Of a DNA stretch of 64,000 bases, positions 1 to 64,000 are shown one piece after another (position 1 is the first letter of the stretch; every line of letters begins with the position of its first letter). The notes below the pieces were generated by a model. It did no database searches and had not been told where the DNA came from. It saw nothing but the letters and a program-made list of their open reading frames with translations. The DNA comes from Tenacibaculum caenipelagi (GTDB taxonomy: Bacteria > Bacteroidota > Bacteroidia > Flavobacteriales > Flavobacteriaceae), in assembly GCF_004363005.1 (NCBI RefSeq), contig NZ_SNYH01000002.1, positions 558,001 to 622,000 on the forward strand, in the 5' to 3' direction. The position numbers and the translations under genes are program-made.

Positions 1-278
1 TAGGAGGTGGAAACTTTAACTTACAAGTAGCTCCTGTTTTAGATATTTTAGTAAGTCATGAAAATGTGAACGACCCAGAAATATTTGATTTTGGTTTAGC
101 TGGTGGTATTGGATATAATTTTCCTAATGGATTAAATATTGATGTTAGATTTAAGCAAGGGTTAACCGATTTATTTGGTAGAAACGTAGGTACATATCCT
201 GAGACAACAGATATATCCGATTTAACTTTAAATCAAGTATTTCAAGTTAGTTTAGGGTACGAATTCGATTTTAAATAA
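1..278 (+). CDS. Outer-membrane beta-barrel protein, 3' fragment
   Basis: Only the last 91 residues are present; the reading frame is open from the left edge (codons start at base 3) to TAA at 276-278, so the true start lies outside the window. The visible part alternates hydrophobic and polar residues, has a Gly-rich turn (GLAGGIGYNF) and ends in the aromatic beta-strand SLGYEFDF, which is the usual C-terminal strand of small Bacteroidota barrel proteins (PorT/OmpA-barrel-like). The stop overlaps the ATG of the next gene (TAATG), so it is probably translated with the pigment cluster. A porin-like or surface-exposed role is inferred; the substrate cannot be told from this piece. Confidence 0.7.
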   Translation, partial: GGGNFNLQVAPVLDILVSHENVNDPEIFDFGLAGGIGYNFPNGLNIDVRFKQGLTDLFGRNVGTYPETTDISDLTLNQVFQVSLGYEFDFK

Positions 279-646
279 TGTTAGAAAACGATTTTTATAC
301 AATAGTATCTTCTGAAATAAAGGAAGATACTATTAGTTCTAAGATACTTTTAAATAAAAACCATCAAATCTTTGAAGGGCATTTTCCAGAAAATCCAGTT
401 ACACCTGGTGTTTGCATGATACAACTTGTAAAAGAAATTTTGGAAAAAACGTATCAGTATAACTTACAGTTAAGTAAAATTTCTAATGTAAAATTTACAG
501 CGTTAATCAATCCTAATGTAAATCAAGAATTACTAATAAGTACACAAGTAAATAAAGAAGATACATTGTTGAAAATTAAAAATGTATGTACATTTACCGA
601 TAGTACTGTTGCATTAAAATGTAATGCAACATTTCTTGTTAAATAA
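278..646 (+). CDS. FabZ/ApeI-like 3-hydroxyacyl-ACP dehydratase (hot-dog fold)
   Basis: A 122-residue single-domain hot-dog protein with the FabZ signature GHFPxxPxxPGV at residues 34-45 (catalytic-type His35). Enzymes of this type remove water from 3-hydroxyacyl-ACP during chain elongation. The position of the usual catalytic Glu after PGV is Gln49, as in the ApeI-like branch, so activity may differ from housekeeping FabZ. The start ATG overlaps the preceding stop and a GT2-DUF2062 gene follows 14 bases later. The setting (MMPL exporter, acyltransferase, adenylate-forming enzyme) points to aryl-polyene or flexirubin chain synthesis rather than general fatty acid synthesis. The fold is clear; the exact substrate is inferred. 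Confidence 0.8.
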   Translation: MLENDFYTIVSSEIKEDTISSKILLNKNHQIFEGHFPENPVTPGVCMIQLVKEILEKTYQYNLQLSKISNVKFTALINPNVNQELLISTQVNKEDTLLKIKNVCTFTDSTVALKCNATFLVK

Positions 647-660
647 ATGATATTTAAAAG

Positions 661-1842
661 TTGAGCAACCAGCTTCAATATAACTTAGATTCTTATAAAT
701 GTTGCGTTATTATACCAACATATAATAATGAGAAAACTTTGCAAAGGGTAATTGATAATACGCTTAAGTTTACTCAGAATATTATTGTAGTTAATGATGG
801 TTCTACTGATGCTACAAGTACTATTTTAAAAGAGTATTCTTTTTTAAAACAACTGCATCACAAGCGTAATAAAGGAAAAGGTTCTGCATTAAGAAATGGA
901 TTTAAGTTTGCGTACGAACAAGGTTATGAGTATGCAATCACTATAGATTCTGATGGACAACATTTTCCAGAAGATATTCCTGTTTTTTTGAAAAAACTAT
1001 CTCAAAAAGAACAAAATAAGGAGTTGTTACTGATTGGTGCAAGAAATATGAATCAAGATTCTGTGCCTAAAAAAAGTAGCTTTGGAAATAAGTTTTCTAA
1101 TTTTTGGTTTTGGGTTGAAACAGGAACACAATTACAAGATACCCAGTCAGGTTACAGACTTTACCCACTAAAAGTTCTTGATAAAATTAGATTTTACACT
1201 ACCAAATTCGAATTTGAAATTGAAGTTATTGTAAAAGCTGCTTGGAGAGGTGTAGCGGTTGAAAATGTGCCTGTAAAAGTGCTATATGATGAAACCGAAA
1301 GAGTTTCTCATTTTAGACCATTTAAAGATTTTACAAGAATAAGTGTTTTAAACACTTGGTTGGTATTAGTAACGTTTTTGTTTATAAAACCAAGAGACTT
1401 TTTAAGAAGTCTAAAAAAAAAAGGGGTTAAAAAATTTTTAATAGACGATGTACTTGTAAGTAGCGATTCTAGTATAAAAAAGTCAGTCTCAATAGCCTTA
1501 GGAGTTTTTTTTGGATTGTCTCCTTTTTGGGGGTTACAAGGTTTTTTAGCAATTGGTTTTTCTATTCTTTTAAAGCTAAATAAAACAATCTCATTTTTGT
1601 TTTCTAATATTAGTTTACCTCCATTAATTCCTTTCGTTGTATTGGCAAGTGTCAAAGTAGGTGAGTTTTTATTGGGAGAAAAAATTGAGTTTGATTTTCG
1701 TACTATTGAAAATATCAAAATGCTAACGCACATAAAAGTATATGTAGTTGGTAGTTTAGTTTTAGCAGGCTTTTCAGCAGTGCTTTTAGGAATAATTTCA
1801 CTGGCGCTTTTTAATATTTTTAAGCCTAAAAATAATGAGTAA
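661..1842 (+). CDS. Glycosyltransferase family 2 fused to a DUF2062 membrane domain
   Basis: 393 residues. Residues about 12-230 are a GT2 (GT-A) domain with the opening VIIPTYNNEKTL, the nucleotide-binding NDGSTD and the metal-site ITIDSDGQH. Residues about 255-390 form a DUF2062 domain (FFGLSPFWGLQGF) with two to three membrane segments. Translation must begin at TTG 661, because a stop (655-657) lies in frame just upstream and no ATG is available. GT2-DUF2062 fusions recur in flexirubin/aryl-polyene clusters of Flavobacteriaceae, where they probably transfer a sugar or similar head group at the inner membrane; donor and acceptor are unknown. The last 8 bases overlap the next gene, so the two are very likely coupled. 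Confidence 0.85.
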   Translation: MSNQLQYNLDSYKCCVIIPTYNNEKTLQRVIDNTLKFTQNIIVVNDGSTDATSTILKEYSFLKQLHHKRNKGKGSALRNGFKFAYEQGYEYAITIDSDGQHFPEDIPVFLKKLSQKEQNKELLLIGARNMNQDSVPKKSSFGNKFSNFWFWVETGTQLQDTQSGYRLYPLKVLDKIRFYTTKFEFEIEVIVKAAWRGVAVENVPVKVLYDETERVSHFRPFKDFTRISVLNTWLVLVTFLFIKPRDFLRSLKKKGVKKFLIDDVLVSSDSSIKKSVSIALGVFFGLSPFWGLQGFLAIGFSILLKLNKTISFLFSNISLPPLIPFVVLASVKVGEFLLGEKIEFDFRTIENIKMLTHIKVYVVGSLVLAGFSAVLLGIISLALFNIFKPKNNE

Positions 1843-4800
1843 TTTATTGTATTCAATATTTAAGTTTTTTAATCAGCGAAAAATAGTTTCGCTGGTAGTT
1901 ATTATAGGTTTGTTTAGTGGCCTTTTATACATTGCTTCGAATATAAAATTTGAAGAAGATATTTTAAAATTAGTGCCTCAAACTAACCAGTCTTCAGAAG
2001 CAAAAAAAGTACTAGAAAACACAAATTTTTCTGATAAAATTATTTTTAAAATTCAGCGAAAAGATTCTGTAGCAAGAGAAGATTTGACAAAATTTGCCAC
2101 AGTTTTAATTGATAGTTTGCAAAAAAATAAACTGATAACTAAAGTAAGTGGAGTAGTAAACGGAGATGATGTTTTTAAAATTACTGACTTTATTTACGAA
2201 AACTTACCCTTATTCTTAGATAAAGAAGATTACCAAGCGATAAATTCTAAAATAGAGAGTGATAATCTAGAAAGCCTGATCGAAAAAAATTATCACACAT
2301 TAATCTCTCCAACAGGGAGTTTTGTAAAAAAGCAAATATTAAAAGATCCTTTAGGGTTGAGTTTTATAGCTTTAAAAAAACTTCAAAAGTTAGGGGTTGG
2401 AAATGATTTGATATTGAAAGACGGATTTTTAATGAGTAGTGATGAAAAAAGTATCATCCTGTTTGTTGATACCAAATTTCCACCCAGCGAAACAGAAAAA
2501 AACAGTGTGTTAGTAAGCGATATTGATGCAATTGTAAAAGACTTACACCAAACATATAAAAATATTGATGCCACATTTTTTGGAGCAGCTGTAGTTGCTG
2601 TAGAAAATGCTTCACAGATAAAAAGTGATATTCAATTAACAGTAAGTATAGCCTTAACAGTGCTATTTATTATTCTAATTGTGTATTATAAAAAGATAGC
2701 AACTCCGCTTATTTTGTTTGTACCAACACTTTTTGGAGGAGTTTTAGCCATCAGTTTTTTATATTTTTTTAGAGAAAACGTTTCGGCAATTTCATTAGGT
2801 ATAGGAGCTGTTTTATTAGGAATTACTCTGGATTATTCCTTGCATATTTTGTCTTACATCAAAAAAGAAGACAATATTGAAAAACTATATCAAGAAATAA
2901 GCAAACCTATCTTAATAAGTAGTTTAACCACTGCGAGTGCTTTTTTATGTTTATTGTTTTTAAAATCTCAAGCACTGCAAGATTTAGGAGTTTTTGCTTC
3001 TGTCAGTGTCGTAGGAGCTTCAATAGTTGCTTTATTATTCATTCCGCATGTATATAACCCTAAAAGAAAGACGAAAGAAAAAGCAGTAGGTATTGAACGA
3101 TTTTTACAATACCCAATTCACAGGAATAAATGGTGGGTACTGGTAGTGGTTACGCTTATAATTGTTGGAGCTTTTAATTATGAAAAGGTCAAATTCAATA
3201 AAGATTTATCAAAGTTAAATTATAAATCGGAGCATTTACAAGAAGTAGAAAATAGCTTAAACAAACTGACCAATATTTCAGAGAAATCTGTTTACCTAGT
3301 GGCTTACGGATCGAATTTAGATTCGGTTTTAAGAACAAATGAAACAATATTAGATAAGCTAAAATCACTCAAAAATAAAGACCAAATTATAGAGATTAAG
3401 AGTGTTAGTGAGCTAATTTCATCAAAGAAAAAACAGGAGAAGAAAATTGTTGAGTGGAATTCTTTTTGGACCAAAGAAAAACAAGACTCACTTAAAAGTA
3501 ATTTAAACCTTTTTGGAACCGCAATAGGATTTAAACCTGATACTTTTAATAGCTTCATTGAAAAATTGAATAAGAACTACAATCCTATTGATTTTAACGA
3601 TAAAAATGATAGTTCACTATTGCCAATAAACGATTATGTAAGCAATAAAAATAGCTTTATAACAGTAACAAATATTGTTAAAATTAAAGAAGGTTTTGTT
3701 GATGAAGTTAAAAGAAATTTAGGAAAAATACCTGGTGTCTATATAATAGACAGAAAAGAAATGAATGAGGTTTTCTTAGGAGGATTAAAGAATAACTTCA
3801 ATTTTTTAATGAAAGGATCTTTTCTGGTAGTTTTAGTATTATTAATCTTATTCTATAAAAACATTTATTTAACTGTAATAACAGTGCTTCCTGTATTGTT
3901 AACATGGGTAATAACAGTTGGTTTAATGGGGGTGTTGCATATTGATTTTAATATTTTCAACATCATTATTTCAAGTTTTATTTTTGGTTTAGGTATAGAT
4001 TATAGCATTTTTATAACAAGTGCTTTACAAAAGGAATATGCAACAGGTAAAAAATATTTACCGAATTACAAATCAGCAATTATACTATCGGTCATTACAA
4101 CTATTTTAGGGGTTGGGGTGTTAATTTTCGCGAAACACCCAGCATTGTATTCAATTTCGGTAGTTTCAATTATTGGGGTTTTATCAGCTTTATTATTGTC
4201 TTTTACCATTCAACCACTATTATTTAAGCTTTTTATAGGAACTAAAACAAGAGAGTCTCTAAAGCTTCATCATTTAATATTTTCAACAATATCATTTGCC
4301 TTTTTTGGGTTGGGCGGACTTTTATTATCACTTTTTAGTGTAAGTGTAATGAAAATCATACCTGTAAGTAAAAAAGTAAAAATGAAGTGGTTTCATAAAA
4401 CGGTATCTAAGTTTATGAGTTCTGTTTTATGGTCGTATCCTTTTTTAAGAAATAAAGTGATTAATAACACCAATGAAGATTTTTCTAAACAAGCTTTAAT
4501 TATAGCCAATCACAATTCTTTTTTAGATATTTTAACCATAGGGAAACTGCATCCTAAAATGATATTTTTGGTGAACGATTGGGTATATAATTCTCCTATT
4601 TTTGGAAAAGCTGTTCAGTTAGCAGGTTTTTACCCAGTATCAAAAGGAATAGATGAGGGTTTAAACCATATAGAAGAAAAAATAAAGCAAGGGTATAGCG
4701 TAATGGTTTTTCCTGAAGGAACACGTTCTGAAACAAATAAAATAAGACGCTTTCATAAAGGGGCTTTCTATTTAGCAGAAACATTTAAGTTAGATATTGT

Positions 4801-5482
4801 TCCGGTATTAATACACGGAGCCTCAGAAGTGCTTCCAAAAGGTAATTTTATTATTAAAAAAGGTACCATTACAGCAAAAATATTACCTAGAATAGCTTTT
4901 AAAGAAGCTACTTTTGGTAGTACATATTCAGAAAAGACCAAACAGATAGGAAGATACTTTAAAGAAGAACACTTAGTGTTAAGAAGAGAGTTAGAAACCT
5001 CTAGTTATTTTTATAAAACAATAGTAAATAGCTATTTGTATAGAGGTAAAAAGGTTTATAATCAAGTGAAACTAGATTTAAAGAATAAAAGAGAGTTGTA
5101 TAGTAACTTATTGCTAAAGTTAAACGAAAAAGAATCAATTACACACTTGTCAGAAGATTATGGGCAATTAGATTTTTTATTAACCTTAGACTCTCTAGAT
5201 AGAAAAATTATCATTCATAATAATTCTGAAAAAAATCAAGAACTTATAAAAAGTAATTATTTAGTAAAGCATAAAAAAATTACGCTGGTTAATGATTTTC
5301 ATAAGGCTTTGGCATTAAAAAGTAATGTGCTAATTATTAATAGAAATCTTGAAAAAGAGGAATATAAATTAATCGAAGATCAAGACTTCTCAACAATTGT
5401 TATTTTACAGAAAGATGTGATTCTTGAAAATTTTAACAAGTACACAAAAGAAGGAGAGTTACCAGTTATTTTAAAGAGATAG
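1835..5482 (+). CDS. MMPL/RND-type lipid exporter fused to PlsC acyltransferase and a methyltransferase-like tail
   Basis: 1215 residues in one uninterrupted frame. A first membrane segment (about 13-33) and a periplasmic loop precede the first MMPL bundle (about 265-405); a second loop and bundle follow (about 650-830), giving the two-fold RND layout. Residues about 860-1045 are a lysophospholipid acyltransferase domain with the HX4D box (His893 in NHNSFLD) and FPEGTR (about 959-964). Residues about 1095-1200 keep a Rossmann-like strand pattern resembling a class I methyltransferase, but the SAM-binding Gly-rich loop is not recognisable. Such trifunctional proteins are typical of flexirubin/aryl-polyene clusters and are thought to acylate and export the pigment lipid to the outer membrane. 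It overlaps its upstream neighbour and is followed by the next gene after one base. Confidence 0.9.
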   Translation: MSNLLYSIFKFFNQRKIVSLVVIIGLFSGLLYIASNIKFEEDILKLVPQTNQSSEAKKVLENTNFSDKIIFKIQRKDSVAREDLTKFATVLIDSLQKNKLITKVSGVVNGDDVFKITDFIYENLPLFLDKEDYQAINSKIESDNLESLIEKNYHTLISPTGSFVKKQILKDPLGLSFIALKKLQKLGVGNDLILKDGFLMSSDEKSIILFVDTKFPPSETEKNSVLVSDIDAIVKDLHQTYKNIDATFFGAAVVAVENASQIKSDIQLTVSIALTVLFIILIVYYKKIATPLILFVPTLFGGVLAISFLYFFRENVSAISLGIGAVLLGITLDYSLHILSYIKKEDNIEKLYQEISKPILISSLTTASAFLCLLFLKSQALQDLGVFASVSVVGASIVALLFIPHVYNPKRKTKEKAVGIERFLQYPIHRNKWWVLVVVTLIIVGAFNYEKVKFNKDLSKLNYKSEHLQEVENSLNKLTNISEKSVYLVAYGSNLDSVLRTNETILDKLKSLKNKDQIIEIKSVSELISSKKKQEKKIVEWNSFWTKEKQDSLKSNLNLFGTAIGFKPDTFNSFIEKLNKNYNPIDFNDKNDSSLLPINDYVSNKNSFITVTNIVKIKEGFVDEVKRNLGKIPGVYIIDRKEMNEVFLGGLKNNFNFLMKGSFLVVLVLLILFYKNIYLTVITVLPVLLTWVITVGLMGVLHIDFNIFNIIISSFIFGLGIDYSIFITSALQKEYATGKKYLPNYKSAIILSVITTILGVGVLIFAKHPALYSISVVSIIGVLSALLLSFTIQPLLFKLFIGTKTRESLKLHHLIFSTISFAFFGLGGLLLSLFSVSVMKIIPVSKKVKMKWFHKTVSKFMSSVLWSYPFLRNKVINNTNEDFSKQALIIANHNSFLDILTIGKLHPKMIFLVNDWVYNSPIFGKAVQLAGFYPVSKGIDEGLNHIEEKIKQGYSVMVFPEGTRSETNKIRRFHKGAFYLAETFKLDIVPVLIHGASEVLPKGNFIIKKGTITAKILPRIAFKEATFGSTYSEKTKQIGRYFKEEHLVLRRELETSSYFYKTIVNSYLYRGKKVYNQVKLDLKNKRELYSNLLLKLNEKESITHLSEDYGQLDFLLTLDSLDRKIIIHNNSEKNQELIKSNYLVKHKKITLVNDFHKALALKSNVLIINRNLEKEEYKLIEDQDFSTIVILQKDVILENFNKYTKEGELPVILKR

Positions 5483-5483
5483 A

Positions 5484-7010
5484 ATGAAAGAAAAATACGA
5501 TGTTGTAATTATAGGTAGTGGTTTAGGAGGATTGGTATGTGCAAATATTTTAGCAAGAGAAGGTAAAAGTGTTTGTGTACTAGAAAAGAATAATCAGTTT
5601 GGAGGTAATTTACAAACCTTTGTTCGTGATAAAACTATTTTTGATACTGGTGTGCATTATATAGGAGGTTTGTCAGAAGGGCAGAACCTTTATCAGTATT
5701 TTAAGTATTTAGATATTATTGATCAACTTACGCTTCATCAAATGGACGAAGACGGTTTTGATATTATAACCTTCGATGATGATGAAAAAGAATATAAACA
5801 TGCTCAAGGATATGATAATTTTGCAAATCAATTAATAAACGAGTTTCCTGAAGAAGCAGAGGCTATAAATAAATACATAAACAAAATTAGAAAAACATGT
5901 AATGATTTTCCGTTGTATTATTTAAAGCATGGAGCACCTTTTTATGAAAATTTAGAAGTATTTGAACAAGGAGCTAAAGATTATATAGAAAGCCTAACAA
6001 GCAATAAGAAGCTAAAGGCAGTATTATCTGGGTCCAATTTACTGTACGCCGGGGATGAAGATAGAACACCACTTTATGTACATGCGTTATCAGTAAATTC
6101 ATACATAGAAAGTGCCTATCGATGTGCAAACGGAGGAAGCCAAATTTCAAAAGCGTTAATTAAAAAAATCAAAGAATTTGGAGGCGACACCTACAAATAT
6201 AAAGAAGTTTGTAAGTTCAATTTTAATGAAAATAAGGAAATAATTTCTGTTGTAACTAAAGACGGAACAACTGTTGTTGGCGATTTATTTATTTCAAACA
6301 TAGACCCTAAGCAAACATTAAAGTTTGTAGGAGAAAATGTTTTAAGGAAATCATATACAAATCGAATTAATAAAATAGAAAATGCTATTTCTATGTTTAG
6401 TTTGTACTTGGTGTTAAAACCTAAAACATTTAAGTACTTAAATAAAAACTACTATCATTTTAAAAATGAAGATGCAGTATGGAGTGCTCAAGATTATAAT
6501 GAAAGTAATTGGCCAAAAGCCTATATGCTATCTATGGGTGTCAAAAAAAACATGGATGAATGGGGAGAGAGCATAACCGCTATGACTTATATGCATTTTG
6601 ATGAAATGAAACCATGGATTGATACACGTAATACAGTTGCAGAAAAAAATGAGAGAGGACAAACCTATGAGGAATTTAAAGCAGAAAAGGCAGAAATTTT
6701 AATAAGCGAAATTGAAAAGAAATTTTCAAATATAAGAGAGTGTATCCAAGAAGTATATACATCAACACCGTTGTCTTATAGAGATTATATAGGAAACGCA
6801 GAAGGAGCTTCTTATGGGTATGTAAAAGATATTAGTAATCCACTAAAATCATTTATAGCACCTCAAACCAAAATCAAGAATTTATTATTTACAGGTCAAA
6901 GCTTAAATATGCATGGTATTTTAGGAGTAACTATTAGTGCAGTTATTACCAGTTCAATTGTTTTAGGTAGAGAGTATTTGTTAAATAAAATTATAGAAGC
7001 CAATAAATAA
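5484..7010 (+). CDS. Phytoene-desaturase/CrtISO-like FAD-dependent oxidoreductase
   Basis: 508 residues. The N-terminus carries the dinucleotide-binding fold VVIIGSGLGGL (GxGxxG at 11-16) with the acidic ribose-binding residue in VLEKN, then FGG(N), and the C-terminus has the FAD-closing motif LLFTGQSLNMHGILG, as in carotenoid desaturases and isomerases. It probably oxidises, desaturates or isomerises the polyene chain or its aryl head group made by the cluster. It begins one base after the exporter gene, and the cupin gene follows after 16 bases, so it belongs to the same transcript. The family is clear; whether it is a desaturase, isomerase or saturase cannot be decided from sequence alone. 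Confidence 0.85.
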   Translation: MKEKYDVVIIGSGLGGLVCANILAREGKSVCVLEKNNQFGGNLQTFVRDKTIFDTGVHYIGGLSEGQNLYQYFKYLDIIDQLTLHQMDEDGFDIITFDDDEKEYKHAQGYDNFANQLINEFPEEAEAINKYINKIRKTCNDFPLYYLKHGAPFYENLEVFEQGAKDYIESLTSNKKLKAVLSGSNLLYAGDEDRTPLYVHALSVNSYIESAYRCANGGSQISKALIKKIKEFGGDTYKYKEVCKFNFNENKEIISVVTKDGTTVVGDLFISNIDPKQTLKFVGENVLRKSYTNRINKIENAISMFSLYLVLKPKTFKYLNKNYYHFKNEDAVWSAQDYNESNWPKAYMLSMGVKKNMDEWGESITAMTYMHFDEMKPWIDTRNTVAEKNERGQTYEEFKAEKAEILISEIEKKFSNIRECIQEVYTSTPLSYRDYIGNAEGASYGYVKDISNPLKSFIAPQTKIKNLLFTGQSLNMHGILGVTISAVITSSIVLGREYLLNKIIEANK

Positions 7011-7026
7011 GGAAACAGTATAGTAT

Positions 7027-7896
7027 ATGGGACAGTTTAAAACAATACCAATTACTAAGGTTAGTTCAATAACCAGAGAAGAATTTATTGAACATTACTA
7101 TAAACCGCAACGTCCTGTATTAATTGAAAATTTAACTAAAAACTGGCAAGCCTATCAAAAATGGTCATTAGATTATATCCAAGAAAGAGCAGGAAATCAA
7201 GAAGTGCCATTATACAATAACAATCCTGCTAAAGGAAAAGAAAGTGTATATGCTCCCGTAAAAAAAATGAAGCTTTCTGAGTATATAGAGATACTAAAAA
7301 CCAAACCTACAGATTTACGTATTTTCTTTTATAACATTCTCGATTCTATGCCTGAGCTTTTAAAAGATTTTGAGTACCCTACAATAGGGTTAAAGTTTTT
7401 TAAGCGCTTGCCTGCATTATTCTTTGGAGGAGGAAATTCAAAGGTTTTTATGCATTATGATATAGATTTACCTGATAGCATGCATTTCCATTTTCATGGA
7501 AATAAAGACATTTTATTATTTGCTCCAGATCAAACAAGACACTTATACAGGGTGCCTTTTTCTATCCACAACTTAGAAAGTATAGATATGGATAACCCTG
7601 ATTTTGAAAAGTATCCAGCATTAAAAAATGCTCAAGGAATTAAAGTAGAAATGAAGCATGGAGATGCCTTGTATATGCCAAGTGGTTATTGGCATTATAT
7701 TAAGTATTTAAACGGAGGTTTTTCAATGACCTTAAGGGCTTTGCCAAGAAAACCTTCACGAATTTTAAATATGTTATATAACGTGTTTATTATGCGTAAT
7801 TTCGATAACCTAATGAGAAGGTTTTTAGGGCAAAAATGGTTGGTTTTTAAAGATAAAAAAGCCATAAAAAGAACGCATAAAAGAGAGAATAACTAA
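7027..7896 (+). CDS. JmjC-like cupin-8 family protein, probable Fe(II)/2-oxoglutarate enzyme
   Basis: 289 residues of the cupin-8/JmjC-like family. The start resembles the usual opening in which a substrate replaces the sentence 'RPVLIENLTKNW' (about residues 34-45). A complete facial triad is visible: His143 and Asp145 in MHYDID and distal His223 in GYWHYI, with the aromatic and Gly-rich context of the fold (GDALYMPSGYWHY). The family hydroxylates or otherwise oxidises proteins or small molecules using iron and 2-oxoglutarate. In this operon a hydroxylation of the pigment lipid is the likely job, but this is inferred from position. Its stop overlaps the ATG of the next gene by one base. Confidence 0.82.
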   Translation: MGQFKTIPITKVSSITREEFIEHYYKPQRPVLIENLTKNWQAYQKWSLDYIQERAGNQEVPLYNNNPAKGKESVYAPVKKMKLSEYIEILKTKPTDLRIFFYNILDSMPELLKDFEYPTIGLKFFKRLPALFFGGGNSKVFMHYDIDLPDSMHFHFHGNKDILLFAPDQTRHLYRVPFSIHNLESIDMDNPDFEKYPALKNAQGIKVEMKHGDALYMPSGYWHYIKYLNGGFSMTLRALPRKPSRILNMLYNVFIMRNFDNLMRRFLGQKWLVFKDKKAIKRTHKRENN

Positions 7897-9560
7897 TGCA
7901 AATTAGAATAAAACATATTGTAGTACTGATAAGCTTTTTTATTTGCTTTTCTTGTGGTGTTTCAAAATCGTTAAAAGATGTTCCAAACGTTTCTCAATAT
8001 GTTAAACCGCAGTTTAAAAGAGAACAAATAACTGATACTGTTTTTGTGATAAACAATGATTTTTTATCAAAAAATAAGGTGGGTTCTTGGGAGTTATTTG
8101 TTTCTGGAAATCCTTTAGAGTTGGGAGATAAAACAGGAAGCCTTACACAAGAGTTGTTTGTAAATCAAGAAGCTGTTTTTCTTTCAAAGGTTAACGATTT
8201 GGTTCCATCAAAGTTTAAACAGTATCTGCTAAAACGTTTTTTGGCTTGGTATAACCGTAAAATGTATTTACATGTTCCAGAGGAATATAAAACAGAAATT
8301 TATGGTTTGTCTAAATACGCTTCAAAAGAATACAATCATATCGCCAATGAGTATTTGCGGGTTCTGTATTTGCATGGTGCACACGATATAGGTCATGCAT
8401 TAAAAGATTTAGCTTTGGTAGGTTGCTCATCGTTTGCTGTTTGGGGAGATAAAACAGAAGACGGTAAATTATTAATCGCACGAAACTTTGATTTTTATGC
8501 AGGTGATGAGTTTGCGAAGAATAAAATTATAGCTTTTATTACTCCTGAAAAAGGATACAAATTTATGTCGGTTACATGGGCAGGAATGATTGGTGTTGTT
8601 TCAGGAATGAATGAACAAGGACTAACAGTAACCATTAATGCTGGGAAATCTAAAATCCCGCTGGTAGCAAAAACGCCTATTTCAATTGTTACAAGAGAAA
8701 TATTGCAATATGCCTCTACTATTGAAGAAGCAATAGAAATAGCCAAAAAGAGACAAGTTTTTGTTTCAGAATCGATAATGGTAGGAAGTGCAAAAGATAA
8801 CAAAGCAGTTATTATAGAAGTATCACCTGAAAATTTTGGAGTGTATGAAGTTGAAAATACTTCAAAACTTATCTGTTCTAATCACTTTCAAAGTGAAGCA
8901 TATAAGAACGATAAGAATAACCAAAAACATATAGAAGAAAGCCATTCAAAATACCGATATTTAAAGATGGAAGAGCTATTGGAAGAAGATGAGAAAATAA
9001 CTCCGAAAAAAGCGGTAGCCATTTTAAGAAATAAAGAAGGTTTAGAAGGGAAATCTATCGGTTATGGAAATGAGAAAGCGCTGAATCAACTTTTAGCGCA
9101 TCATGGAATAGTTTTTCAACCATACGATAAACTGGTTTGGGTTTCTTCAAATCCATATCAATTAGGTAAGTTTGTAGCCTATGATTTAGACGATATTTTT
9201 AATGGTAAAACAAGTAAGTATAACTTGTCTAATGATGATTTGTTAATTGAAGAGGATGAGTTTTTATATACAGAGCAATATAAAAAGTATGAAAAATACA
9301 GAGTTTTAGAAAGGCAGATTGAGCGTAAAATAGCGGATAAAGAACAGATAGACTCTAAAACACTGAAAAATTATATTGATGATAATAGTGATTTTTGGAA
9401 AGTGTATTTTCTAACGGGGAAATATTATTATCTAAAAGGATATTACAAGGCCGCTTTAGAGATGTTTTTAAAAGCAAAATCCAAAGAGGTTACCACAAAA
9501 CAAGATGTACGAACTATAGAGAAGTACATCAAAAAATCAACACGAAAACTGACAAGATGA
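7896..9560 (+). CDS. C45-family autoproteolytic acyltransferase/hydrolase, lipoprotein
   Basis: 554 residues. A lipoprotein signal ends at FSC|G near residue 20. The middle is an acyl-CoA:6-APA acyltransferase-like Ntn-hydrolase domain: the expected nucleophile is Cys177 in VGCSSFAVWG, followed by the family's ARNFDFY and GMNEQGLTVTINA motifs. In well-studied members the precursor cleaves itself before that Cys, which becomes the N-terminal nucleophile. A tetratricopeptide-like helical tail (about 470-550) contains the repeat-like YYLKGYYKAALEMF. An amide- or ester-forming transfer of the pigment's acyl chain at the periplasmic face of the envelope fits the neighbours, but this is inference. 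The gene overlaps both neighbours by a few bases. Confidence 0.82.
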   Translation: MQIRIKHIVVLISFFICFSCGVSKSLKDVPNVSQYVKPQFKREQITDTVFVINNDFLSKNKVGSWELFVSGNPLELGDKTGSLTQELFVNQEAVFLSKVNDLVPSKFKQYLLKRFLAWYNRKMYLHVPEEYKTEIYGLSKYASKEYNHIANEYLRVLYLHGAHDIGHALKDLALVGCSSFAVWGDKTEDGKLLIARNFDFYAGDEFAKNKIIAFITPEKGYKFMSVTWAGMIGVVSGMNEQGLTVTINAGKSKIPLVAKTPISIVTREILQYASTIEEAIEIAKKRQVFVSESIMVGSAKDNKAVIIEVSPENFGVYEVENTSKLICSNHFQSEAYKNDKNNQKHIEESHSKYRYLKMEELLEEDEKITPKKAVAILRNKEGLEGKSIGYGNEKALNQLLAHHGIVFQPYDKLVWVSSNPYQLGKFVAYDLDDIFNGKTSKYNLSNDDLLIEEDEFLYTEQYKKYEKYRVLERQIERKIADKEQIDSKTLKNYIDDNSDFWKVYFLTGKYYYLKGYYKAALEMFLKAKSKEVTTKQDVRTIEKYIKKSTRKLTR

Positions 9561-10855
9561 TTCCAGAAATAGAAGGCGCTTCGTTACGAGATATAAAAAA
9601 GTTTCAAGAACAAAAACTAGTAGAACTTTTAAGCTATGTAAAAGAGAACTCTAAGTATTACCAAAGAGTATTTCAGAAGCATAACATTGATATTTCTGAA
9701 ATTAAAACATTAGAAAGTTTAGAAAAAATACCTGTAACTACAAAAGAAGATTTACAATTGTATAATGATGATTTTATTTGTGTAGAAGATCATCAAATTA
9801 TTGATGTGGTTACAACTTCAGGTACTTTAGGCGAACCTATAACCTTTGTTTTATCCGACAAAGATTTAGACAGACTAGCGTATAACGAATACCTTTCTTT
9901 TGCATGTGCGGGAATAACAAAGGATGACAGAATACAGTTGACTACCACTTTAGATAAGCGATTTATGGCGGGACTCGCCTACTTTTTAGGAGCGCGTAAA
10001 TTAGGGGCTTCTATTATAAGAGTTGGTGTTGGAAGTCCAGAGTTACAATGGGACTCAATTTTAAAATTAAAACCAACATGTTTAGTAGCTGTTCCTTCTT
10101 TTTTAATAAAATTAATAGCTTTTGCAAAAGCGAATAACATTGCGCTAGACACAACAAGTGTAAAGAAAGTAATTTGTATTGGAGAGCCGATAAAAGAGTC
10201 AGATTTTTCACCCAATATTTTAGCTAAAAAAATTCAAGAGGATTGGAACGTTGAGTTGTACTCAACGTATGCTTCTACAGAAAAAAGTACAGCATTTACA
10301 GAGTGTGAAGAGCAAAAGGGAGGACATCATCATCCAGAACTCATTATTGTGGAAGTATTAGATGAGCATGATAAAGCTGTTAAAGAAGGAGGAAAAGGAG
10401 AGCTAACTATTACTACTCTAGGGGTTGAAGCAATGCCTTTATTGAAATATAAAACAGGAGATATTGTAGAATTACATCAAGATTTGTGTAAATGTGGAAG
10501 AAACACACTTAGAGTAGGTCCTGTTTTGGGAAGAAAAAAACAGATGATAAAATTAAAAGGAACTACCATTTTTCCGCAAGCGATTAAAAGTGTTTTAAAT
10601 GAGGTAGATGAAGTTAACAACTACGTGATAAAAATATCAAAAGATGATTTTTTAAACGATAAAGTAACCATTAAGGTTGAAGCGGATACTGATCAGGAAA
10701 TATTAAGAAAAACCTTACAACAAAAATGTAAAACAAAAATACGTGTAACTCCTTTTATTGAATTTGTGAGTAAAAGAGAGATACACGCACTTATGTTTCC
10801 TAAATTAGGTCGAAAACCTATAGATGTTATCGATGAAAGAAACTGTATTACTTAA
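9557..10855 (+). CDS. PaaK-like phenylacetate-CoA ligase family adenylate-forming enzyme
   Basis: 432 residues from ATG 9557, which overlaps the upstream stop in an ATGA junction. The frame stays open further upstream to 9395, but that stretch lies inside the preceding gene and adds no family sequence. Family motifs are the P-loop-like TTSGTLGEP (about 87-95), YSTYASTE, the ATP-binding Tyr-Lys-Thr-Gly-Asp (YKTGD) and a C-terminal domain with KLKGTTIFP. Such enzymes activate aromatic acids as acyl-AMP and load them on CoA or a carrier. In flexirubin-type clusters a tyrosine-derived aryl starter is activated, so that substrate is plausible but not shown. It ends the + strand operon and runs 8 bases into the convergent AsmA-like gene. 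Confidence 0.85.
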   Translation: MIPEIEGASLRDIKKFQEQKLVELLSYVKENSKYYQRVFQKHNIDISEIKTLESLEKIPVTTKEDLQLYNDDFICVEDHQIIDVVTTSGTLGEPITFVLSDKDLDRLAYNEYLSFACAGITKDDRIQLTTTLDKRFMAGLAYFLGARKLGASIIRVGVGSPELQWDSILKLKPTCLVAVPSFLIKLIAFAKANNIALDTTSVKKVICIGEPIKESDFSPNILAKKIQEDWNVELYSTYASTEKSTAFTECEEQKGGHHHPELIIVEVLDEHDKAVKEGGKGELTITTLGVEAMPLLKYKTGDIVELHQDLCKCGRNTLRVGPVLGRKKQMIKLKGTTIFPQAIKSVLNEVDEVNNYVIKISKDDFLNDKVTIKVEADTDQEILRKTLQQKCKTKIRVTPFIEFVSKREIHALMFPKLGRKPIDVIDERNCIT

Positions 10856-13448
10856 CAGTATCTTTTTGTTGAGCTTTCTTCTTTTTTCCAAATAAACCAC
10901 CTAAAACGTCTGTTACTTTTTTAACAGTTTCGCCTTTTTTGTTGGTTGTAGAAGTACTGTCTTTCTTTTTGTCTCCTAATAATCCGCCTAAAGCATTATT
11001 TACTAGGTTATCTTTTTGCTGTTGAATCAATTTCTGAGTCAATTTAGTAACAGATGAAGATAAATCTGTCGTAACCGATGGATTTGTCATATTACCTGTT
11101 ATGTTAGCAGTAATAGGAACCGTAATATTTTGCTGTTCTTTAGCGCTTAATTTTGAAAGTAACCCTTGAGCTTCGTTACCTAAATATTTAGCAGGAACAT
11201 TAAGAGTAACATTATAGCTCATTGTTTTGTCGAAACTGTGACTACCACCAACAGTAATTCCGATATCATTATACTTCAAATCAAAAGGTTTTACCACCAC
11301 ATTACCATTGCTAAAAGATAGATGGGTTTTAATGTCTGATAAGTCTAGTTTTGTTAAATCAATAAATGATAATTTATCATTTAATAAACTTAAAGCTTTT
11401 GTTTTTTGTGGATTGATACTAGTGGTTAATAATTCTGCCAATGCATTACCCGAAACAGAAGCTAAATTTGGAGTAAAATCATTATTTAAACTCCCTGCTA
11501 AATCAACGTCAGAATTTAATTTACCACTCATGGCACCAGCAATAGGGCCTAATGATTGTAATAAATCTAAACCAGTAAAAGATTGTGCAATGTCGAATGA
11601 TTTAATTCCTAACTTCATGTCGAAGGTAGGGTGTTTTTGTTGGGTATTAACCTCTCCGTTTAGTGCAAGTTGACCATTAAAAATATTAGCGTCAACATTT
11701 TGAAGAATGGCTTTTTCATCCTTTAAAAGTAATGTTCCTTTAACATTTTTAAGTGTTAAGTTGTCGTAGTGTACCGTTTTTGCATTAGCCGTTACGGAAC
11801 AGTCTAAAAATGCAGGGATTTTTAAAGACTCTTTTGGAGCATTTTCATCAGAAGTTTCCTCTTTCTTTTCAGATGCTTCTGGATTTTCTTGCATAAAATC
11901 ACTTACATAAAATGCATTTGAGTTTAATGAGAAGTTTCCTTGTAGCTTTTTGTCAGCAAGTAAAAAACCTAATAAGTTTTTAAGAGTTCCAGTAGCATTT
12001 AAGTCACTTTTTCCAGTAATTGCGTCAAACTTAGTTAATGAAACAGTACCTGGTGTAAAATTAATAACGGTGTTTTTAATATAAATTGGATTCACTAAGT
12101 CTTCTGAAGAAAAGACAAAATTAATTACTTCCATTTTTCCGCTATTTTTAATACGACTTACAATACTGTTTTCAATAGCTTTCATGTCAAATTCGGTAAG
12201 CAAATCTGCTTTTAAAATTCCGCTTAATTCATTTTGTAAGTCAATAGGGTAAGCTTGGTTTAAATTAGCAAGATTCAATGTTCCTTTTACCGTAGCATTA
12301 ACTTTAGGGTTTGTTGTTAAATTGTATATATTTCCTTTTCCAGAAAAAGTATCTTCATCAATTTTAAAAGATAAGTTATTGATGGAAACAAAGGTGTTTT
12401 CAGTTTTACCAGTAGTGTTTTTTATTTGCGCATCTATATTAATGTTTTGAACACTTTTAGGTAAATCAGGATATTTAAATGAAGCATTATTAGACTTCAT
12501 AGAAATATCTAATTTCGGAATATGATTATCATCAATGATTCCATTTACTTTACCATTTAAACTGAAGTTACCGGTAGTGGAAACGTTTGCGATACTTTTA
12601 GTATAAGCTTCAGGAATTAACCCTAAAAAGTTTTTAAAATCTGACGAAGGAGTTTTAAAGTTGATGTCAACTTCCTGATTATTCTCATTCATTTGAAGAT
12701 ATCCGTCAAAAATTAAAGGCAAGTTATTCAATTTGGCTTCATTTTTTAGGAAGGAAAACTTTTTGTTAGTTAAGTCCATTCCTAAAACAGCATCCAATTG
12801 TATTTTTTGATTTTTAGCATAGGTGTTTCCATCCATTCCGAATGAAATTAAGGTAGATGTTTGTGTATCTAACTCGGTATTTGATTGTGAAAAGTCACCA
12901 CTTCCGCTATGGTTAAAGTCTGTTAGCTCAAGAGCCAATTTTCCTTGTTTGTCGTTGTACTTTATGGTTGAATTATTAATTGCGTATGAATTGATAGATA
13001 ATCCGAAAGAAGATGGTTCTTTATCTGTAGTTTCTTCTGTTTTTGAGGGTTTTGCGATATCGTAATTTGCATTTCCTTTTTCATCAACCATTACATTTAC
13101 CAAAGCTTCGTCAATAGTAAATGATTTGATATTTAGCTGTTCAGAAGAAGCTTTAAAAAGTTCGGTAAGTTTTATAGCTAAGTTTACTTCTTTAGCATAT
13201 ACTAAAGTATCGCCTTCAAAAGGAGCATGATTAATAACAGTTAAGTTCGATAACTGTACTGATGCATTTGGGAAATTTCTAAGTAAACTTAAACTCGAGT
13301 CGCTAAAGTCAACTTGTGCATTTACATTGTTGTTAATGGTAGTTTTTACCAAGTTCATTACTTTATCTTGGAATAACAGGGGAATGCTAATTAAAAGGAT
13401 AAAGAAAAAAATAATAATGCCTAATACTATTTTATAAATCTTTTTCAT
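10848..13448 (-). CDS. AsmA-like envelope protein
   Basis: 866 residues. One N-terminal membrane anchor (about 5-26, IVLGIIIFFFILLISIPLLF) is followed by a long periplasmic region of beta-rich repeats. AsmA-type hallmarks are the start region after the anchor (INNNVNAQVDFSDSSLSLLRNFPNASVQL) and the C-terminal region that begins with LNGEVNTQQKHPTFDM and includes SGKLNSDVDLAGSL. Relatives (AsmA, TamB, YhdP) form hydrophobic grooves that carry phospholipid between the membranes. The tail is rich in Lys, Gln and Ser. It converges on the pigment operon, overlapping it by 8 bases, and is transcribed alone from the queG-side intergenic region. A lipid-transport role is inferred from the family. Confidence 0.82.
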   Translation of the reverse strand: MKKIYKIVLGIIIFFFILLISIPLLFQDKVMNLVKTTINNNVNAQVDFSDSSLSLLRNFPNASVQLSNLTVINHAPFEGDTLVYAKEVNLAIKLTELFKASSEQLNIKSFTIDEALVNVMVDEKGNANYDIAKPSKTEETTDKEPSSFGLSINSYAINNSTIKYNDKQGKLALELTDFNHSGSGDFSQSNTELDTQTSTLISFGMDGNTYAKNQKIQLDAVLGMDLTNKKFSFLKNEAKLNNLPLIFDGYLQMNENNQEVDINFKTPSSDFKNFLGLIPEAYTKSIANVSTTGNFSLNGKVNGIIDDNHIPKLDISMKSNNASFKYPDLPKSVQNINIDAQIKNTTGKTENTFVSINNLSFKIDEDTFSGKGNIYNLTTNPKVNATVKGTLNLANLNQAYPIDLQNELSGILKADLLTEFDMKAIENSIVSRIKNSGKMEVINFVFSSEDLVNPIYIKNTVINFTPGTVSLTKFDAITGKSDLNATGTLKNLLGFLLADKKLQGNFSLNSNAFYVSDFMQENPEASEKKEETSDENAPKESLKIPAFLDCSVTANAKTVHYDNLTLKNVKGTLLLKDEKAILQNVDANIFNGQLALNGEVNTQQKHPTFDMKLGIKSFDIAQSFTGLDLLQSLGPIAGAMSGKLNSDVDLAGSLNNDFTPNLASVSGNALAELLTTSINPQKTKALSLLNDKLSFIDLTKLDLSDIKTHLSFSNGNVVVKPFDLKYNDIGITVGGSHSFDKTMSYNVTLNVPAKYLGNEAQGLLSKLSAKEQQNITVPITANITGNMTNPSVTTDLSSSVTKLTQKLIQQQKDNLVNNALGGLLGDKKKDSTSTTNKKGETVKKVTDVLGGLFGKKKKAQQKDTVK

Positions 13449-13539
13449 GGTGAATAAAGTTTGTCATGTAATACTAACGAACAAAGTTCAACAATTATTT
13501 GTAAATAGAAAGTCAATGAAATGATAAATTTTCTTTTGG

Positions 13540-13547
13540 TAATTTTG
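13540..13547 (+). promoter_or_regulatory. Bacteroidota -7 promoter element upstream of queG
   Basis: TAATTTTG matches TAnnTTTG exactly and lies 20 bases before the TTG start of queG. No convincing TTG is present at the -33 position, so this is a partial match. It supports a short leader and the TTG start. Confidence 0.55.
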
Positions 13548-13567
13548 CGCTGATAAAATCACGTATT

Positions 13568-14494
13568 TTGAATCAGAAACAGCAATATTCAAACTTTATT
13601 AAAACACAGGCAAAACGCTTGGGTTTTTTGGGGTGCGGTATTGCAAAAGCTGATTTTTTAGAAGAAGAAGCTCCGAGATTAGAAAAATGGTTGCAAAATG
13701 GATATCATGGAGAGATGCATTATATGGAAAACCATTTTGATAAACGCTTAGATCCAAGGTTGTTGGTAGAGGGGGCAAAATCGGTGATTTCTTTGTCATA
13801 TAATTATTTTCCTTCGGAAGTTCAGCAAGAAGGAAGTTATAAGATTTCTAAATATGCTTACGGACAAGATTATCATCATATCATCAAAGATAAATTGCGA
13901 GAATTATTGCAATTGATTAATGATGAAATTGGAGAAGTTTCAGGACGTTGTTTTGTCGATTCTGCTCCTGTGTTAGAACGTGCTTGGGCAGCAAAATCAG
14001 GGTTAGGTTGGAACGGAAAACACTCGTTATTAATTCAAAAGCAACAAGGGTCCTTTTTCTTTTTAGCTGAATTGATTATTGATTTAGAACTCGAATACGA
14101 TGCGCCTTTTAAAACAGACCATTGTGGTAGTTGTACTCGTTGTATTGATGCGTGCCCAACACAAGCAATTTTACCTAATAATACAGTAGATGGGAGTAAA
14201 TGTATTTCATATTTAACGATTGAGTTAAAAGATGCAATTCCATCTGGGTTTGAAGGACAACTGCAAGATTGGATGTTTGGGTGCGATGTGTGTCAAGATG
14301 TATGTCCTTGGAATCGTTTTTCAAAACCACATGAAGAATCTTTGTTTACACCGCAAGAAAGTTTATTAGATATGACAAAACGCGATTGGCAAGAGTTAAC
14401 TCAAGAAACGTTTAGTAAAGTATTTAAAAAATCGGCAGTGAAGAGAACGAAATTTTCTGGGCTTTCAAGAAATATAGACTTTTTAAAAAAATAA
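13568..14494 (+). CDS. queG: Epoxyqueuosine reductase QueG
   Basis: 308 residues. QueG reduces epoxyqueuosine to queuosine in the wobble base of tRNA(His/Asp/Asn/Tyr), using cobalamin and two [4Fe-4S] clusters. The cluster motifs are plain: [16 protein letters not shown] and [11 protein letters not shown]. The N-terminal [10 protein letters not shown] and the SYNYFP and [10 protein letters not shown] motifs belong to the cobalamin-binding half. There is no C-terminal HEAT-repeat extension, as is usual for the short form of this phylum. The only useful start is TTG 13568, just downstream of a -7 element. It is a single-gene transcript ending in a strong hairpin terminator. Confidence 0.95.
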
Positions 14495-14520
14495 ACAGGC
14501 TTTGAAGCCTGTTTTATTTT
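14493..14520 (+). terminator. Rho-independent terminator of queG
   Basis: A perfect 10-base inverted repeat (AAACAGGCTT / AAGCCTGTTT, 14493-14514) overlaps the queG stop and is followed by a T-rich run. The inverted orientation could also end the convergent PAS gene. Confidence 0.9.
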
Positions 14521-14525
14521 TAGTG

Positions 14526-15164
14526 TTATTTAGGGTCTGTTTCTCCAAAGAAAAACCAGTTAATCCCTTTTTTGATTATTCCGCTTTCTTTAGATGGAGC
14601 TTCTCCGTTGTTTTCTTTTGAGTTAGAAGTTTCTTTTTCAAATAAGTTTACTACAAAATCTTCATAAGATGAATTTACTTCTTCTTGAAGGTAAGAGTTA
14701 AAATACAACTCACTTGCTTTTTCTCCTTTAATTTTCTCAATTTCTAGTAAAGTCTTGTATAAAGGTTCTATTTTTTTTACAACTTTTTCAGGTAAAGCTT
14801 TTCTTCTTCCTGTATAACCTGTAATTTTTCCTGTTTCATCTTTTTCTACATCAAAATCAGTAATTACCCAGTAATATCTACCTGTTCTTGTTAGGTTTTT
14901 AACAATAGCATGAAAATTGTTCCCTTGCTTAAGGTTGTCCCATAATACCTTAAATACAACTTTAGGCATATCTGGATGCCTAATAATATTATGAGGTTCT
15001 CCAATAAGTTCTATTTTATTATACTCTGAAGCTTCTTCAAAAGTGTCGTTCATGTATAAAATAGTTCCGACTGAGTCAGTTTTACTAATAATTGTTTTCG
15101 ATTTGTCCCATTTAACTTCCTCGTCTATGACTTTGGAAGGTCTAAGAGCATCATTTGTGTTCAT
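14526..15164 (-). CDS. Aer-type PAS domain protein, copy 1
   Basis: 212 residues. Residues about 20-125 form a PAS domain that aligns with the flavin-binding PAS of the E. coli aerotaxis receptor Aer at a constant offset of 5: Asn39, Arg62, His63, Asp65, Phe71, Trp75 and Asn90 match the Aer residues Asn34, Arg57, His58, Asp60, Phe66, Trp70 and Asn85 that I recall as important for FAD binding. There is no membrane segment, HAMP, kinase, cyclase or methyl-accepting domain; the rest is a helical region (KKIEPLYKTLLEIEKIKGEKAS) and a low-complexity spacer ending in NWFFFGETDPK. A cytoplasmic redox or oxygen sensor acting through a partner is inferred. The next gene upstream is a close paralogue. 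Confidence 0.85.
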   Translation of the reverse strand: MNTNDALRPSKVIDEEVKWDKSKTIISKTDSVGTILYMNDTFEEASEYNKIELIGEPHNIIRHPDMPKVVFKVLWDNLKQGNNFHAIVKNLTRTGRYYWVITDFDVEKDETGKITGYTGRRKALPEKVVKKIEPLYKTLLEIEKIKGEKASELYFNSYLQEEVNSSYEDFVVNLFEKETSNSKENNGEAPSKESGIIKKGINWFFFGETDPK

Positions 15165-15210
15165 TTATGTGTTTTTAATAGTTTTCGGGTAGCTTTTTTT
15201 TAAAAGTCAG

Positions 15211-15218
15211 CAAATGTA
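15211..15218 (-). promoter_or_regulatory. -7 promoter element of PAS gene copy 1
   Basis: On the minus strand this reads TACATTTG, an exact TAnnTTTG match, 46 bases upstream of the start codon at 15164. Copy 1 therefore seems to have its own promoter rather than depending on read-through from copy 2. Confidence 0.55.
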
Positions 15219-15349
15219 AAGCTTTTTTATCTCAAGAGAGAACAGCATTTTTTTTTAAAAAGGTTAAAAAAAGTTAAAATTATGATTAAAAAACAAAAAA
15301 GTATTTTCTCTTCTCTTTATGTTATGAATTATGAAATAAGAGAAAGTGT

Positions 15350-15391
15350 CTTAAATAAAAAAGGATAGAGCTCTTAAGAACTCTATCCTTT
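15350..15391 (-). terminator. Terminator of PAS gene copy 2
   Basis: AAAGGATAGAG (15360-15370) and CTCTATCCTTT (15381-15391) form an 11-base stem with a palindromic loop. Read on the minus strand it is followed by a T-rich run (TTTTTTATTTAA), so it ends the transcript of the gene at 15433-16050. Confidence 0.85.
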
Positions 15392-15432
15392 GAAGTATTT
15401 GGTTAAGGGAAATTGTAGGGGTGTTAAGTCAT

Positions 15433-16050
15433 TTATTTCGGATCAGTTTCTCCGAAGAAAAACCAATTTAACCCCTTTTTAAGAGAGCTTGTTTCGCTCT
15501 TAATTTTTTCTGCTTCTTCCTTAGAAAGTTCTTCGTTAAATAAATCAACAACAAATTCATTATAGGTTTTACCAGCCTCTTCTTTTAAGTAAGCTTCAAA
15601 ATACATTTCGCTTGCTTTTTCACCTTTTAATTTTTCAATTTCTAGAAGTGTTTTGTAAATAGGTTCTATTTTTTTTACAACACCACTTGGCACTGATTTT
15701 CTTCTTGCTGTATATCCAACAATGTTGCCACTTTCATCTTTATCTATTGTGAAATCGGTAATTACCCAGTAGTATCTGCCTGTTCTAGTCAGGTTTTTAA
15801 CAATAGCATGAAAATTTTCACCTTTTTTTAAGGCATCCCATAATACTTTAAAAGCTACTTTTGGCATGTCTGGGTGACGAATAATGTTATGCGGCTCACC
15901 TACTAATTCAATAGTACTGTATTCACAAGTTTTAGAAAAAACATCGTTTGCGTATAGTATTGTTCCGTAAACATCTGTTTTGCTTACAATGGTTTTTGTT
16001 TTGTCCCATTGTACTTCTTCATCAATAATGTGTCTTTGTGTAGTTTCCAT
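15433..16050 (-). CDS. Aer-type PAS domain protein, copy 2
   Basis: 205 residues, a tandem paralogue of the neighbouring PAS protein with most of the PAS core identical. The Aer-type flavin-site residues are again complete (Asn35, Arg58, His59, Asp61, Phe67, Trp71, Asn86). The helical segment VKKIEPIYKTLLEIEKLKGEKASEMYF is retained, the spacer is different and acidic, and the last 11 residues (NWFFFGETDPK) are identical in both copies. No output domain or membrane segment is present. The two copies are separated by 268 bases holding a terminator, and each probably has its own promoter. A local duplication with later divergence is inferred; redox sensing is inferred from the Aer resemblance. 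Confidence 0.85.
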   Translation of the reverse strand: METTQRHIIDEEVQWDKTKTIVSKTDVYGTILYANDVFSKTCEYSTIELVGEPHNIIRHPDMPKVAFKVLWDALKKGENFHAIVKNLTRTGRYYWVITDFTIDKDESGNIVGYTARRKSVPSGVVKKIEPIYKTLLEIEKLKGEKASEMYFEAYLKEEAGKTYNEFVVDLFNEELSKEEAEKIKSETSSLKKGLNWFFFGETDPK

Positions 16051-16149
16051 TTTATTTGGTTTAAGGTTGGCGCAAAAGTCAGGAGAATTTTAAAGACCAA
16101 ATATGACTTTTATCAGGTTACAAAATATTTTTACTTCATAAACAAAATG

Positions 16150-16157
16150 TATATTTG
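16150..16157 (+). promoter_or_regulatory. -7 promoter element of maeB
   Basis: TATATTTG is an exact TAnnTTTG match, 27 bases before the ATG of maeB. The -33 region (16127-16132) is only T-rich. Confidence 0.6.
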
Positions 16158-16184
16158 TAAGTTCAAACAAACAAGAACGAACCT

Positions 16185-18473
16185 ATGAAAGATTCTAGAA
16201 AGAGGCATGAAGCTTTACTTTATCATGCTAAACCGAAGCCAGGAAAAATAGCAGTAGTACCTACAAAAAAATATGCAACACAACACGATTTATCTTTAGC
16301 ATATTCACCAGGAGTAGCAGAGCCTTGTTTAGAGATAGCGAAAGACAAAAACAACGTTTATAAGTATACCTCAAAAGGTAATTTAGTAGCAGTTATATCG
16401 AATGGGACAGCAGTTTTAGGGCTGGGTGATATTGGTCCAGAAGCGTCTAAACCTGTAATGGAAGGAAAAGGATTGTTGTTTAAGATTTTTGCTGATATTG
16501 ATGTTTTTGATATTGAAGTTGATACTACAGATGTAGATAAATTTGTAGAAACTGTAAAAGCAATTGCTCCTACTTTTGGAGGAATTAATTTAGAAGATAT
16601 CAAAGCTCCTGAAGCTTTTGAGATAGAAAGAAGATTAAAAGAGGAATTAGATATTCCTGTTATGCACGATGATCAACATGGTACAGCAATTATCTCTGCA
16701 GCAGCGCTAAAAAATGCATTAGAGATTAATGAGAAAAACATAGAAGATGTTAAAATAGTTGTGAACGGAGCAGGAGCAGCAGCTATTTCATGTACACGTT
16801 TGTATTTAGCCCTAGGAGCTAAACGTGAAAACGTAATTATGTGTGATAGTAAAGGCGTTATTAGACAAGATAGAGATAACTTAACGTCTCAAAAAGCTGA
16901 GTTTGCTACAAGTCAAGATGTGCATACCTTAGAAGAGGCGATGTTAAATGCAGATGTATTTATAGGGTTGTCAAAAGGAAATGTGGTAACACCAGAAATG
17001 TTGTTAGCTATGGCAAAGAATCCTATTGTTTTTGCAATGGCAAATCCAGAACCAGAGATTGAATACGATTTAGCAATCGCAACAAGAGATGATATTATCA
17101 TGGCTACAGGAAGATCGGATCATCCTAACCAAGTAAACAATGTATTAGGTTTTCCATTTATTTTTCGTGGAGCATTAGATGTTCGAGCAAAGAAGATTAA
17201 CGAAGAAATGAAAATGGCTGCGGTACATGCGTTGGCAGATTTAGCTAAGCAATCAGTACCTGAACAAGTGAACATAGTATACGATGAGGTGAGTCTTTCT
17301 TTCGGAAAAGAATATATTATCCCTAAGCCGTTTGATCCAAGGTTAATTTATGAAATTCCACCAGCAATTGCGAAAGCAGCGATGGATTCTGGCGTAGCCC
17401 AAGAGCCTATTGATGACTGGGATAAGTATCGTGAAGAATTGATGGATCGCTCAGGTACGGGAAGTAAAGAAGTACGATTATTACACAACCGAGCTAAGAA
17501 AAATCCTAAGCGATTGGTATTTGCCGAAGCAGATCATTTAGATGTGTTAAAAGCAGCACAAAGAGTGTATGAGGAAAAAATTGGAAAACCGATTTTATTA
17601 GGAAGAAGAGAAATCATCTTAGAATTAAAAGAAGAGTTAGGTTTTGATGCAGATGTGCCAATTATAGATCCTAAAACGGATGAAGAAGAAGCAAGAAGAA
17701 ATCGTTATGCTGAAGCTTTTTGGAAAACAAGACAGCGTAAAGGAGTTACTTTTTTAGAAGCACAAAAATGGATGCGTGAGCGTAATTATTTTGCAGCTAT
17801 GATGGTGAATTCGGGAGAGGCAGATGCATTAATTACAGGGTATTCAAGACCTTATCCTTCTGTGGTGAAACCAATGTTGGAATTGATTGAAAAAGATCAA
17901 GGAGTAACAAGAGTAGCTGCTACGAATATGATGTTAACTAAGCAAGGGCCAATGTTTTTGGCAGATACAACCATAAACATCAATCCAACAGCAAAAGATT
18001 TGGCTAAAATTACACAGTTAACATCCGTACTAGCTAAAATGTTTGGAATGAAACCAAATGTAGCAATGTTAGGTTTTTCCAATTTTGGTTCTTCAAAGTC
18101 TGAAAGTTCAACTAAAATTAGAGAAGCAGTGTCTTATATCCATCGTCATTATCCTAATGTTGTGGTAGATGGTGAATTGCAGGCAGATTTTGCGTTGAAT
18201 CCAGAGTTATTAGCAAAAGAGTTTCCGTTTTCTAAATTAAATGGAAAAAGAGCAAATGTTCTAATTTTCCCTAACTTAGAGTCAGCTAACATTACATATA
18301 AACTAATGAAAGCGGTTGATGAAGTTGAAACTATTGGTCCAATTTTGTTAGGAATGAGCAAACCAGTACACATTTTACAGTTAGGGGCAAGTGTAGATGA
18401 AATGGTTAATATGGCAGCAGTAGCTGTGGTAGATGCTCAAAATAAAGAAATGAAAGCTAAAAAAAACAGTTAA
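16185..18473 (+). CDS. maeB: NADP-dependent malic enzyme with phosphotransacetylase-like domain
   Basis: 762 residues, the normal length of the MaeB fusion. Residues about 1-420 are the malic enzyme part, which decarboxylates malate to pyruvate and yields NADPH; visible motifs include AYSPGVAEPC, IHDDQHGTA-type VMHDDQHGTAI (metal and substrate site) and the nucleotide fold VVNGAGAAA. Residues about 430-762 are a phosphate acetyl/butyryltransferase-like domain (VFAEAD, NPxEADALITG-type GEADALITGYSRPY) that in known MaeB proteins is mainly regulatory, binding acetyl-CoA. It has its own promoter and is followed by ruvA after 72 bases; that order with sprA is conserved in flavobacteria. Confidence 0.95.
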   Translation: MKDSRKRHEALLYHAKPKPGKIAVVPTKKYATQHDLSLAYSPGVAEPCLEIAKDKNNVYKYTSKGNLVAVISNGTAVLGLGDIGPEASKPVMEGKGLLFKIFADIDVFDIEVDTTDVDKFVETVKAIAPTFGGINLEDIKAPEAFEIERRLKEELDIPVMHDDQHGTAIISAAALKNALEINEKNIEDVKIVVNGAGAAAISCTRLYLALGAKRENVIMCDSKGVIRQDRDNLTSQKAEFATSQDVHTLEEAMLNADVFIGLSKGNVVTPEMLLAMAKNPIVFAMANPEPEIEYDLAIATRDDIIMATGRSDHPNQVNNVLGFPFIFRGALDVRAKKINEEMKMAAVHALADLAKQSVPEQVNIVYDEVSLSFGKEYIIPKPFDPRLIYEIPPAIAKAAMDSGVAQEPIDDWDKYREELMDRSGTGSKEVRLLHNRAKKNPKRLVFAEADHLDVLKAAQRVYEEKIGKPILLGRREIILELKEELGFDADVPIIDPKTDEEEARRNRYAEAFWKTRQRKGVTFLEAQKWMRERNYFAAMMVNSGEADALITGYSRPYPSVVKPMLELIEKDQGVTRVAATNMMLTKQGPMFLADTTININPTAKDLAKITQLTSVLAKMFGMKPNVAMLGFSNFGSSKSESSTKIREAVSYIHRHYPNVVVDGELQADFALNPELLAKEFPFSKLNGKRANVLIFPNLESANITYKLMKAVDEVETIGPILLGMSKPVHILQLGASVDEMVNMAAVAVVDAQNKEMKAKKNS

Positions 18474-18510
18474 TACTTGTTGAACAAAGACAAGTAAAAA
18501 ATAAATAATT

Positions 18511-18529
18511 TTTGCCTATTTTAGGCAAA
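18511..18529 (+). other. Short perfect hairpin between maeB and ruvA
   Basis: TTTGCCTA, three T, TAGGCAAA: an 8-base perfect stem directly upstream of ruvA. It lacks a following T-run on the + strand, so it is a weak terminator or an mRNA-processing or stability element at most. Confidence 0.4.
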
Positions 18530-18545
18530 TAGAAAAAATAGCTGG

Positions 18546-19127
18546 ATGATTACACAAATAAGGGGGAAGCTTGTGGAGAAAAATCCTACATACGCTGTAG
18601 TTGATTGCAACGGGGTAGGATACTTAATGAATATTTCTTTAAACACATTTTCATCATTGCCAAATGATGAAAATGTGTTGTTATATACCCACTTATCTAT
18701 AAGAGAAGATGCACATACGTTATATGGTTTTTCAACCAAAATGGAACGAGAAGTTTTTTTATTACTAATTTCAGTTTCAGGTGTGGGACCTAGTATAGCA
18801 AGAACAATGTTGTCTTCTATGACATCAGAAGAAGTTCAGCAAGCAATTGCTTCTGAAAATGTAAAGCTAATTCAATCGGTAAAAGGAATCGGTGCAAAAA
18901 CAGCACAGCGAGTAATAGTTGATCTAAAAGATAAAGTTTTAAAGACTTTTGAATTGGGTGAAGTTTCTGTGATACAGAACAATACAAATAAAGAAGAAGC
19001 GTTATCTGCTTTAGAGGTTCTTGGCTTCGTTCGGAAGCAAGCCGATAAAGTAATAGGGGAGATATTAAAAGAAACGCCTGAAGCAAGTGTTGAAAAACTT
19101 ATAAAACAGGCGTTGAAAAAATTATAA
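18546..19127 (+). CDS. ruvA: Holliday junction DNA helicase subunit RuvA
   Basis: 193 residues, normal length. RuvA binds four-way junctions as a tetramer and loads the RuvB motor for branch migration. Domain I is the OB-fold start MITQIRGKLVEKNPTYAVVDCNGVGY-like region (residues 1-65), domain II holds two helix-hairpin-helix motifs (VSGVGPSIA at about 77-85 and VKGIGAKTAQRVI at about 112-124), and domain III is the RuvB-binding C-terminal helical domain (about 146-193). sprA follows after 21 bases, so the two are likely co-transcribed. Confidence 0.96.
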   Translation: MITQIRGKLVEKNPTYAVVDCNGVGYLMNISLNTFSSLPNDENVLLYTHLSIREDAHTLYGFSTKMEREVFLLLISVSGVGPSIARTMLSSMTSEEVQQAIASENVKLIQSVKGIGAKTAQRVIVDLKDKVLKTFELGEVSVIQNNTNKEEALSALEVLGFVRKQADKVIGEILKETPEASVEKLIKQALKKL

Positions 19128-19148
19128 AAAAGATTGGAAAAAGCAGTT

Positions 19149-22100
19149 ATGAATAGATTACTTGCGGCACTTACTTTGTTAGTAAGTGTTGTTTCGTTTT
19201 CACAAAATACTCAAAGCGATAGTACAAATACTATTAAAAAAGATACTGTTATTCCCCTCAAATATAATTTTAAGTACAACCAAAACGGAACACTGTATTT
19301 AAATAATCCTACTCAAAAAATTGTTACGTATGACAAAGCGTTAAACAAGTTTATGGTAGTAGAAAAAATAGGAGACTACTATGTAGGAACTCCTATTTTT
19401 ATGACACCAAAAGAATACAATGAATACCGTTTAAAAAATGATTTAAAAGAGTATTTTAAAGAAAAAGTAGATGCTACTAATCCTAAAAAGAAAGGAAGTG
19501 AAAATGCTCGAAAAAACTTACTACCTAAATATTATGTAAACTCTAAATTTTTTGAATCTGTTTTTGGAGGAAATACAGTAGAAGTAAACCCAACAGGACA
19601 GTTAAATATAAAACTAGGAGGTGTATATCAAAATAATGAAAATCCTCAAATTTCTGTTGAGAACCAAAGCAGTTTTACATTTGATTTTGATCAACAAATT
19701 AGTGCAAGTTTACAGGCTAAGGTAGGAAAGCGATTAAAAGTAACGGCTAACTATGATACCCAATCTACTTTTGATTTTCAAAATGTTATCAAGTTAGAAT
19801 ATACACCTACTGAAGATGATATTATTAGAAATATAGAGGCGGGTAATATTAGTATGCCAATTAAAAACTCGCTGATTAACGGAGCACAATCGTTATTTGG
19901 TGTAAAAGCCGAATTACAGTTTGGTAAAACATACGTAACTGCAGCTTTTTCACAACAGAATTCGCAATCTAAAACGGTTGTTGCGGAAGGAGGAGCAACT
20001 ATTGAACCTTTTGAATTACGCGCTTCAGACTATGATAATGATCGACATTTCTTTTTATCACAATATTTTAGAGATCAATACAAAAAGGCTTTAGAAAACT
20101 ATCCCTTAATTAATAGTCCTATTAATATTACAAGGGTTGAAGTATGGGTAACGAACAGAAATCAAAATGTAAGTGATTACCGTAGTATTGTTGCATTGGC
20201 CGATTTAGGGGAGTCTGATGATGCAAATGAAGTAAATCCATCAGAAATAACAACAACTCCAGGAGCAATATCGGTAAACTCTATAACTATACCTTATAAT
20301 GGGGTAAACAATTTAAGTTCATTATTAGCTACAACTAGTGGAGGAATTAGAGATGTGGCAACAATTGATGCTGCTATTAATGGAATAGGAGTGCCTGCAC
20401 AACAAGGATTTAATTACACTTATTTACAAAATGCACGAAGATTACAGCCAAATGAATTTAGGTTACACCCACAGTTAGGATTTATTTCCTTGAATAGAAG
20501 ATTAAATGACGGGGAGGTATTAGCAGTGGCTTTTGAATATACTGTAGTAGGAGCTTCAAATGGAGAAACAGTTTTTAAAGTTGGTGAGTTTTCAAACGAT
20601 GGAATAGTAGCACCAGCAAATATTGCAGTTAAGTTATTGCGTAGTGAAATTTTAAATACCACAAGACCTGGGGATGATACAGAAGCTTTTCCAACATGGA
20701 GGTTGATGATGAAAAACGTATATGCATTAGGAGCATTCCCATTACAACGTGATGGTTTCCGTTTTGAATTATTATATCGTGATGATGAAACAGGAACACT
20801 CCAAAATACACTACAAAAAGCGCAAACTCCTGGGATAACAGACAAACCATTATTACGTATTTTAAATTTAGATAAGTTAGATCAGAGTGAATATGCCGTT
20901 CCTAATGGGGATGGTTTCTTTGATTATGTTGAAGGGATAACAGTTAATTCTGAAAGAGGCTATGTTTTATTTCCTGAACCAGAGCCATTTGGAAATGATT
21001 TAAAAGATGAACTTACCAATCCTGCAGATCAAGACAAGTACGTGTTTGAAGAGTTATACTTAACTACAAAAATTCAAGCCAAAAACGAATATCAAAATTT
21101 AGATAAATTCTTTTTAAAAGGGTATTTTAAATCTGAAACTAGTAGAGGAATTTCATTAGGAGCTTTCAATGTTCCAAGAGGTTCGGTACGAGTTACAGCT
21201 GGAGGAAGACAATTGGTTGAAGGAATTGATTATGTAGTAGATTATCAATTAGGACGTGTACAAATTTTAGATCCAGGGTTAGAAGCTTCAGGAATACCGA
21301 TTAATGCTTCCGTAGAAAATAACACCTTTTTTAATCAACAGCGTAAAACATTTATTGGGGTAGATGTTGAACATCGTTTTTCTGATCAGTTTATTTTAGG
21401 AGGTACATTTTTAAATGTAAGTGAAAAACCAATTACTCCCAAAGTAAATTTAGGAGGAGAGCCGATTGACAATATAATGCTAGGGTTGAATTTGGATTAT
21501 TCTTCTGAAGTACCTTATTTAACAAAACTAGCAAACAAATTACCTTTTGTTGAAACTGAAGCACCGTCAAATGTTTCGGTTAGAGCAGATATGGCATATT
21601 TGCTACCAGGTTCTCCTAGTGGAATCAATGTAGACGGTACTGCAACTTCGTATTTAGACGATTTTGAAGCTTCACAAATACCAATTAACTTAAACTCACC
21701 ACAACAATGGTTTTTAGCAAGTACGCCAGAATCTCAAGGATTTGATGGAGGTACTTTTGGTTTAGAATACAACTACAAAAGAGGAAAATTAGCATGGTAC
21801 AATATTGATCAGTTATTTTATGGTAGTGGAAATAGACCTAGTAATATTGATGAAAATGAGTTGTCGAGAGATGAGGTTCGTCAAATTCGCTACAATGAAT
21901 TATTTCCAAATACTGATTTAGATATTACTCAGCAAAATTTAGTTCGTACCCTAGATTTAGCGTATTACCCTGCTGAAAGAGGACCATATAATTATAATGA
22001 AAACGCAAACACAGTAACTCCAGAAGAACGATGGGGAGGAATTATGCGGTCATTAACAACCAACAATTTTGAGCAAGCGAATGTAGAATACATTCAGTTT

Positions 22101-25100
22101 TGGTTGATGGATCCTTATGAAAATTATTCTATTACGACCGAAGAAGGGTTGCAAGCAGGAATTAATCCCAATGATCCGACAAATCAGGTGGGGAAATTAT
22201 TTATCAACTTAGGAAATGTTTCGGAAGATATTTTAAAAGACGGAAGAAAGCAATATGAAAATGGGCTTCCTGCTGATGGACAAAAAGCAGATGGAGGAAA
22301 TGTTTTAACCTCTATTTGGGGTGATACACCTATTAATCCATCAATCTTATACGCTTTCGATTCGAGTAATGAGGCAAGAACCAATCAAGATATTGGTTTA
22401 GACGGACTAAATGATGATGAAGAGCGAGTAAAATACCCAGCATTTGCAGGGTTAGAAGATCCAGCAGGTGATAATTTTCAGTTTTTTAGAGGAGGAGCAA
22501 TCGAAAATACTGATCCTTCAGTATTATCTCGTTATAAGAATTATAATGGTACGGAAGGGAACTCGCCAACAGCAAGCCAATCAGGAGAGTCATATCCAAC
22601 ATCATCCACAACGTACCCTGATACAGAAGATATCAACAAAGATCAAACGATGAATCCTGTAAATAGTTACTTTGAGTATGAAGTTTCTTTGAATAAAACA
22701 GATTTACAGCTAGGACAAAATCATATCATTGATGTAAAAACACAAGATGTAACTTTATTAAATGGGGCAACGAGAACAACAACCTGGTATCAGTTTAGAA
22801 TTCCTGTAAGAAATGTTACCGATGCTCAAAAAATTAATGGAATTACAGATTTTAATAGTATTCGTTTTATAAGAATGTTCCTTACACAGTTTAGAATGCC
22901 GATAGTGTTGCGTTTCGGTGAGTTAGAGTTGGTGAGAGGAGATTGGCGTCGTTATACAAAAACTTTGCCTGAAACAGGAACTCCAGACGATTTAGAAGCG
23001 GATGAATTAAACAAATTTGAAGTTGGTGTTGTAAGTATTGAGCAAAATCAAGATCGTTATCAATTACCTCCAGGAATTCAAAGAGAACGTTTACAAGGTA
23101 CCAACAGAATTCAACGTCAAAATGAACAATCTGTAACCCTTAAGGTTACTGACTTACCAACTAATGAGGTAAGAACTATTTATAAAAATATTAGTATAGA
23201 TATGCGTAGGTATAAAAAACTGCGTATGTTTTTACATGCTGAAAAACCTAGTACATCTGATACTACTGATGATGAAATGGTGGCGATAATACGTTTAGGT
23301 ACTGACTTAAACGATAATTATTATCAAATAGAAAAACCTTTAAAATTATCAACGTCTAATGCTTCTCCAATAGATGTTTGGCCAACGGAGAATAACTTAG
23401 ATATTCCATTAAAAGAATTAGCCAATCTTAAAATTAATAGACCTGCTGGAGATCCTATTTCGAATGTTTTTTCTGGGGTGACTTCTAATGGATTGAATAT
23501 ATCTGTTAAAGGTAATCCAACTTTAGCACAAGTAAGAACGGTAATGTTAGGGGTTAAAAATGACGCTAGTTCTCCAAAATCGGTAGAAGTATGGTTTAAT
23601 GAATTACGTGCCGTTGGTTTTGATAATAAAGGTGGTTGGGCAGCAGTTGTAAATGCCGATGCAAATATGGCAGATGTGTTAGATGTATCCTTAGCAGGAA
23701 GAATGTCAACTGTTGGTTTTGGTAATGTAGAAGACCGTGTACAACAACGAAGCATAGAAGAGGTAAAGCAGTATAGTGTAGCAACCAATGTACAGTTAGG
23801 TAAAATGATGCCTAATAAATGGAACATGCAAGTGCCAATGAGTTATAGCTACGGTGAAGAGTTTAGAGATCCAAAATATGATCCACAATTTCAAGATGTG
23901 GAACTTGAAGATGCCATTGATAAAAACCCTAATAGTAAAAATGCACAAGATTATACGAGAAGAACAAGTATTAGTTTTATCAATGTAAAAAAGAATAGAA
24001 ATCCAGAAAGTAAGAAGAAACCAAAGTTTTATGATATAGAGAACCTTTCTGCGTCGTATGCACATAGTGAAGAGTTTCATAAGGATTATAATATTGAAAA
24101 GTACGAGAATAAAAACGTAATGGCAGGAGCTAGCTATAACTTTAATTTTGTTCCTTTCGTTATAGAGCCGTTTAAAAAATCAAAAGGATTTAAGAGTCGA
24201 TATTTAAAGTTTATAAAAGATTTAAATTTTAATCCAGTACCTAAAACTTTAGCGATAAATTCGAGAATAAATAGAAATTACAATAGTCAACAATCAAGAA
24301 ACTTGATTATTGATCCAACAAATCCGTTACCAGCACAACCCGAATTAATTCAGCGAAGATTTTTATTTAATTGGGATTATACGATTGGTTTTGATATTAC
24401 TAAATCGTTACAATTAAATTTTAATGCAGCCAATAATTATATATATGATAGCTTTGGTGAAGATGAAAACTTAGAGGTGTACGATCAATTTTTTAATGTT
24501 GGAAGGCCAGATAATTACCACCAGAAACTAAATGCTACCTATAAATTACCGTTAGATAAATTTCCGTTTTTAAATTTTGTTAATGCTGACTATGGTTATA
24601 CTGCTGACTTTGATTGGAAGGCTGGTTCGCAAAGTAATTTAGTATTACCTAGTGGAGATAATATTAGTTATTTAGATGTAGTAGGTAATATGATTCAAAA
24701 TGCCAATACTCATAATTTAAATACCAATATAGATTTTGGTCGTTTCTATAAAATTATTGGTGTAGATAAATTGTTACTAAAAGGAGCCAAAAACCAACCA
24801 ACACAAAAAGGGACTACCACTTTAGGAGGAAAAGAAGTGGTTCAAAAAGTAAAGCTTAAAATGAGTGCTTCTTTTGGACAAAAATTAGGAAAAGGAGTCT
24901 ACGATGTATTAACATCGGTTAAAAGAGCAAAAATTAGTTATTCTCAAAATAATGGAACCTTATTACAAGGGTATAAACCTTCGATAGGATTCTTAGGAAG
25001 AAATAATTTTGATGGAGGAATGGCGCCAACCCTTGGTTTTGTTTTCGGTAGTCAAACAGACATTTTAAATAAGGCTATTGAGAATGGATGGTTGGTAACA

Positions 25101-26273
25101 AGAACAAGTCAAGATGACGTTAATCAACCTTACTACAGCAAAACCTACGGAAAAACAAGGTATAAAAAGTTAGATTACAATGTATCTGTTAAACCATTTA
25201 AAGACTTAACTGTTGATTTACGAGGTAACAGAATTCAAACAAGTAACCTATCTCAACAACTAGATGTTATTTCTGATGGCAACGGAGGCTTTCATCAAGA
25301 TCCTAATATTAAACCTTTTGAAACAGGAAACTATAGCATAAGCCATGTGATGATAGGAACAGTTTTTACCGATAATGAAGAACTGTATCAGAAGTTTTTA
25401 GAGTATAGACAAACAATTTCTGGAAGAATAGCTAAAGAAGAAGGAATAGCTGTGAACGACCCTGATTCTGAAAATAACAATCCAGGATTTAAAACGAACG
25501 GACAGCAAGCCATGTTACCTGCCTTCATAGCAGCATATTCAGGAAGTAGCCCTAATTCTGTAAGTACAGGAATTTTTAGAAATATTCCTATTCCTAACTG
25601 GACATTACGTTATAATGGGTTTATGAAATACAATTGGTTTAAGAAAAACTTTAGTTCATTTACTTTGTCTCATGGGTACAAATCGTCTTATACTATAGGA
25701 AATTACACAAATAATTTACAGTACGATGCTAGTACTCCAACAAATACAAATACTTCTGGTAATTATCAATCAGAACTCTTAATTTCGTCCGCAACTTTAA
25801 TAGATGAGTTTTCACCATTAGTAAAAGTAGATTTTAGAATGAAAAATTCAATATCGTTTAAAGGTGAAATACGAAAAGATAGAAGTTTAACACTGAATTT
25901 TAATAACAATACGCTAACCGACATAAAAGGAACAGAATATGTTTTAGGATTTGGATATAAGATTAGAGATGTTAAATTTGTGACCAGATTTACAGGAAAG
26001 AAAGAAACCTTAAAAGGAGATATAAATTTAAGAGCTGATATTTCATTGAGAGATAATTTGACTTTGATAAGAAGTGTAGATAAAGAGAATAGTCAAATTA
26101 CAGGGGGCGAAAAATTATTTGGATTAAAATTCATTGCCGACTATAATTTAAGCAGTAACCTAACAGCATCTTTTTATTATAATCATCAAACATTTGAGTA
26201 TGCTGTTTCTACCACTTTTCCAAGACAATCTATTAATGCAGGAATTAATTTAGTATACAACTTAGGAAATTAA
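19149..26273 (+). CDS. sprA: SprA, outer-membrane translocon of the type IX secretion system
   Basis: 2374 residues from ATG 19149; a TTG at 19134 in frame would add MEKAV in front of the signal peptide [19 protein letters not shown] and looks less likely. SprA (Sov in Porphyromonas) is the giant 36-strand barrel through which type IX cargo such as gliding adhesins and chitinases leaves the cell. The length matches the family, the whole protein is beta-rich, and typical conserved pieces occur ([58 protein letters not shown]), ending in an aromatic barrel strand ([13 protein letters not shown]). The ruvA-sprA-gcvH order is conserved in flavobacteria. It implies T9SS and probably gliding in the host; no other T9SS gene lies in the window. 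Confidence 0.95.
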
Positions 26274-26299
26274 AAACAAACACAATAAAAATAATTACA

Positions 26300-26680
26300 A
26301 TGAACATTCCATCAGAATTAAAATACACCAAAGACCACGAGTGGGTTAAGGTTGAAGGTGATGTAGCAACTATTGGTATTACTGATTTTGCACAAGGTGA
26401 GTTAGGAGATATCGTATATGTAGATGTTGATACTTTAGATGAAACACTAGATGCAGAAGAAGTTTTTGGTTCAGTAGAAGCAGTAAAAACTGTTTCAGAC
26501 CTTTTCATGCCTTTGTCAGGAGAAGTAGTAGAACTTAACGAAGCTTTAGAAGACGAGCCTGAATTAGTAAACTCTGACCCTTATGGTGAAGGATGGATGA
26601 TAAAAGTAAAATTATCTGACGATTCTCAAGTAGCCAATTTATTAAGTGCCGAAGCATATCAAGAACTTATTAACGCATAA
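26300..26680 (+). CDS. gcvH: Glycine cleavage system H protein
   Basis: 126 residues. GcvH carries the aminomethyl group between the P and T proteins on a swinging lipoyl-lysine arm; the same protein often donates lipoyl groups to other complexes. The lipoylation site is Lys63 in [11 protein letters not shown], and the family's opening (YTKDHEWV) and C-terminal [10 protein letters not shown] are present. It follows sprA after 26 bases, and the last 35 bases overlap the VanZ-like gene in another frame. Confidence 0.96.
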
Positions 26681-27023
26681 ATTAACTATACTAGCAATAC
26701 TTATTACGATAAGTATTGCTACAGTTAGTTTAATAAAGTTAGGTAAAGCCCCTGTAAAAATTAATCACTTAGATAAATTTGAACATGCTTTTGCCTATTT
26801 CATATTAACCACAATTTGGTTAAGAGCTTTAAAAACAACAAAAATTAGTAACTACTTTATAGTTTTTTGTTGTTTTTTTTACGGCATAATTATTGAGGTT
26901 TTACAGACTACAGTGACGACGCATCGATCAGGAGAGTTTTGGGATGTTGTTGCAAATTCGATGGGTATTTTGATAGCTTTTATTATTTACAATTCATTTT
27001 TTAAGAAAAATAAAGCTATTTAA
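26646..27023 (+). CDS. VanZ-like family membrane protein
   Basis: 125 residues with three to four hydrophobic helices. The start [11 protein letters not shown] and the [18 protein letters not shown] block (about 40-57) are typical of the VanZ family, whose members protect the envelope against glycopeptides in some Gram-positives but have no settled function in Bacteroidota. GTG 26646 is the only start that keeps the family N-terminus; it puts 35 bases of the gene inside gcvH, and no ATG is available in this frame before the first helix. Translation is probably coupled to gcvH. The family is clear; the start and role are inferred. Confidence 0.82.
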
Positions 27024-27086
27024 AGATTAAGCTTGTAAAAGTTGAAATAAATTAATTAAATTAGCGAACTATTAAAAACATTTAGG

Positions 27087-27809
27087 ATGGAAATTAAGAA
27101 AAATCCAAAATCAAACTTAGAGAACTACAGTAAACTGTTTATGCAAATAGGTTTGGTTTTAGCTTTATTTGTAACGTATGTTGCTATTGAGAGTAAAACA
27201 TACGATAAAGAGTATGGAGATTTAGGTGTGGCTAATATGGCTTCAGACATTGAAGAAGAAACTATAGAGCTTCAAATAGAGCCGCCAAAGCCAAAACCAA
27301 ATACACCTCCACCACCAGCTCCTGAAAAAATTGAAGTAGTAGAAGACGAGAAAGAAGTAGAAGAAACAGTTATTGAATCTACAGAAACAGACGAATCAGA
27401 AGCTGTAGAGGTAGAAGATATTCAAGAAGTAGAAGAGGTTGAAGAAGTAGTAGAAGATGTACCTTTTGCTATTATTGAAGAAGTTCCTGTATTTCCTGGA
27501 TGTACTGGTACTAAAGCTCAAAAGAAAGACTGTTTAAACAAAAAATTACAAAAGCACGTTCAGCGTAATTTTAATGCTGAATTAGCTAACGAACTTGGAT
27601 TGTCACCAGGTAAGAAGAGAATCTATGTTCAATTTAAAATTGATAAAGATGGTTCTATAACTAATGTTACAGCAAGAGCTCCACACCCAAGGTTAAAGCA
27701 AGAGGCTGAAAGAGTAGCTAGAAAGATACCAAAAATGCAACCAGGTAGACAAAGAGGTAGAGCAGTGAGAGTTGGTTACACGTTACCTATTACATTTAAT
27801 GTAGAGTAA
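27087..27809 (+). CDS. tonB: Energy transducer TonB, copy 1
   Basis: 240 residues. The N-terminal helix (about 17-37) anchors it in the inner membrane. A spacer of Pro/Lys (PPKPKPNTPPPPAPEK) and then a long Glu/Val-rich stretch (about 85-128) spans the periplasm, and a TonB C-terminal domain (about 135-240, with VQFKIDKDGSITNV and PGRQRGRAVRVGYTLPITF) contacts the TonB box of outer-membrane receptors. The ExbB/ExbD motor that powers TonB is not in this window. It sits after vanZ and before a paralogue, separated from it by a terminator. Confidence 0.93.
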   Translation: MEIKKNPKSNLENYSKLFMQIGLVLALFVTYVAIESKTYDKEYGDLGVANMASDIEEETIELQIEPPKPKPNTPPPPAPEKIEVVEDEKEVEETVIESTETDESEAVEVEDIQEVEEVEEVVEDVPFAIIEEVPVFPGCTGTKAQKKDCLNKKLQKHVQRNFNAELANELGLSPGKKRIYVQFKIDKDGSITNVTARAPHPRLKQEAERVARKIPKMQPGRQRGRAVRVGYTLPITFNVE

Positions 27810-27835
27810 AATAACTACTTACATATAAAAAAATA

Positions 27836-27867
27836 AAAAAAGCAATCCTTTTAGGGTTGCTTTTTTT
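27836..27867 (+). terminator. Terminator of tonB copy 1
   Basis: AAAAAAGCAATCC and GGGTTGCTTTTTT form a 13-base stem with one G-T wobble around a short loop (TTTTA), followed by a T-run. It separates the two tonB genes. Confidence 0.85.
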
Positions 27868-27868
27868 A

Positions 27869-27884
27869 TTGGCATGTTTCTTGT
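27869..27884 (+). promoter_or_regulatory. Sigma-54-like -24/-12 element upstream of tonB copy 2
   Basis: TTGGCATGTTTCTTGT has the GG-N10-G(C/T) spacing of sigma-54 promoters, with TTGT in place of the canonical TTGC. The same TTGGCATG-N4-TTGT pattern occurs at 51212-51227 before a barrel protein gene. It starts 42 bases before the ATG at 27911. Function is inferred from pattern only. Confidence 0.45.
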
Positions 27885-27910
27885 TTTTAACAAAGTATTA
27901 ATATAGAAAT

Positions 27911-28660
27911 ATGACTATGAAAACACCAAAAAAACATGCTAGAAAACAATTAGAGCAATTTTCAAACATCTTTATGCAATTAGGGTTAGTGCTTACCCTT
28001 CTTGTGGTTTTTCTTGTTCTAGAATATGAAACAGCTAAAGAAATAGCTGTGCTTGAACCTGCAAATACTCAGATGCATGAGGAAATTTGGACTTTTGAGA
28101 TGCCCGCAACTGTAAAAAAGGAAGTGATTCAGGCAGAAGTTCCTAGGAATAAACGTGTAATTAAAGATATTTCTAAACCAAAAATTGTAGACAATGATAC
28201 TGATGTTGCTACAGTAATAGACTTACCTGTGAAAGAGAGTTTTGTAGATATTACTAAATTAACTCAGGTAAAAGAAGACGAAGATATAGACAAAAATGAT
28301 GACCCAATCTTAATCAATAATGTTCAAAGCACTCCTGTATTTAAAGGATGTGAAGGCTTATCTGAGGAAGAGAACAGAAAGTGTTTTGAACGAAAAATAC
28401 AACAACATGTTCAGCGAAACTTTAATGCTAGTTTGGCGCAAGATGTAGGGTTAAGTTCAGGTAGGTATAAGATTTTAACTCAGTTTATTATTGATAAGTC
28501 AGGAAATGTTAGAGATGTTAAAATTAGAGCACCACATGTCAAACTAGAAAAAGAAACGGATAGAGTGGTTCATAAGATTCCACAATTTCAGCCAGGAAAA
28601 CAAAACAACAAAGAAGTTAAAGTAAAATACATCTTACCAATTACTTTTAAAGTCGAATAA
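27911..28660 (+). CDS. Energy transducer TonB, copy 2
   Basis: 249 residues, a diverged paralogue of the preceding TonB. One N-terminal helix (about 23-40), an acidic spacer without the Pro-rich track (about 45-130, with VDLPVKES-like and KNDDPIL pieces), and a TonB C-terminal domain (about 140-249) with the shared blocks PVFKGCEG, HVQRNFNASLAQDVGLSSG and LPITFKVE. It probably serves a different set of outer-membrane receptors than copy 1. Its own sigma-54-like promoter lies upstream and a terminator follows. A second ATG (27917) is possible. Confidence 0.92.
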   Translation: MTMKTPKKHARKQLEQFSNIFMQLGLVLTLLVVFLVLEYETAKEIAVLEPANTQMHEEIWTFEMPATVKKEVIQAEVPRNKRVIKDISKPKIVDNDTDVATVIDLPVKESFVDITKLTQVKEDEDIDKNDDPILINNVQSTPVFKGCEGLSEEENRKCFERKIQQHVQRNFNASLAQDVGLSSGRYKILTQFIIDKSGNVRDVKIRAPHVKLEKETDRVVHKIPQFQPGKQNNKEVKVKYILPITFKVE

Positions 28661-28703
28661 AAAGTAATTTTTCTTAAAGTATTTAAAATTCGATTATAAG
28701 ATA

Positions 28704-28735
28704 AAAACTCAATCATTTAGATTGAGTTTTTTATT
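28704..28735 (+). terminator. Terminator of tonB copy 2
   Basis: AAAACTCAATC (28704-28714), loop ATTTA, GATTGAGTTTT (28720-28730) and a T-run: an 11-base perfect stem. The next gene (28744) starts just downstream, so its promoter must overlap this element or it depends on read-through. Confidence 0.9.
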
Positions 28736-28743
28736 TTTGATAT

Positions 28744-29325
28744 ATGGAAGATAAAAAAGCATTCTTTGCACACGAAACAGCCGTTATTGATGACGGTTGT
28801 ACCATTGAAAAAGGAACCAAAATATGGCATTTTAGTCATATTATGCCCAATTGTATTATTGGTGAAAATTGTAATATAGGTCAGAATGTAGTCGTTTCAC
28901 CTAAGGTAGTACTGGGAAAAAATGTTAAAGTACAAAATAATGTTTCTATATATACTGGTGTTATTTGTGAAGATGATGTTTTTTTAGGTCCTTCAATGGT
29001 ATTTACAAACGTAATTAACCCGAGAAGTGCAATTAAAAGACAAGACCAATATTTACAAACTATTGTGAGGAAAGGAGCTAGTATTGGAGCCAACGCAACT
29101 ATAGTATGTGGGAATAATATAGGAGAATACGCTTTCATAGGAGCTGGAGCAGTAGTAACTAAAGAAGTTTTACCCTATGCATTGGTGGTAGGAAATCCAT
29201 CCAAACAAATAGGTTGGATTAGCGAATACGGACATCGTTTACATTTTGATGATAAAGGATTTGCAATTTGCTCAGAAAGTGGAGAAAAATACCAGTTAAA
29301 AGATAATAAAGTAATCAAGATTTAA
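28744..29325 (+). CDS. WbpD/WlbB-like hexapeptide-repeat N-acetyltransferase
   Basis: 193 residues of left-handed beta-helix hexapeptide repeats ([46 protein letters not shown]). The VKGKPA-type C-terminal acyl-CoA contact region is [16 protein letters not shown]. It most resembles enzymes that N-acetylate UDP-2-acetamido-3-amino-dideoxy-glucuronate or a similar amino-sugar for O-antigen or capsule. The rest of such a pathway is not nearby, so the substrate is unknown. It stands alone behind a terminator. Confidence 0.85.
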
Positions 29326-29375
29326 TTAAAGCTTAATCTAGGGTTAAAAAAATATTAAAAAATTTAAAAAGTATT

Positions 29376-29405
29376 TTGTAAAAATAAAATCTTGTCTTAT
29401 ATTTG
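29376..29405 (+). promoter_or_regulatory. Consensus Bacteroidota promoter of a candidate small RNA
   Basis: TTG (29376-29378) is followed by exactly 19 bases and then TATATTTG (29398-29405), the full TTG-N19-TAnnTTTG consensus. It is the only promoter here that matches both elements at the ideal spacing, and no protein gene follows it on the + strand. Confidence 0.7.
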
Positions 29406-29407
29406 AA

Positions 29408-29482
29408 ACGTGGTTGAAAGACCACTTTCTTTTTCTTTTTCATAGCAATTTTTCCCACTCAAATTTTGAGTGGGTTTTTTTT
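29408..29482 (+). ncRNA. Candidate small RNA of about 75 nt
   Basis: A consensus promoter ends at 29405, so transcription should begin near 29408. The product would have a short hairpin (GTGGT-TGAAAG-ACCAC, 29410-29425), a pyrimidine-rich linker (TTTCTTTTTCTTTTTC near 29426-29441), and a terminator stem (CCCACTC, 29454-29460, with GAGTGGG, 29468-29474) followed by eight T. There is no plausible ORF. It is in a 319-base intergenic region between the acetyltransferase gene and a convergent GT2 gene. The rest of that region, 29483-29644, holds nothing I recognise. It could alternatively be only a terminator plus a chance promoter. Confidence 0.55.
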
Positions 29483-29644
29483 ATGATTTTTTTTAAAAAT
29501 TAGAATAAAAATAGCAAAAGTCTTCTGTTCTCAAAAAGATTTAATACTGAACAAATAAATCTAATGATTGTGATTATAAGAAGAGTAATCTTCTATAATA
29601 AACTAAAGATGAAATAATATTAATTTAGTTCTTAAAAAAAGAAA

Positions 29645-31135
29645 TTAAGCCTTTGAAAAAAGTGATTTATAAAACACATATCCGAAACCTATAAATAGCA
29701 TTAAGTGAAAAGGGAATAACCCGAAGTCTCCACCTTGGTCTCCTACAATAAAAGCACTGTACATACCAAAAGCAAAATAAATAGTTAACAAACCTTCAAT
29801 GATTACATGTAATGAAGGTTTTTTACGAATATACTTATTGGTTTTCCAGCTATCTTTTAGCGATTTGATATTAAATTTTGGTGTTCTAACAAATTCACTT
29901 TTTTTACCAATGTGTCCTTCTAATACAGCAATGGTATTATGTAGTGAGAAACCCATTGCGATAGAAAAGAAAGCAAAAAAGGCTCCAATATATTTTATAA
30001 AGTTTATAAAACCCCCACCGTAGGTTTTTTTGTACATAAACCAATAGCAAATAAAGAAAATTATAGAGCTAATAATAAAGAAACTCATCACTAAAAAGTA
30101 AATTCTTAAATGGGCGTATTCATTTTTGATATACAACATAGGAATACTTAATATAGCGACTAAAAAAATACAGGTAAACATAGAACTGTTTAACAAATGT
30201 AAAGTTCCATGAATTTTTGTTTTAAGCGAAATAGTATTACTAGTAATAATTCTTTTTAGCATTTTTTGAAAGTTCTCAGCCCCTCCTTTGTTCCATCTAA
30301 ACTGTTGAGAGCGCGCAGCACTAATTACAACAGGTAATTCGGCAGGAGTAACAACATTTTCTAAATATTTGAACTTCCATTTTTTTAATTGAGCTCGATA
30401 GCTTAAGTCTAAATCTTCTGTTAAAGTATCTCCTTCCCAGTTTCCAGCATCGTATATACATTCTTTACGCCAAATACCTGCGGTACCATTAAAATTAATG
30501 AAATGCCCTTGGCTATTTCTTCCTACTTGCTCTAATGTAAAATGTGCATCTAAAGCAAAAGCTTGAATTTTAGTTAAGGTTGAATAATTCCTATTAATAT
30601 GCCCCCAGCGGGTTTGAACTACCCCAATTTCTGGATTTTTAAAATAAGGAACAGTCTCTAAAAGCCAGTTTGTTTCAGGTAAAAAATCGGCATCAAAAAT
30701 AGCTATAAATTCACCTTTAGCAGTTTTAAGCCCCTCTTTTAAAGCCCCAGCTTTAAACCCTTGACGATTTTCACGTCGAATATGTTGAATATCTAATCCT
30801 GTTTTTTGAAGCTCTTTTATTTGTTTAGCAGTACTTTCGACAGATTCATCAGTAGAATCATCTAATACTTGAATTTCTAATTTTTCACGAGGATATTCAA
30901 GTTTAGCGATATTGTTTAGCAAACGTTCCATTACATACAATTCGTTAAAAACTGGTAATTGTATGGTTACAAATGGGATTTCATCTGGATTCGTAAAATC
31001 AAATTTAGGCGAGTTGTCCTTTTTTTTTCTCGCTTTTAAATAATTAAAAAGTAAGTTTAATTGCGCTAAGGCGTACAATAAAATAAGAACTAATGATATA
31101 GTATATAGCGTAATTATTGTGTATTCTAAAACCAT
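29645..31135 (-). CDS. Membrane-bound family 2 glycosyltransferase, cellulose-synthase-like
   Basis: 496 residues. An N-terminal membrane helix (about 5-28) precedes a GT-A domain with the processive-type motifs DDSTDES (92-98), DAD (148-150), TED (239-241) and QQFRW (277-281). Four to five further membrane segments follow (about 310-495). The layout and motifs match cellulose-synthase-like or hyaluronan-synthase-like GT2 enzymes, which polymerise or transfer UDP-sugars at the inner membrane. The product is unknown; no BcsB/BcsC partner is in the window. It is transcribed alone, downstream of the S46 peptidase terminator. Confidence 0.88.
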   Translation of the reverse strand: MVLEYTIITLYTISLVLILLYALAQLNLLFNYLKARKKKDNSPKFDFTNPDEIPFVTIQLPVFNELYVMERLLNNIAKLEYPREKLEIQVLDDSTDESVESTAKQIKELQKTGLDIQHIRRENRQGFKAGALKEGLKTAKGEFIAIFDADFLPETNWLLETVPYFKNPEIGVVQTRWGHINRNYSTLTKIQAFALDAHFTLEQVGRNSQGHFINFNGTAGIWRKECIYDAGNWEGDTLTEDLDLSYRAQLKKWKFKYLENVVTPAELPVVISAARSQQFRWNKGGAENFQKMLKRIITSNTISLKTKIHGTLHLLNSSMFTCIFLVAILSIPMLYIKNEYAHLRIYFLVMSFFIISSIIFFICYWFMYKKTYGGGFINFIKYIGAFFAFFSIAMGFSLHNTIAVLEGHIGKKSEFVRTPKFNIKSLKDSWKTNKYIRKKPSLHVIIEGLLTIYFAFGMYSAFIVGDQGGDFGLFPFHLMLFIGFGYVFYKSLFSKA

Positions 31136-31236
31136 TATTTAAAGCAATATTTAAAAATATTTTGACCTGTTTTTTTTGACCCGGCTAAGATACTATCTTT
31201 TATGGTTTTTGAAACTTTTGATATGTTTTAAATAAG

Positions 31237-31270
31237 AAAATCCGACAAATAGGTTTATTTGTCGGATTTT
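31237..31270 (-). terminator. Terminator of the S46 peptidase gene
   Basis: AAAATCCGACAAATA (31237-31251), loop GGTT, TATTTGTCGGATTTT (31256-31270): a perfect 15-base stem. On the minus strand a T-tract follows. It isolates the peptidase from the GT2 gene downstream. Confidence 0.92.
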
Positions 31271-31290
31271 ATGTTGATTTTTTGAAAAAA

Positions 31291-33384
31291 TTACTTCTTT
31301 TTTGGATGTACTAATTTCATTTCATCAATTAAATGTTTTGCACCTGCATATTTGTCAATAATAAATAATATGTAGCGCGCATCAACCATAATGTTTCTAC
31401 AAATTTCCGGATCGTAATTCATGTCACTCATTGTTCCTTCCCACACACGATCAAAGTTTAACCCAATAAGGTTACCATGCGCATCAATAGCTGGACTTCC
31501 TGAGTTACCTCCTGTTGTATGGTTCGTGCCTAAAAAACACACAGGGACTTTCCCGTTTTTATCAGCGTATTGCCCAAAATCTTTAGCATCGTATAAGTCT
31601 CGTAACTTCTGAGGAACATCAAACTCATAATCACCTGGAACATATTTTTCAATCACACCATCTAAATAACTTACAGGACTGTAATATACCGCATCTCTTG
31701 GTGAGTATCCTCTAACTTGTCCATATGTTACACGTAAGGTGCTATTAGCATCAGGGAAGTAACGTGCGTTTGGTAAGGCTTCCATTAAAGCCTTCATGTA
31801 GGTTTTCTGTAAAGCAGTAATTGGTTGGTTTTTTTGTTGAAACTCAGGATTGATTTTCGTGTAAAACTCTTCAATCATTGGTTTCGCATATAAATAAGCG
31901 GCATCTTTGTTTAAGTTTTTAACGACTTGTTCAGCATTCCCGTCTAATAATTTTAACGTTTTATCTAAATCGGTAAAACTTGTTTTGTCATAAATTGATG
32001 CATCTACATTTTTACTGTTGTATAAAGGCATTACATTGTTAAATACACCTTTGTCTACATTCACATCAAAGTTTTTATGAATCCCTTTAATTCTATTAAT
32101 TAAAGAAGTTCTAACTTCATCAAACTTTTCAGGTTTATTTAAGGCAGTTTGTTCTAACTGGTATGCTCTGAATGTTATTTGCATCAATTCGTTGGTAACT
32201 AAGAAAATTTCAATAAAATTTCTTCTTTTGATGTTGATGTTAGCAAAATCAGCGTATAATTTTTCAAATTTAGGAAGGATGTTTCCGTAAGTTGCTTCTA
32301 AATTATGTTCTTTTAAAGCCTTTTTAAAGGTTGATTCAAAAGCTTGACGTTCTGCAATAGCGTTACTTTTTTTGATGCCTAAGTTTTCACCAATCCACTT
32401 TTTCCATGCATTGGCAATTCGAGCTTGTTTTGATGCATATTTAATACGAACAGCATCGTTAGCCTTCATTTGTGCATCAATTTCTTTTAAAGCAGCTTCT
32501 CTTATAGCAATATTGCTTGGGTTAAACTCTTCTGTAATATGTTTTATAGCTACTGAAGGTAAATACTCGTTGGTACGACCAGGGAACCCAAAAACCATTG
32601 TAAAATCACCTTCTTCAATTCCGTCTAAAGAAACAGGTAAAAAATGTTTTGGTTTGTAAGGGATATTGTCTTTGCTATATTTAGCAGGACGGTTATTTTT
32701 ATCAGCATAAATTCTGAATAAGGAGAAATCTCCTGTATGCCTTGGAAAAACCCAGTTATCTGTATCACTACCAAATTTTCCAATACTACTTGGCGGTGCT
32801 CCTACCAAACGAACATCTTCAAATTTTTCGGTAACGAATAAGAAGTACTGATTTCCTTTGTAAAAAGGCTTGACTTTTATGTTTTGCCAATCCTCTTTTT
32901 GAGTTAGCTTTTTAATTTCATTGATATTTTTATCGATGGCAGATTGCTTTTCGCTCTCAGTCATAGCTTCGGTAACTCCTTTTAAAACTTGGGTAGTTAC
33001 ATCATCAATACGAACAATAAACTCAACATATAAACCTTCGTTAGGTAATTCTTCTTGTTTACTCATTGCCCAAAAACCATCTTTAAGATAATCATTCTCT
33101 AGAGAAGAGTGCGATTGAATTTGCCCAAAACCACAGTGGTGATTAGTTAAAATTAATCCTTCAGGAGAAATTACTTCACTAGTACAACCACCATTAAAAT
33201 GACCAATAGCGTCTTTTAAACTTGAGTTGTTTACATCATAAATATCTTTTGCAGTTAATTTACTTCCTAAAGAAGTCATTTCTTGTTCATTCATTCCTTC
33301 TAAAAGAGATGGAATCCACATGCCACCTTGCTGTGCAGTAACTTGAACAACAATAAATAAGAATAGAATTTTTATATATTTCAT
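31291..33384 (-). CDS. S46 family dipeptidyl-peptidase, DPP11-like
   Basis: 697 residues with signal peptide MKYIKILFLFIVVQVTAQQ. S46 enzymes are periplasmic serine exopeptidases that release N-terminal dipeptides. The catalytic triad is visible: His83 in NHHCG, Asp219 in HTGDFS and Ser628 in GGNSGSP. Downstream, NFDRVWEG places Arg646 at the position that, as I recall, is Arg in DPP11 (Asp/Glu at P1) and Gly in DPP7 (hydrophobic P1), so a DPP11-type acidic preference is likely. The helical domain inserted between the two beta-barrels is the long middle segment (about 290-545). It probably supports growth on peptides, in line with a protein-degrading life style. Confidence 0.93.
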   Translation of the reverse strand: MKYIKILFLFIVVQVTAQQGGMWIPSLLEGMNEQEMTSLGSKLTAKDIYDVNNSSLKDAIGHFNGGCTSEVISPEGLILTNHHCGFGQIQSHSSLENDYLKDGFWAMSKQEELPNEGLYVEFIVRIDDVTTQVLKGVTEAMTESEKQSAIDKNINEIKKLTQKEDWQNIKVKPFYKGNQYFLFVTEKFEDVRLVGAPPSSIGKFGSDTDNWVFPRHTGDFSLFRIYADKNNRPAKYSKDNIPYKPKHFLPVSLDGIEEGDFTMVFGFPGRTNEYLPSVAIKHITEEFNPSNIAIREAALKEIDAQMKANDAVRIKYASKQARIANAWKKWIGENLGIKKSNAIAERQAFESTFKKALKEHNLEATYGNILPKFEKLYADFANINIKRRNFIEIFLVTNELMQITFRAYQLEQTALNKPEKFDEVRTSLINRIKGIHKNFDVNVDKGVFNNVMPLYNSKNVDASIYDKTSFTDLDKTLKLLDGNAEQVVKNLNKDAAYLYAKPMIEEFYTKINPEFQQKNQPITALQKTYMKALMEALPNARYFPDANSTLRVTYGQVRGYSPRDAVYYSPVSYLDGVIEKYVPGDYEFDVPQKLRDLYDAKDFGQYADKNGKVPVCFLGTNHTTGGNSGSPAIDAHGNLIGLNFDRVWEGTMSDMNYDPEICRNIMVDARYILFIIDKYAGAKHLIDEMKLVHPKKK

Positions 33385-33474
33385 CTGTTTGTTTTTAGAT
33401 TGCTAAAGATACAAATTGACAATAAACTACCTTAAGAAAAGTCTGCGAAGCTTTAAGATAAAAGCGAAACATAA

Positions 33475-33505
33475 AAAAACCGCTAAGGTTATCTTAGCGG
33501 TTTTT
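33475..33505 (-). terminator. Terminator of hemD
   Basis: AAAAACCGCTAAG (33475-33487), loop GTTAT, CTTAGCGGTTTTT (33493-33505): a perfect 13-base stem, 18 bases after the hemD stop on the minus strand. Confidence 0.92.
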
Positions 33506-33522
33506 GTTTTATAGGTAAAAAA

Positions 33523-34272
33523 TTATTTTTTACTATTTACTTCTTTAATATACTTTTCTAAAGCCATTGTCATTGAAGGTGTTTCTGGTGTTGGTGCAGC
33601 AATATCTACACGTAAACCTCGGTCTTCAACAGCTTTAATGGTAGTATTACCAAATACAGCTATTCGAGTATTATTTTGTTTAAAATCAGGAAAGTTTTCA
33701 AATAAACTATCAATTCCTGAAGGACTAAAGAATACTAAAATATCGTAAAAAACGTTTTCTAAGTCAGATAAATCACTTACTACTGTTCTGTATAAATCAG
33801 CACGCTTCCAGTCGATACCTAATTTATCTAATTCTTCAGGAATTAAAGGTTTTAATTTGTCTGAAGAAGGTAGTAAGAATTTTTCGCCCTTGTGTTTTTT
33901 AATTAAGTTGGTTAATTCAGGAAACGTTCTGTTTCCAACATAAATTTTACGTTTACGGTAAACTACATACTTTTGTAAATAGTAAGCAACTGCTTCAGAT
34001 TGACAGAAGTATTTCATGTCATCAGGTACAGTAAAACGCATTTCTTCTGCAATTCTGAAAAAGTGGTCAACAGCATTTCTGCTAGTTAAAATAATTGCAG
34101 TATAATTTTTTAAATCCACTTTTTGAGCTCTAACTTCCTTAACAGGAATTCCTTCAACGTGGATAAATGAGCGAAAATCAACCTTCACTTTTTGCTTTTC
34201 AGCTAAATCAAAATAAGGTGAAGTTTCTGTCTTTGGTTCAGGTTGAGAGACTAAAATAGTTTTCACTTTCAT
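33523..34272 (-). CDS. hemD: Uroporphyrinogen-III synthase
   Basis: 249 residues. HemD cyclises hydroxymethylbilane to uroporphyrinogen III in heme and corrin synthesis. The family is poorly conserved, but the two-domain layout is there: KTILVSQPEP at the start, AIILTSRNAVDHFF (about 54-67), LPSSDK, and FFSPSGIDSLFENFP (about 182-196), ending with AVEDRGLRVDIAAPTPETPSM. It follows the DUF4271 gene after 12 bases; that pair is conserved in Bacteroidota and is probably one transcript. Confidence 0.9.
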   Translation of the reverse strand: MKVKTILVSQPEPKTETSPYFDLAEKQKVKVDFRSFIHVEGIPVKEVRAQKVDLKNYTAIILTSRNAVDHFFRIAEEMRFTVPDDMKYFCQSEAVAYYLQKYVVYRKRKIYVGNRTFPELTNLIKKHKGEKFLLPSSDKLKPLIPEELDKLGIDWKRADLYRTVVSDLSDLENVFYDILVFFSPSGIDSLFENFPDFKQNNTRIAVFGNTTIKAVEDRGLRVDIAAPTPETPSMTMALEKYIKEVNSKK

Positions 34273-34284
34273 AAACTTTCTCTA

Positions 34285-34923
34285 TTACGTAGTTGTTGTT
34301 TTATAAAGAATTAATAGCGGTGCTATTTCAAGTGCGCAAAAGTACAAAATAAAATAAAATAATTTACCAATAACAATTCTTTTATTGTTGTTTAAAATTA
34401 AAAAAGCTCTGAAAATAAATAAGATACTAAAAGAGCTTATTAAAAAAGTAGGATTCTTAAAAGTAAATTGATATAAGACAACAAAAGGGAGGAGCCACAA
34501 ACATACTACATGTAAATATCCGAGTTTTGTATGTAAAAAATATTTGAGTATTTGAGTAAGCCCTAAAATATTAATTAAAAAGTAATCTAACATTCGTCTA
34601 ACAAGAAGGTAAGATAAAAGACATAAAAATAAAACAGAAAAAGTGTAAAAGTTGTATTCAAATGATTTTGGTAACAGAACTAAAAAAGTAAATAACGATA
34701 TGACTATAGCTGTATAAGTAAACAAAATCAAATTAAAAGGACTTGTAAAAGAAGGATTGTCTTCTACTCTTTTTTGAAAAAAACCTGGTGTATAAAAAGC
34801 GGTAGTATACCCCCACAATTTATTTGAATTTATTAATTTCATAACTGAAAGCAATACGATAGCAGCTAGAATAACTAGCGTAATCCAACTTTCATTATTA
34901 ATAATTCGTTCTACTGCTTGCAA
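34285..34923 (-). CDS. DUF4271 membrane protein
   Basis: 212 residues with about six hydrophobic helices (near 15-35, 63-84, 88-110, 133-152, 160-178, 187-207) and a cytoplasmic N-terminus. It is the Bacteroidota-specific DUF4271 family, which has no known function and usually sits directly before hemD, as here (12-base gap). A heme- or porphyrin-related membrane role is suggested only by that linkage. Confidence 0.8.
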   Translation of the reverse strand: MQAVERIINNESWITLVILAAIVLLSVMKLINSNKLWGYTTAFYTPGFFQKRVEDNPSFTSPFNLILFTYTAIVISLFTFLVLLPKSFEYNFYTFSVLFLCLLSYLLVRRMLDYFLINILGLTQILKYFLHTKLGYLHVVCLWLLPFVVLYQFTFKNPTFLISSFSILFIFRAFLILNNNKRIVIGKLFYFILYFCALEIAPLLILYKTTTT

Positions 34924-34969
34924 TTGTTTTTATACTTTTAATTAACACAAAATTAGTAATAAATTAGTG

Positions 34970-34977
34970 TATCTTTG
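34970..34977 (+). promoter_or_regulatory. -7 promoter element of the polyprenol-mannose synthase operon
   Basis: TATCTTTG, an exact TAnnTTTG match, lies 22 bases before ATG 35000. It is inside the longer open frame that begins at 34967, which argues for the later start. Confidence 0.6.
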
Positions 34978-34999
34978 CCCTAATTTATATGAAAATTAC

Positions 35000-35722
35000 A
35001 TGAAGTCAGACGCTTTAGTTATAATCCCTACGTATAATGAAAAAGAAAATATTGAAGCAATTATTAGAGCTACGTTTCGTCAAGAAAAGGTGTTTCATGT
35101 ATTAGTTGTGGATGATAATTCTCCTGATGGAACTGCAGAAATCGTAGAAAACTTACAAAACGAATTTCCTGAACAGCTTTTTATAAAAAAAAGAACTGGT
35201 AAAAGTGGATTAGGTACGGCATACATTCACGGATTTAAATGGGCGATTTCCCGAAAATATGACTACATTATAGAAATGGATGCTGATTTTTCGCACAACC
35301 CAAACGACTTAATTCGATTGTATAACGAATGTGCTAATGAAGGAGCAGATGTAGCAATAGGATCAAGATATTCGGTAGGTGTAAATGTTGTAAACTGGCC
35401 AATGAGTAGAGTGTTGTTATCGTATTTTGCATCTAAGTATGTACGATTAATTACCAGAATGCCAATTCATGATACTACAGCTGGTTTTGTGTGCTACAAG
35501 CGAAAAGTGTTAGAAACAATTAAATTAGATAAGGTTAAATTTGTAGGATATGCATTTCAGATAGAAATGAAATACAAAGCATGGAAACATAAGTTTAATA
35601 TAAAAGAAGTTTCGGTAATTTTTACTGATAGAGTTTTAGGAAAGTCAAAGCTTAGTAAAGGAATTATAAAAGAAGCAGTTTTTGGTGTAATAAAGATGAG
35701 AATTAACGGATTACCGAAATAA
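35000..35722 (+). CDS. Polyprenol monophosphomannose synthase-like GT2
   Basis: 240 residues from ATG 35000; a longer frame from 34967 would start before the promoter element and adds no family sequence. It has the DPM1-type GT2 motifs: VIIPTYNEKENI, VDDNSPDGTA, KSGLGTAYIHGFKWA, MDADFSHNP, GSRYSVGVNVVNWP and TRMPIHDTTAGFVCYK. Relatives transfer mannose from GDP-mannose to polyprenyl phosphate; the bacterial substrate may differ. It has no C-terminal membrane segments. GNAT and pyrC follow within a few bases, forming a four-gene operon. Confidence 0.9.
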   Translation: MKSDALVIIPTYNEKENIEAIIRATFRQEKVFHVLVVDDNSPDGTAEIVENLQNEFPEQLFIKKRTGKSGLGTAYIHGFKWAISRKYDYIIEMDADFSHNPNDLIRLYNECANEGADVAIGSRYSVGVNVVNWPMSRVLLSYFASKYVRLITRMPIHDTTAGFVCYKRKVLETIKLDKVKFVGYAFQIEMKYKAWKHKFNIKEVSVIFTDRVLGKSKLSKGIIKEAVFGVIKMRINGLPK

Positions 35723-35726
35723 GAAA

Positions 35727-36188
35727 ATGAATATAATTACCACCAGAAAAGCAAAGAAAGAAGATTTAGAAACCTTATTGGAGTTTGAACAAGGTATTAT
35801 AGAAGCTGAAAGACCTTTTGATCCACTTTTAAAAGAAGGAAAGATTAGCTACTACAATTTGGAAGAAATGATTTTTGCCGAACATGTACATTTAATTGTA
35901 GCCGTTGCTGAAGATGAAATTGTAGGATCGGGATATGTTAGAATAGAAAAATCTGGTAGTTATCATAAAAATGAGTTGAATGGATATATTGGTTTTATGT
36001 ATGTAAAGCCAAATTTTAGAGGGAAAAGAATAAGTTCTGTAATTTTGGAGTCTTTAAAGGACTGGGCAAAGAAACAAGGATTAAAAGAACTAAGGTTAGA
36101 TGTTTATAATGAGAATTTAGGAGCAATAAAGTCTTATGAGCGCTTTGGTTTTAACAAGAGTTTGATTAACATGAAAATGGAAATTTAG
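35727..36188 (+). CDS. GNAT family N-acetyltransferase
   Basis: 153 residues, a complete single GNAT domain. The acetyl-CoA binding signature is GFMYVKPNFRGKRISSVILE (motif A, about 90-109), and the C-terminal strand contains NLGAIKSYERFGF. The acceptor amine is unknown. It is 4 bases after the mannosyltransferase gene and 6 bases before pyrC. Confidence 0.88.
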   Translation: MNIITTRKAKKEDLETLLEFEQGIIEAERPFDPLLKEGKISYYNLEEMIFAEHVHLIVAVAEDEIVGSGYVRIEKSGSYHKNELNGYIGFMYVKPNFRGKRISSVILESLKDWAKKQGLKELRLDVYNENLGAIKSYERFGFNKSLINMKMEI

Positions 36189-36194
36189 TAGAAA

Positions 36195-37535
36195 ATGAAA
36201 CAATCAATTTTAATTAAGAATGCACAAATCGTTAATGAAAACAAGGTTTTTAAAGGCGATGTTTTACTAGAAGGAGAATTTATTAAGAAGGTAGAGGAAA
36301 ACATCAAACCTACTGATGATATGCAAGTAATTGATGCATCAGGAAAATATTTAATTCCAGGAATGATTGATGATCAAGTACATTTTCGTGAGCCAGGATT
36401 AACACATAAAGCCAATATTGCCACAGAAAGTAAGGCAGCTATTGCAGGAGGAATTACTTCATTTATTGAAATGCCAAATACCGTTCCGCAAGCAACGACT
36501 CAAGAACTATTAGAAGATAAATTTGATATTGCTAGCAAAACATCGTACGCTAACTACTCGTTCATGTTTGGTGGTACTAATGATAATTTAGAGGAGTTGT
36601 TAAAAACGAATCCGAAAGATGTTGCAGGAATCAAATTGTTTTTAGGATCCTCTACAGGAAATATGTTGGTAGATAATGAAGAAGTACTAGAAAAAATATT
36701 CTCATCAACTAAGATGCTAATCTCAGTGCATTGTGAAGATGAAGTAACAATTAGAAAAAATACAGAGAAATACAAAGCGAAATATGGTGATGATATTCCT
36801 ATGAAGTATCACCCATTAATCCGTAGTGAAGATGCGTGTTATTTATCATCATCAAAAGCAATTGAATTAGCAAAGAAAACAGGAGCACGTTTACATATTT
36901 TCCACCTGTCTACAGAAAAGGAAACACATTTATTTAGGAATGATATTCCGTTAGAAGAAAAACAAATCACTGCCGAAGTTTGTGTACATCACTTATGGTT
37001 TACTGATGCTGATTATGATACGAAAGGAACACACATTAAGTGGAATCCTGCAGTAAAAACTCAAAAAGATAAAGATGGTTTATGGAAAGCATTGTTAGAT
37101 GATAGAATTGATATCATTGCAACCGACCATGCACCGCATACTTTAGAAGAAAAAGATAATGTTTATACTAAGGCTCCTAGTGGAGGTCCATTAGTACAAC
37201 ATGCAGTTATTGCTGTTTTAGAAAAGGTAAAGGAGGGAGTATTGCCGATTGAAAAGGCAGTAGAAAAGATGAGTCATAATCCTGCTAAAATCTTTAAAAT
37301 TGAAAAAAGAGGATTTATTAAGGAAGGGTTTTATGCCGACTTAGTTTTAGTAGATACTGATAGAAAATGGACAGTTAACAGAGATAACGTTTTGTATAAG
37401 TGTGGATGGTCTCCGTTTGAAGGTGTAGAGTTTTCAAATCAAATAACACATACTTTCGTTAATGGAAACCTAATGTATAATCAAGGAGAGTTTAACGAAG
37501 AAGTTAAAGGAAAACGATTATTATTCAATAGATAA
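36195..37535 (+). CDS. pyrC: Dihydroorotase
   Basis: 446 residues. It closes carbamoyl-aspartate to dihydroorotate in pyrimidine synthesis. Amidohydrolase features are LIPGMIDDQVHFREPG (54-68), IEMPNT, HCEDE, IFHLST and DHAPHT. In the usual metal site HxH the first His is replaced by Gln61 (Q-V-H), a substitution I recall as common in Bacteroidota members. It overlaps the next gene by one base and lies in the operon that starts with the polyprenol mannosyltransferase. Confidence 0.93.
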   Translation: MKQSILIKNAQIVNENKVFKGDVLLEGEFIKKVEENIKPTDDMQVIDASGKYLIPGMIDDQVHFREPGLTHKANIATESKAAIAGGITSFIEMPNTVPQATTQELLEDKFDIASKTSYANYSFMFGGTNDNLEELLKTNPKDVAGIKLFLGSSTGNMLVDNEEVLEKIFSSTKMLISVHCEDEVTIRKNTEKYKAKYGDDIPMKYHPLIRSEDACYLSSSKAIELAKKTGARLHIFHLSTEKETHLFRNDIPLEEKQITAEVCVHHLWFTDADYDTKGTHIKWNPAVKTQKDKDGLWKALLDDRIDIIATDHAPHTLEEKDNVYTKAPSGGPLVQHAVIAVLEKVKEGVLPIEKAVEKMSHNPAKIFKIEKRGFIKEGFYADLVLVDTDRKWTVNRDNVLYKCGWSPFEGVEFSNQITHTFVNGNLMYNQGEFNEEVKGKRLLFNR

Positions 37536-38029
37536 TGAAAGCAGTTTCATACATACTTATTAGTTTACTTTTAGTTTCGTGTACAAGCAATACGATTTAT
37601 AAAAAACCAAAGAATTTAATACCCAAAGATTCTATGGTGGCTTTATTAACTGATATGTATATTGCTTCTTCAGCTAAAAATCAGAAGAATAAATTCTTAA
37701 AAAGGGAGAAAAACTATGTTTTTTTAGTGTATGAGAAGTATAAAATAGATAGCACTCGTTTTGATATAAGTAACACCTATTATACTTCAAAAATTGAAGA
37801 ATACACAGAGATTTTAAAAAAGGTAAAATCGAATATTGATTCTTTAGAAGTGTTGTATAGAGAAGAGAATTTAATTCAAGATTCTTTAAAAGGGTTGACA
37901 AAAAAGAGCAGAATTAAAAAAGACTCTGTACGAAAAGAGGAAATAGAATTAAGAGAAATCCCTGAAAGGTTAATAGAAGAGAAGGAAGAAATGCTTAACA
38001 AAAAAGCATTGGATGTAAAGAAAAGATAA
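37535..38029 (+). CDS. DUF4296 lipoprotein
   Basis: 164 residues. A lipoprotein signal ends at LLLVSC|TS (Cys16). The DUF4296 core is LIPKDSMVALLTDMYIA (about 28-44), followed by a charged helical region (about 90-164), rich in Lys and Glu. The family is restricted to Bacteroidota and its function is unknown; it is commonly found next to pyrC, and here shares the stop/start TAATG junction with it. A role at the outer membrane or periplasm is likely from the signal. Confidence 0.85.
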   Translation: MKAVSYILISLLLVSCTSNTIYKKPKNLIPKDSMVALLTDMYIASSAKNQKNKFLKREKNYVFLVYEKYKIDSTRFDISNTYYTSKIEEYTEILKKVKSNIDSLEVLYREENLIQDSLKGLTKKSRIKKDSVRKEEIELREIPERLIEEKEEMLNKKALDVKKR

Positions 38030-38034
38030 GTAAT

Positions 38035-39036
38035 TTATGCTTTAAATCTGTTACAAACTTTTGTAATAACCTTATCAATCGGTTCAAATTCAAAATGAAG
38101 CTGATCTTTAATTTTTTCTGAAGAATAATAAGACTTGTTGTGAGATGATTTAGCGGAGCTTTTGGTAAGTAAAGGCTCTTTACCTGTCAGTTTTGTTAGC
38201 AACCAATCTATTTTCCAAAAAATACCAGTAATCAGTCTTCCTGTTTTAATAGAAGGTCTTTTTTTATGTAAACCATCAGCGATAGCAAATAAAATATCTT
38301 TATATGATTTGTTTTCTGAAATCAGAATAAAGCGCTCATTTTTTACAGTTGATTTAGTAAGTTGAATCATGGCTTTTACCACGTCTGTCACTCCAACAAA
38401 ACCTGTTACTCCTTCGGTATAAAAAGAAAATCCTTTGTTAATTTGTGTAAATAATTTTCCAGAACCTTCATGCCAAAATCCACTACCTAAAATAATACCT
38501 GGATTTACAATAACGACATTCAATCCCTCTTGGCTACCTCTCCAGACCTCCATTTCAGCACCATACTTGGTAATAGAATACTCATGATTATCGGCTGAAT
38601 CTGTCCACTCATTTTCTTCGTTAATGGGAGTTCCGTTTATAGAATCTCCAACCGCAGCAATAGAGCTAACAAAACAAAGCTTTTTTACTCCTTGGTCGAT
38701 AGATAAATTTACAATATTAGCAGTTCCTTCAATGTTTACCCGACGCATTTTTCTATAGTCCATAGGGTTAAAAGAAACCAAGGCGGCACAATGATACACT
38801 TCCGTTATGTTGCTAAATACAGGTTCTAAAGAAGGAACATCTGTAATGTCAGCTTGTATCCATTCAATTTTTGAAAAGTATTGTAGAACATCTTTTGTAT
38901 AAAAAGAAAAGATTTTTTTTACATGCTCACGTTTTTCATTTGTTCTATAAATAGCTCGAACAGTATCATTTTTTTGAGTTAAATGATACAGTAAATGTGA
39001 GCCTACTAAACCTGTTCCGCCAGTAACTAAAATCAT
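38035..39036 (-). CDS. NAD-dependent epimerase/dehydratase family protein
   Basis: 333 residues. The N-terminal Rossmann motif is VTGGTGLVGSHL (TGxxGxxG), with the catalytic-type Tyr-x3-Lys (YSITK) and upstream Ser (FVSSIAAVGD). It is an extended SDR of the 3beta-HSD/dihydroflavonol-reductase-like type that reduces or isomerises a keto group; the true substrate is not evident. It is convergent with the pyrC operon (5 bases between stops) and divergent from tyrS. Confidence 0.88.
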   Translation of the reverse strand: MILVTGGTGLVGSHLLYHLTQKNDTVRAIYRTNEKREHVKKIFSFYTKDVLQYFSKIEWIQADITDVPSLEPVFSNITEVYHCAALVSFNPMDYRKMRRVNIEGTANIVNLSIDQGVKKLCFVSSIAAVGDSINGTPINEENEWTDSADNHEYSITKYGAEMEVWRGSQEGLNVVIVNPGIILGSGFWHEGSGKLFTQINKGFSFYTEGVTGFVGVTDVVKAMIQLTKSTVKNERFILISENKSYKDILFAIADGLHKKRPSIKTGRLITGIFWKIDWLLTKLTGKEPLLTKSSAKSSHNKSYYSSEKIKDQLHFEFEPIDKVITKVCNRFKA

Positions 39037-39069
39037 ACAGCGAATTTAGTTTTTTTTGGTTGATAAACT

Positions 39070-39077
39070 TATCTTTG
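39070..39077 (+). promoter_or_regulatory. -7 promoter element of tyrS
   Basis: TATCTTTG, an exact TAnnTTTG match, 20 bases before the ATG of tyrS. Confidence 0.6.
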
Positions 39078-39097
39078 TGCCTTTAAAATAGAATAAA

Positions 39098-40402
39098 ATG
39101 ACCAAGAATTTAGTAGAAGAATTACGTTGGCGTGGAATGATTCACGATATCATGCCTGGAACTGAAGAGCAATTACAAAAAGAAATGACAACTGCCTATA
39201 TCGGTTTTGATCCAACCTCTGATTCGTTACATATTGGTAGTTTGGTTCCAATTATTTTATTGGTACATATAGAAAAAGCAGGACATCAACCAATTGCCTT
39301 AGTAGGAGGAGCTACAGGAATGATTGGTGATCCGTCTGGGAAATCTGATGAACGTAACTTATTAAATGAAGAAACATTAGCCAATAATGTTGCAGGTATA
39401 AAAAGAACTCTTGGACGCTTTTTGAATTTTGATAATGGAAAAGAAAACTCTCCACTACTTGTGAATAATTACGATTGGATGAAAGATTTTTCTTTCATTG
39501 AATTTGCTCGTGATGTAGGAAAACGTATTACAGTAAACTATATGATGGCTAAAGATTCTGTAAAAAAACGTATTACTGGTGAAGCTGGTGGAGGAATGAG
39601 TTTTACTGAATTTACGTACCAATTAATACAAGGGTACGACTTCTATCATTTATATAAAACGTTTAACTGTAAATTACAAATGGGAGGTTCTGACCAATGG
39701 GGAAATATTACCACAGGTACAGAGTTGGTTCGTAGAATGACTCCTGGTGAAGAAGCAAAAGCATTTGCAGCTACATGTCCGTTAATCACCAAAGCAGACG
39801 GTTCTAAATTTGGTAAATCTGAAGGAGGTAATGTGTGGTTAGATGCTGATAAAACTTCAGTTTATAAGTTCTATCAATTTTGGTTAAATACTTCGGATGA
39901 AGATGCTGAAAAGTATATTAAAATATTTACGTTCTTAGATAAAGAAACAATTGAAGCTTTAATAACAGAACATAAAGAAGCACCACATCAAAGAATTTTA
40001 CAGAAAAAATTAGCTGAAGAGGTTACGACTTTTGTGCATTCTAAAGAAGAGCTAGATAAGGCAATAGTTGCTTCAAATATATTATTTGGTAAATCAACAG
40101 CTGAGGATTTAAAGAGTTTAGATGAGCAAACCTTTTTAGATGTGTTTGACGGAGTTCCTCAAGCAGAAGTATCTTCTGAAGATGTTAACGAAGGTTTAGA
40201 TATGATAGCTGCTTTATCAGCAAAAACAGGCTTCTTAAAATCGAATGGAGATGCTCGTAGAGCGTTAAAAGAAAACTCAATATCTGTAAATAAAGAAAAG
40301 ATAAGTGAGGATTTTGTAATTACTTCAAAAGACTTAATTGCAAATAAGTATGTGCTATTACAAAGAGGTAAAAAGAATTATTTTCTGTTAAAAGTGCAAT
40401 AG
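39098..40402 (+). CDS. tyrS: Tyrosine--tRNA ligase
   Basis: 434 residues, normal for the TyrRS-Z-like/bacterial class. The HIGH-type motif is SLHIGSL (about 45-51) and the KMSKS-type motif is KFGKS (about 245-249), with [12 protein letters not shown] and GGSDQWGN in the catalytic domain, and an S4-like RNA-binding C-terminus ([21 protein letters not shown]). It charges tRNA(Tyr). It is a single-gene transcript with its own promoter and a strong terminator. Confidence 0.97.
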
Positions 40403-40423
40403 TTCTATTCTATACATAATATT

Positions 40424-40460
40424 AAAAAACCTTAAAAGAACATTCTTTTAAGGTTTTTTT
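40424..40460 (+). terminator. Terminator of tyrS
   Basis: AAAAAACCTTAAAAG (40424-40438), loop AACATT, CTTTTAAGGTTTTTT (40445-40459): a perfect 15-base stem and T-run. Being symmetrical, it may also end the convergent small gene at 40498. Confidence 0.92.
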
Positions 40461-40497
40461 GTGTTTACATTTAATAAAAAACGTGGGGAAAATATTT

Positions 40498-40695
40498 TTA
40501 AGAAACAGCTTTAAAATCAAACGTTAAAGGACATCGTTTACAGTTTATCCCTTTCTTCTGATATTTATTACAACACTTACTTTTTGGTTTGATACAATTA
40601 GAAGTACATACCGAATTGCAAGCTGTTAAATTTTGCGCTTTTTGTATAGGAACCACAGAGGTAACCTTCTTAGTACTAGTATAAAAAACAATCAT
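40498..40695 (-). CDS. Small cysteine-rich protein (65 aa)
   Basis: 65 residues with seven Cys in the pattern C26-x3-C30-x3-C34-x6-C41-C42-x9-C52-x2-C55, and many Lys. There is no clear signal peptide. The gene is supported by an exact -7 element (40713-40720) just upstream and by a terminator shared with tyrS. I recall similar small Cys/Lys-rich proteins in other flavobacteria, but no named family. Metal binding is a reasonable guess. It is not part of the nos operon, which runs the other way, though it lies next to its control region. Confidence 0.65.
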   Translation of the reverse strand: MIVFYTSTKKVTSVVPIQKAQNLTACNSVCTSNCIKPKSKCCNKYQKKGINCKRCPLTFDFKAVS

Positions 40696-40712
40696 TCTTC
40701 TAAAATTCGGTG

Positions 40713-40720
40713 CAAATATA
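40713..40720 (-). promoter_or_regulatory. -7 promoter element of the small Cys-rich gene
   Basis: On the minus strand this reads TATATTTG (TAnnTTTG), 17 bases before the start codon at 40695. It supports a very short leader. Confidence 0.6.
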
Positions 40721-40813
40721 TAAGTTTATTTAGAATAAATTAAAATTAAAAAGTTAAAATTAATTAAAGTTCTCATTTCCTATTTATTTATTTGGGGTGC
40801 TTTTTTTCAAGGA

Positions 40814-40871
40814 AATGACAATTATTGTTTAAAAAAGACAATTTTATCTTCTTAACATGATAATTGTCATT
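40814..40871. promoter_or_regulatory. Palindromic control region of the nos operon
   Basis: AATGACAATTAT (40814-40825) and its exact reverse complement ATAATTGTCATT (40860-40871) flank 34 bases that contain a third related element, AGACAATTTTATC. The right copy is itself nearly palindromic (ATGATAATTGTCAT, 40857-40870), and its centre lies about 40 bases upstream of the expected transcription start of the -7 element at 40893. That spacing is the one used by class II CRP/FNR-type activators. A redox- or NO-responsive regulator is a good candidate; which one is not shown. Confidence 0.55.
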
Positions 40872-40892
40872 TTTTAGAGAGATGGATAGCAA

Positions 40893-40900
40893 TAATTTTG
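40893..40900 (+). promoter_or_regulatory. -7 promoter element of the nos operon
   Basis: TAATTTTG (exact TAnnTTTG) 24 bases before the ATG of the fasciclin-lipoprotein gene. It has no good -33 element; the palindromic control region lies in its place, as expected for an activator-dependent promoter. Confidence 0.6.
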
Positions 40901-40924
40901 AGCAGATAACAAATAGTAGTCACA

Positions 40925-41497
40925 ATGAAAATATTTAAAATAGTTTATTTGGTCGCATTGCTCTTGTTTTTTTCTTGTAAGAAAGAAAATAGTAGTACAA
41001 ATAATACAAATACGATTTCGGTAGAAAAAAAAGAGGTAGTAAAGTCGCAAGGGCAAGCATCAGTAAAAGATGAGGTTTCCGATCCTAATGCTTTACAAAA
41101 AGCAAAAAGCATAGCAGATTTTTCAACACTAGTAACAGCTATTGAGGCGGGTGGAGTACAAGATGCAGTTGTAAATGCAGGTCCATTAACCATTTTTGCT
41201 CCGTTAAACACAGCATTTGAAAAATTGCCAGTAAATACAGTAGAAGATTTACTAAAGTCAGAAAATAAATCAAAATTAGCTTTTGTACTAAAAAATCATG
41301 TTGCACCAGCAAACTTTCCTTTAGAGCAGTTAAAGAAAGAAGCTAAAAAAGGTAGAAAATTATATATGGCATCTGGTAATTACATGGAGGTAGAAAATAA
41401 GGAAGGAAAAATTTATGTAAATGGAGTAGAAATTATTCAAACAGTAAAAGTAAGTAATGGATGGATACATGTTATCGATCAAGTTTTAGTACCGTAA
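40925..41497 (+). CDS. Fasciclin-domain lipoprotein
   Basis: 190 residues. The lipobox is FFSC|KK at Cys18. A spacer rich in Asn, Ser and Lys leads to one fasciclin (FAS1) domain (about 60-190), with the family blocks FSTLVTAIEAGGVQDAVV, LTIFAPLNTAFEKLP and NHVAP. FAS1 domains often mediate adhesion; here the gene opens the nos operon and is 28 bases upstream of the cytochrome gene. In several Bacteroidota the same type of lipoprotein precedes nosZ, so a role in the periplasmic N2O-reductase system is inferred, but its function is unknown. Confidence 0.85.
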   Translation: MKIFKIVYLVALLLFFSCKKENSSTNNTNTISVEKKEVVKSQGQASVKDEVSDPNALQKAKSIADFSTLVTAIEAGGVQDAVVNAGPLTIFAPLNTAFEKLPVNTVEDLLKSENKSKLAFVLKNHVAPANFPLEQLKKEAKKGRKLYMASGNYMEVENKEGKIYVNGVEIIQTVKVSNGWIHVIDQVLVP

Positions 41498-41525
41498 ATA
41501 ATAATAAATTATAAATCAATCAAAA

Positions 41526-42044
41526 ATGAAACGCACACATAAACTATTAATACTAATGTTCTCTTTTGTATTGTTTTCATGCGGAAATGATAAAAAAAAT
41601 AACCAAGTAGATTATTCATCAAAAAAAACACTTGTAAAAAAAGAGGTACAAAAGGAAAAGCCTAAAGAAGCTCCTGAAGTAAAAAAGGAGGCTACGGCTA
41701 ATATAGATTTATCTAATAAAGGAATAGGCCCTGTAAAATCTATTGATATCTCTGGAGCAATTGATCAAAAGTTAGCAGATGAAGGTAAAGAGCTATTTAA
41801 GAATAAATGTTCGGCATGTCATAGAACAAATAGAAAATTTATAGGACCAAATCCGACGGGAGTATTTGACAGAAGATCGCCAGAATGGGTAATGAATATG
41901 ATTGTTAATCCAGAAGAAATGCTTCAAAAAGATCCAATAGCAAAGGCATTGTTAATAGAGTTTAATGGCTCGCCAATGGCAAATCAAAATGTTAGTGAAC
42001 AAGAAGCTAGAGCAATCGTAGAATTTTTTAGAACTTTAAAATAA
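41526..42044 (+). CDS. c-type cytochrome lipoprotein of the nos cluster
   Basis: 172 residues. The lipobox is LFSC|GN at Cys19. After a Lys/Glu-rich linker (about 30-60), a single cytochrome c domain has the heme site CSACH (95-99) and the axial Met candidate in GSPMANQNVSEQEA (near residue 157). It most likely passes electrons to NosZ in the periplasm, as small NosC-type cytochromes do in clade II N2O reducers. It is 6 bases upstream of nosZ. Confidence 0.9.
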   Translation: MKRTHKLLILMFSFVLFSCGNDKKNNQVDYSSKKTLVKKEVQKEKPKEAPEVKKEATANIDLSNKGIGPVKSIDISGAIDQKLADEGKELFKNKCSACHRTNRKFIGPNPTGVFDRRSPEWVMNMIVNPEEMLQKDPIAKALLIEFNGSPMANQNVSEQEARAIVEFFRTLK

Positions 42045-42050
42045 TCAGTA

Positions 42051-44018
42051 ATGAAAAACATCATAAAAAGTACCTTAATGTTAGTTGCCACTTCTCTATT
42101 CTTTATAGGTTGTGGTAATAACGGAGGTAAAGAACAGAAAAAAGGAGGTGTATTAGGAAGCAATGTTGCCGAAAAAGTATATGTAGCTCCAGGAGAGCAC
42201 GACGAGTTTTATGCTTTTGTTTCTGGGGGATTTAGCGGTCAATTGGCAGTTTACGGATTACCATCAGGTAGGTTATTTAAAGTAATACCTGTTTTTTCGG
42301 TAGATGCTGAAAAAGCTTGGGGCTTTAATGAAGAAACAAAACCAATGTTAAATACATCACACGGGTTTATTCCTTGGGATGATGCTCACCACCCAGATAT
42401 ATCTCAAACTGCTGGAGAATTAGATGGTCGTTATGTTTATATCAATGGTAATAACACTCCTCGTATTGCAAAGATTGATTTAACAACTTTTGAAACTACA
42501 GAGATTATAGAAATTCCGAATAGTGCGGGTAACCACAGTTCTTCCTATGTAACTGAAAACACAGAGTATGTTGTTGCAGGTACTCGTTTTGGGGTTCCAG
42601 TTCCTCAAAGAGATATCTCTATTAAAGAGTACAAAGGAAACTTTAAAGGAGCATTATCATTTTTAAAAGTAGATCCTGAAGATGGTGGAATGGAAATTGA
42701 TTTCCAAATTTTAATGCCAGGTTTTGATTATGATAAGGCTCACCCAGGACGTGGAAATTCTCATGGATGGTTCTTCTTTACAACATATAATTCAGAAGAA
42801 GCAAACACTTTATTAGAAGTTAACGCATCACAAAATGATAAAGATTTTATTGCGGCTGTAAACTGGCAAATGATTGCTGAGTATGTAAAAAATGGAGGAG
42901 GTAAAAAAATGCCTGCAAATTATGCACATAATGTGTACGATGAGCACACACATCAAGCTACTTCTACAATGAAGAAAGAGGTGTTAGTTGTTAATCCAGC
43001 AGAAGTACCGGGTGCTATTTACTTTTTACCAACACCAAAATCACCTCATGGATGTGATGTTGACCCAAGTGGAGAGTATATTGTAGGTAGTGGTAAATTA
43101 TCTGCTGATGTTACAGTACACTCATTCTCTAAGATGGTAAAAGCAATTGAAGAAAAGAAGTTTTCTGGAGAAGCTTACGGTATTCCAATTATCGATTTTG
43201 AAGCGGTAAACGCAGGTAGTGTTAAACAAGCAGGTTTAGGTCCATTACATACCGAGTTTGATAATGAAGGGAATGCCTATACGACATTCTTTATTTCTTC
43301 TGAAGTAGTTAAGTGGAAGTTAGGAACTTGGGAAGTAGTAGATAGAAAACCAACGTATTATTCAGTAGGTCACTTAATGATTCCTGGAGGTAATTCACGT
43401 AAACCATTTGGTAAGTACTTATTGGCAATGAATAAAATTACTAAAGATAGATATTTACCAACAGGACCAGAAGTAACACAATCAGCACAACTGTACGATA
43501 TTTCTGGAGAAAAAATGGAGCTATTATTAGATTTCCCTACTGTAGGAGAGCCTCATTACGCAGCAGGATGTCCGGCAGATTTAATAAAACCACGTTCTAG
43601 AAAAATATTTAAGCTTGAAGAAAACAAGCATCCTTATGCTGTAACTAATGAAATGGATGCAAGAGTTGAGCGTAAAGGGAATGAGGTACATGTATACATG
43701 ACCATGATTCGTAGCCACTTTGCCCCTGATAATATTGAAGGAGTAAAAGAAGGAGATAAGGTGTATTTTCATGTTACCAATTTAGAGCAAGATTATGATG
43801 TGCCTCATGGTATAAGTATGATTGGGGCAAACACTTCAGAATTACTAATAATGCCAGGGCAAACCGAAACATTTGTTTGGGAGCCAAAACAAGTAGGAGT
43901 TTGGCCATTCTATTGTACCGATTTCTGTTCAGCTTTACATCAAGAAATGCAAGGGTATGTTAGAGTATCTCCTAAAGATTCTCCTATAAAATTAAGCTGG
44001 TCTTTAGATGGTGAGTAG
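42051..44018 (+). CDS. nosZ: Nitrous-oxide reductase NosZ, clade II (Sec-dependent lipoprotein type)
   Basis: 655 residues. It reduces N2O to N2 in the periplasm. The N-terminus is a lipoprotein-type Sec signal (FFIGC|GN) with no twin-arginine motif, which is the mark of the atypical clade II enzyme. Copper-site residues are visible: a CuZ-type His pair His113-His114 in DDAHHPD and the CuA loop Cys622-x3-Cys626-x3-His630-x2-Met633 with His586 upstream (DVPHGIS). The beta-propeller (about 40-520) and cupredoxin domain (about 540-655) are both complete. Downstream genes supply copper-centre assembly. It ends in a hairpin that may limit read-through into them. Confidence 0.97.
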   Translation: MKNIIKSTLMLVATSLFFIGCGNNGGKEQKKGGVLGSNVAEKVYVAPGEHDEFYAFVSGGFSGQLAVYGLPSGRLFKVIPVFSVDAEKAWGFNEETKPMLNTSHGFIPWDDAHHPDISQTAGELDGRYVYINGNNTPRIAKIDLTTFETTEIIEIPNSAGNHSSSYVTENTEYVVAGTRFGVPVPQRDISIKEYKGNFKGALSFLKVDPEDGGMEIDFQILMPGFDYDKAHPGRGNSHGWFFFTTYNSEEANTLLEVNASQNDKDFIAAVNWQMIAEYVKNGGGKKMPANYAHNVYDEHTHQATSTMKKEVLVVNPAEVPGAIYFLPTPKSPHGCDVDPSGEYIVGSGKLSADVTVHSFSKMVKAIEEKKFSGEAYGIPIIDFEAVNAGSVKQAGLGPLHTEFDNEGNAYTTFFISSEVVKWKLGTWEVVDRKPTYYSVGHLMIPGGNSRKPFGKYLLAMNKITKDRYLPTGPEVTQSAQLYDISGEKMELLLDFPTVGEPHYAAGCPADLIKPRSRKIFKLEENKHPYAVTNEMDARVERKGNEVHVYMTMIRSHFAPDNIEGVKEGDKVYFHVTNLEQDYDVPHGISMIGANTSELLIMPGQTETFVWEPKQVGVWPFYCTDFCSALHQEMQGYVRVSPKDSPIKLSWSLDGE

Positions 44019-44049
44019 AATAAAATAAAGGGTTAGTTTTTTAGATTGA

Positions 44050-44098
44050 AAAGCTGTTTGAATAAACTTGTCACATAACCTTTCAAACAGCTTTTTTT
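44050..44098 (+). terminator. Hairpin after nosZ, possible attenuating terminator
   Basis: AAAGCTGTTTGAA (44050-44062) and TTCAAACAGCTTT (44082-44094) make a perfect 13-base stem with a 19-base loop, followed by T-rich sequence. In an operon where nosZ is needed in large amounts and the assembly genes less, it may lower downstream transcription or protect the nosZ mRNA. Confidence 0.75.
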
Positions 44099-44136
44099 AC
44101 TTCAAAAAACCTACAATCTTAAAAAATAATGAAATT

Positions 44137-44733
44137 ATGACGAAGCATAGAATATTAATGATTTTCGGTTCTTTATTGCTGTTGTTGCTTTTTATATTTC
44201 CGTTGTGGAACATAACTCTAGAAGCTCCTCAATATCCTACCCCACTAGGAATGGATATATACATAGGTAAGTTTGAAGATATGCACCCGCACGATATAAA
44301 AAACATCAACTTAATGAACCATTACGTGGGGATGAAATATATACCAGAAACTATTCCTGAATTTAAAATTTTTCCTCCTGTTATAATTGTAATGGGGATT
44401 TTAGGTGTTTTAATAGGGTTTAAAGCTAATTACAAATGGTATTTAAGATGGTTTGTTTTAATGACTCTATTAGGAATAGCAGGGATGTACGATTTTTATT
44501 TATGGGAGCATAATTACGGACATAATTTAGACCCGAAAGCAATTATGAAATTTACCAATCCTGATGGAAGTATTATGGGATTTCAGCCTCCATTATTTGG
44601 TAGTAAAGATATCTTAAATTTTAGAGCGCATTCATATCCACGATTGGGAGCATTTGGTATGTTCGTAGGGATGTTTTTAACCTTTATAGCATATCTTGTA
44701 GGTAAAAAGAATCAAAAAGTAAATTATAAGTAA
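44137..44733 (+). CDS. Uncharacterised membrane protein of the nos cluster
   Basis: 198 residues from ATG 44137, which comes after the nosZ hairpin; a longer frame from 44068 runs through the hairpin and is unlikely. Four hydrophobic segments are seen (about 10-30, 81-100, 107-128, 172-193). The first loop contains MHPHDIKNINLMNHYVGMKY, rich in His, Met and Asn as in metal- or quinone-contact loops. It lies between nosZ and nosL, a place where Bacteroidota nos clusters have an unnamed membrane protein. It could be a NosB-like electron-transfer or copper-handling partner, but I cannot assign it. Confidence 0.75.
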   Translation: MTKHRILMIFGSLLLLLLFIFPLWNITLEAPQYPTPLGMDIYIGKFEDMHPHDIKNINLMNHYVGMKYIPETIPEFKIFPPVIIVMGILGVLIGFKANYKWYLRWFVLMTLLGIAGMYDFYLWEHNYGHNLDPKAIMKFTNPDGSIMGFQPPLFGSKDILNFRAHSYPRLGAFGMFVGMFLTFIAYLVGKKNQKVNYK

Positions 44734-45153
44734 ATGAAAGCAACTCTAATGTTTTTTTATGGATGTATGATGGTGTTGTTACTTTCATGTAAAATAGCAC
44801 CCAAAGAAATTCAGTATGGTACAGATATGTGTCACTCTTGTCAAATGACCATAGTTGAAAAAACACATGCGTCTGAAATTGTTACTAAAAAAGGAAGAGC
44901 TTATAAGTACGATGCTATTGAATGTATGTTACAAGATTTAGACAAAAGAGATGTAAGTAAAATTGAGTTGTTTTTAGTAACTGATTATTCGAATCCTGCA
45001 ACACTTATAAGAGCAAAAGAAGCTACCTTTTTAGTGAGTAAAGAAATAAAAAGTCCTATGGGAGCTAACCTATCTGCCTTTGCAAATAAAGAAGCCATCA
45101 ATGTGCCTGGAGAGCAATTTAACTGGGATGAAATCAACGATTATATAAAATAA
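44734..45153 (+). CDS. nosL: NosL family copper-chaperone lipoprotein
   Basis: 139 residues. The signal ends at LLLSC|KI (Cys19), so it is anchored in the envelope. The NosL copper site is DMCHSCQM (Cys33, Cys36, Met38), and the C-terminal fold motif KSPMGANLSAFANKEA is present. NosL delivers Cu(I) to NosZ for assembly of the CuZ centre. It begins at the base after the stop of the preceding membrane protein. Confidence 0.93.
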   Translation: MKATLMFFYGCMMVLLLSCKIAPKEIQYGTDMCHSCQMTIVEKTHASEIVTKKGRAYKYDAIECMLQDLDKRDVSKIELFLVTDYSNPATLIRAKEATFLVSKEIKSPMGANLSAFANKEAINVPGEQFNWDEINDYIK

Positions 45154-45193
45154 TTAAACCAGTTAGAGCTGTTTTAAGTATAATCCAACTATT

Positions 45194-46393
45194 ATGAGAT
45201 TACTAATATCATTTTTTTTACTAGCAATAACCAGTAACGGATTTTGTCAGCGAACAATTCAGAAAATGATTGATACAGCGCAAAAGCACGATACTATAAT
45301 AGTAAAAGAAGGTGTGTATAAAGAGCATGATATAATAATTACAAAACCGATAACTATTATAGGAAAAAAGAATGTAGTAATCGATGCTGAAGCTAAAGGG
45401 TATGTGTTTAAGGTTTTAGCCGATTCAGTAACTATAAAAAATATCTCAGCAAAAAATGTAGGAAAAAGTTATACTAAAGATTTTGCTGCTATATATATAT
45501 CAAGAAGCAATCACATAGTCATAGAAAATGTAACCCTTACAAATGTGTTTTTTGGCTTGTTGATTGAAAAAAGTAAAAATATAAGAATACGAAATAATTA
45601 TATTTCAAGTAAGGCAACAACTGAGGCAGGAACAGGAAATGGAATTCACCTTTGGCATTGTTCTAACGCAGAAATAGAAGAAAATGAGTTACACAGTTTA
45701 CGAGACGGAATTTATTTTGAATTTGTAAAAAATAGCGTTGTTAAGAATAACCATAGTCATCATAATTTACGATATGGCTTGCACTTTATGTTTTCAAATA
45801 ACAATGAGTATTTACAGAATACCTTTAATAATAATGGAGCAGGAGTAGCAGTAATGTTTTCAAAATATATAAAAATGACCCGTAATAAGTTTCTGAAAAA
45901 CTGGGGAACCGCATCATATGGATTGCTATTAAAAGAGATTTATGATGCTGAAATTATTCATAACGAATTTTCAGAAAACACCATTGCTATTAACCTCGAA
46001 GGAGCTACACGAATAAATTATGTTAACAATACATTTAGCAATAATGGATGGGCGTTAAAAGTGGCAGGAGCATGTTATAAAAACATATTTAAAAGTAATA
46101 ATTTTTTAAACAATTCATTCGATGTTTCCTACAATAGCAAGTTAAATGATAATAGCTTTAAAGGAAATTATTGGAGCTCATATACAGGTTACGATTTAGA
46201 TAAAAACGGGATAGGAGATGTGCCATATCGCCCTGTAAAACTATTTTCATATATCGTAAATAAAACTCCAGAAGCAATAATTTTGTTAAGAAGCTTATTT
46301 GTAGACATTATAAATTTTTCCGAAAAAGTAACTCCAGTTTTCACACCTAAAAACTTGGTAGATGAGGCACCATTAATGCAGAAAGTATTATGA
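45194..46393 (+). CDS. nosD: NosD, periplasmic right-handed beta-helix copper-maturation protein
   Basis: 399 residues. A signal peptide (MRLLISFFLLAITSNGFCQ) is followed by a chain of parallel beta-helix (NosD/CASH) repeats with many Asn-containing turns (SVVKNNHSHHNLRYGLHFMFSNNNEYLQNTFNNNGAGVAVMF-like blocks between about 170 and 330). NosD works with the NosFY ABC transporter in building the CuZ cluster of NosZ. The stop overlaps the nosF start by 4 bases. Confidence 0.93.
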   Translation: MRLLISFFLLAITSNGFCQRTIQKMIDTAQKHDTIIVKEGVYKEHDIIITKPITIIGKKNVVIDAEAKGYVFKVLADSVTIKNISAKNVGKSYTKDFAAIYISRSNHIVIENVTLTNVFFGLLIEKSKNIRIRNNYISSKATTEAGTGNGIHLWHCSNAEIEENELHSLRDGIYFEFVKNSVVKNNHSHHNLRYGLHFMFSNNNEYLQNTFNNNGAGVAVMFSKYIKMTRNKFLKNWGTASYGLLLKEIYDAEIIHNEFSENTIAINLEGATRINYVNNTFSNNGWALKVAGACYKNIFKSNNFLNNSFDVSYNSKLNDNSFKGNYWSSYTGYDLDKNGIGDVPYRPVKLFSYIVNKTPEAIILLRSLFVDIINFSEKVTPVFTPKNLVDEAPLMQKVL

Positions 46394-47097
46394 TAGAAAT
46401 TAGCAACATATGTAAAAAGTTTGGTAAGGTTCAGGTATTAGATCAGCTAGATTTAACAATAAATACTCAAGGTATTTTTGCGATATTAGGACCAAATGGA
46501 TCTGGTAAAACCACCTTAATAAAAAGTATCTTAGGAATGGTTTTATTAGACAAAGGAGATATAAAAATAAAAGGAAAGTCTGTTTTGCAACAGTTTGAAT
46601 ATAAAAAGGAGATAAGTTACTTGCCTCAGATAGCAAATTTTCCCAATAATAATACTGTTAGCGAATTAATAAAATTGATTAAGAACCTACGTCCAAAGCC
46701 AACTAACGAACAAGAATTAATAGAAAGATTTGGTTTAGCTCCATTTTTAGATAAAAAATTAGGAAACCTATCAGGAGGAACCAAACAAAAAGTAAATATT
46801 GTGCTAACGTTTATGTTTGATAATGATCTTATTATTTTAGATGAACCTACCACAGGTTTAGATCCTATATCACTCATTACATTAAAAAAATTAATAGAAG
46901 AAGAAAAACAAAGAGGGAAAACAATATTAATAACCTCACACATAATGAGTTTTGTTGAAGAAGTAGCAGATGAAATAGTGTTTTTATTAGATGGAGAAAT
47001 TTACTTTAAAGGCACAAAAGAGCAGCTATATAGCAAGACCAATAAACAAGATTTAGAACAAGCCATAGCTAACCTACTATTAATAAATCATGATTAA
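46390..47097 (+). CDS. nosF: NosF, ABC transporter ATP-binding protein
   Basis: 235 residues. The Walker A is GPNGSGKT (34-41), the signature is LSGGTKQK (about 124-131) and the Walker B is LIILDEPTTGLD, followed by the H-loop ITSHIM. It energises the NosY permease for copper-centre assembly in NosZ. It overlaps the neighbouring genes by 4 and 8 bases. Confidence 0.94.
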   Translation: MIEISNICKKFGKVQVLDQLDLTINTQGIFAILGPNGSGKTTLIKSILGMVLLDKGDIKIKGKSVLQQFEYKKEISYLPQIANFPNNNTVSELIKLIKNLRPKPTNEQELIERFGLAPFLDKKLGNLSGGTKQKVNIVLTFMFDNDLIILDEPTTGLDPISLITLKKLIEEEKQRGKTILITSHIMSFVEEVADEIVFLLDGEIYFKGTKEQLYSKTNKQDLEQAIANLLLINHD

Positions 47098-47869
47098 AAT
47101 TATAACTTACTGTTTTTTCGATTTGGTGAGAAGTAGATGGAGTTATGTGTACTTCAGCTTTTATTTATTACTAAGTTTTGCATTACTATTTTTAAACAAC
47201 GATACTTCAAAAGCGGTAATTTCATTAATGAATATTATTACTGTATTAACACCGCTAATAGGAACCATATTCGGAGTAATGTATTACTATAATTCAAGAG
47301 AGTTTATTGAATTACTCTTGTCGCAGCCTATAAAAAGGTCTCACATTTTTATAGGACAATATTTAGGGGTCGCAATTTCGTTAAGCTTGAGTTTAATTTT
47401 AGGTTTAGGAATTCCGTTTTTATTATATGGTGTGTTGCAAGGTTCTACCTCTAATTTTTTAATACTGCTAACCGTAGGAAGCTTTTTAACATTCATATTT
47501 GTAGCACTGGCGTACAATATCGCTTTAACGCACGAAAACAAAATCAAAGGTTTTGGGTACGCTATATTAGTATGGTTACTAATGGCGGTTATTTACGATG
47601 GTGTATTTCTCATATCTCTAGTAATGTTTCAAGAATATCCGTTAGATAATGCATCACTTATAGCAACAGCATTCAACCCAATAGATCTATCAAGAATTCT
47701 CATATTATTAAAATTAGATATCTCAGCATTATTAGGATATACGGGAGCGGTTTTTAAAAGTTTCTTCGGCACATCTTTGGGGTTAATAACGTCATTATTT
47801 GTATTAGTACTATGGGTAGTAATTCCAATATTCTTTATTTATAGAAAAGCACAACGAAAGGATTTTTAA
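47090..47869 (+). CDS. nosY: NosY, ABC transporter permease
   Basis: 259 residues with six membrane helices (about 15-36, 45-70, 95-125, 130-155, 165-190, 230-253). It is the ABC-2 type permease of NosDFY; the family block VMYYYNSREFIELLLSQPIKRSHIFIGQYLG is typical. It overlaps nosF by 8 bases and is the last gene of the reductase operon; a new promoter follows. Confidence 0.92.
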   Translation: MIKIITYCFFDLVRSRWSYVYFSFYLLLSFALLFLNNDTSKAVISLMNIITVLTPLIGTIFGVMYYYNSREFIELLLSQPIKRSHIFIGQYLGVAISLSLSLILGLGIPFLLYGVLQGSTSNFLILLTVGSFLTFIFVALAYNIALTHENKIKGFGYAILVWLLMAVIYDGVFLISLVMFQEYPLDNASLIATAFNPIDLSRILILLKLDISALLGYTGAVFKSFFGTSLGLITSLFVLVLWVVIPIFFIYRKAQRKDF

Positions 47870-47915
47870 AGTGAAGAAAGAGCTGTTTTTTTTAAGTAGT
47901 TTGTGGTAGAAGCAG

Positions 47916-47923
47916 TAAATTTG
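47916..47923 (+). promoter_or_regulatory. -7 promoter element of the copper-import pair
   Basis: TAAATTTG (exact TAnnTTTG), 15 bases before ATG 47939. It separates the copper-import pair from the nos operon. Confidence 0.6.
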
Positions 47924-47938
47924 CAACCGAAAATAATA

Positions 47939-48313
47939 ATGTTTTTGAAACAACAAATAGGCATATATACGTTAGTGTTTTTGTACATGGTTGCCATGTT
48001 ACGACCTATAGCTCCTTTTGTTGAGTACGCAATAAATTATGATTATATATCAAAAGTTTTGTGTATTAATAAAGATAAACCAGAGTTAAACTGTAATGGT
48101 AAATGTCAGTTGATGATGGAGCTTGAACAGCAACAAGATGATGATTATAAATCATTACGAATTTCTATGGAAGAATATCCAATAGGGTTTGTAAATATCT
48201 TAGCTATAGAATTAGAAGAAAAGAAATTTACTGAAAGGAAAGCATTATTTTCATTTAAGAAAAATTACCACTACTTACTTAACAAAGAAGTGTTTCATCC
48301 ACCAATAGTTTAA
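47939..48313 (+). CDS. Small copper-associated protein with a CNGKC motif
   Basis: 124 residues from ATG 47939. A longer frame exists from 47903, but the -7 element at 47916 lies inside it. One N-terminal hydrophobic helix (about 8-27) is followed by a short, conserved Cys region: Cys42 and Cys52-x3-Cys56 (LCINKDKPELNCNGKCQL). The rest is charged. Bacteroidota often place such a protein next to a copper TonB receptor, as here; a copper-binding helper in the periplasm is inferred. No named function is known to me. Confidence 0.75.
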   Translation: MFLKQQIGIYTLVFLYMVAMLRPIAPFVEYAINYDYISKVLCINKDKPELNCNGKCQLMMELEQQQDDDYKSLRISMEEYPIGFVNILAIELEEKKFTERKALFSFKKNYHYLLNKEVFHPPIV

Positions 48314-48343
48314 TTTTTTCATACAGTTTTTTTGCGCTATGAA

Positions 48344-48365
48344 CAATTCAAATGTTTTTGAATTG
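48344..48365 (+). promoter_or_regulatory. Leader hairpin of the copper receptor gene
   Basis: CAATTCAAA, loop TGTT, TTTGAATTG: a perfect 9-base stem 47 bases before ATG 48412. It is not followed by a T-run, so it is not a simple terminator. A short frame, ATG 48339 to TAA 48383, reads MNNSNVFELEGAIM across it. Confidence 0.4.
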
Positions 48366-48411
48366 GAAGGTGCTATTATGTAATTATGTAAAAAAATTAA
48401 ACCCAATTTTA

Positions 48412-50496
48412 ATGAAAAATTTAGGATGGATGCTTCTTAGTATCTTCACTATAACTATGTCTGCACAACAAAAAAAAGACACAGTTAAACAACAAACAAT
48501 ACAATTAAACGAAGTAATCGTTAACGGAAAAATAAAAACAAACCCTGTTCACGCTACAGTAAAAAATGATTATCAAAAAAAGGTAATTCAACCTAAAAAT
48601 GTAGCAGACTTATTTTCTGAAATTAACGGATTTTCAGTTATAAAAAGAGGAAACTATGCCATGGATCCAACATTTAGAGGTGCTGCTTACGAACAGCTAA
48701 ATGTGATGTACGATGGAGGTACAAAAGCGGTGAATGCTTGTCCGAACAGAATGGATCCAATTACCACACATATCATTCCCGAAGAAATTTCAAAAATTGA
48801 AATTATCAAAGGCCCTTTTACAGTAAGATATGGTGCAACTTTTGGAGGTATCGTAAATATGGTTACCGAAAACCACAGGTTGTTAGATAACGGATTCCAC
48901 GGAAAATTCTCATCAGGCTATGAGACGAATGGAAATTCATTTGTAAATATGTTACAATTACAACACGTAGCCAACAAGTTTGATGTGGTAGGGAATGTAG
49001 GATATCGAAACTTTGGAGATTATAAGGATGGTAACAATACGGAAGTCCCGTCATCTTTTACCAGTACCGATTACGGTATAAAGTTAGGTTATAATTTTAC
49101 AGAAAATCAACGTTTACAAGCGCACTGGCGTCAATCGTTTGGTAGAGATATAAAGCACGCTGCCTTACCAATGGATACCGATTATGACAACAGTACAATT
49201 GTATCGTTAGATTACAAAGTAATAAATATTGGTAGCACATTAAAAACAATTACAACAAAAGGTTTTTACAGCTATGTAGATCATTTAATGACGAATGAAA
49301 ACCGACCAAATTTCAACATGGTTTTTGCTTCGTCACCAGTAGAGTCAACTACTATCGGAGGTAAAGTAGAGTTTGAGTTTAATATGCATAAAGATTTTAA
49401 TTTGTTTGTAGGAAGTGATATCAATAACATAAAACGAGAAGGAAATCGTACACGTACTATTAAAATGATGAATGGTACGATGCTACCAATGCCAATGGTT
49501 AAAGTAGATAAGATTTGGCAAGATGCTTATATAAATGATGTAGGGGTATTTACCGAAGCAAAATTCAACTTAGCAGCTAAAACTATTTTAACTACAGGAG
49601 TTCGCGTAGATATTGTAAACGCAAAAGCAAAAGACTTAGAAGCTGATTTTGCTGCAATATATCCAGAGGTAAAAACAAATGAAACGAATGTAAGTGGTAA
49701 TATTTCATTAAAACACGCATTTTCTAAAAAAGCAATTTTAGAAGCAGCATTTGGTAGAGGTGCACGTACAGCAAACATGGCTGAGCGTTATATCAATCAT
49801 TTTACTATAGGGTCAGATTCGTATGAATATTTAGGAAATCCATTGTTAAAACCAGAAGTAAACAATCAGTTTGAGTTAGGGTTAAAAGGAAAAATAGCAT
49901 TGGACAAAAGCTTAAGATTGCACTATCAAACATCTGTGTTTTATTCAATTTTTGAAGACTATATTTCCGCGGTGGTAGATCCAACAATTCCACGAAAATT
50001 TATGCCTAATCAAAAACCTGAATTTACAAAAGTGTTTACCAATATAGAAGATGCTACCAAAAAAGGGTTTGAAATTGCAGCAAAATTAGAGGTGTTGAAC
50101 GACTACTATTTACAAACAAAAGTGGCTTATGTAAAAACAGAAAACAAGGATTTTGATGAATCGTTGCCATTAAATCCACCTTTTACATCAAAAATTTCTG
50201 TAGGAGTAGATAAAGAAAAATACTGGGCAAAGGCACAATATAATATTGTATCGAAGCAAGAAAATATTGCACCTTCTTTTGGTGAAACTGTAACGAAGGG
50301 ATACCAAATTTTTGATGTGAAATTAGGAGTTAAACCCTTAAATAAATTAACATTAGGGCTTGCTTGTTTAAATATGTTTGATGAAAATTATACGAACCAT
50401 TTAAACTTCTCGTATAAAAACCAAGCAGATTTGCCAATGACAAGAATTAACGAACCAGGAAGGAATTTTACAGCTTTTTTGCAGTATAAGTTTTAG
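48412..50496 (+). CDS. TonB-dependent copper receptor, NosA/OprC-like
   Basis: 694 residues from ATG 48412, which gives a regular signal peptide (MKNLGWMLLSIFTITMSAQ); a start at 48352 adds a non-signal tail. The plug domain (about 45-165) contains GGTKAVNACPNRMDPITTHI with Cys110-x3-Met114, the copper site described for OprC. The 22-strand barrel follows and ends in FTAFLQYKF. It probably imports copper across the outer membrane for NosZ, using one of the TonB proteins in the window. It follows the small Cys protein gene after 98 bases. Confidence 0.93.
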   Translation: MKNLGWMLLSIFTITMSAQQKKDTVKQQTIQLNEVIVNGKIKTNPVHATVKNDYQKKVIQPKNVADLFSEINGFSVIKRGNYAMDPTFRGAAYEQLNVMYDGGTKAVNACPNRMDPITTHIIPEEISKIEIIKGPFTVRYGATFGGIVNMVTENHRLLDNGFHGKFSSGYETNGNSFVNMLQLQHVANKFDVVGNVGYRNFGDYKDGNNTEVPSSFTSTDYGIKLGYNFTENQRLQAHWRQSFGRDIKHAALPMDTDYDNSTIVSLDYKVINIGSTLKTITTKGFYSYVDHLMTNENRPNFNMVFASSPVESTTIGGKVEFEFNMHKDFNLFVGSDINNIKREGNRTRTIKMMNGTMLPMPMVKVDKIWQDAYINDVGVFTEAKFNLAAKTILTTGVRVDIVNAKAKDLEADFAAIYPEVKTNETNVSGNISLKHAFSKKAILEAAFGRGARTANMAERYINHFTIGSDSYEYLGNPLLKPEVNNQFELGLKGKIALDKSLRLHYQTSVFYSIFEDYISAVVDPTIPRKFMPNQKPEFTKVFTNIEDATKKGFEIAAKLEVLNDYYLQTKVAYVKTENKDFDESLPLNPPFTSKISVGVDKEKYWAKAQYNIVSKQENIAPSFGETVTKGYQIFDVKLGVKPLNKLTLGLACLNMFDENYTNHLNFSYKNQADLPMTRINEPGRNFTAFLQYKF

Positions 50497-50514
50497 TTTT
50501 TGTGTAAGGATGTT

Positions 50515-50522
50515 TAATTTTG
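50515..50522 (+). promoter_or_regulatory. -7 promoter element of the DUF2911 gene
   Basis: TAATTTTG (exact TAnnTTTG), 37 bases before the ATG of the DUF2911 gene. Confidence 0.55.
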
Positions 50523-50559
50523 ATGACAAATTAGAGAAATTAATCACTAAAATAATAGT

Positions 50560-51102
50560 ATGAAGAAATCAATTTTATCAATTATCGTGTTTGCTGTTGT
50601 CCTTGTATTTTCTAATGAAGTAACAGCTCAAAAATTCGCAAAATTAGATAAAAGTCCTATGGATGCTTCAACGTATCCTGAGATCTATAGAGTTTCAGAC
50701 AAAAAGGCGAAAGTTATTTATGGGAGACCACAATTAAAGAAAAGGTCATTAGCAAAACTGGCTCCAGTGGGAAAAGTATGGAGAACAGGGGCTAACGAAG
50801 CTACAGAAATTACGTTTTATAATGATGTAATCTTTGGAGGAAAAGAGGTAAAAGCAGGAACATATAGCTTGTTTACTATTCCAGGAGAAAAAGAGTGGAC
50901 AGTTATTTTAAATACAGCAATAAATGTTTGGGGTGCTTTTTCTTATAACGAATCGGATGATGTAGTACGCGTAACAGGAAAAGTTTCTAAAACAGCAAAA
51001 CCTATAGAGGTTTTTTCTATTGTTTTTGAAGGAGAAGGAGATGCTTTTAACATGTATTTAGGGTGGAGTAATGTTGTAGTTACTGTACCGATTAAGGGAT
51101 AA
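50560..51102 (+). CDS. DUF2911 secreted protein
   Basis: 180 residues. A signal peptide ends near VTAQ (residue 24). The DUF2911 core is visible: KVIYGRPQLKKR, PVGKVWRTGANEATEITFYNDV and AGTYSLFTIPGEKEWTVILN, then a beta-rich end (EVFSIVFEG). The family is common in Bacteroidota and has no known function. It stands alone between a promoter and a terminator. Confidence 0.9.
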   Translation: MKKSILSIIVFAVVLVFSNEVTAQKFAKLDKSPMDASTYPEIYRVSDKKAKVIYGRPQLKKRSLAKLAPVGKVWRTGANEATEITFYNDVIFGGKEVKAGTYSLFTIPGEKEWTVILNTAINVWGAFSYNESDDVVRVTGKVSKTAKPIEVFSIVFEGEGDAFNMYLGWSNVVVTVPIKG

Positions 51103-51118
51103 TTACAATTAAATATAT

Positions 51119-51149
51119 AAAAAACAGGCATTCTATATGCCTGTTTTTT
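51119..51149 (+). terminator. Terminator of the DUF2911 gene
   Basis: AAAAAACAGGCAT (51119-51131), loop TCTAT, ATGCCTGTTTTTT (51137-51149): a perfect 13-base stem. Confidence 0.92.
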
Positions 51150-51211
51150 GGTGGATTATATTGAAGTTTACAAAGAAAGATAACCAAAGCTTCAACAAAA
51201 CATTAAGAAAG

Positions 51212-51227
51212 TTGGCATGATGATTGT
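51212..51227 (+). promoter_or_regulatory. Sigma-54-like -24/-12 element upstream of a barrel protein gene
   Basis: TTGGCATGATGATTGT shows the GG-N10-G spacing of sigma-54 promoters and the same TTGGCATG-N4-TTGT pattern as at 27869-27884. It ends 32 bases before the ATG at 51260. Confidence 0.45.
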
Positions 51228-51259
51228 TTCAAAGCTTTTCTATATAAATTAAAATTATT

Positions 51260-51805
51260 ATGATGAAAAAAACAGTACTTGTGATTTTATGTATAATCGC
51301 ATTTTCAGGAGTTAAAGCACAACAAGTTAAATTTGGAGTTAAAGCAGGATTGAATGTTGCTACAATCCATGGAGATAACTTAAATACTGATTCGAGATTA
51401 GGGCTTCATGCAGGTGGATTAGTGGAATTGAAATTATCAGATTCATTTTCTATTCAACCTGAAGTTTTGTACTCACAAATGGGTACAGAAAACGATGCTA
51501 ATAAATTAAAAATAGATTATATTTCGTTACCAGTCATGGCTAAATATTATATTGTTGATGGTTTTTCCCTTGAGGTAGGTCCTCAAATATCTTTTTTAGT
51601 AGATGATGTTGTAAAAACAAATGATGGTGGAAGCTTAGACCCAGATATAGAAAACTATGATTTAAGCGCAAACCTTGGTTTAGGTTACCAATTTAAACAA
51701 GGCTTATTTGTACAAACACGATATAATTTAGGACTAACAGCAATTCAAGAAAATCCGGATATTAAAAACGGTTCTTTTCAAATTTCTGTTGGATATCAGT
51801 TTTAA
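51260..51805 (+). CDS. Small outer-membrane beta-barrel protein (porin family)
   Basis: 181 residues. The signal peptide (to about VKAQ, residue 21) is followed by the typical opening KFGVKAGLNVATIHGDN and eight or so amphipathic strands, with a C-terminal FQISVGYQF strand ending in Phe. It belongs to the outer membrane beta-barrel/PorT-type family of Bacteroidota; the function is unknown. A second ATG three bases later is possible. A sigma-54-like element is upstream and a strong hairpin follows. Confidence 0.88.
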   Translation: MMKKTVLVILCIIAFSGVKAQQVKFGVKAGLNVATIHGDNLNTDSRLGLHAGGLVELKLSDSFSIQPEVLYSQMGTENDANKLKIDYISLPVMAKYYIVDGFSLEVGPQISFLVDDVVKTNDGGSLDPDIENYDLSANLGLGYQFKQGLFVQTRYNLGLTAIQENPDIKNGSFQISVGYQF

Positions 51806-51811
51806 CAATAC

Positions 51812-51839
51812 AAAAAACCTCTCAAAAGAGAGGTTTTTT
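51812..51839. terminator. Bidirectional terminator between the barrel gene and the methyltransferase-like gene
   Basis: AAAAAACCTCTC (51812-51823), loop AAAA, GAGAGGTTTTTT (51828-51839): a perfect 12-base stem with A and T runs on both sides, between two convergent genes. Confidence 0.92.
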
Positions 51840-51851
51840 ATTAAACAGTAT

Positions 51852-52853
51852 TTACTTTTCTAAAGAGTATTTTAACTGAACATCTGAATCCATTTGGTAA
51901 GTGTAAACAATTGAATTAAAGTGAAAAGGATGCTCAATCCCCATTTCAAGTGGAATTGTTAAAGAAGACTCATTTCTTGTTAGCCAAATATTACCATAAA
52001 CATGTACCAATGTGTCAAGTATTAAGTAATTGTACTGTTCAATATTTAATGATTTTATAGCTATTTTTTTATTTGGAAGTTGACCAGGAGCTATTGTGTC
52101 TACTGTATTTAATGCAATGGCTTTCCTAACATCAATAATGGTGTCAATTTCTTCAGTTATGTGTCTGGAATCAGCAATTGGATTAACCGATAAGCTCATT
52201 TTTATCAACACATTTTCTGGAATTACAGCTACACCTTCTGATAGTTGAGGTAGTAGATTAAATAAAATAGGAACATAGCATTCTCTATATAACAAAGCAT
52301 CTAACGTTTCACTAAACAGTATATGATACTTTTCTGCTTCCGGAATGTTAAAAGTAACGGCATCAGCAGTATAATAGTTTGTTACATAATTGGTAAGCTC
52401 TAATTTTTGAATAAGGTTTTTCGCATATTCTAGAGACTTATCATTAATTTCTAATAACGAAAATTGTACTTCTTCAGGGCTAAAATGTGGAGTAATTAAA
52501 GTAACAAATGGAGCATAGGGCCCACAACCAGCATAAAAAACCTGAATAGTTTCATCAGGGTGATGTTGCTGCTTTTCTTTAATAGCCATTATCATGGCTT
52601 TTAAAAATTTTACAGTTCGTTTATAATCTAATAAACATTGAGCAGCATGATTAAGTCCAAGCGCTTTTCCTTTTGCTGTCGTTACAGCTGCAAGATGTTC
52701 AATATTATTATCAAATCCAGTTAATTGAGTTAGCTCTCGAAAATAAGTGTGTATTTCATTAATCAGGTTCTCAACTTCTGCTTGTTGAGTATTACTTTTA
52801 AGTAAAGTTGATACTTTTTCTTTAATATTGATAGCAGTTGCGTTTTTGTTCAT
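51852..52853 (-). CDS. Methyltransferase-like protein of unknown function
   Basis: 333 residues. The middle (about 100-220) has the Rossmann-like start VFYAGCGPYAPFVTLI, corresponding to the SAM motif I (hhhxGxGxG), then the acidic strand end LLEINDKSLEYAKNLI, and a later TADAVTF block. The N-terminal about 90 residues are helical, with LGLNHAAQCLLDYKRTVKFL, and the C-terminus is beta-rich, rather like the barrel of PRMT-type enzymes. It lacks a recognisable target-specific motif. Genes on either side are unrelated. A class I SAM-dependent enzyme acting on a small molecule or protein is likely; I cannot name it. Confidence 0.65.
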   Translation of the reverse strand: MNKNATAINIKEKVSTLLKSNTQQAEVENLINEIHTYFRELTQLTGFDNNIEHLAAVTTAKGKALGLNHAAQCLLDYKRTVKFLKAMIMAIKEKQQHHPDETIQVFYAGCGPYAPFVTLITPHFSPEEVQFSLLEINDKSLEYAKNLIQKLELTNYVTNYYTADAVTFNIPEAEKYHILFSETLDALLYRECYVPILFNLLPQLSEGVAVIPENVLIKMSLSVNPIADSRHITEEIDTIIDVRKAIALNTVDTIAPGQLPNKKIAIKSLNIEQYNYLILDTLVHVYGNIWLTRNESSLTIPLEMGIEHPFHFNSIVYTYQMDSDVQLKYSLEK

Positions 52854-53005
52854 AGTTGGTTAGTAAATAACTTGTTAGTTGTAATCTGAACTAAAAATAG
52901 AATATTTATCTGGTTAAAAACGAGTGGTAACCTTCTTATTTTTAAAATCATATTTTTCAGAAGTATAAAAATTTACGGATGCTTTCTACTTCCAATCAAT
53001 AACTG

Positions 53006-53013
53006 TAAATTTG
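53006..53013 (+). promoter_or_regulatory. -7 promoter element of leuS
   Basis: TAAATTTG (exact TAnnTTTG), 126 bases before the leuS ATG. It implies a long leader that contains the repeat unit at 53029-53122. Confidence 0.55.
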
Positions 53014-53028
53014 CAGCTTCAAAATCAC

Positions 53029-53122
53029 GTCATTGCGAAATGCTACATTGAGCGTAGTCGAAATGAAAGTGAAGCAATCTTATTGAAAAGATTACTTTGT
53101 TATTATCATTCCTCGTAATGAC
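53029..53122. repeat. Dispersed intergenic repeat of the GTCATTGCGA type
   Basis: The unit begins with GTCATTGCGA (53029-53038) and ends with the near-reverse-complement TCGTAATGAC (53113-53122). Between them are TTGAGCGTAGTCGAAATG, known to me as a frequent intergenic sequence in flavobacteria, and GAAGCAATCTT paired with AAGATTACTTT. It lies in the leader of leuS, where it could fold into a long hairpin. Only this one copy occurs in the window, so repetition elsewhere is from general knowledge. The remainder of the 286-base gap (52854-53005) shows nothing I recognise. Confidence 0.6.
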
Positions 53123-53139
53123 AGGAATAAACTAAAAGA

Positions 53140-56100
53140 ATGCAATACAATCACCAAGAGATAGAAAAAAAGTGGCAAAAGTACTGGGCAGATCAAGGTA
53201 CATTTAAAGCTGAAAATAATTCTGATAAACCAAAATATTATGTGTTAGACATGTTTCCTTATCCTTCAGGAGCAGGATTACACGTTGGGCATCCGTTAGG
53301 GTATATCGCATCCGATATTTATGCTCGTTACAAGCGTCATAAAGGGTTTAATGTATTGCATCCACAAGGATATGATTCTTTCGGATTACCTGCTGAACAA
53401 TATGCAATTCAAACAGGACAGCATCCAGCAATTACTACTGAAACGAATATCAAAACCTATCGTCGTCAGTTAGACAATATTGGATTTTCATTCGATTGGT
53501 CTCGCGAAGTTCGTACTTCGAATCCTGAGTATTACAAATGGACACAGTGGATTTTTATTCAACTATTCAACTCTTGGTATAATAAAGATACTGATAAAGC
53601 AGAAGATATTGCAACCTTAGTAGCTAAATTTGAAGCAGAAGGGAACGCGAACGTAAACGCAGTTTCTGATGAAGATATTAGGCTGTTTTCTGCCGAAGAA
53701 TGGAAGAGCTTCTCTGAGAAAGAACAACAAGAAATACTATTACAATACCGTTTAACATTCTTATCTGATACCGAAGTAAACTGGTGTCCAGCTTTAGGAA
53801 CGGTATTAGCAAACGATGAAATTGTAAACGGAGTTTCAGAACGTGGAGGACATCCAGTAGTTCGTAAGAAAATGACCCAGTGGTCTATGCGAATTTCTGC
53901 GTATGCACAACGTTTGTTAGACGGATTACAAAATATCGATTGGCCACAACCATTAAAAGATTCTCAAACCAACTGGATTGGTCGCTCACAAGGTGCCATG
54001 GTTTCTTTCGATGTTGATGGACATGATGCTAAAATAGATGTGTTTACGACACGTCCTGATACCATTTTCGGAGTGTCTTTTATGACCTTGGCTCCAGAGC
54101 ATGACTTAGTGAAGCGAATCGCTTCTGATGAGCAAAGAAAGGCTGTTGAGGAATACATAGAGGCAACAGCAAAACGTTCAGAACGCGATCGTATGGCTGA
54201 TGTAAAAACTATCTCGGGAGTGTTTACTGGTGCGTATGCGTTGCATCCATTTACAGGAAAACAAGTACCAATTTGGATTGGTGATTACGTATTAGCGAGT
54301 TACGGTACGGGAGCAGTTATGGCGGTACCATGTGGTGACCAACGTGATTACGATTTTGCAAAATACTTCGGGTTAGAGATTCCAAATATTTTTGCTGATG
54401 TTGATATTTCTGAAAAAGCAAACGATGCTAAAGACGGAATCAAATTAGCGAACTCTGATTTCTTAGACGGTTTAAACTATAACAAAGGAATGAAAACCGT
54501 AATCTACGAATTGGAAAAGCGTGGTATTGGTTATGGGAAAATAAACTATCGTTTACGTGATGCTGTATTTAGTCGTCAACGTTATTGGGGAGAACCATTC
54601 CCAGTATACTATAAAGATGGAATGCCTCAAATGATTGATGCAAAGCATTTACCAATTGTATTACCTGAAGTTGAAAAATACTTACCTACTGAAGATGGAA
54701 AACCACCATTAGGAAATGCAGATGTTTGGGCATGGGACACAACAACAAACACTGTTGTTGAAAATAACAAAATTAACAACGAAACTGTTTTCCCTCTTGA
54801 ACTAAACACCATGCCAGGGTGGGCAGGAAGTTCTTGGTATTTTAACCGTTATATGGATTCGAATAACGAAGGAGAATTTGTAAGTAAAGAAGTGGTTGAC
54901 TATTGGAAAGAAGTAGATTTATATATCGGAGGTTCTGAACACGCTACAGGACACTTATTATATGCACGTTTTTGGCAAAAATTCTTATTTGATAGAGGAT
55001 TGTTACCTGTTGATGAGTTTGCAAAAAAACTCATCAACCAAGGAATGATTTTAGGAACTTCTGCTTTTGTGTATAGAGTTGATTATGTTGGAGGATATAA
55101 TCCCCAAAAAATAAACGGACTTCCTACTTTGACTAATCCTATTTATGTAAGTTATGGTTTTATTGAAAAATTTAAAGAACTATATAGTTTCTTGGTAGAG
55201 AATCCAAAAATACCAAATGATGAAAAGTTGAAGTTTATACATAATGGTGGTTATACAGGTTTGTTTGAACTTCTATTAGCAGAAACACCTATTTATGATG
55301 TTGAACTTAATCAAAACCAGCAGAGTGTTTTAAGGACTTTCATAGAAATATTTAAAACAGTTGAAAAAGACATTTATAATCATAATGCTGAAATTACAGT
55401 AGATGGATTAAAATTTTCTCCAATTCATACAGATGTTTCTTTTGTAAATGCTTCTGATGAATTAGATATTGAAGGATTTAAAAACTGGAGAGAAGAATTT
55501 AAAGATGCAGAATTCATTTTAGAAGATGGTAAATATATTGTAGGTAGAGAAGTCGAAAAAATGTCGAAATCGAAATACAATGTGGTGAATCCAGATTTAA
55601 TTTGTGAAGAATACGGAGCGGATAGTTTACGTTTATTCGAAATGTTCTTAGGTCCGTTAGAGCAAACCAAGCCTTGGAAAACTTCAGGTATTTCAGGAGT
55701 GTATTCTTTCCTTAAGAAATTATGGAAATTATTTGCTGACGAAAACGGTATCAACGTTTCAGACGAAGAACCAACTAAAGAAGAATTAAAAACATTACAT
55801 AAAACAATAAAGAAAGTAGAAGAAGATATTGAGAACTTCTCGTTCAATACGTCAGTTTCTACCTTTATGATTGCAGTAAACGAGTTAACAGCACTAAAAT
55901 GTAACAAACGTGCTATTTTAGAGCCGTTGTTAGTGTTAATTTCTCCTTATGCACCACATATTGCAGAAGAATTATGGAGTCAGTTAGGACACAGTGAGTC
56001 TATTTCAACAGTAGCTTTTCCAAAATTTGAAGAGAAGCATTTAGTTGAAAGTTCTAAGAACTATCCGGTTTCTTTCAATGGTAAAATGCGATTTACCTTA

Positions 56101-56238
56101 GAATTACCGTTAGATATGAGCAAAGACGAAATAGAAAAAACGGTAATGGCACACGAAAAAACACAGGCACAACTCGCAGGACGAGAGCCAAAGAAAGTGA
56201 TTATCGTTCCAGGGAAAATTATCAATATTGTAGGATAA
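53140..56238 (+). CDS. leuS: Leucine--tRNA ligase with an unusual insertion
   Basis: 1032 residues, about 100 longer than I would expect for this phylum. The class Ia core is intact: HVGH (48-51, HIGH-type), the CP1 editing domain (about 225-420, with TRPDTIFG and GTGAVMAVPCGDQRD), and KMSKS (807-811), then the anticodon-binding domain. Between SAFVYR (about residue 641) and PIHTDVSFVNASDELDIEGF (761-780) there is about 110 residues of a helical, Asn/Phe/Leu-rich segment not typical for LeuRS, at the place of the leucine-specific domain. The frame is unbroken. It charges tRNA(Leu). A strong terminator follows. Confidence 0.95.
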   Translation: MQYNHQEIEKKWQKYWADQGTFKAENNSDKPKYYVLDMFPYPSGAGLHVGHPLGYIASDIYARYKRHKGFNVLHPQGYDSFGLPAEQYAIQTGQHPAITTETNIKTYRRQLDNIGFSFDWSREVRTSNPEYYKWTQWIFIQLFNSWYNKDTDKAEDIATLVAKFEAEGNANVNAVSDEDIRLFSAEEWKSFSEKEQQEILLQYRLTFLSDTEVNWCPALGTVLANDEIVNGVSERGGHPVVRKKMTQWSMRISAYAQRLLDGLQNIDWPQPLKDSQTNWIGRSQGAMVSFDVDGHDAKIDVFTTRPDTIFGVSFMTLAPEHDLVKRIASDEQRKAVEEYIEATAKRSERDRMADVKTISGVFTGAYALHPFTGKQVPIWIGDYVLASYGTGAVMAVPCGDQRDYDFAKYFGLEIPNIFADVDISEKANDAKDGIKLANSDFLDGLNYNKGMKTVIYELEKRGIGYGKINYRLRDAVFSRQRYWGEPFPVYYKDGMPQMIDAKHLPIVLPEVEKYLPTEDGKPPLGNADVWAWDTTTNTVVENNKINNETVFPLELNTMPGWAGSSWYFNRYMDSNNEGEFVSKEVVDYWKEVDLYIGGSEHATGHLLYARFWQKFLFDRGLLPVDEFAKKLINQGMILGTSAFVYRVDYVGGYNPQKINGLPTLTNPIYVSYGFIEKFKELYSFLVENPKIPNDEKLKFIHNGGYTGLFELLLAETPIYDVELNQNQQSVLRTFIEIFKTVEKDIYNHNAEITVDGLKFSPIHTDVSFVNASDELDIEGFKNWREEFKDAEFILEDGKYIVGREVEKMSKSKYNVVNPDLICEEYGADSLRLFEMFLGPLEQTKPWKTSGISGVYSFLKKLWKLFADENGINVSDEEPTKEELKTLHKTIKKVEEDIENFSFNTSVSTFMIAVNELTALKCNKRAILEPLLVLISPYAPHIAEELWSQLGHSESISTVAFPKFEEKHLVESSKNYPVSFNGKMRFTLELPLDMSKDEIEKTVMAHEKTQAQLAGREPKKVIIVPGKIINIVG

Positions 56239-56258
56239 TTTTTCCTCTAAAAACTATA

Positions 56259-56300
56259 AAAACCCCACAGACAATTATTTTGTTTGTGGGGTTTTATTTT
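56259..56300 (+). terminator. Terminator of leuS
   Basis: AAAACCCCACAGACAA (56259-56274) pairs with TTGTTTGTGGGGTTTT (56280-56295), with one G-T wobble, followed by a T-rich run. Confidence 0.92.
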
Positions 56301-56345
56301 TAAATTAAATTCGCGCTTTGTAAAAGCAAATTAAATATTAAATAC

Positions 56346-56798
56346 ATGAAAAAGATTTTTAAAATTAGCTATGCTATTTTAGTATGTTTAACATTAGTAA
56401 TGACAGGTTGTTCTGATAGTGATTATGACTCATCTGGAATTGCAAATACAAAACTATCAGGAAAGATATCGGGAACAAGTTTTAGTGCTAAAGGTGGACA
56501 GTCATTTACAGCTGGAGATGGTAATATATATGTACATATTACTAATATAAGTGCAGATTGTAATTCAGATGTTCTAAACTATGAATTTGATGTGTCGGCT
56601 TTAATTAAACCCGAATTAGGAATTTATACAGATGTTTTTGTAGCTCTTACTAAAAAGGGAAATACTCCAGTAAATATTTTAGGGACAGTTGAGGTTGTAA
56701 AATTTTTAAATAACGAACTTACGGTAAAAATTAAAGCAAATTCAAGCGTAGATAATTATGTAGAAGGTTTTTTCACGGTTCCTTTTTGTGAGCAATAA
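56346..56798 (+). CDS. Uncharacterised lipoprotein (150 aa)
   Basis: 150 residues. The lipoprotein signal ends at MTGC|SDSD (Cys22). The rest is beta-rich with Gly/Ser turns (LSGKISGTSFSAKGGQSF) and two Cys near the end (Cys75-region and the penultimate Cys in FCEQ). No family is recognised. It stands alone between two terminators. An outer-membrane-anchored protein is likely from the signal; nothing more can be said. Confidence 0.75.
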   Translation: MKKIFKISYAILVCLTLVMTGCSDSDYDSSGIANTKLSGKISGTSFSAKGGQSFTAGDGNIYVHITNISADCNSDVLNYEFDVSALIKPELGIYTDVFVALTKKGNTPVNILGTVEVVKFLNNELTVKIKANSSVDNYVEGFFTVPFCEQ

Positions 56799-56815
56799 TA
56801 ACAAGCATAATGAAT

Positions 56816-56855
56816 AAAAAGACCTTTACATATCAATGTAAAGGTCTTTTTTTAT
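56816..56855 (+). terminator. Terminator of the 150-residue lipoprotein gene
   Basis: AAAAAGACCTTTACAT (56816-56831), loop ATCA, ATGTAAAGGTCTTTTT (56836-56851): a perfect 16-base stem and T-run. Confidence 0.93.
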
Positions 56856-56903
56856 GAAAAACACAAAAACTTTTCTCAAATTTGCTTTCCAAAAAAATTA
56901 AAT

Positions 56904-57860
56904 ATGAAAAAAGTATCTCTTAACAACTCTTGGTTCTTTGCAATAATTCCAATCGGAATCTTCATTTTTGTAGCACTTCCACAGTTACAAAATACTTATG
57001 AATCGTTTCATAAAAGAGAAATGGAAATGCAACAGAGTGTGCGAGAATTAGATTCGCTGCAACAGCTTACAAATCCTACAAGAAAAGATTTAAACAACAT
57101 TAAGCGTCTTGAAATTAGTGTTCCAATTCATCAATTAAGTATAGGGAAACAGCGATATACTTACTATAAAACAGGAGGAATGCTAGCTGTATTAGCTTTT
57201 ATGTTTATCGGTATGTTTGGTTCTAGTTATTGGGCACAAAGAAAGAAAAAATCATCTAGTAATAAACAAATAGAATTTTCTTTTGGTGACTTTACAACCG
57301 ATGCCATAGGACAACATATTTCTTGGAATGCAGTTAAAGGTTCAGGAAGTAATTTTTTAAGCGAACGTTTAAAAAAAACAGCATTTGGCTACAAAATAAC
57401 CTCTAGTCCTTATCTGAAATTTGTCGCTTGGAGTTTCTTTTTAATGGGGTTAAACTATGTAGCTTGGTCTTATGTAGAGTTTTTTGAGTTTTCAAAAGAA
57501 TCTTTAACCTTTATGCAAGGAGGGAAAATGTTTTTTACCTCTGGAGGTCCTTTTTTATTAGTAGGTACTTTCTTGTTGTTTTCTTTTGGTGCTAAAGCAC
57601 AATTAAATGCGCAAAAAAGAAAAGTGTTTGTAGATGGCGAAATAATACCTTTTCAACAAGTGTATGCATTGCAAGTATTGTCAAAATTTGTTGAAGGAAA
57701 TAAATCAGGAAGTTATTATTGCTACGAGGTAAATTTAGTTACTCAAAATGGTAATCGTCATAACTTATTAAACCACGGAGACAAAGAGTATTTACTGAGC
57801 GATATGGTTAAAATAAGTAGGTTTTTAAAAGTACCAGTATGGAATAGAGGAGTGGTGTAA
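56904..57860 (+). CDS. Uncharacterised membrane protein (318 aa)
   Basis: 318 residues with four membrane segments (about 11-30, 88-108, 170-192, 215-235). Between the first two is a short coiled-coil-like stretch (about 35-75, with EMEMQQSVRELDSLQQL). The C-terminal 70 residues are a soluble, beta-rich end with PFQQVYALQVLSKFVEGN and YYCYEVNLVTQNGNRHNLLNHG, which resembles the PH-like tail of some bacterial membrane proteins. No named family is recognised. A leading terminator and a 61-base gap to the next gene suggest a short transcript. Confidence 0.75.
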   Translation: MKKVSLNNSWFFAIIPIGIFIFVALPQLQNTYESFHKREMEMQQSVRELDSLQQLTNPTRKDLNNIKRLEISVPIHQLSIGKQRYTYYKTGGMLAVLAFMFIGMFGSSYWAQRKKKSSSNKQIEFSFGDFTTDAIGQHISWNAVKGSGSNFLSERLKKTAFGYKITSSPYLKFVAWSFFLMGLNYVAWSYVEFFEFSKESLTFMQGGKMFFTSGGPFLLVGTFLLFSFGAKAQLNAQKRKVFVDGEIIPFQQVYALQVLSKFVEGNKSGSYYCYEVNLVTQNGNRHNLLNHGDKEYLLSDMVKISRFLKVPVWNRGVV

Positions 57861-57921
57861 AAGATATTCATAGGGTATTTGTCAAACTTTTACTAATTTA
57901 CACTCAAATAATAATAGGGGT

Positions 57922-59118
57922 TTGGTAAAAAATTTGTTGTGTAAAAAAAGAGTATCTAATGCATGCTATTTTTCTTCGGTTAATGAGATTGCTGAAGGAG
58001 TTTGGCAGGAACTTCAATGTGAAGGTAATTTGTACTTTCAACCAAAATATTTGGCAGCTTTAGAAAAAGGGAATCCGCAAATACAGTTTGCTTATGTTTT
58101 ACTTTTAGATGATGCTAAGAAAGCAGTAGCTTTGGCCACAATTCAAGTAATCGATTTTCATTTAGATAGTGTTCAGAATAACTTACAATCGGTAGTAGAA
58201 TGGGTAAGGTGTATGGGAAGAAGAATTCACTTGCTATCGTCACAAAAGCCATTTAAAATACTTACTTGCGGAAATACTTTTGTAAGTGGTGAACACGGGA
58301 TTTTCATCAGACCTGATCAAGATAAAAAACAAGTTGTAGAACAACTTGCTAAGGCAATTGTAGCTTTTGAAAAAGATATTTCAGAAGAAACTATAAATGC
58401 TTTTATGTTGAAAGATTTTGTGAATGAATCACTTTTTATCACTGATGCTTTATACAACGAAGGATACAATTCGTTTAATGTAGATCCTAATATGGTGTTG
58501 ACTTTAGAAGATGATTGGCACACTTTTGATGATTATTTAGCGGCTTTAAAAACAAAATTTAGGGTAAAAGCTAGAAAAGCTCTAAAGCAAAGTACTTATC
58601 TACGAATACAAGATGTTCAAGTAGATGAGATAGCGCAAATATTGCCTAAAATGACGTTGTTATATAAAACCGTGTCTAACAAGGCGAGTTTTAATTTGGG
58701 GGATTTTAATTTAGAGACATATAAATTTTTAAAAGAAAATTTAAAGGAGAACTATTTTATTAAAACGTATTGGTTAGAAGATAAATTAGTAGGTTTTTTA
58801 TCGGGAATTATCAATCAAAATTTACTTCTTGATGCTCATTTTGTAGGAATTGACTATCAGTTTAATAAAGACTATGCTATCTATCAACGAATGTTGTACG
58901 ATTATATCTCTTTAGCAATAGAACATAAAGCCAAAGCTATAAACTTTGGAAGAACAGCGAGTGAAATAAAAAGTTCAGTGGGTGCAGTTCCTCAAAATTT
59001 AACCATTTATTTGCGTCATAAAAAGAGCATTCCAAACAGGATTTTAAGCTTATTTTTGAAACGAATTCAACCAACAGAGTTCAGTTTGAAAAAACCTTTT
59101 AAAGCACAAAAAGTATAA
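57922..59118 (+). CDS. GNAT/FemAB-like acyltransferase
   Basis: 398 residues. The C-terminal half (about 195-370) looks like a FemAB/BioF2-type double-GNAT fold, with FDDYLAALKTKFRVKARKALK, LVGFLSGIINQNLLLDAHFVGIDY and INFGRTASEIKSSVGAVPQ as conserved-looking blocks. The N-terminal half (about 25-180) is a degenerate GNAT-like domain. Such proteins transfer an aminoacyl or acyl group to a lipid, peptide or cofactor intermediate; the substrate here is unknown. There is no ATG; TTG 57922 is the longest choice, and TTG at 57934 or 57937 are alternatives. tesB follows after 31 bases. Confidence 0.72.
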   Translation: MVKNLLCKKRVSNACYFSSVNEIAEGVWQELQCEGNLYFQPKYLAALEKGNPQIQFAYVLLLDDAKKAVALATIQVIDFHLDSVQNNLQSVVEWVRCMGRRIHLLSSQKPFKILTCGNTFVSGEHGIFIRPDQDKKQVVEQLAKAIVAFEKDISEETINAFMLKDFVNESLFITDALYNEGYNSFNVDPNMVLTLEDDWHTFDDYLAALKTKFRVKARKALKQSTYLRIQDVQVDEIAQILPKMTLLYKTVSNKASFNLGDFNLETYKFLKENLKENYFIKTYWLEDKLVGFLSGIINQNLLLDAHFVGIDYQFNKDYAIYQRMLYDYISLAIEHKAKAINFGRTASEIKSSVGAVPQNLTIYLRHKKSIPNRILSLFLKRIQPTEFSLKKPFKAQKV

Positions 59119-59149
59119 AGAAATAAAAACTCTTTATTGTAATTAATAC

Positions 59150-60022
59150 ATGAAAAACACACAAGAATTATTAAACATACTTACCCTAGATGATATAGGA
59201 AACGGTAATTTTAATGGAGTAAGTAGAGATATAGGAAGCCCGAATGTTTTTGGAGGACAAGTATTAGCACAAGCATTAAATGCAGCATATAGAACTACAC
59301 CTGAAGAACGTGTTTTACATTCACTGCATTCGTATTTTTTAGAAGCAGGAAATCTAGAGTTGCCAATTACGTATAACGTACAAACGATTCGTGATGGAGG
59401 GAGCTTTTCTACCAGAAGAGTAACGGCACATCAAAAGGATAAAACGATTTTTATTTTGGCTTGCTCTTTTCATAAAAAAGAAGAGGGATATGAGCATCAA
59501 ATGCCGATTAAAAAAGATATAAAACAACCCGAAGAATTGTTAAGTTGGGCAGATATGTTAGATCGATTTGGCGAGTTTTTGCCAAAAAAGATGAAAGAAT
59601 TTTTAAGCATAGAGCGTCCAATAGACTTTAAACCCGTACAGCCTGGAAATCCATTTGAAAGAAAAGATTTACCCCCAGTAGTGGATGTTTGGTTTAAATT
59701 AAAAGGAGAAGCAAGGGATTTACCATTATCAATCAAGCAACAAATCTTAACATACATTTCAGACTATAATATTTTAACTGCTTGTTTAAATCCTAATGCA
59801 AGTGTGGCTAATTTTGGAAATACACAAATGGCTAGCTTAGATCATTCGATGTGGTTTTACCGTGATTTTGATTTTGATGATTGGATGTTGTTCTCTGTTG
59901 AAAGTCCTAATACTTATGGAGCTCGAGGTTTTGCTTGTGGAAATATTTATACAAGAAAGGGAGAGCTTATAGCTTCGGTAGCCCAAGAAGGTTTAATGAG
60001 GCCGATGAAAAAGAAGCCTTAA
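59150..60022 (+). CDS. tesB: Acyl-CoA thioesterase II
   Basis: 290 residues, normal TesB length. It is a double hot-dog protein that hydrolyses medium- and long-chain acyl-CoA. Typical blocks are DIGSPNVFGGQVLAQALNAAYRT (about 25-47), LHSLHSYFL, RDGGSFSTRRVTAHQ and the C-terminal ASLDHSMWFYRDFDFDDWMLF with GARGFACGNIYTRKGELIASVAQEGL. The catalytic Asp is expected in NTQMASLDHSMWF. It is the last gene before a terminator and probably shares a transcript with the GNAT-like gene. Confidence 0.94.
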   Translation: MKNTQELLNILTLDDIGNGNFNGVSRDIGSPNVFGGQVLAQALNAAYRTTPEERVLHSLHSYFLEAGNLELPITYNVQTIRDGGSFSTRRVTAHQKDKTIFILACSFHKKEEGYEHQMPIKKDIKQPEELLSWADMLDRFGEFLPKKMKEFLSIERPIDFKPVQPGNPFERKDLPPVVDVWFKLKGEARDLPLSIKQQILTYISDYNILTACLNPNASVANFGNTQMASLDHSMWFYRDFDFDDWMLFSVESPNTYGARGFACGNIYTRKGELIASVAQEGLMRPMKKKP

Positions 60023-60041
60023 TTATTTAAATGTAAGAAAT

Positions 60042-60076
60042 AAAAAAAGCCGAGTTTAAAACTCGGCTTTTTTTTA
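60042..60076. terminator. Bidirectional terminator between tesB and the phosphate transporter
   Basis: A-run, GCCGAG, TTTAAA, CTCGGC, T-run: a symmetrical 6-base GC-rich stem extended by A-T pairs, between two convergent genes. Confidence 0.9.
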
Positions 60077-60086
60077 TGTTGTCTGA

Positions 60087-62348
60087 TTAAGCTTCTATTT
60101 CAACAGCTTTGGTGCTTATATGAAATTCTTCGTAAGTTTCTAATAAACTCATCAATCCAGAAACTAAATCTTGTGTTTCAATCAAAATACTAAAGTATAA
60201 CGTAGTGTTTTTAGGACTTGTTTCGTCAGTTCTAATACGTTCTACTTGCTTTTCAATAGATTTTGATACATCTTTTAATAATTCTTTCTTTTCGTTAATG
60301 ATATGTTCTAAATTATCAAAACTTCTATTTTCAAAAGTATTACTAATATCTTCTAATAATTTAGAAAGGGTATTGTCAATACTTTTTAGGTCTTTAATTT
60401 GACCTTTTTTAAGGTTTTTATGATTGTTATTTACGTGCTTGTAGGTAGCTCTAGAAATATAACTAATAGACTGTGCTACGTCTTGTAAATATCCTAAAAT
60501 TAAAATATAGAACCTACTTGCTTGTACCGAAGTATCGTCTAATGATTTAATGAAATAGAATACACCATCTTTCAAGCTATCAATTTCATCATTTAACTTG
60601 GTAACATGTTTATCTGTTTTACGTAATTTAACTAAATCGTGAGTAGCTAAATCGTTAACAACATTTGAATATAATTTGTTAACACGTTGTGCTACCCCCG
60701 CAATATGATCAGAGCTTTCTTCAATTACTCCATTAATAGTAATTAATTCAGCTCTTTCCATATGAATTTGCTTCTTTTCTTCTTTTGATTTCTTTCTGTG
60801 TATTAAGGTGTTTCTTCCAATTAAAAGAGTAACTACTAATAATAATACAGGAATCATCGTTTTATCCCAACTAATTAAGTAAGCTACAATAGCAGCAGCG
60901 ATAAATGCTGTGATGGCAGTTAAGAACCAACCACCAATTACATTGATTACACCTGCAACTCTATACACTGCACTTTCACGTCCCCAAGCTCTATCTGCTA
61001 AAGAGGTACCCATTGCTACCATAAAAGTTACATAGGTAGTTGATAAAGGTAACTTCATTGAAGTTGCAATAGAAATTAAAATACCAGCTACTATTAGGTT
61101 AACCGAAGCTCTTACTAAATCGAAAGCAGGCATTTCATAAGTTTTATCTTTAGGTAGTTCAATTACAGGTTTTTGGAATTTAGAGTCGATAAAAGCTAAG
61201 GTTTTCTTAGGAAAAATAGCATTAATACCTAAATTAATTCCCATTGAAGCTCTAACAACAACTCTTGATAATGGATTTGGTTGAAATTTTTCATGTCCAT
61301 CGCCTTGACGTGATAAATCAATTCCTGTTTTAATTACATTTCTTGCTTTGCTAGAAGTCCATAAAGTAACTACCATAATAGCTCCAGCTAATAACAGTAA
61401 CCATACATTAGAAGGTACTTTTTTAGCTAATATTCCCATTGAAAAGGCATCAGCAGCTACTCCTGAAACCTCCCAAGCTTGGTACGAGTTCCATGCAGCG
61501 ATTGGTACCCCAATAAAGTTTACCAAATCGTTTCCAGAGAATGCCATTGCTAAAGAGAAAGTACCAACTCCAATAATTACTTTTAAAATATTTACTTTAA
61601 AAAACTGGATTAATACTTGAGATATAGCACTCCAAAAAACAAATCCTCCTGCAATAATAATTAAGGTATTACCTTCAATTAAGTGTTTTAAATCTTTATA
61701 AAAAGGAGTTCCTTTCAATCCTTTTACGAAGATAAAATAGGTAATTGCTGTAATTGCAAAACCACCAAACAAAGCGTTGATATAAGAAGCTCTCCTTTCA
61801 AAATTAAACGAATAAATTAAACGAGAAAAGAACTGCACAATAGCTCCGACAGAAAAGGCAACCACTACAGAAAGCAGAATACCGTTAATTATCTGAATGG
61901 CTTTTTTATGGTTGATGTAGTTCCAAATATCTGAAATAGATTGTGAGTCATTAGCAGCAATTTTAATAAACGAAATACATACAGCAGCTCCTAATAATTC
62001 AAATACAATCGAAACGGTTGTTGAGGTAGGCATTCCTAATGAGTTAAAAATATCTAATAGTAGAATATCTGTAATCATTACCGCCATAAAAATGAACATA
62101 ATGTCTTGAAACATGAACATGTTAGGGTTGAAAATTCCTTTACGAGCAACTTCCATCATACCACTAGACGTTACAGCTCCCATAAACACCCCAATACTAG
62201 CAATTATCATAATGTTTCTTACTTTAATTGCCTTAGAACCGATTGCTGAATTTAAAAAGTTAACAGCATCGTTACTAACTCCTACAACTAAGTCGACAAC
62301 AGCTAAAACAGCTAAAGCGACTAACATCAAAATATATGGATCTCCCAT
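60087..62348 (-). CDS. PiT-family inorganic phosphate transporter with PhoU-like tail
   Basis: 753 residues. The N-terminal part (about 1-510) is a PiT transporter of ten to twelve membrane helices with the two signature repeats GVSNDAVNFLNSAIG (23-37) and FSGNDLVNFIGVPI (about 269-282), which bind the sodium- or proton-coupled phosphate. Residues about 525-753 are a soluble helical-bundle tail resembling PhoU/DUF47 proteins, with many Lys, Asp and Glu, likely cytoplasmic and regulatory. It is preceded by a porin gene (gap 74 bases) and its own promoter with a Pho-box-like repeat. Confidence 0.92.
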   Translation of the reverse strand: MGDPYILMLVALAVLAVVDLVVGVSNDAVNFLNSAIGSKAIKVRNIMIIASIGVFMGAVTSSGMMEVARKGIFNPNMFMFQDIMFIFMAVMITDILLLDIFNSLGMPTSTTVSIVFELLGAAVCISFIKIAANDSQSISDIWNYINHKKAIQIINGILLSVVVAFSVGAIVQFFSRLIYSFNFERRASYINALFGGFAITAITYFIFVKGLKGTPFYKDLKHLIEGNTLIIIAGGFVFWSAISQVLIQFFKVNILKVIIGVGTFSLAMAFSGNDLVNFIGVPIAAWNSYQAWEVSGVAADAFSMGILAKKVPSNVWLLLLAGAIMVVTLWTSSKARNVIKTGIDLSRQGDGHEKFQPNPLSRVVVRASMGINLGINAIFPKKTLAFIDSKFQKPVIELPKDKTYEMPAFDLVRASVNLIVAGILISIATSMKLPLSTTYVTFMVAMGTSLADRAWGRESAVYRVAGVINVIGGWFLTAITAFIAAAIVAYLISWDKTMIPVLLLVVTLLIGRNTLIHRKKSKEEKKQIHMERAELITINGVIEESSDHIAGVAQRVNKLYSNVVNDLATHDLVKLRKTDKHVTKLNDEIDSLKDGVFYFIKSLDDTSVQASRFYILILGYLQDVAQSISYISRATYKHVNNNHKNLKKGQIKDLKSIDNTLSKLLEDISNTFENRSFDNLEHIINEKKELLKDVSKSIEKQVERIRTDETSPKNTTLYFSILIETQDLVSGLMSLLETYEEFHISTKAVEIEA

Positions 62349-62373
62349 TTTATAGTATTTAATTTAAGTTTTG

Positions 62374-62381
62374 CAAATTTA
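62374..62381 (-). promoter_or_regulatory. -7 promoter element of the PiT transporter
   Basis: On the minus strand this reads TAAATTTG (exact TAnnTTTG), 25 bases before the start codon at 62348. A Pho-box-like repeat occupies the -33 region upstream. Confidence 0.65.
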
Positions 62382-62401
62382 CTTACACAAGAATGCTCTT
62401 A

Positions 62402-62418
62402 TGTTACCTTTATGTTAT
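62402..62418 (-). promoter_or_regulatory. Pho-box-like direct repeat upstream of the PiT transporter
   Basis: On the minus strand two hexamers, ATAACA and GTAACA, are 11 bases apart, centred about 40 bases before the expected start of transcription. The layout and sequence resemble the Bacillus PhoP box (TTAACA-N5-TTAACA). A related pair lies upstream of the porin gene. Confidence 0.55.
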
Positions 62419-62422
62419 CATT

Positions 62423-63625
62423 TTAGAAATGAATATCTACTTGCAATCGGTACATTAATTGGTTTCTATCCGTTGGAATATCTAAGTAACTAACATCGGT
62501 TTGTACTTTTAATTTATGTCCAACTATGTATTTTGATAGCCCTAATGTATATTGGTTTTCAATACCTTTTCCTGTAATGTTTTTGTCCAACGCAATATTA
62601 GTATAACGTCCTGTTACTTCCCAGTTTTTAGCAAATAAATATCCTGATTGAAGATTTAATCCGCTTCCTACTTGTACCACATCTCCTGTTGGAGTTCCAT
62701 CTGAGTTTTTTGCAATAGGATCTTTGGCATCTCTATAGGCATATTCACCCATAAAAGAAAAACCTTTGTACTTAAACATTGCGTCGGCAAATATAGTTGT
62801 AATATTTGTTTCGTAATATCCTATATCATTTACCATGTATGAACCTTGGTTACTTCTGTTTTTAACAGCATTATTGTTAAAATCGTAACTAGTACCTATG
62901 GCAAGTTTAGGCGTTTGTTCTCTTTTTAAATCACCTCCTTTATAATCACCTCCACTTTGAAAATTACCAAAAGGTAAAAATTCTAAACGAGCGGTATATT
63001 GATGTCCTCCAAGATTTCCTTCTGTAACATTTCTTCCTTCACCTTGAGCAAAAGAAAATGCTTCACGAACGATAAACTTATCAGATAAGTTAAAATGGTG
63101 TCTTAATTGTAGCCCCATATCTCTATCGATATTAAACCTTTTGTTCAATAAAGATCGGTCAACAAGTTGCATGTTTGCTGAAGAAATAACACGCTCACGG
63201 TTACCTGGTAGTTTAGTTTGTCCAAACCACAGTTCAAAATTTTGATGAAAATTCCACTTTACAACGGCATCTAAAATATATCTTGGGGCATTTCCAGTGT
63301 GTTCTGATGCTCCACTAATATCTTTATTAGATAAGCCAAGTTCTAATTTGTATTTTAATTTAGGTGAAAGCACAAACCCGTCAAATTTTAAACGGGCTCT
63401 TCTTACAAGCATTGATGAGGATGGATTGTATAATCCTTCTTTGTTAGAATCCCATTCAGCAGTAGCCAAAAATTGTACTCTAGCCCCCATGTTCATAGAC
63501 CATGTGCTATCTTTTCCTATTAGGTTAAATAACCCTTTACCAAATTTTGGAGAGTTGGTTTGCTGTGCATTTGTATATGAAAATACAAACATACTTACTA
63601 TGGTAAGTGCTGTTTTACAGTTCAT
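62423..63625 (-). CDS. Phosphate-selective porin (OprP/OprO family)
   Basis: 400 residues with signal peptide MNCKTALTIVSMFVFSYTNAQQ. It is a 16-strand barrel of the OprO/OprP phosphate/pyrophosphate porin family; seen are the opening WSMNMGARVQFLATAEWDSN, the strand-loop RARLKFDGFVLSPKLKYKLELGLSNKD, and the closing MYRLQVDIHF strand. It likely lets phosphate through the outer membrane, and with the PiT transporter gives a full uptake route. It is upstream of the PiT gene on the same strand, with a separate Pho-box-like element. Confidence 0.92.
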   Translation of the reverse strand: MNCKTALTIVSMFVFSYTNAQQTNSPKFGKGLFNLIGKDSTWSMNMGARVQFLATAEWDSNKEGLYNPSSSMLVRRARLKFDGFVLSPKLKYKLELGLSNKDISGASEHTGNAPRYILDAVVKWNFHQNFELWFGQTKLPGNRERVISSANMQLVDRSLLNKRFNIDRDMGLQLRHHFNLSDKFIVREAFSFAQGEGRNVTEGNLGGHQYTARLEFLPFGNFQSGGDYKGGDLKREQTPKLAIGTSYDFNNNAVKNRSNQGSYMVNDIGYYETNITTIFADAMFKYKGFSFMGEYAYRDAKDPIAKNSDGTPTGDVVQVGSGLNLQSGYLFAKNWEVTGRYTNIALDKNITGKGIENQYTLGLSKYIVGHKLKVQTDVSYLDIPTDRNQLMYRLQVDIHF

Positions 63626-63671
63626 TAGAATGTTGTTATTAGTTTTTGTCGCGGCAAATAACTAACTCTTA

Positions 63672-63688
63672 TGTTAAGTTAGTGTTAA
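63672..63688 (-). promoter_or_regulatory. Pho-box-like direct repeat upstream of the phosphate porin
   Basis: On the minus strand TTAACA-N5-TTAACA, the hexamers being exact and 11 bases apart, 47 bases before the porin start codon. It shares the 11-mer TAACATAAGAG with the element upstream of the PiT transporter. No clear -7 element was found between it and the gene. Confidence 0.6.
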
Positions 63689-63693
63689 TTGAA

Positions 63694-63726
63694 TATTAAA
63701 AAACTGCCTTGATTTTAAGGCAGTTT
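63694..63726 (-). terminator. Terminator of the gene upstream of the porin
   Basis: AAACTGCCTT (63701-63710) and AAGGCAGTTT (63717-63726) form a perfect 10-base stem with loop GATTTT; on the minus strand a T-run follows. It ends the transcript of the gene at 63887-64000, 161 bases after its stop, so the porin has a separate promoter. Confidence 0.85.
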
Positions 63727-63886
63727 GGTGAGTCAAATAAATAGTCGACAAAAACTAATAAATTTATTATGACTGTATATCCTCAAGTCGAGGCAAGTCA
63801 AAATTACTGGCTTTTTCCGATATTAATATTAAGTGTAATTTAATAAACTGTTACCAAGGTAAACTTTAAGTTAACTTGAAAGTATG

Positions 63887-64000
63887 CTATATATAGTCTG
63901 CTATTTTCTTTGGGCCTTCTAAAACAGTTCGTACAATTTGCATGGTTCCATTTTCATTTGTGATCAAATGCCATTTAATAAGGGTAATGGTATTGTTTTC
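63887..64000 (-). CDS. C-terminal end of an unrecognised protein
   Basis: The minus strand is open from the right edge to TAG at 63887-63889, giving the last 37 residues (ENNTITLIKWHLITNENG through IADYI). The composition is protein-like, with a hydrophobic strand followed by a charged helix, and a terminator lies downstream. No family was recognised, and the start is outside the window. Between it and the terminator (63727-63886) nothing else was seen. Confidence 0.65.
   Translation of the reverse strand, partial: ENNTITLIKWHLITNENGTMQIVRTVLEGPKKIADYI

What the first reader, a model, noticed from the sequence alone, without database searches (positions are those of the whole stretch)
55081..55420. 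About 110-residue insertion in LeuRS at the leucine-specific domain
Seen: between SAFVYR and PIHTDVSFVNASDELDIE about 110 residues of helical, Asn/Phe/Leu-rich sequence occur, raising the length to 1032; flanking parts read like normal Bacteroidota LeuRS. The insertion is in frame, its base composition seems slightly more A+T-rich than the flanks, and it has no intein motif. Inferred: an acquired domain that may affect tRNA or amino-acid handling, or inhibitor sensitivity.
Basis: partly seen in the sequence, partly recalled or inferred. Interest (0 to 1): 0.6.

Follow-up and report, generated by a model that had tools for sequence, protein, structure and literature searches.

The report
Swappable variable patch in LeuRS
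The extra 114 residues in this bacterium's leucyl-tRNA synthetase are one version of a patch beside the active site that closely related species replace with unrelated versions, which hints at an unseen arms race over an essential enzyme.

Summary
In detail: LeuRS (53140-56238, 1032 aa) has 114 residues (55078-55419) where short-form relatives have about 19. But it is not one acquired domain. The leucine-specific domain (LSD) next to the KMSKS loop is hypervariable in Flavobacteriaceae: 206 distinct LeuRS gave 43 short and 163 long forms, in 69 BLAST families. The window's version occurs in 2 of 166 genus genomes. Nine sister species with 94-98% identical core carry six versions. In 36 of 108 pairs above 95% core identity the version differs; DNA identity is about 94% before, 60% inside and 92% after the LSD: cassette replacement. 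Of 80 gene pairs compared with one relative only LeuRS shows this; IleRS and ValRS lengths vary little. Versions are folded, A+T-rich and under purifying selection; no dN/dS exceeds 1. Best inference: exchange changes how LeuRS-directed antagonists meet the enzyme; LSD and KMSKS changes alter agrocin-84 toxin sensitivity elsewhere (PMC5059758). Antagonist and donors are unknown. New variant of a known kind.

The parts
53140..56238 (+). leuS, leucyl-tRNA synthetase, 1032 aa
   Evidence: TIGR00396, 908 bits with its neighbours in the frame. Pfam editing, class I and anticodon-binding domains.
55036..55053 (+). Upstream conserved anchor NQGMIL (residues 633-638); nucleotide identity between species drops just after it
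55054..55554 (+). Exchanged cassette: the leucine-specific domain between NQGMIL and EKMSKS (residues 639-805)
   Evidence: profiles of seven pairs; 36 discordant and 72 concordant pairs
55078..55419 (+). The 114-residue variable segment of the finding (residues 647-760); 27.5% G+C
55138..55152 (+). PIYVS (residues 667-671): counterpart of TFVSK in the short form, the retained framework strand
   Evidence: alignment; motif counts; one search places a strand at 668-670 and a helix from 672
55312..55380 (+). Longest predicted helix of the segment (residues 725-747)
   Evidence: block pLDDT 66-75
55558..55572 (+). KMSKS catalytic loop, downstream limit of the cassette; KMSKRW in 24 of 206 distinct LeuRS
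53998..54045 (+). CP1 (editing-domain) hairpin, 16-residue base form here; second insertion site, over 100 residues in 78 of 132 genus LeuRS

Best explanation
The 114 residues are one version of a hypervariable cassette: the leucine-specific domain of LeuRS, between NQGMIL and KMSKS. Shown here: many unrelated versions exist, sister species differ, the flanks stay alike on both sides, and versions are conserved within a type. Inferred: versions are replaced by homologous recombination in the conserved flanks, with DNA from other cells, because no second copy was found in the genomes searched. Inferred further, and least certain: turnover is driven by antagonists inside the cell (a small inhibitor, an injected toxin or a phage protein) that engage LeuRS around the LSD, the KMSKS loop and the tRNA 3' end; a new version escapes while catalysis goes on. 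I put the cassette replacement at about 0.9 and the antagonist as its driver at about 0.4.
For: Versions: 206 distinct LeuRS gave 43 short and 163 long forms; 69 BLAST families, 54 of them single sequences. Tree of 132 genus LeuRS built without the LSD and the CP1 hairpin: 24 states, 40 changes, 68-73 in 20 shuffles; 23 would do if each state arose once. Nine sister species with core identity 0.942-0.984 carry six versions. Breakpoints: 36 of 108 pairs above 95% core identity differ in version; median nucleotide identity 0.939 / 0.601 / 0.919 before, inside and after the LSD; the 72 concordant pairs give 0.939 / 0.907 / 0.933. Six families are shared between the genus and other genera. Control genes. 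Constraint: V dN/dS 0 to 0.45 in the 20 of 22 pairs where it is defined. Coupling across the cassette: all 24 KMSKRW enzymes have SA[IL] before the LSD, against 11 of 182 KMSKS enzymes. tRNA: identical tRNA-Leu(CAA) in 10 of 24 genomes, which carry different versions. Precedent: adding an LSD to the AgnB2 triple mutant gave a TM84 IC50 34-fold below wild-type AgnB2, and AgnB2 has a changed KMSKS loop (PMC5059758).
Against: No antagonist is known and no assay exists. No pair has dN/dS above 1. No recent donor was found: V identity exceeds core identity in 38 of 1827 same-family pairs, by 0.055 at most; between genera the shared versions are only 23-58% identical while cores are 73-82%, so in-place divergence contributes. 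The window's own tRNA-Leu(TAG) is 95% identical to the form shared by eight relatives, and G131, the other carrier of this version, has 86%, so a role of that tRNA is not excluded for this version. Families are counted by BLAST, an upper bound. In the same AgnB2 study, adding an LSD to wild-type AgnB2 had no effect, and H. pylori LeuRS, which lacks an LSD, is still inhibited.
Confidence: 0.45

Rival explanations
1. Permissive-site drift: the tip of the LSD tolerates almost any insert, natural transformation shuffles whatever sits there, and no version matters.
For: The LSD is absent in other LeuRS, for example AgnB2 and H. pylori (PMC5059758). Versions are A+T-rich in 163 of 163 long forms. 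No dN/dS above 1.
Against: Versions are under purifying selection within types (V dN/dS 0 to 0.45); one is predicted as a compact domain with pLDDT 86.9; KMSK[S/R] and SA[F/I/L] change together across the cassette; the pattern appears in 1 of 80 gene pairs.
Confidence: 0.25
2. Co-evolution with the substrate tRNA-Leu: versions adapt LeuRS to species-specific tRNA-Leu.
For: The LSD lies near the tRNA 3' end in known LeuRS (general knowledge; PMC5059758 groups it with tRNA-interacting elements). The window, G131 and G100 have divergent tRNA-Leu(TAG).
Against: tRNA-Leu(CAA) is 100% identical in 10 of 24 genomes, which carry several different versions; tRNA-Leu(TAG) is 100% identical in 8 of 24, with five versions. 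G100 has a divergent tRNA-Leu(TAG) and a short form. Other isoacceptors were seen only as cross-matches.
Confidence: 0.1
3. Mobile-element origin: versions are worn remains of in-frame insertions, as at the CP1 hairpin, where a DUF559 nuclease-like domain and short repeat-like peptides sit.
For: The CP1 hairpin carries inserts over 100 residues in 78 of 132 genus LeuRS; the two tested are DUF559 (6e-32 and 4e-20). Repeat-like peptides also appear in some LSD tails (my reading).
Against: Eight LSD segments from other LeuRS reach no Pfam cut-off, nor does the window segment. Its only match in its own genome is itself. Most long versions keep the native strand motif.
Confidence: 0.1
4. A new regulatory or moonlighting function: the versions bind different partners of the cell itself.
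For: Folded and helical by prediction; nothing here excludes it.
Against: Partners would have to change between species 97-98% identical in the LeuRS core. Gene order around leuS is kept in the one relative compared, which has another version.
Confidence: 0.1

Closest known systems
Leucine-specific domain (LSD) of bacterial LeuRS, e.g. E. coli and T. thermophilus
   Same: Same position, just before KMSKS; the short form is an LSD hairpin. The full-length model aligns best with LeuRS structures.
   Different: About 93 residues longer than the short form, and interchangeable between sister species; no PDB match for the one version folded alone, which is inconclusive.
AgnB2, the agrocin-84 self-immunity LeuRS (PMC5059758)
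   Same: LSD and KMSKS loop both altered; both contribute to toxin sensitivity (passages and sections 11, 12).
   Different: AgnB2 lacks an LSD and is a self-immunity enzyme of a toxin producer; here the single LeuRS gene carries enlarged, diverse versions. No toxin is known.
Homeoalleles of aminoacyl-tRNA synthetases (PMC3191353, PMC3436685)
   Same: Divergent forms of one enzyme, patchy across relatives, exchanged by recombination in flanking DNA; antibiotics are discussed there as a possible cause (passages; abstract).
   Different: There whole genes and two or three forms; here one internal segment and dozens of forms.
Segmentally variable genes (PMC387263)
   Same: Conserved enzyme with a variable segment; the paper discusses synthetases, with ProRS as example (passages).
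   Different: From the passages seen, variation between organisms at large; here between species 94-98% identical in the LeuRS core, with sharp breakpoints.

Membership tests
Bacterial LeuRS (TIGR00396) | Family score over the cut-off, with catalytic, editing and anticodon-binding domains and the KMSKS motif | tested here: met
   908 bits against 548.4; Pfam domains; KMSKS at 807-811
Leucine-specific domain variant | Lies directly before KMSKS and aligns at both ends with the short LSD | tested here: met
Leucine-specific domain variant | Interior fold matches a known LSD | tested here: inconclusive
   Window insert at block pLDDT 50-83; another version (L088) at 86.9 without a PDB match
Intein | Splicing or homing-endonuclease domain | tested here: not met
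   No such Pfam match in the protein
Homeoallele | Divergent forms of one enzyme, patchy on the tree, in the same gene neighbourhood | tested here: met
   Patchiness. Neighbourhood: one relative only
Homeoallele | The whole gene is the exchanged unit | tested here: not met
   Flanks within the gene stay 92-94% identical
Silent-cassette gene conversion | Further copies of the segment in the same genome | tested here: not met
   At most one match per genome in 24; the probe missed the LeuRS of G028, so sensitivity is limited
Diversity-generating retroelement target | Near-identical template repeat and a reverse transcriptase nearby | not tested
   Only a protein-level copy was sought: none in G000. 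Versions differ in length, which does not suit it
Toxin-escape allele of LeuRS | Changed sensitivity to an antagonist | not testable with these tools
   Needs experiments

The most novel reading that the evidence does not exclude
An essential cytoplasmic enzyme carries a receptor-like polymorphic patch: LeuRS of Flavobacteriaceae is locked in an arms race with unknown LeuRS-directed antagonists (phage proteins, injected toxins or natural products), and bacteria escape by trading leucine-specific-domain cassettes across species and genera.
Probability: 0.35. Interest if true: 0.85.

Novelty: new variant of a known kind. Interest (0 to 1): 0.7.

Why it matters
Housekeeping synthetases are expected to change slowly. 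A segment next to the active site that is replaced outright between species 97-98% identical in the rest of the enzyme points to a strong, unnoticed pressure on LeuRS. If antagonists drive it, the versions form a natural collection with which to fish for LeuRS-binding toxins, phage proteins or antibiotics, and to learn how a catalytic enzyme can carry an exchangeable surface. It also warns against leuS as a marker gene in this family.

Tried and rejected
Intein: no domain. Known domain in the insert: none over a Pfam cut-off, no PDB sequence match better than E 0.59. The one hit outside the genus (G193, E 6e-4) lies in a stretch whose long frame I recognise as NAD-dependent DNA ligase: chance. 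Viral contigs: no relative of the insert. LeuRS in phage and plasmid records gave 58 and 76 records; the two top plasmid hits are Bacteroidales records whose LeuRS has the short form; not pursued. Positive selection by pairwise dN/dS: not found. Recent donor of a version: not found. Silent cassettes: none found. The VIA-align comparison of the full-length model returned LeuRS structures and says nothing on the insert; the separately folded L088 LSD had no match with E 0.001 or better and none of 319 chains with Z 2 or more, which does not show a new fold. My first label set misread one row (L155 as short); the corrected count is 40 changes instead of 39. Rows left out: of 137 genus genomes with a match, 132 entered the tree; G031, G092, G097 and G127 were not fetched and G011 is split over two contigs; L116, L133 and L254 were not parsed. 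Six rows of 212 are duplicates of named records. No paper on a variable LSD in Bacteroidota turned up in the ten library searches, which cover open-licence PMC papers only; of most listed papers I saw only the listing.

Full report
What is there. The window holds leuS at 53140-56238, 1032 codons, the one LeuRS gene above the family cut-off in a 3.27 Mb genome. Its nearest named relatives are Tenacibaculum (T. discolor, T. aiptasiae). In the genome collection the genus also takes in Polaribacter porphyrae: contig lengths of G015 and L043 agree, and the two LeuRS are identical over the part compared. Between SAFVYR and PIHTDVS stand 114 residues, 55078-55419. The short form of relatives has about 19 there, for example VEGTNTFVSKGLIGDKKVQ in T. 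discolor; the net gain is 93 residues.

How common this version is. The insert alone matches 1 of 59 genomes (its own), 2 of 166 genus genomes (its own and G131, 82% identical) and, apart from itself and one chance hit, none of 397 family genomes; no row for G131 appears in that last answer, so it was presumably not drawn.

The site is hypervariable. From 80 named loci and 132 genus LeuRS plus one order-level sequence I parsed 212 sequences, 206 of them distinct. With the corrected labels 43 are short and 163 long; BLAST at E 1e-4 puts the long ones in 69 families, 54 of them single sequences; 1e-3 gives the same number and 1e-6 gives 71. Profile methods would merge some. LSD length runs from 72 to 168 residues in the genus and to 194 among the named loci. 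All ten order-level relatives from other families that could parse have the short form, and so have the two Bacteroidales sequences read, so the short form is probably ancestral. Long forms also occur in Chryseobacterium and Fulvivirga and in some other families of the class. LeuRS frames run from 920 to 1123 residues in the 24 class-level rows listed.

Versions jump between sister species. On a tree of 132 genus LeuRS built without the LSD and the CP1 hairpin, the versions need 40 changes for 24 states (23 would do if each arose once); 20 shuffles need 68-73. Nine species in one well-supported clade, with core identity 0.942-0.984, carry six versions, counting short forms with KMSKS and KMSKRW apart. 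Six families are shared between the genus and other genera, among them Aquimarina, Kordia, Seonamhaeicola, Psychroserpens and Flavobacterium.

Sharp borders. Among 108 genus pairs with over 95% core identity, 36 differ in version. Their median nucleotide identity is 0.939 in the 60 codons before, 0.601 inside and 0.919 after the LSD; the 72 concordant pairs give 0.939, 0.907 and 0.933. Profiles of seven pairs show the fall within about 20 codons of the borders in most of them; the pair L134/L123 also shows a weaker dip about 100-140 codons upstream. V identity between long forms is bimodal: above 0.96 core identity the median is 0.91, while 29% of the 48 pairs lie below 0.25. This fits replacement of a cassette by recombination in conserved flanks. 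I found no recent donor: V identity exceeds core identity in only 38 of 1827 same-family pairs, by 0.055 at most, and between genera shared versions are less alike than the cores. At most one match per genome was found for the LSD tail in 24 genomes, so silent copies are not evident, though the probe missed G028.

Controls. In 68 genus genomes, 56 of 58 single-piece IleRS hits have frames of 1132-1180 residues and 61 full-length ValRS hits have 879-922. LeuRS frames reach from about 931 to 1212, leaving aside rows that look cut by contig ends; part of that spread is the CP1 insert described under Noticed in passing. Between the window's genome (window plus 20 stretches) and G078 (40 stretches) 80 orthologous ORF pairs could be compared; only LeuRS has an internal stretch without similarity between conserved flanks. 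Gene order around leuS is kept in G078.

Nature of the versions. In 157 of 163 long versions a hydrophobic-hydrophobic-Ser motif like the FVSK strand of the short form is present (about 89 expected from shuffles); the strict form hhSK is in 32 of 67 family representatives, families 0 and 1 left out (4.8 expected). So long versions look like loops grown on the native hairpin. All 163 are lower in G+C than their gene, by 8.2 points on average. dN/dS of the segment lies between 0 and 0.45 in the 20 of 22 pairs where it is defined; for the window against G131 it is 0.39, against 0.07 for the core. This is constraint, not proof of positive selection. AlphaFold on the full length (58 sequences, mean pLDDT 79.9, pTM 0.71) gives the insert strand-strand-helices-strand with block pLDDT 50-83. 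A Flavobacterium version with four relatives (L088) folds at pLDDT 86.9, with a strand at the motif followed directly by helices. It found no PDB match at E 0.001 or better and no chain with Z 2 or more among 319; that is inconclusive.

Link to the catalytic loop. 24 of 206 distinct enzymes have KMSKRW instead of KMSKSK or KMSKSY, and all 24 have SA[IL] before the LSD, against 11 of 182 others. The KMSK type changes 7 times on the genus tree. The coupled positions are residue 643 and the KMSKS loop, on either side of the LSD, so the exchanged unit probably includes both.

Mechanism. The tRNA rival is weakened: tRNA-Leu(CAA) is identical in 10 of 24 genomes and tRNA-Leu(TAG) in 8 of 24, across several versions. 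It is not closed: the window, G131 and G100 have divergent tRNA-Leu(TAG), and other isoacceptors were not tested one by one. A published case shows that these regions govern sensitivity to a LeuRS toxin: the self-immunity enzyme AgnB2 lacks the LSD and has KQSKS, and adding an LSD to its triple mutant gave a TM84 IC50 34-fold below that of wild-type AgnB2, while the LSD added to wild-type AgnB2 had no effect (PMC5059758; passages, sections 11 and 12). Whole-gene homeoalleles of synthetases, with recombination in flanking DNA and antibiotics suggested as a cause, are described in PMC3191353 (passages); three forms of LeuRS in haloarchaea in PMC3436685 (abstract). That phages can act on host synthetases is suggested by ADP-ribosylation of ProRS by T4 Alt (PMC3014915, one passage). 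From these I infer escape from LeuRS-directed antagonists, without direct evidence.

Verdict. Real, LeuRS-specific in the controls made, and undescribed in the searches listed under Tried and rejected. A new variant of a known kind: homeoallele-like exchange, but of an internal domain and with dozens of forms.

Noticed in passing
LeuRS CP1 hairpin, window 53998-54045 (base form); for example L158 and L179: 78 of 132 genus LeuRS carry an insert of over 100 residues in the editing-domain hairpin, 0 of 79 named loci do; the two tested are DUF559 nuclease-like domains. 35 of the 79 named LeuRS have more than 20 and up to 60 residues there, several of which look like translated dispersed repeats.
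   Followed up: partly
KMSKS loop, window 55558-55572; for example L127, L110: 24 of 206 distinct LeuRS have KMSKRW in the catalytic loop, coupled with SA[IL] in place of SAF before the LSD.
   Followed up: partly
G000:C6:104611-131781, G131:C53:5913-63125, G100:C23:107427-206675: tRNA-Leu(TAG) appears as a divergent full copy plus a partial copy 27-99 kb away, as if an integrative element used it as attachment site and brought its own tRNA-Leu.
   Followed up: no
window 48352-50496: A TonB-dependent receptor (my reading of the ORF) whose middle (48979-50080) does not align with G078 at DNA level, while gene order around it is kept.
   Followed up: no
L332 1178-2911: Three ORF6N-domain genes in a row directly upstream of leuS in a Parabacteroides distasonis record labelled plasmid.
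   Followed up: no
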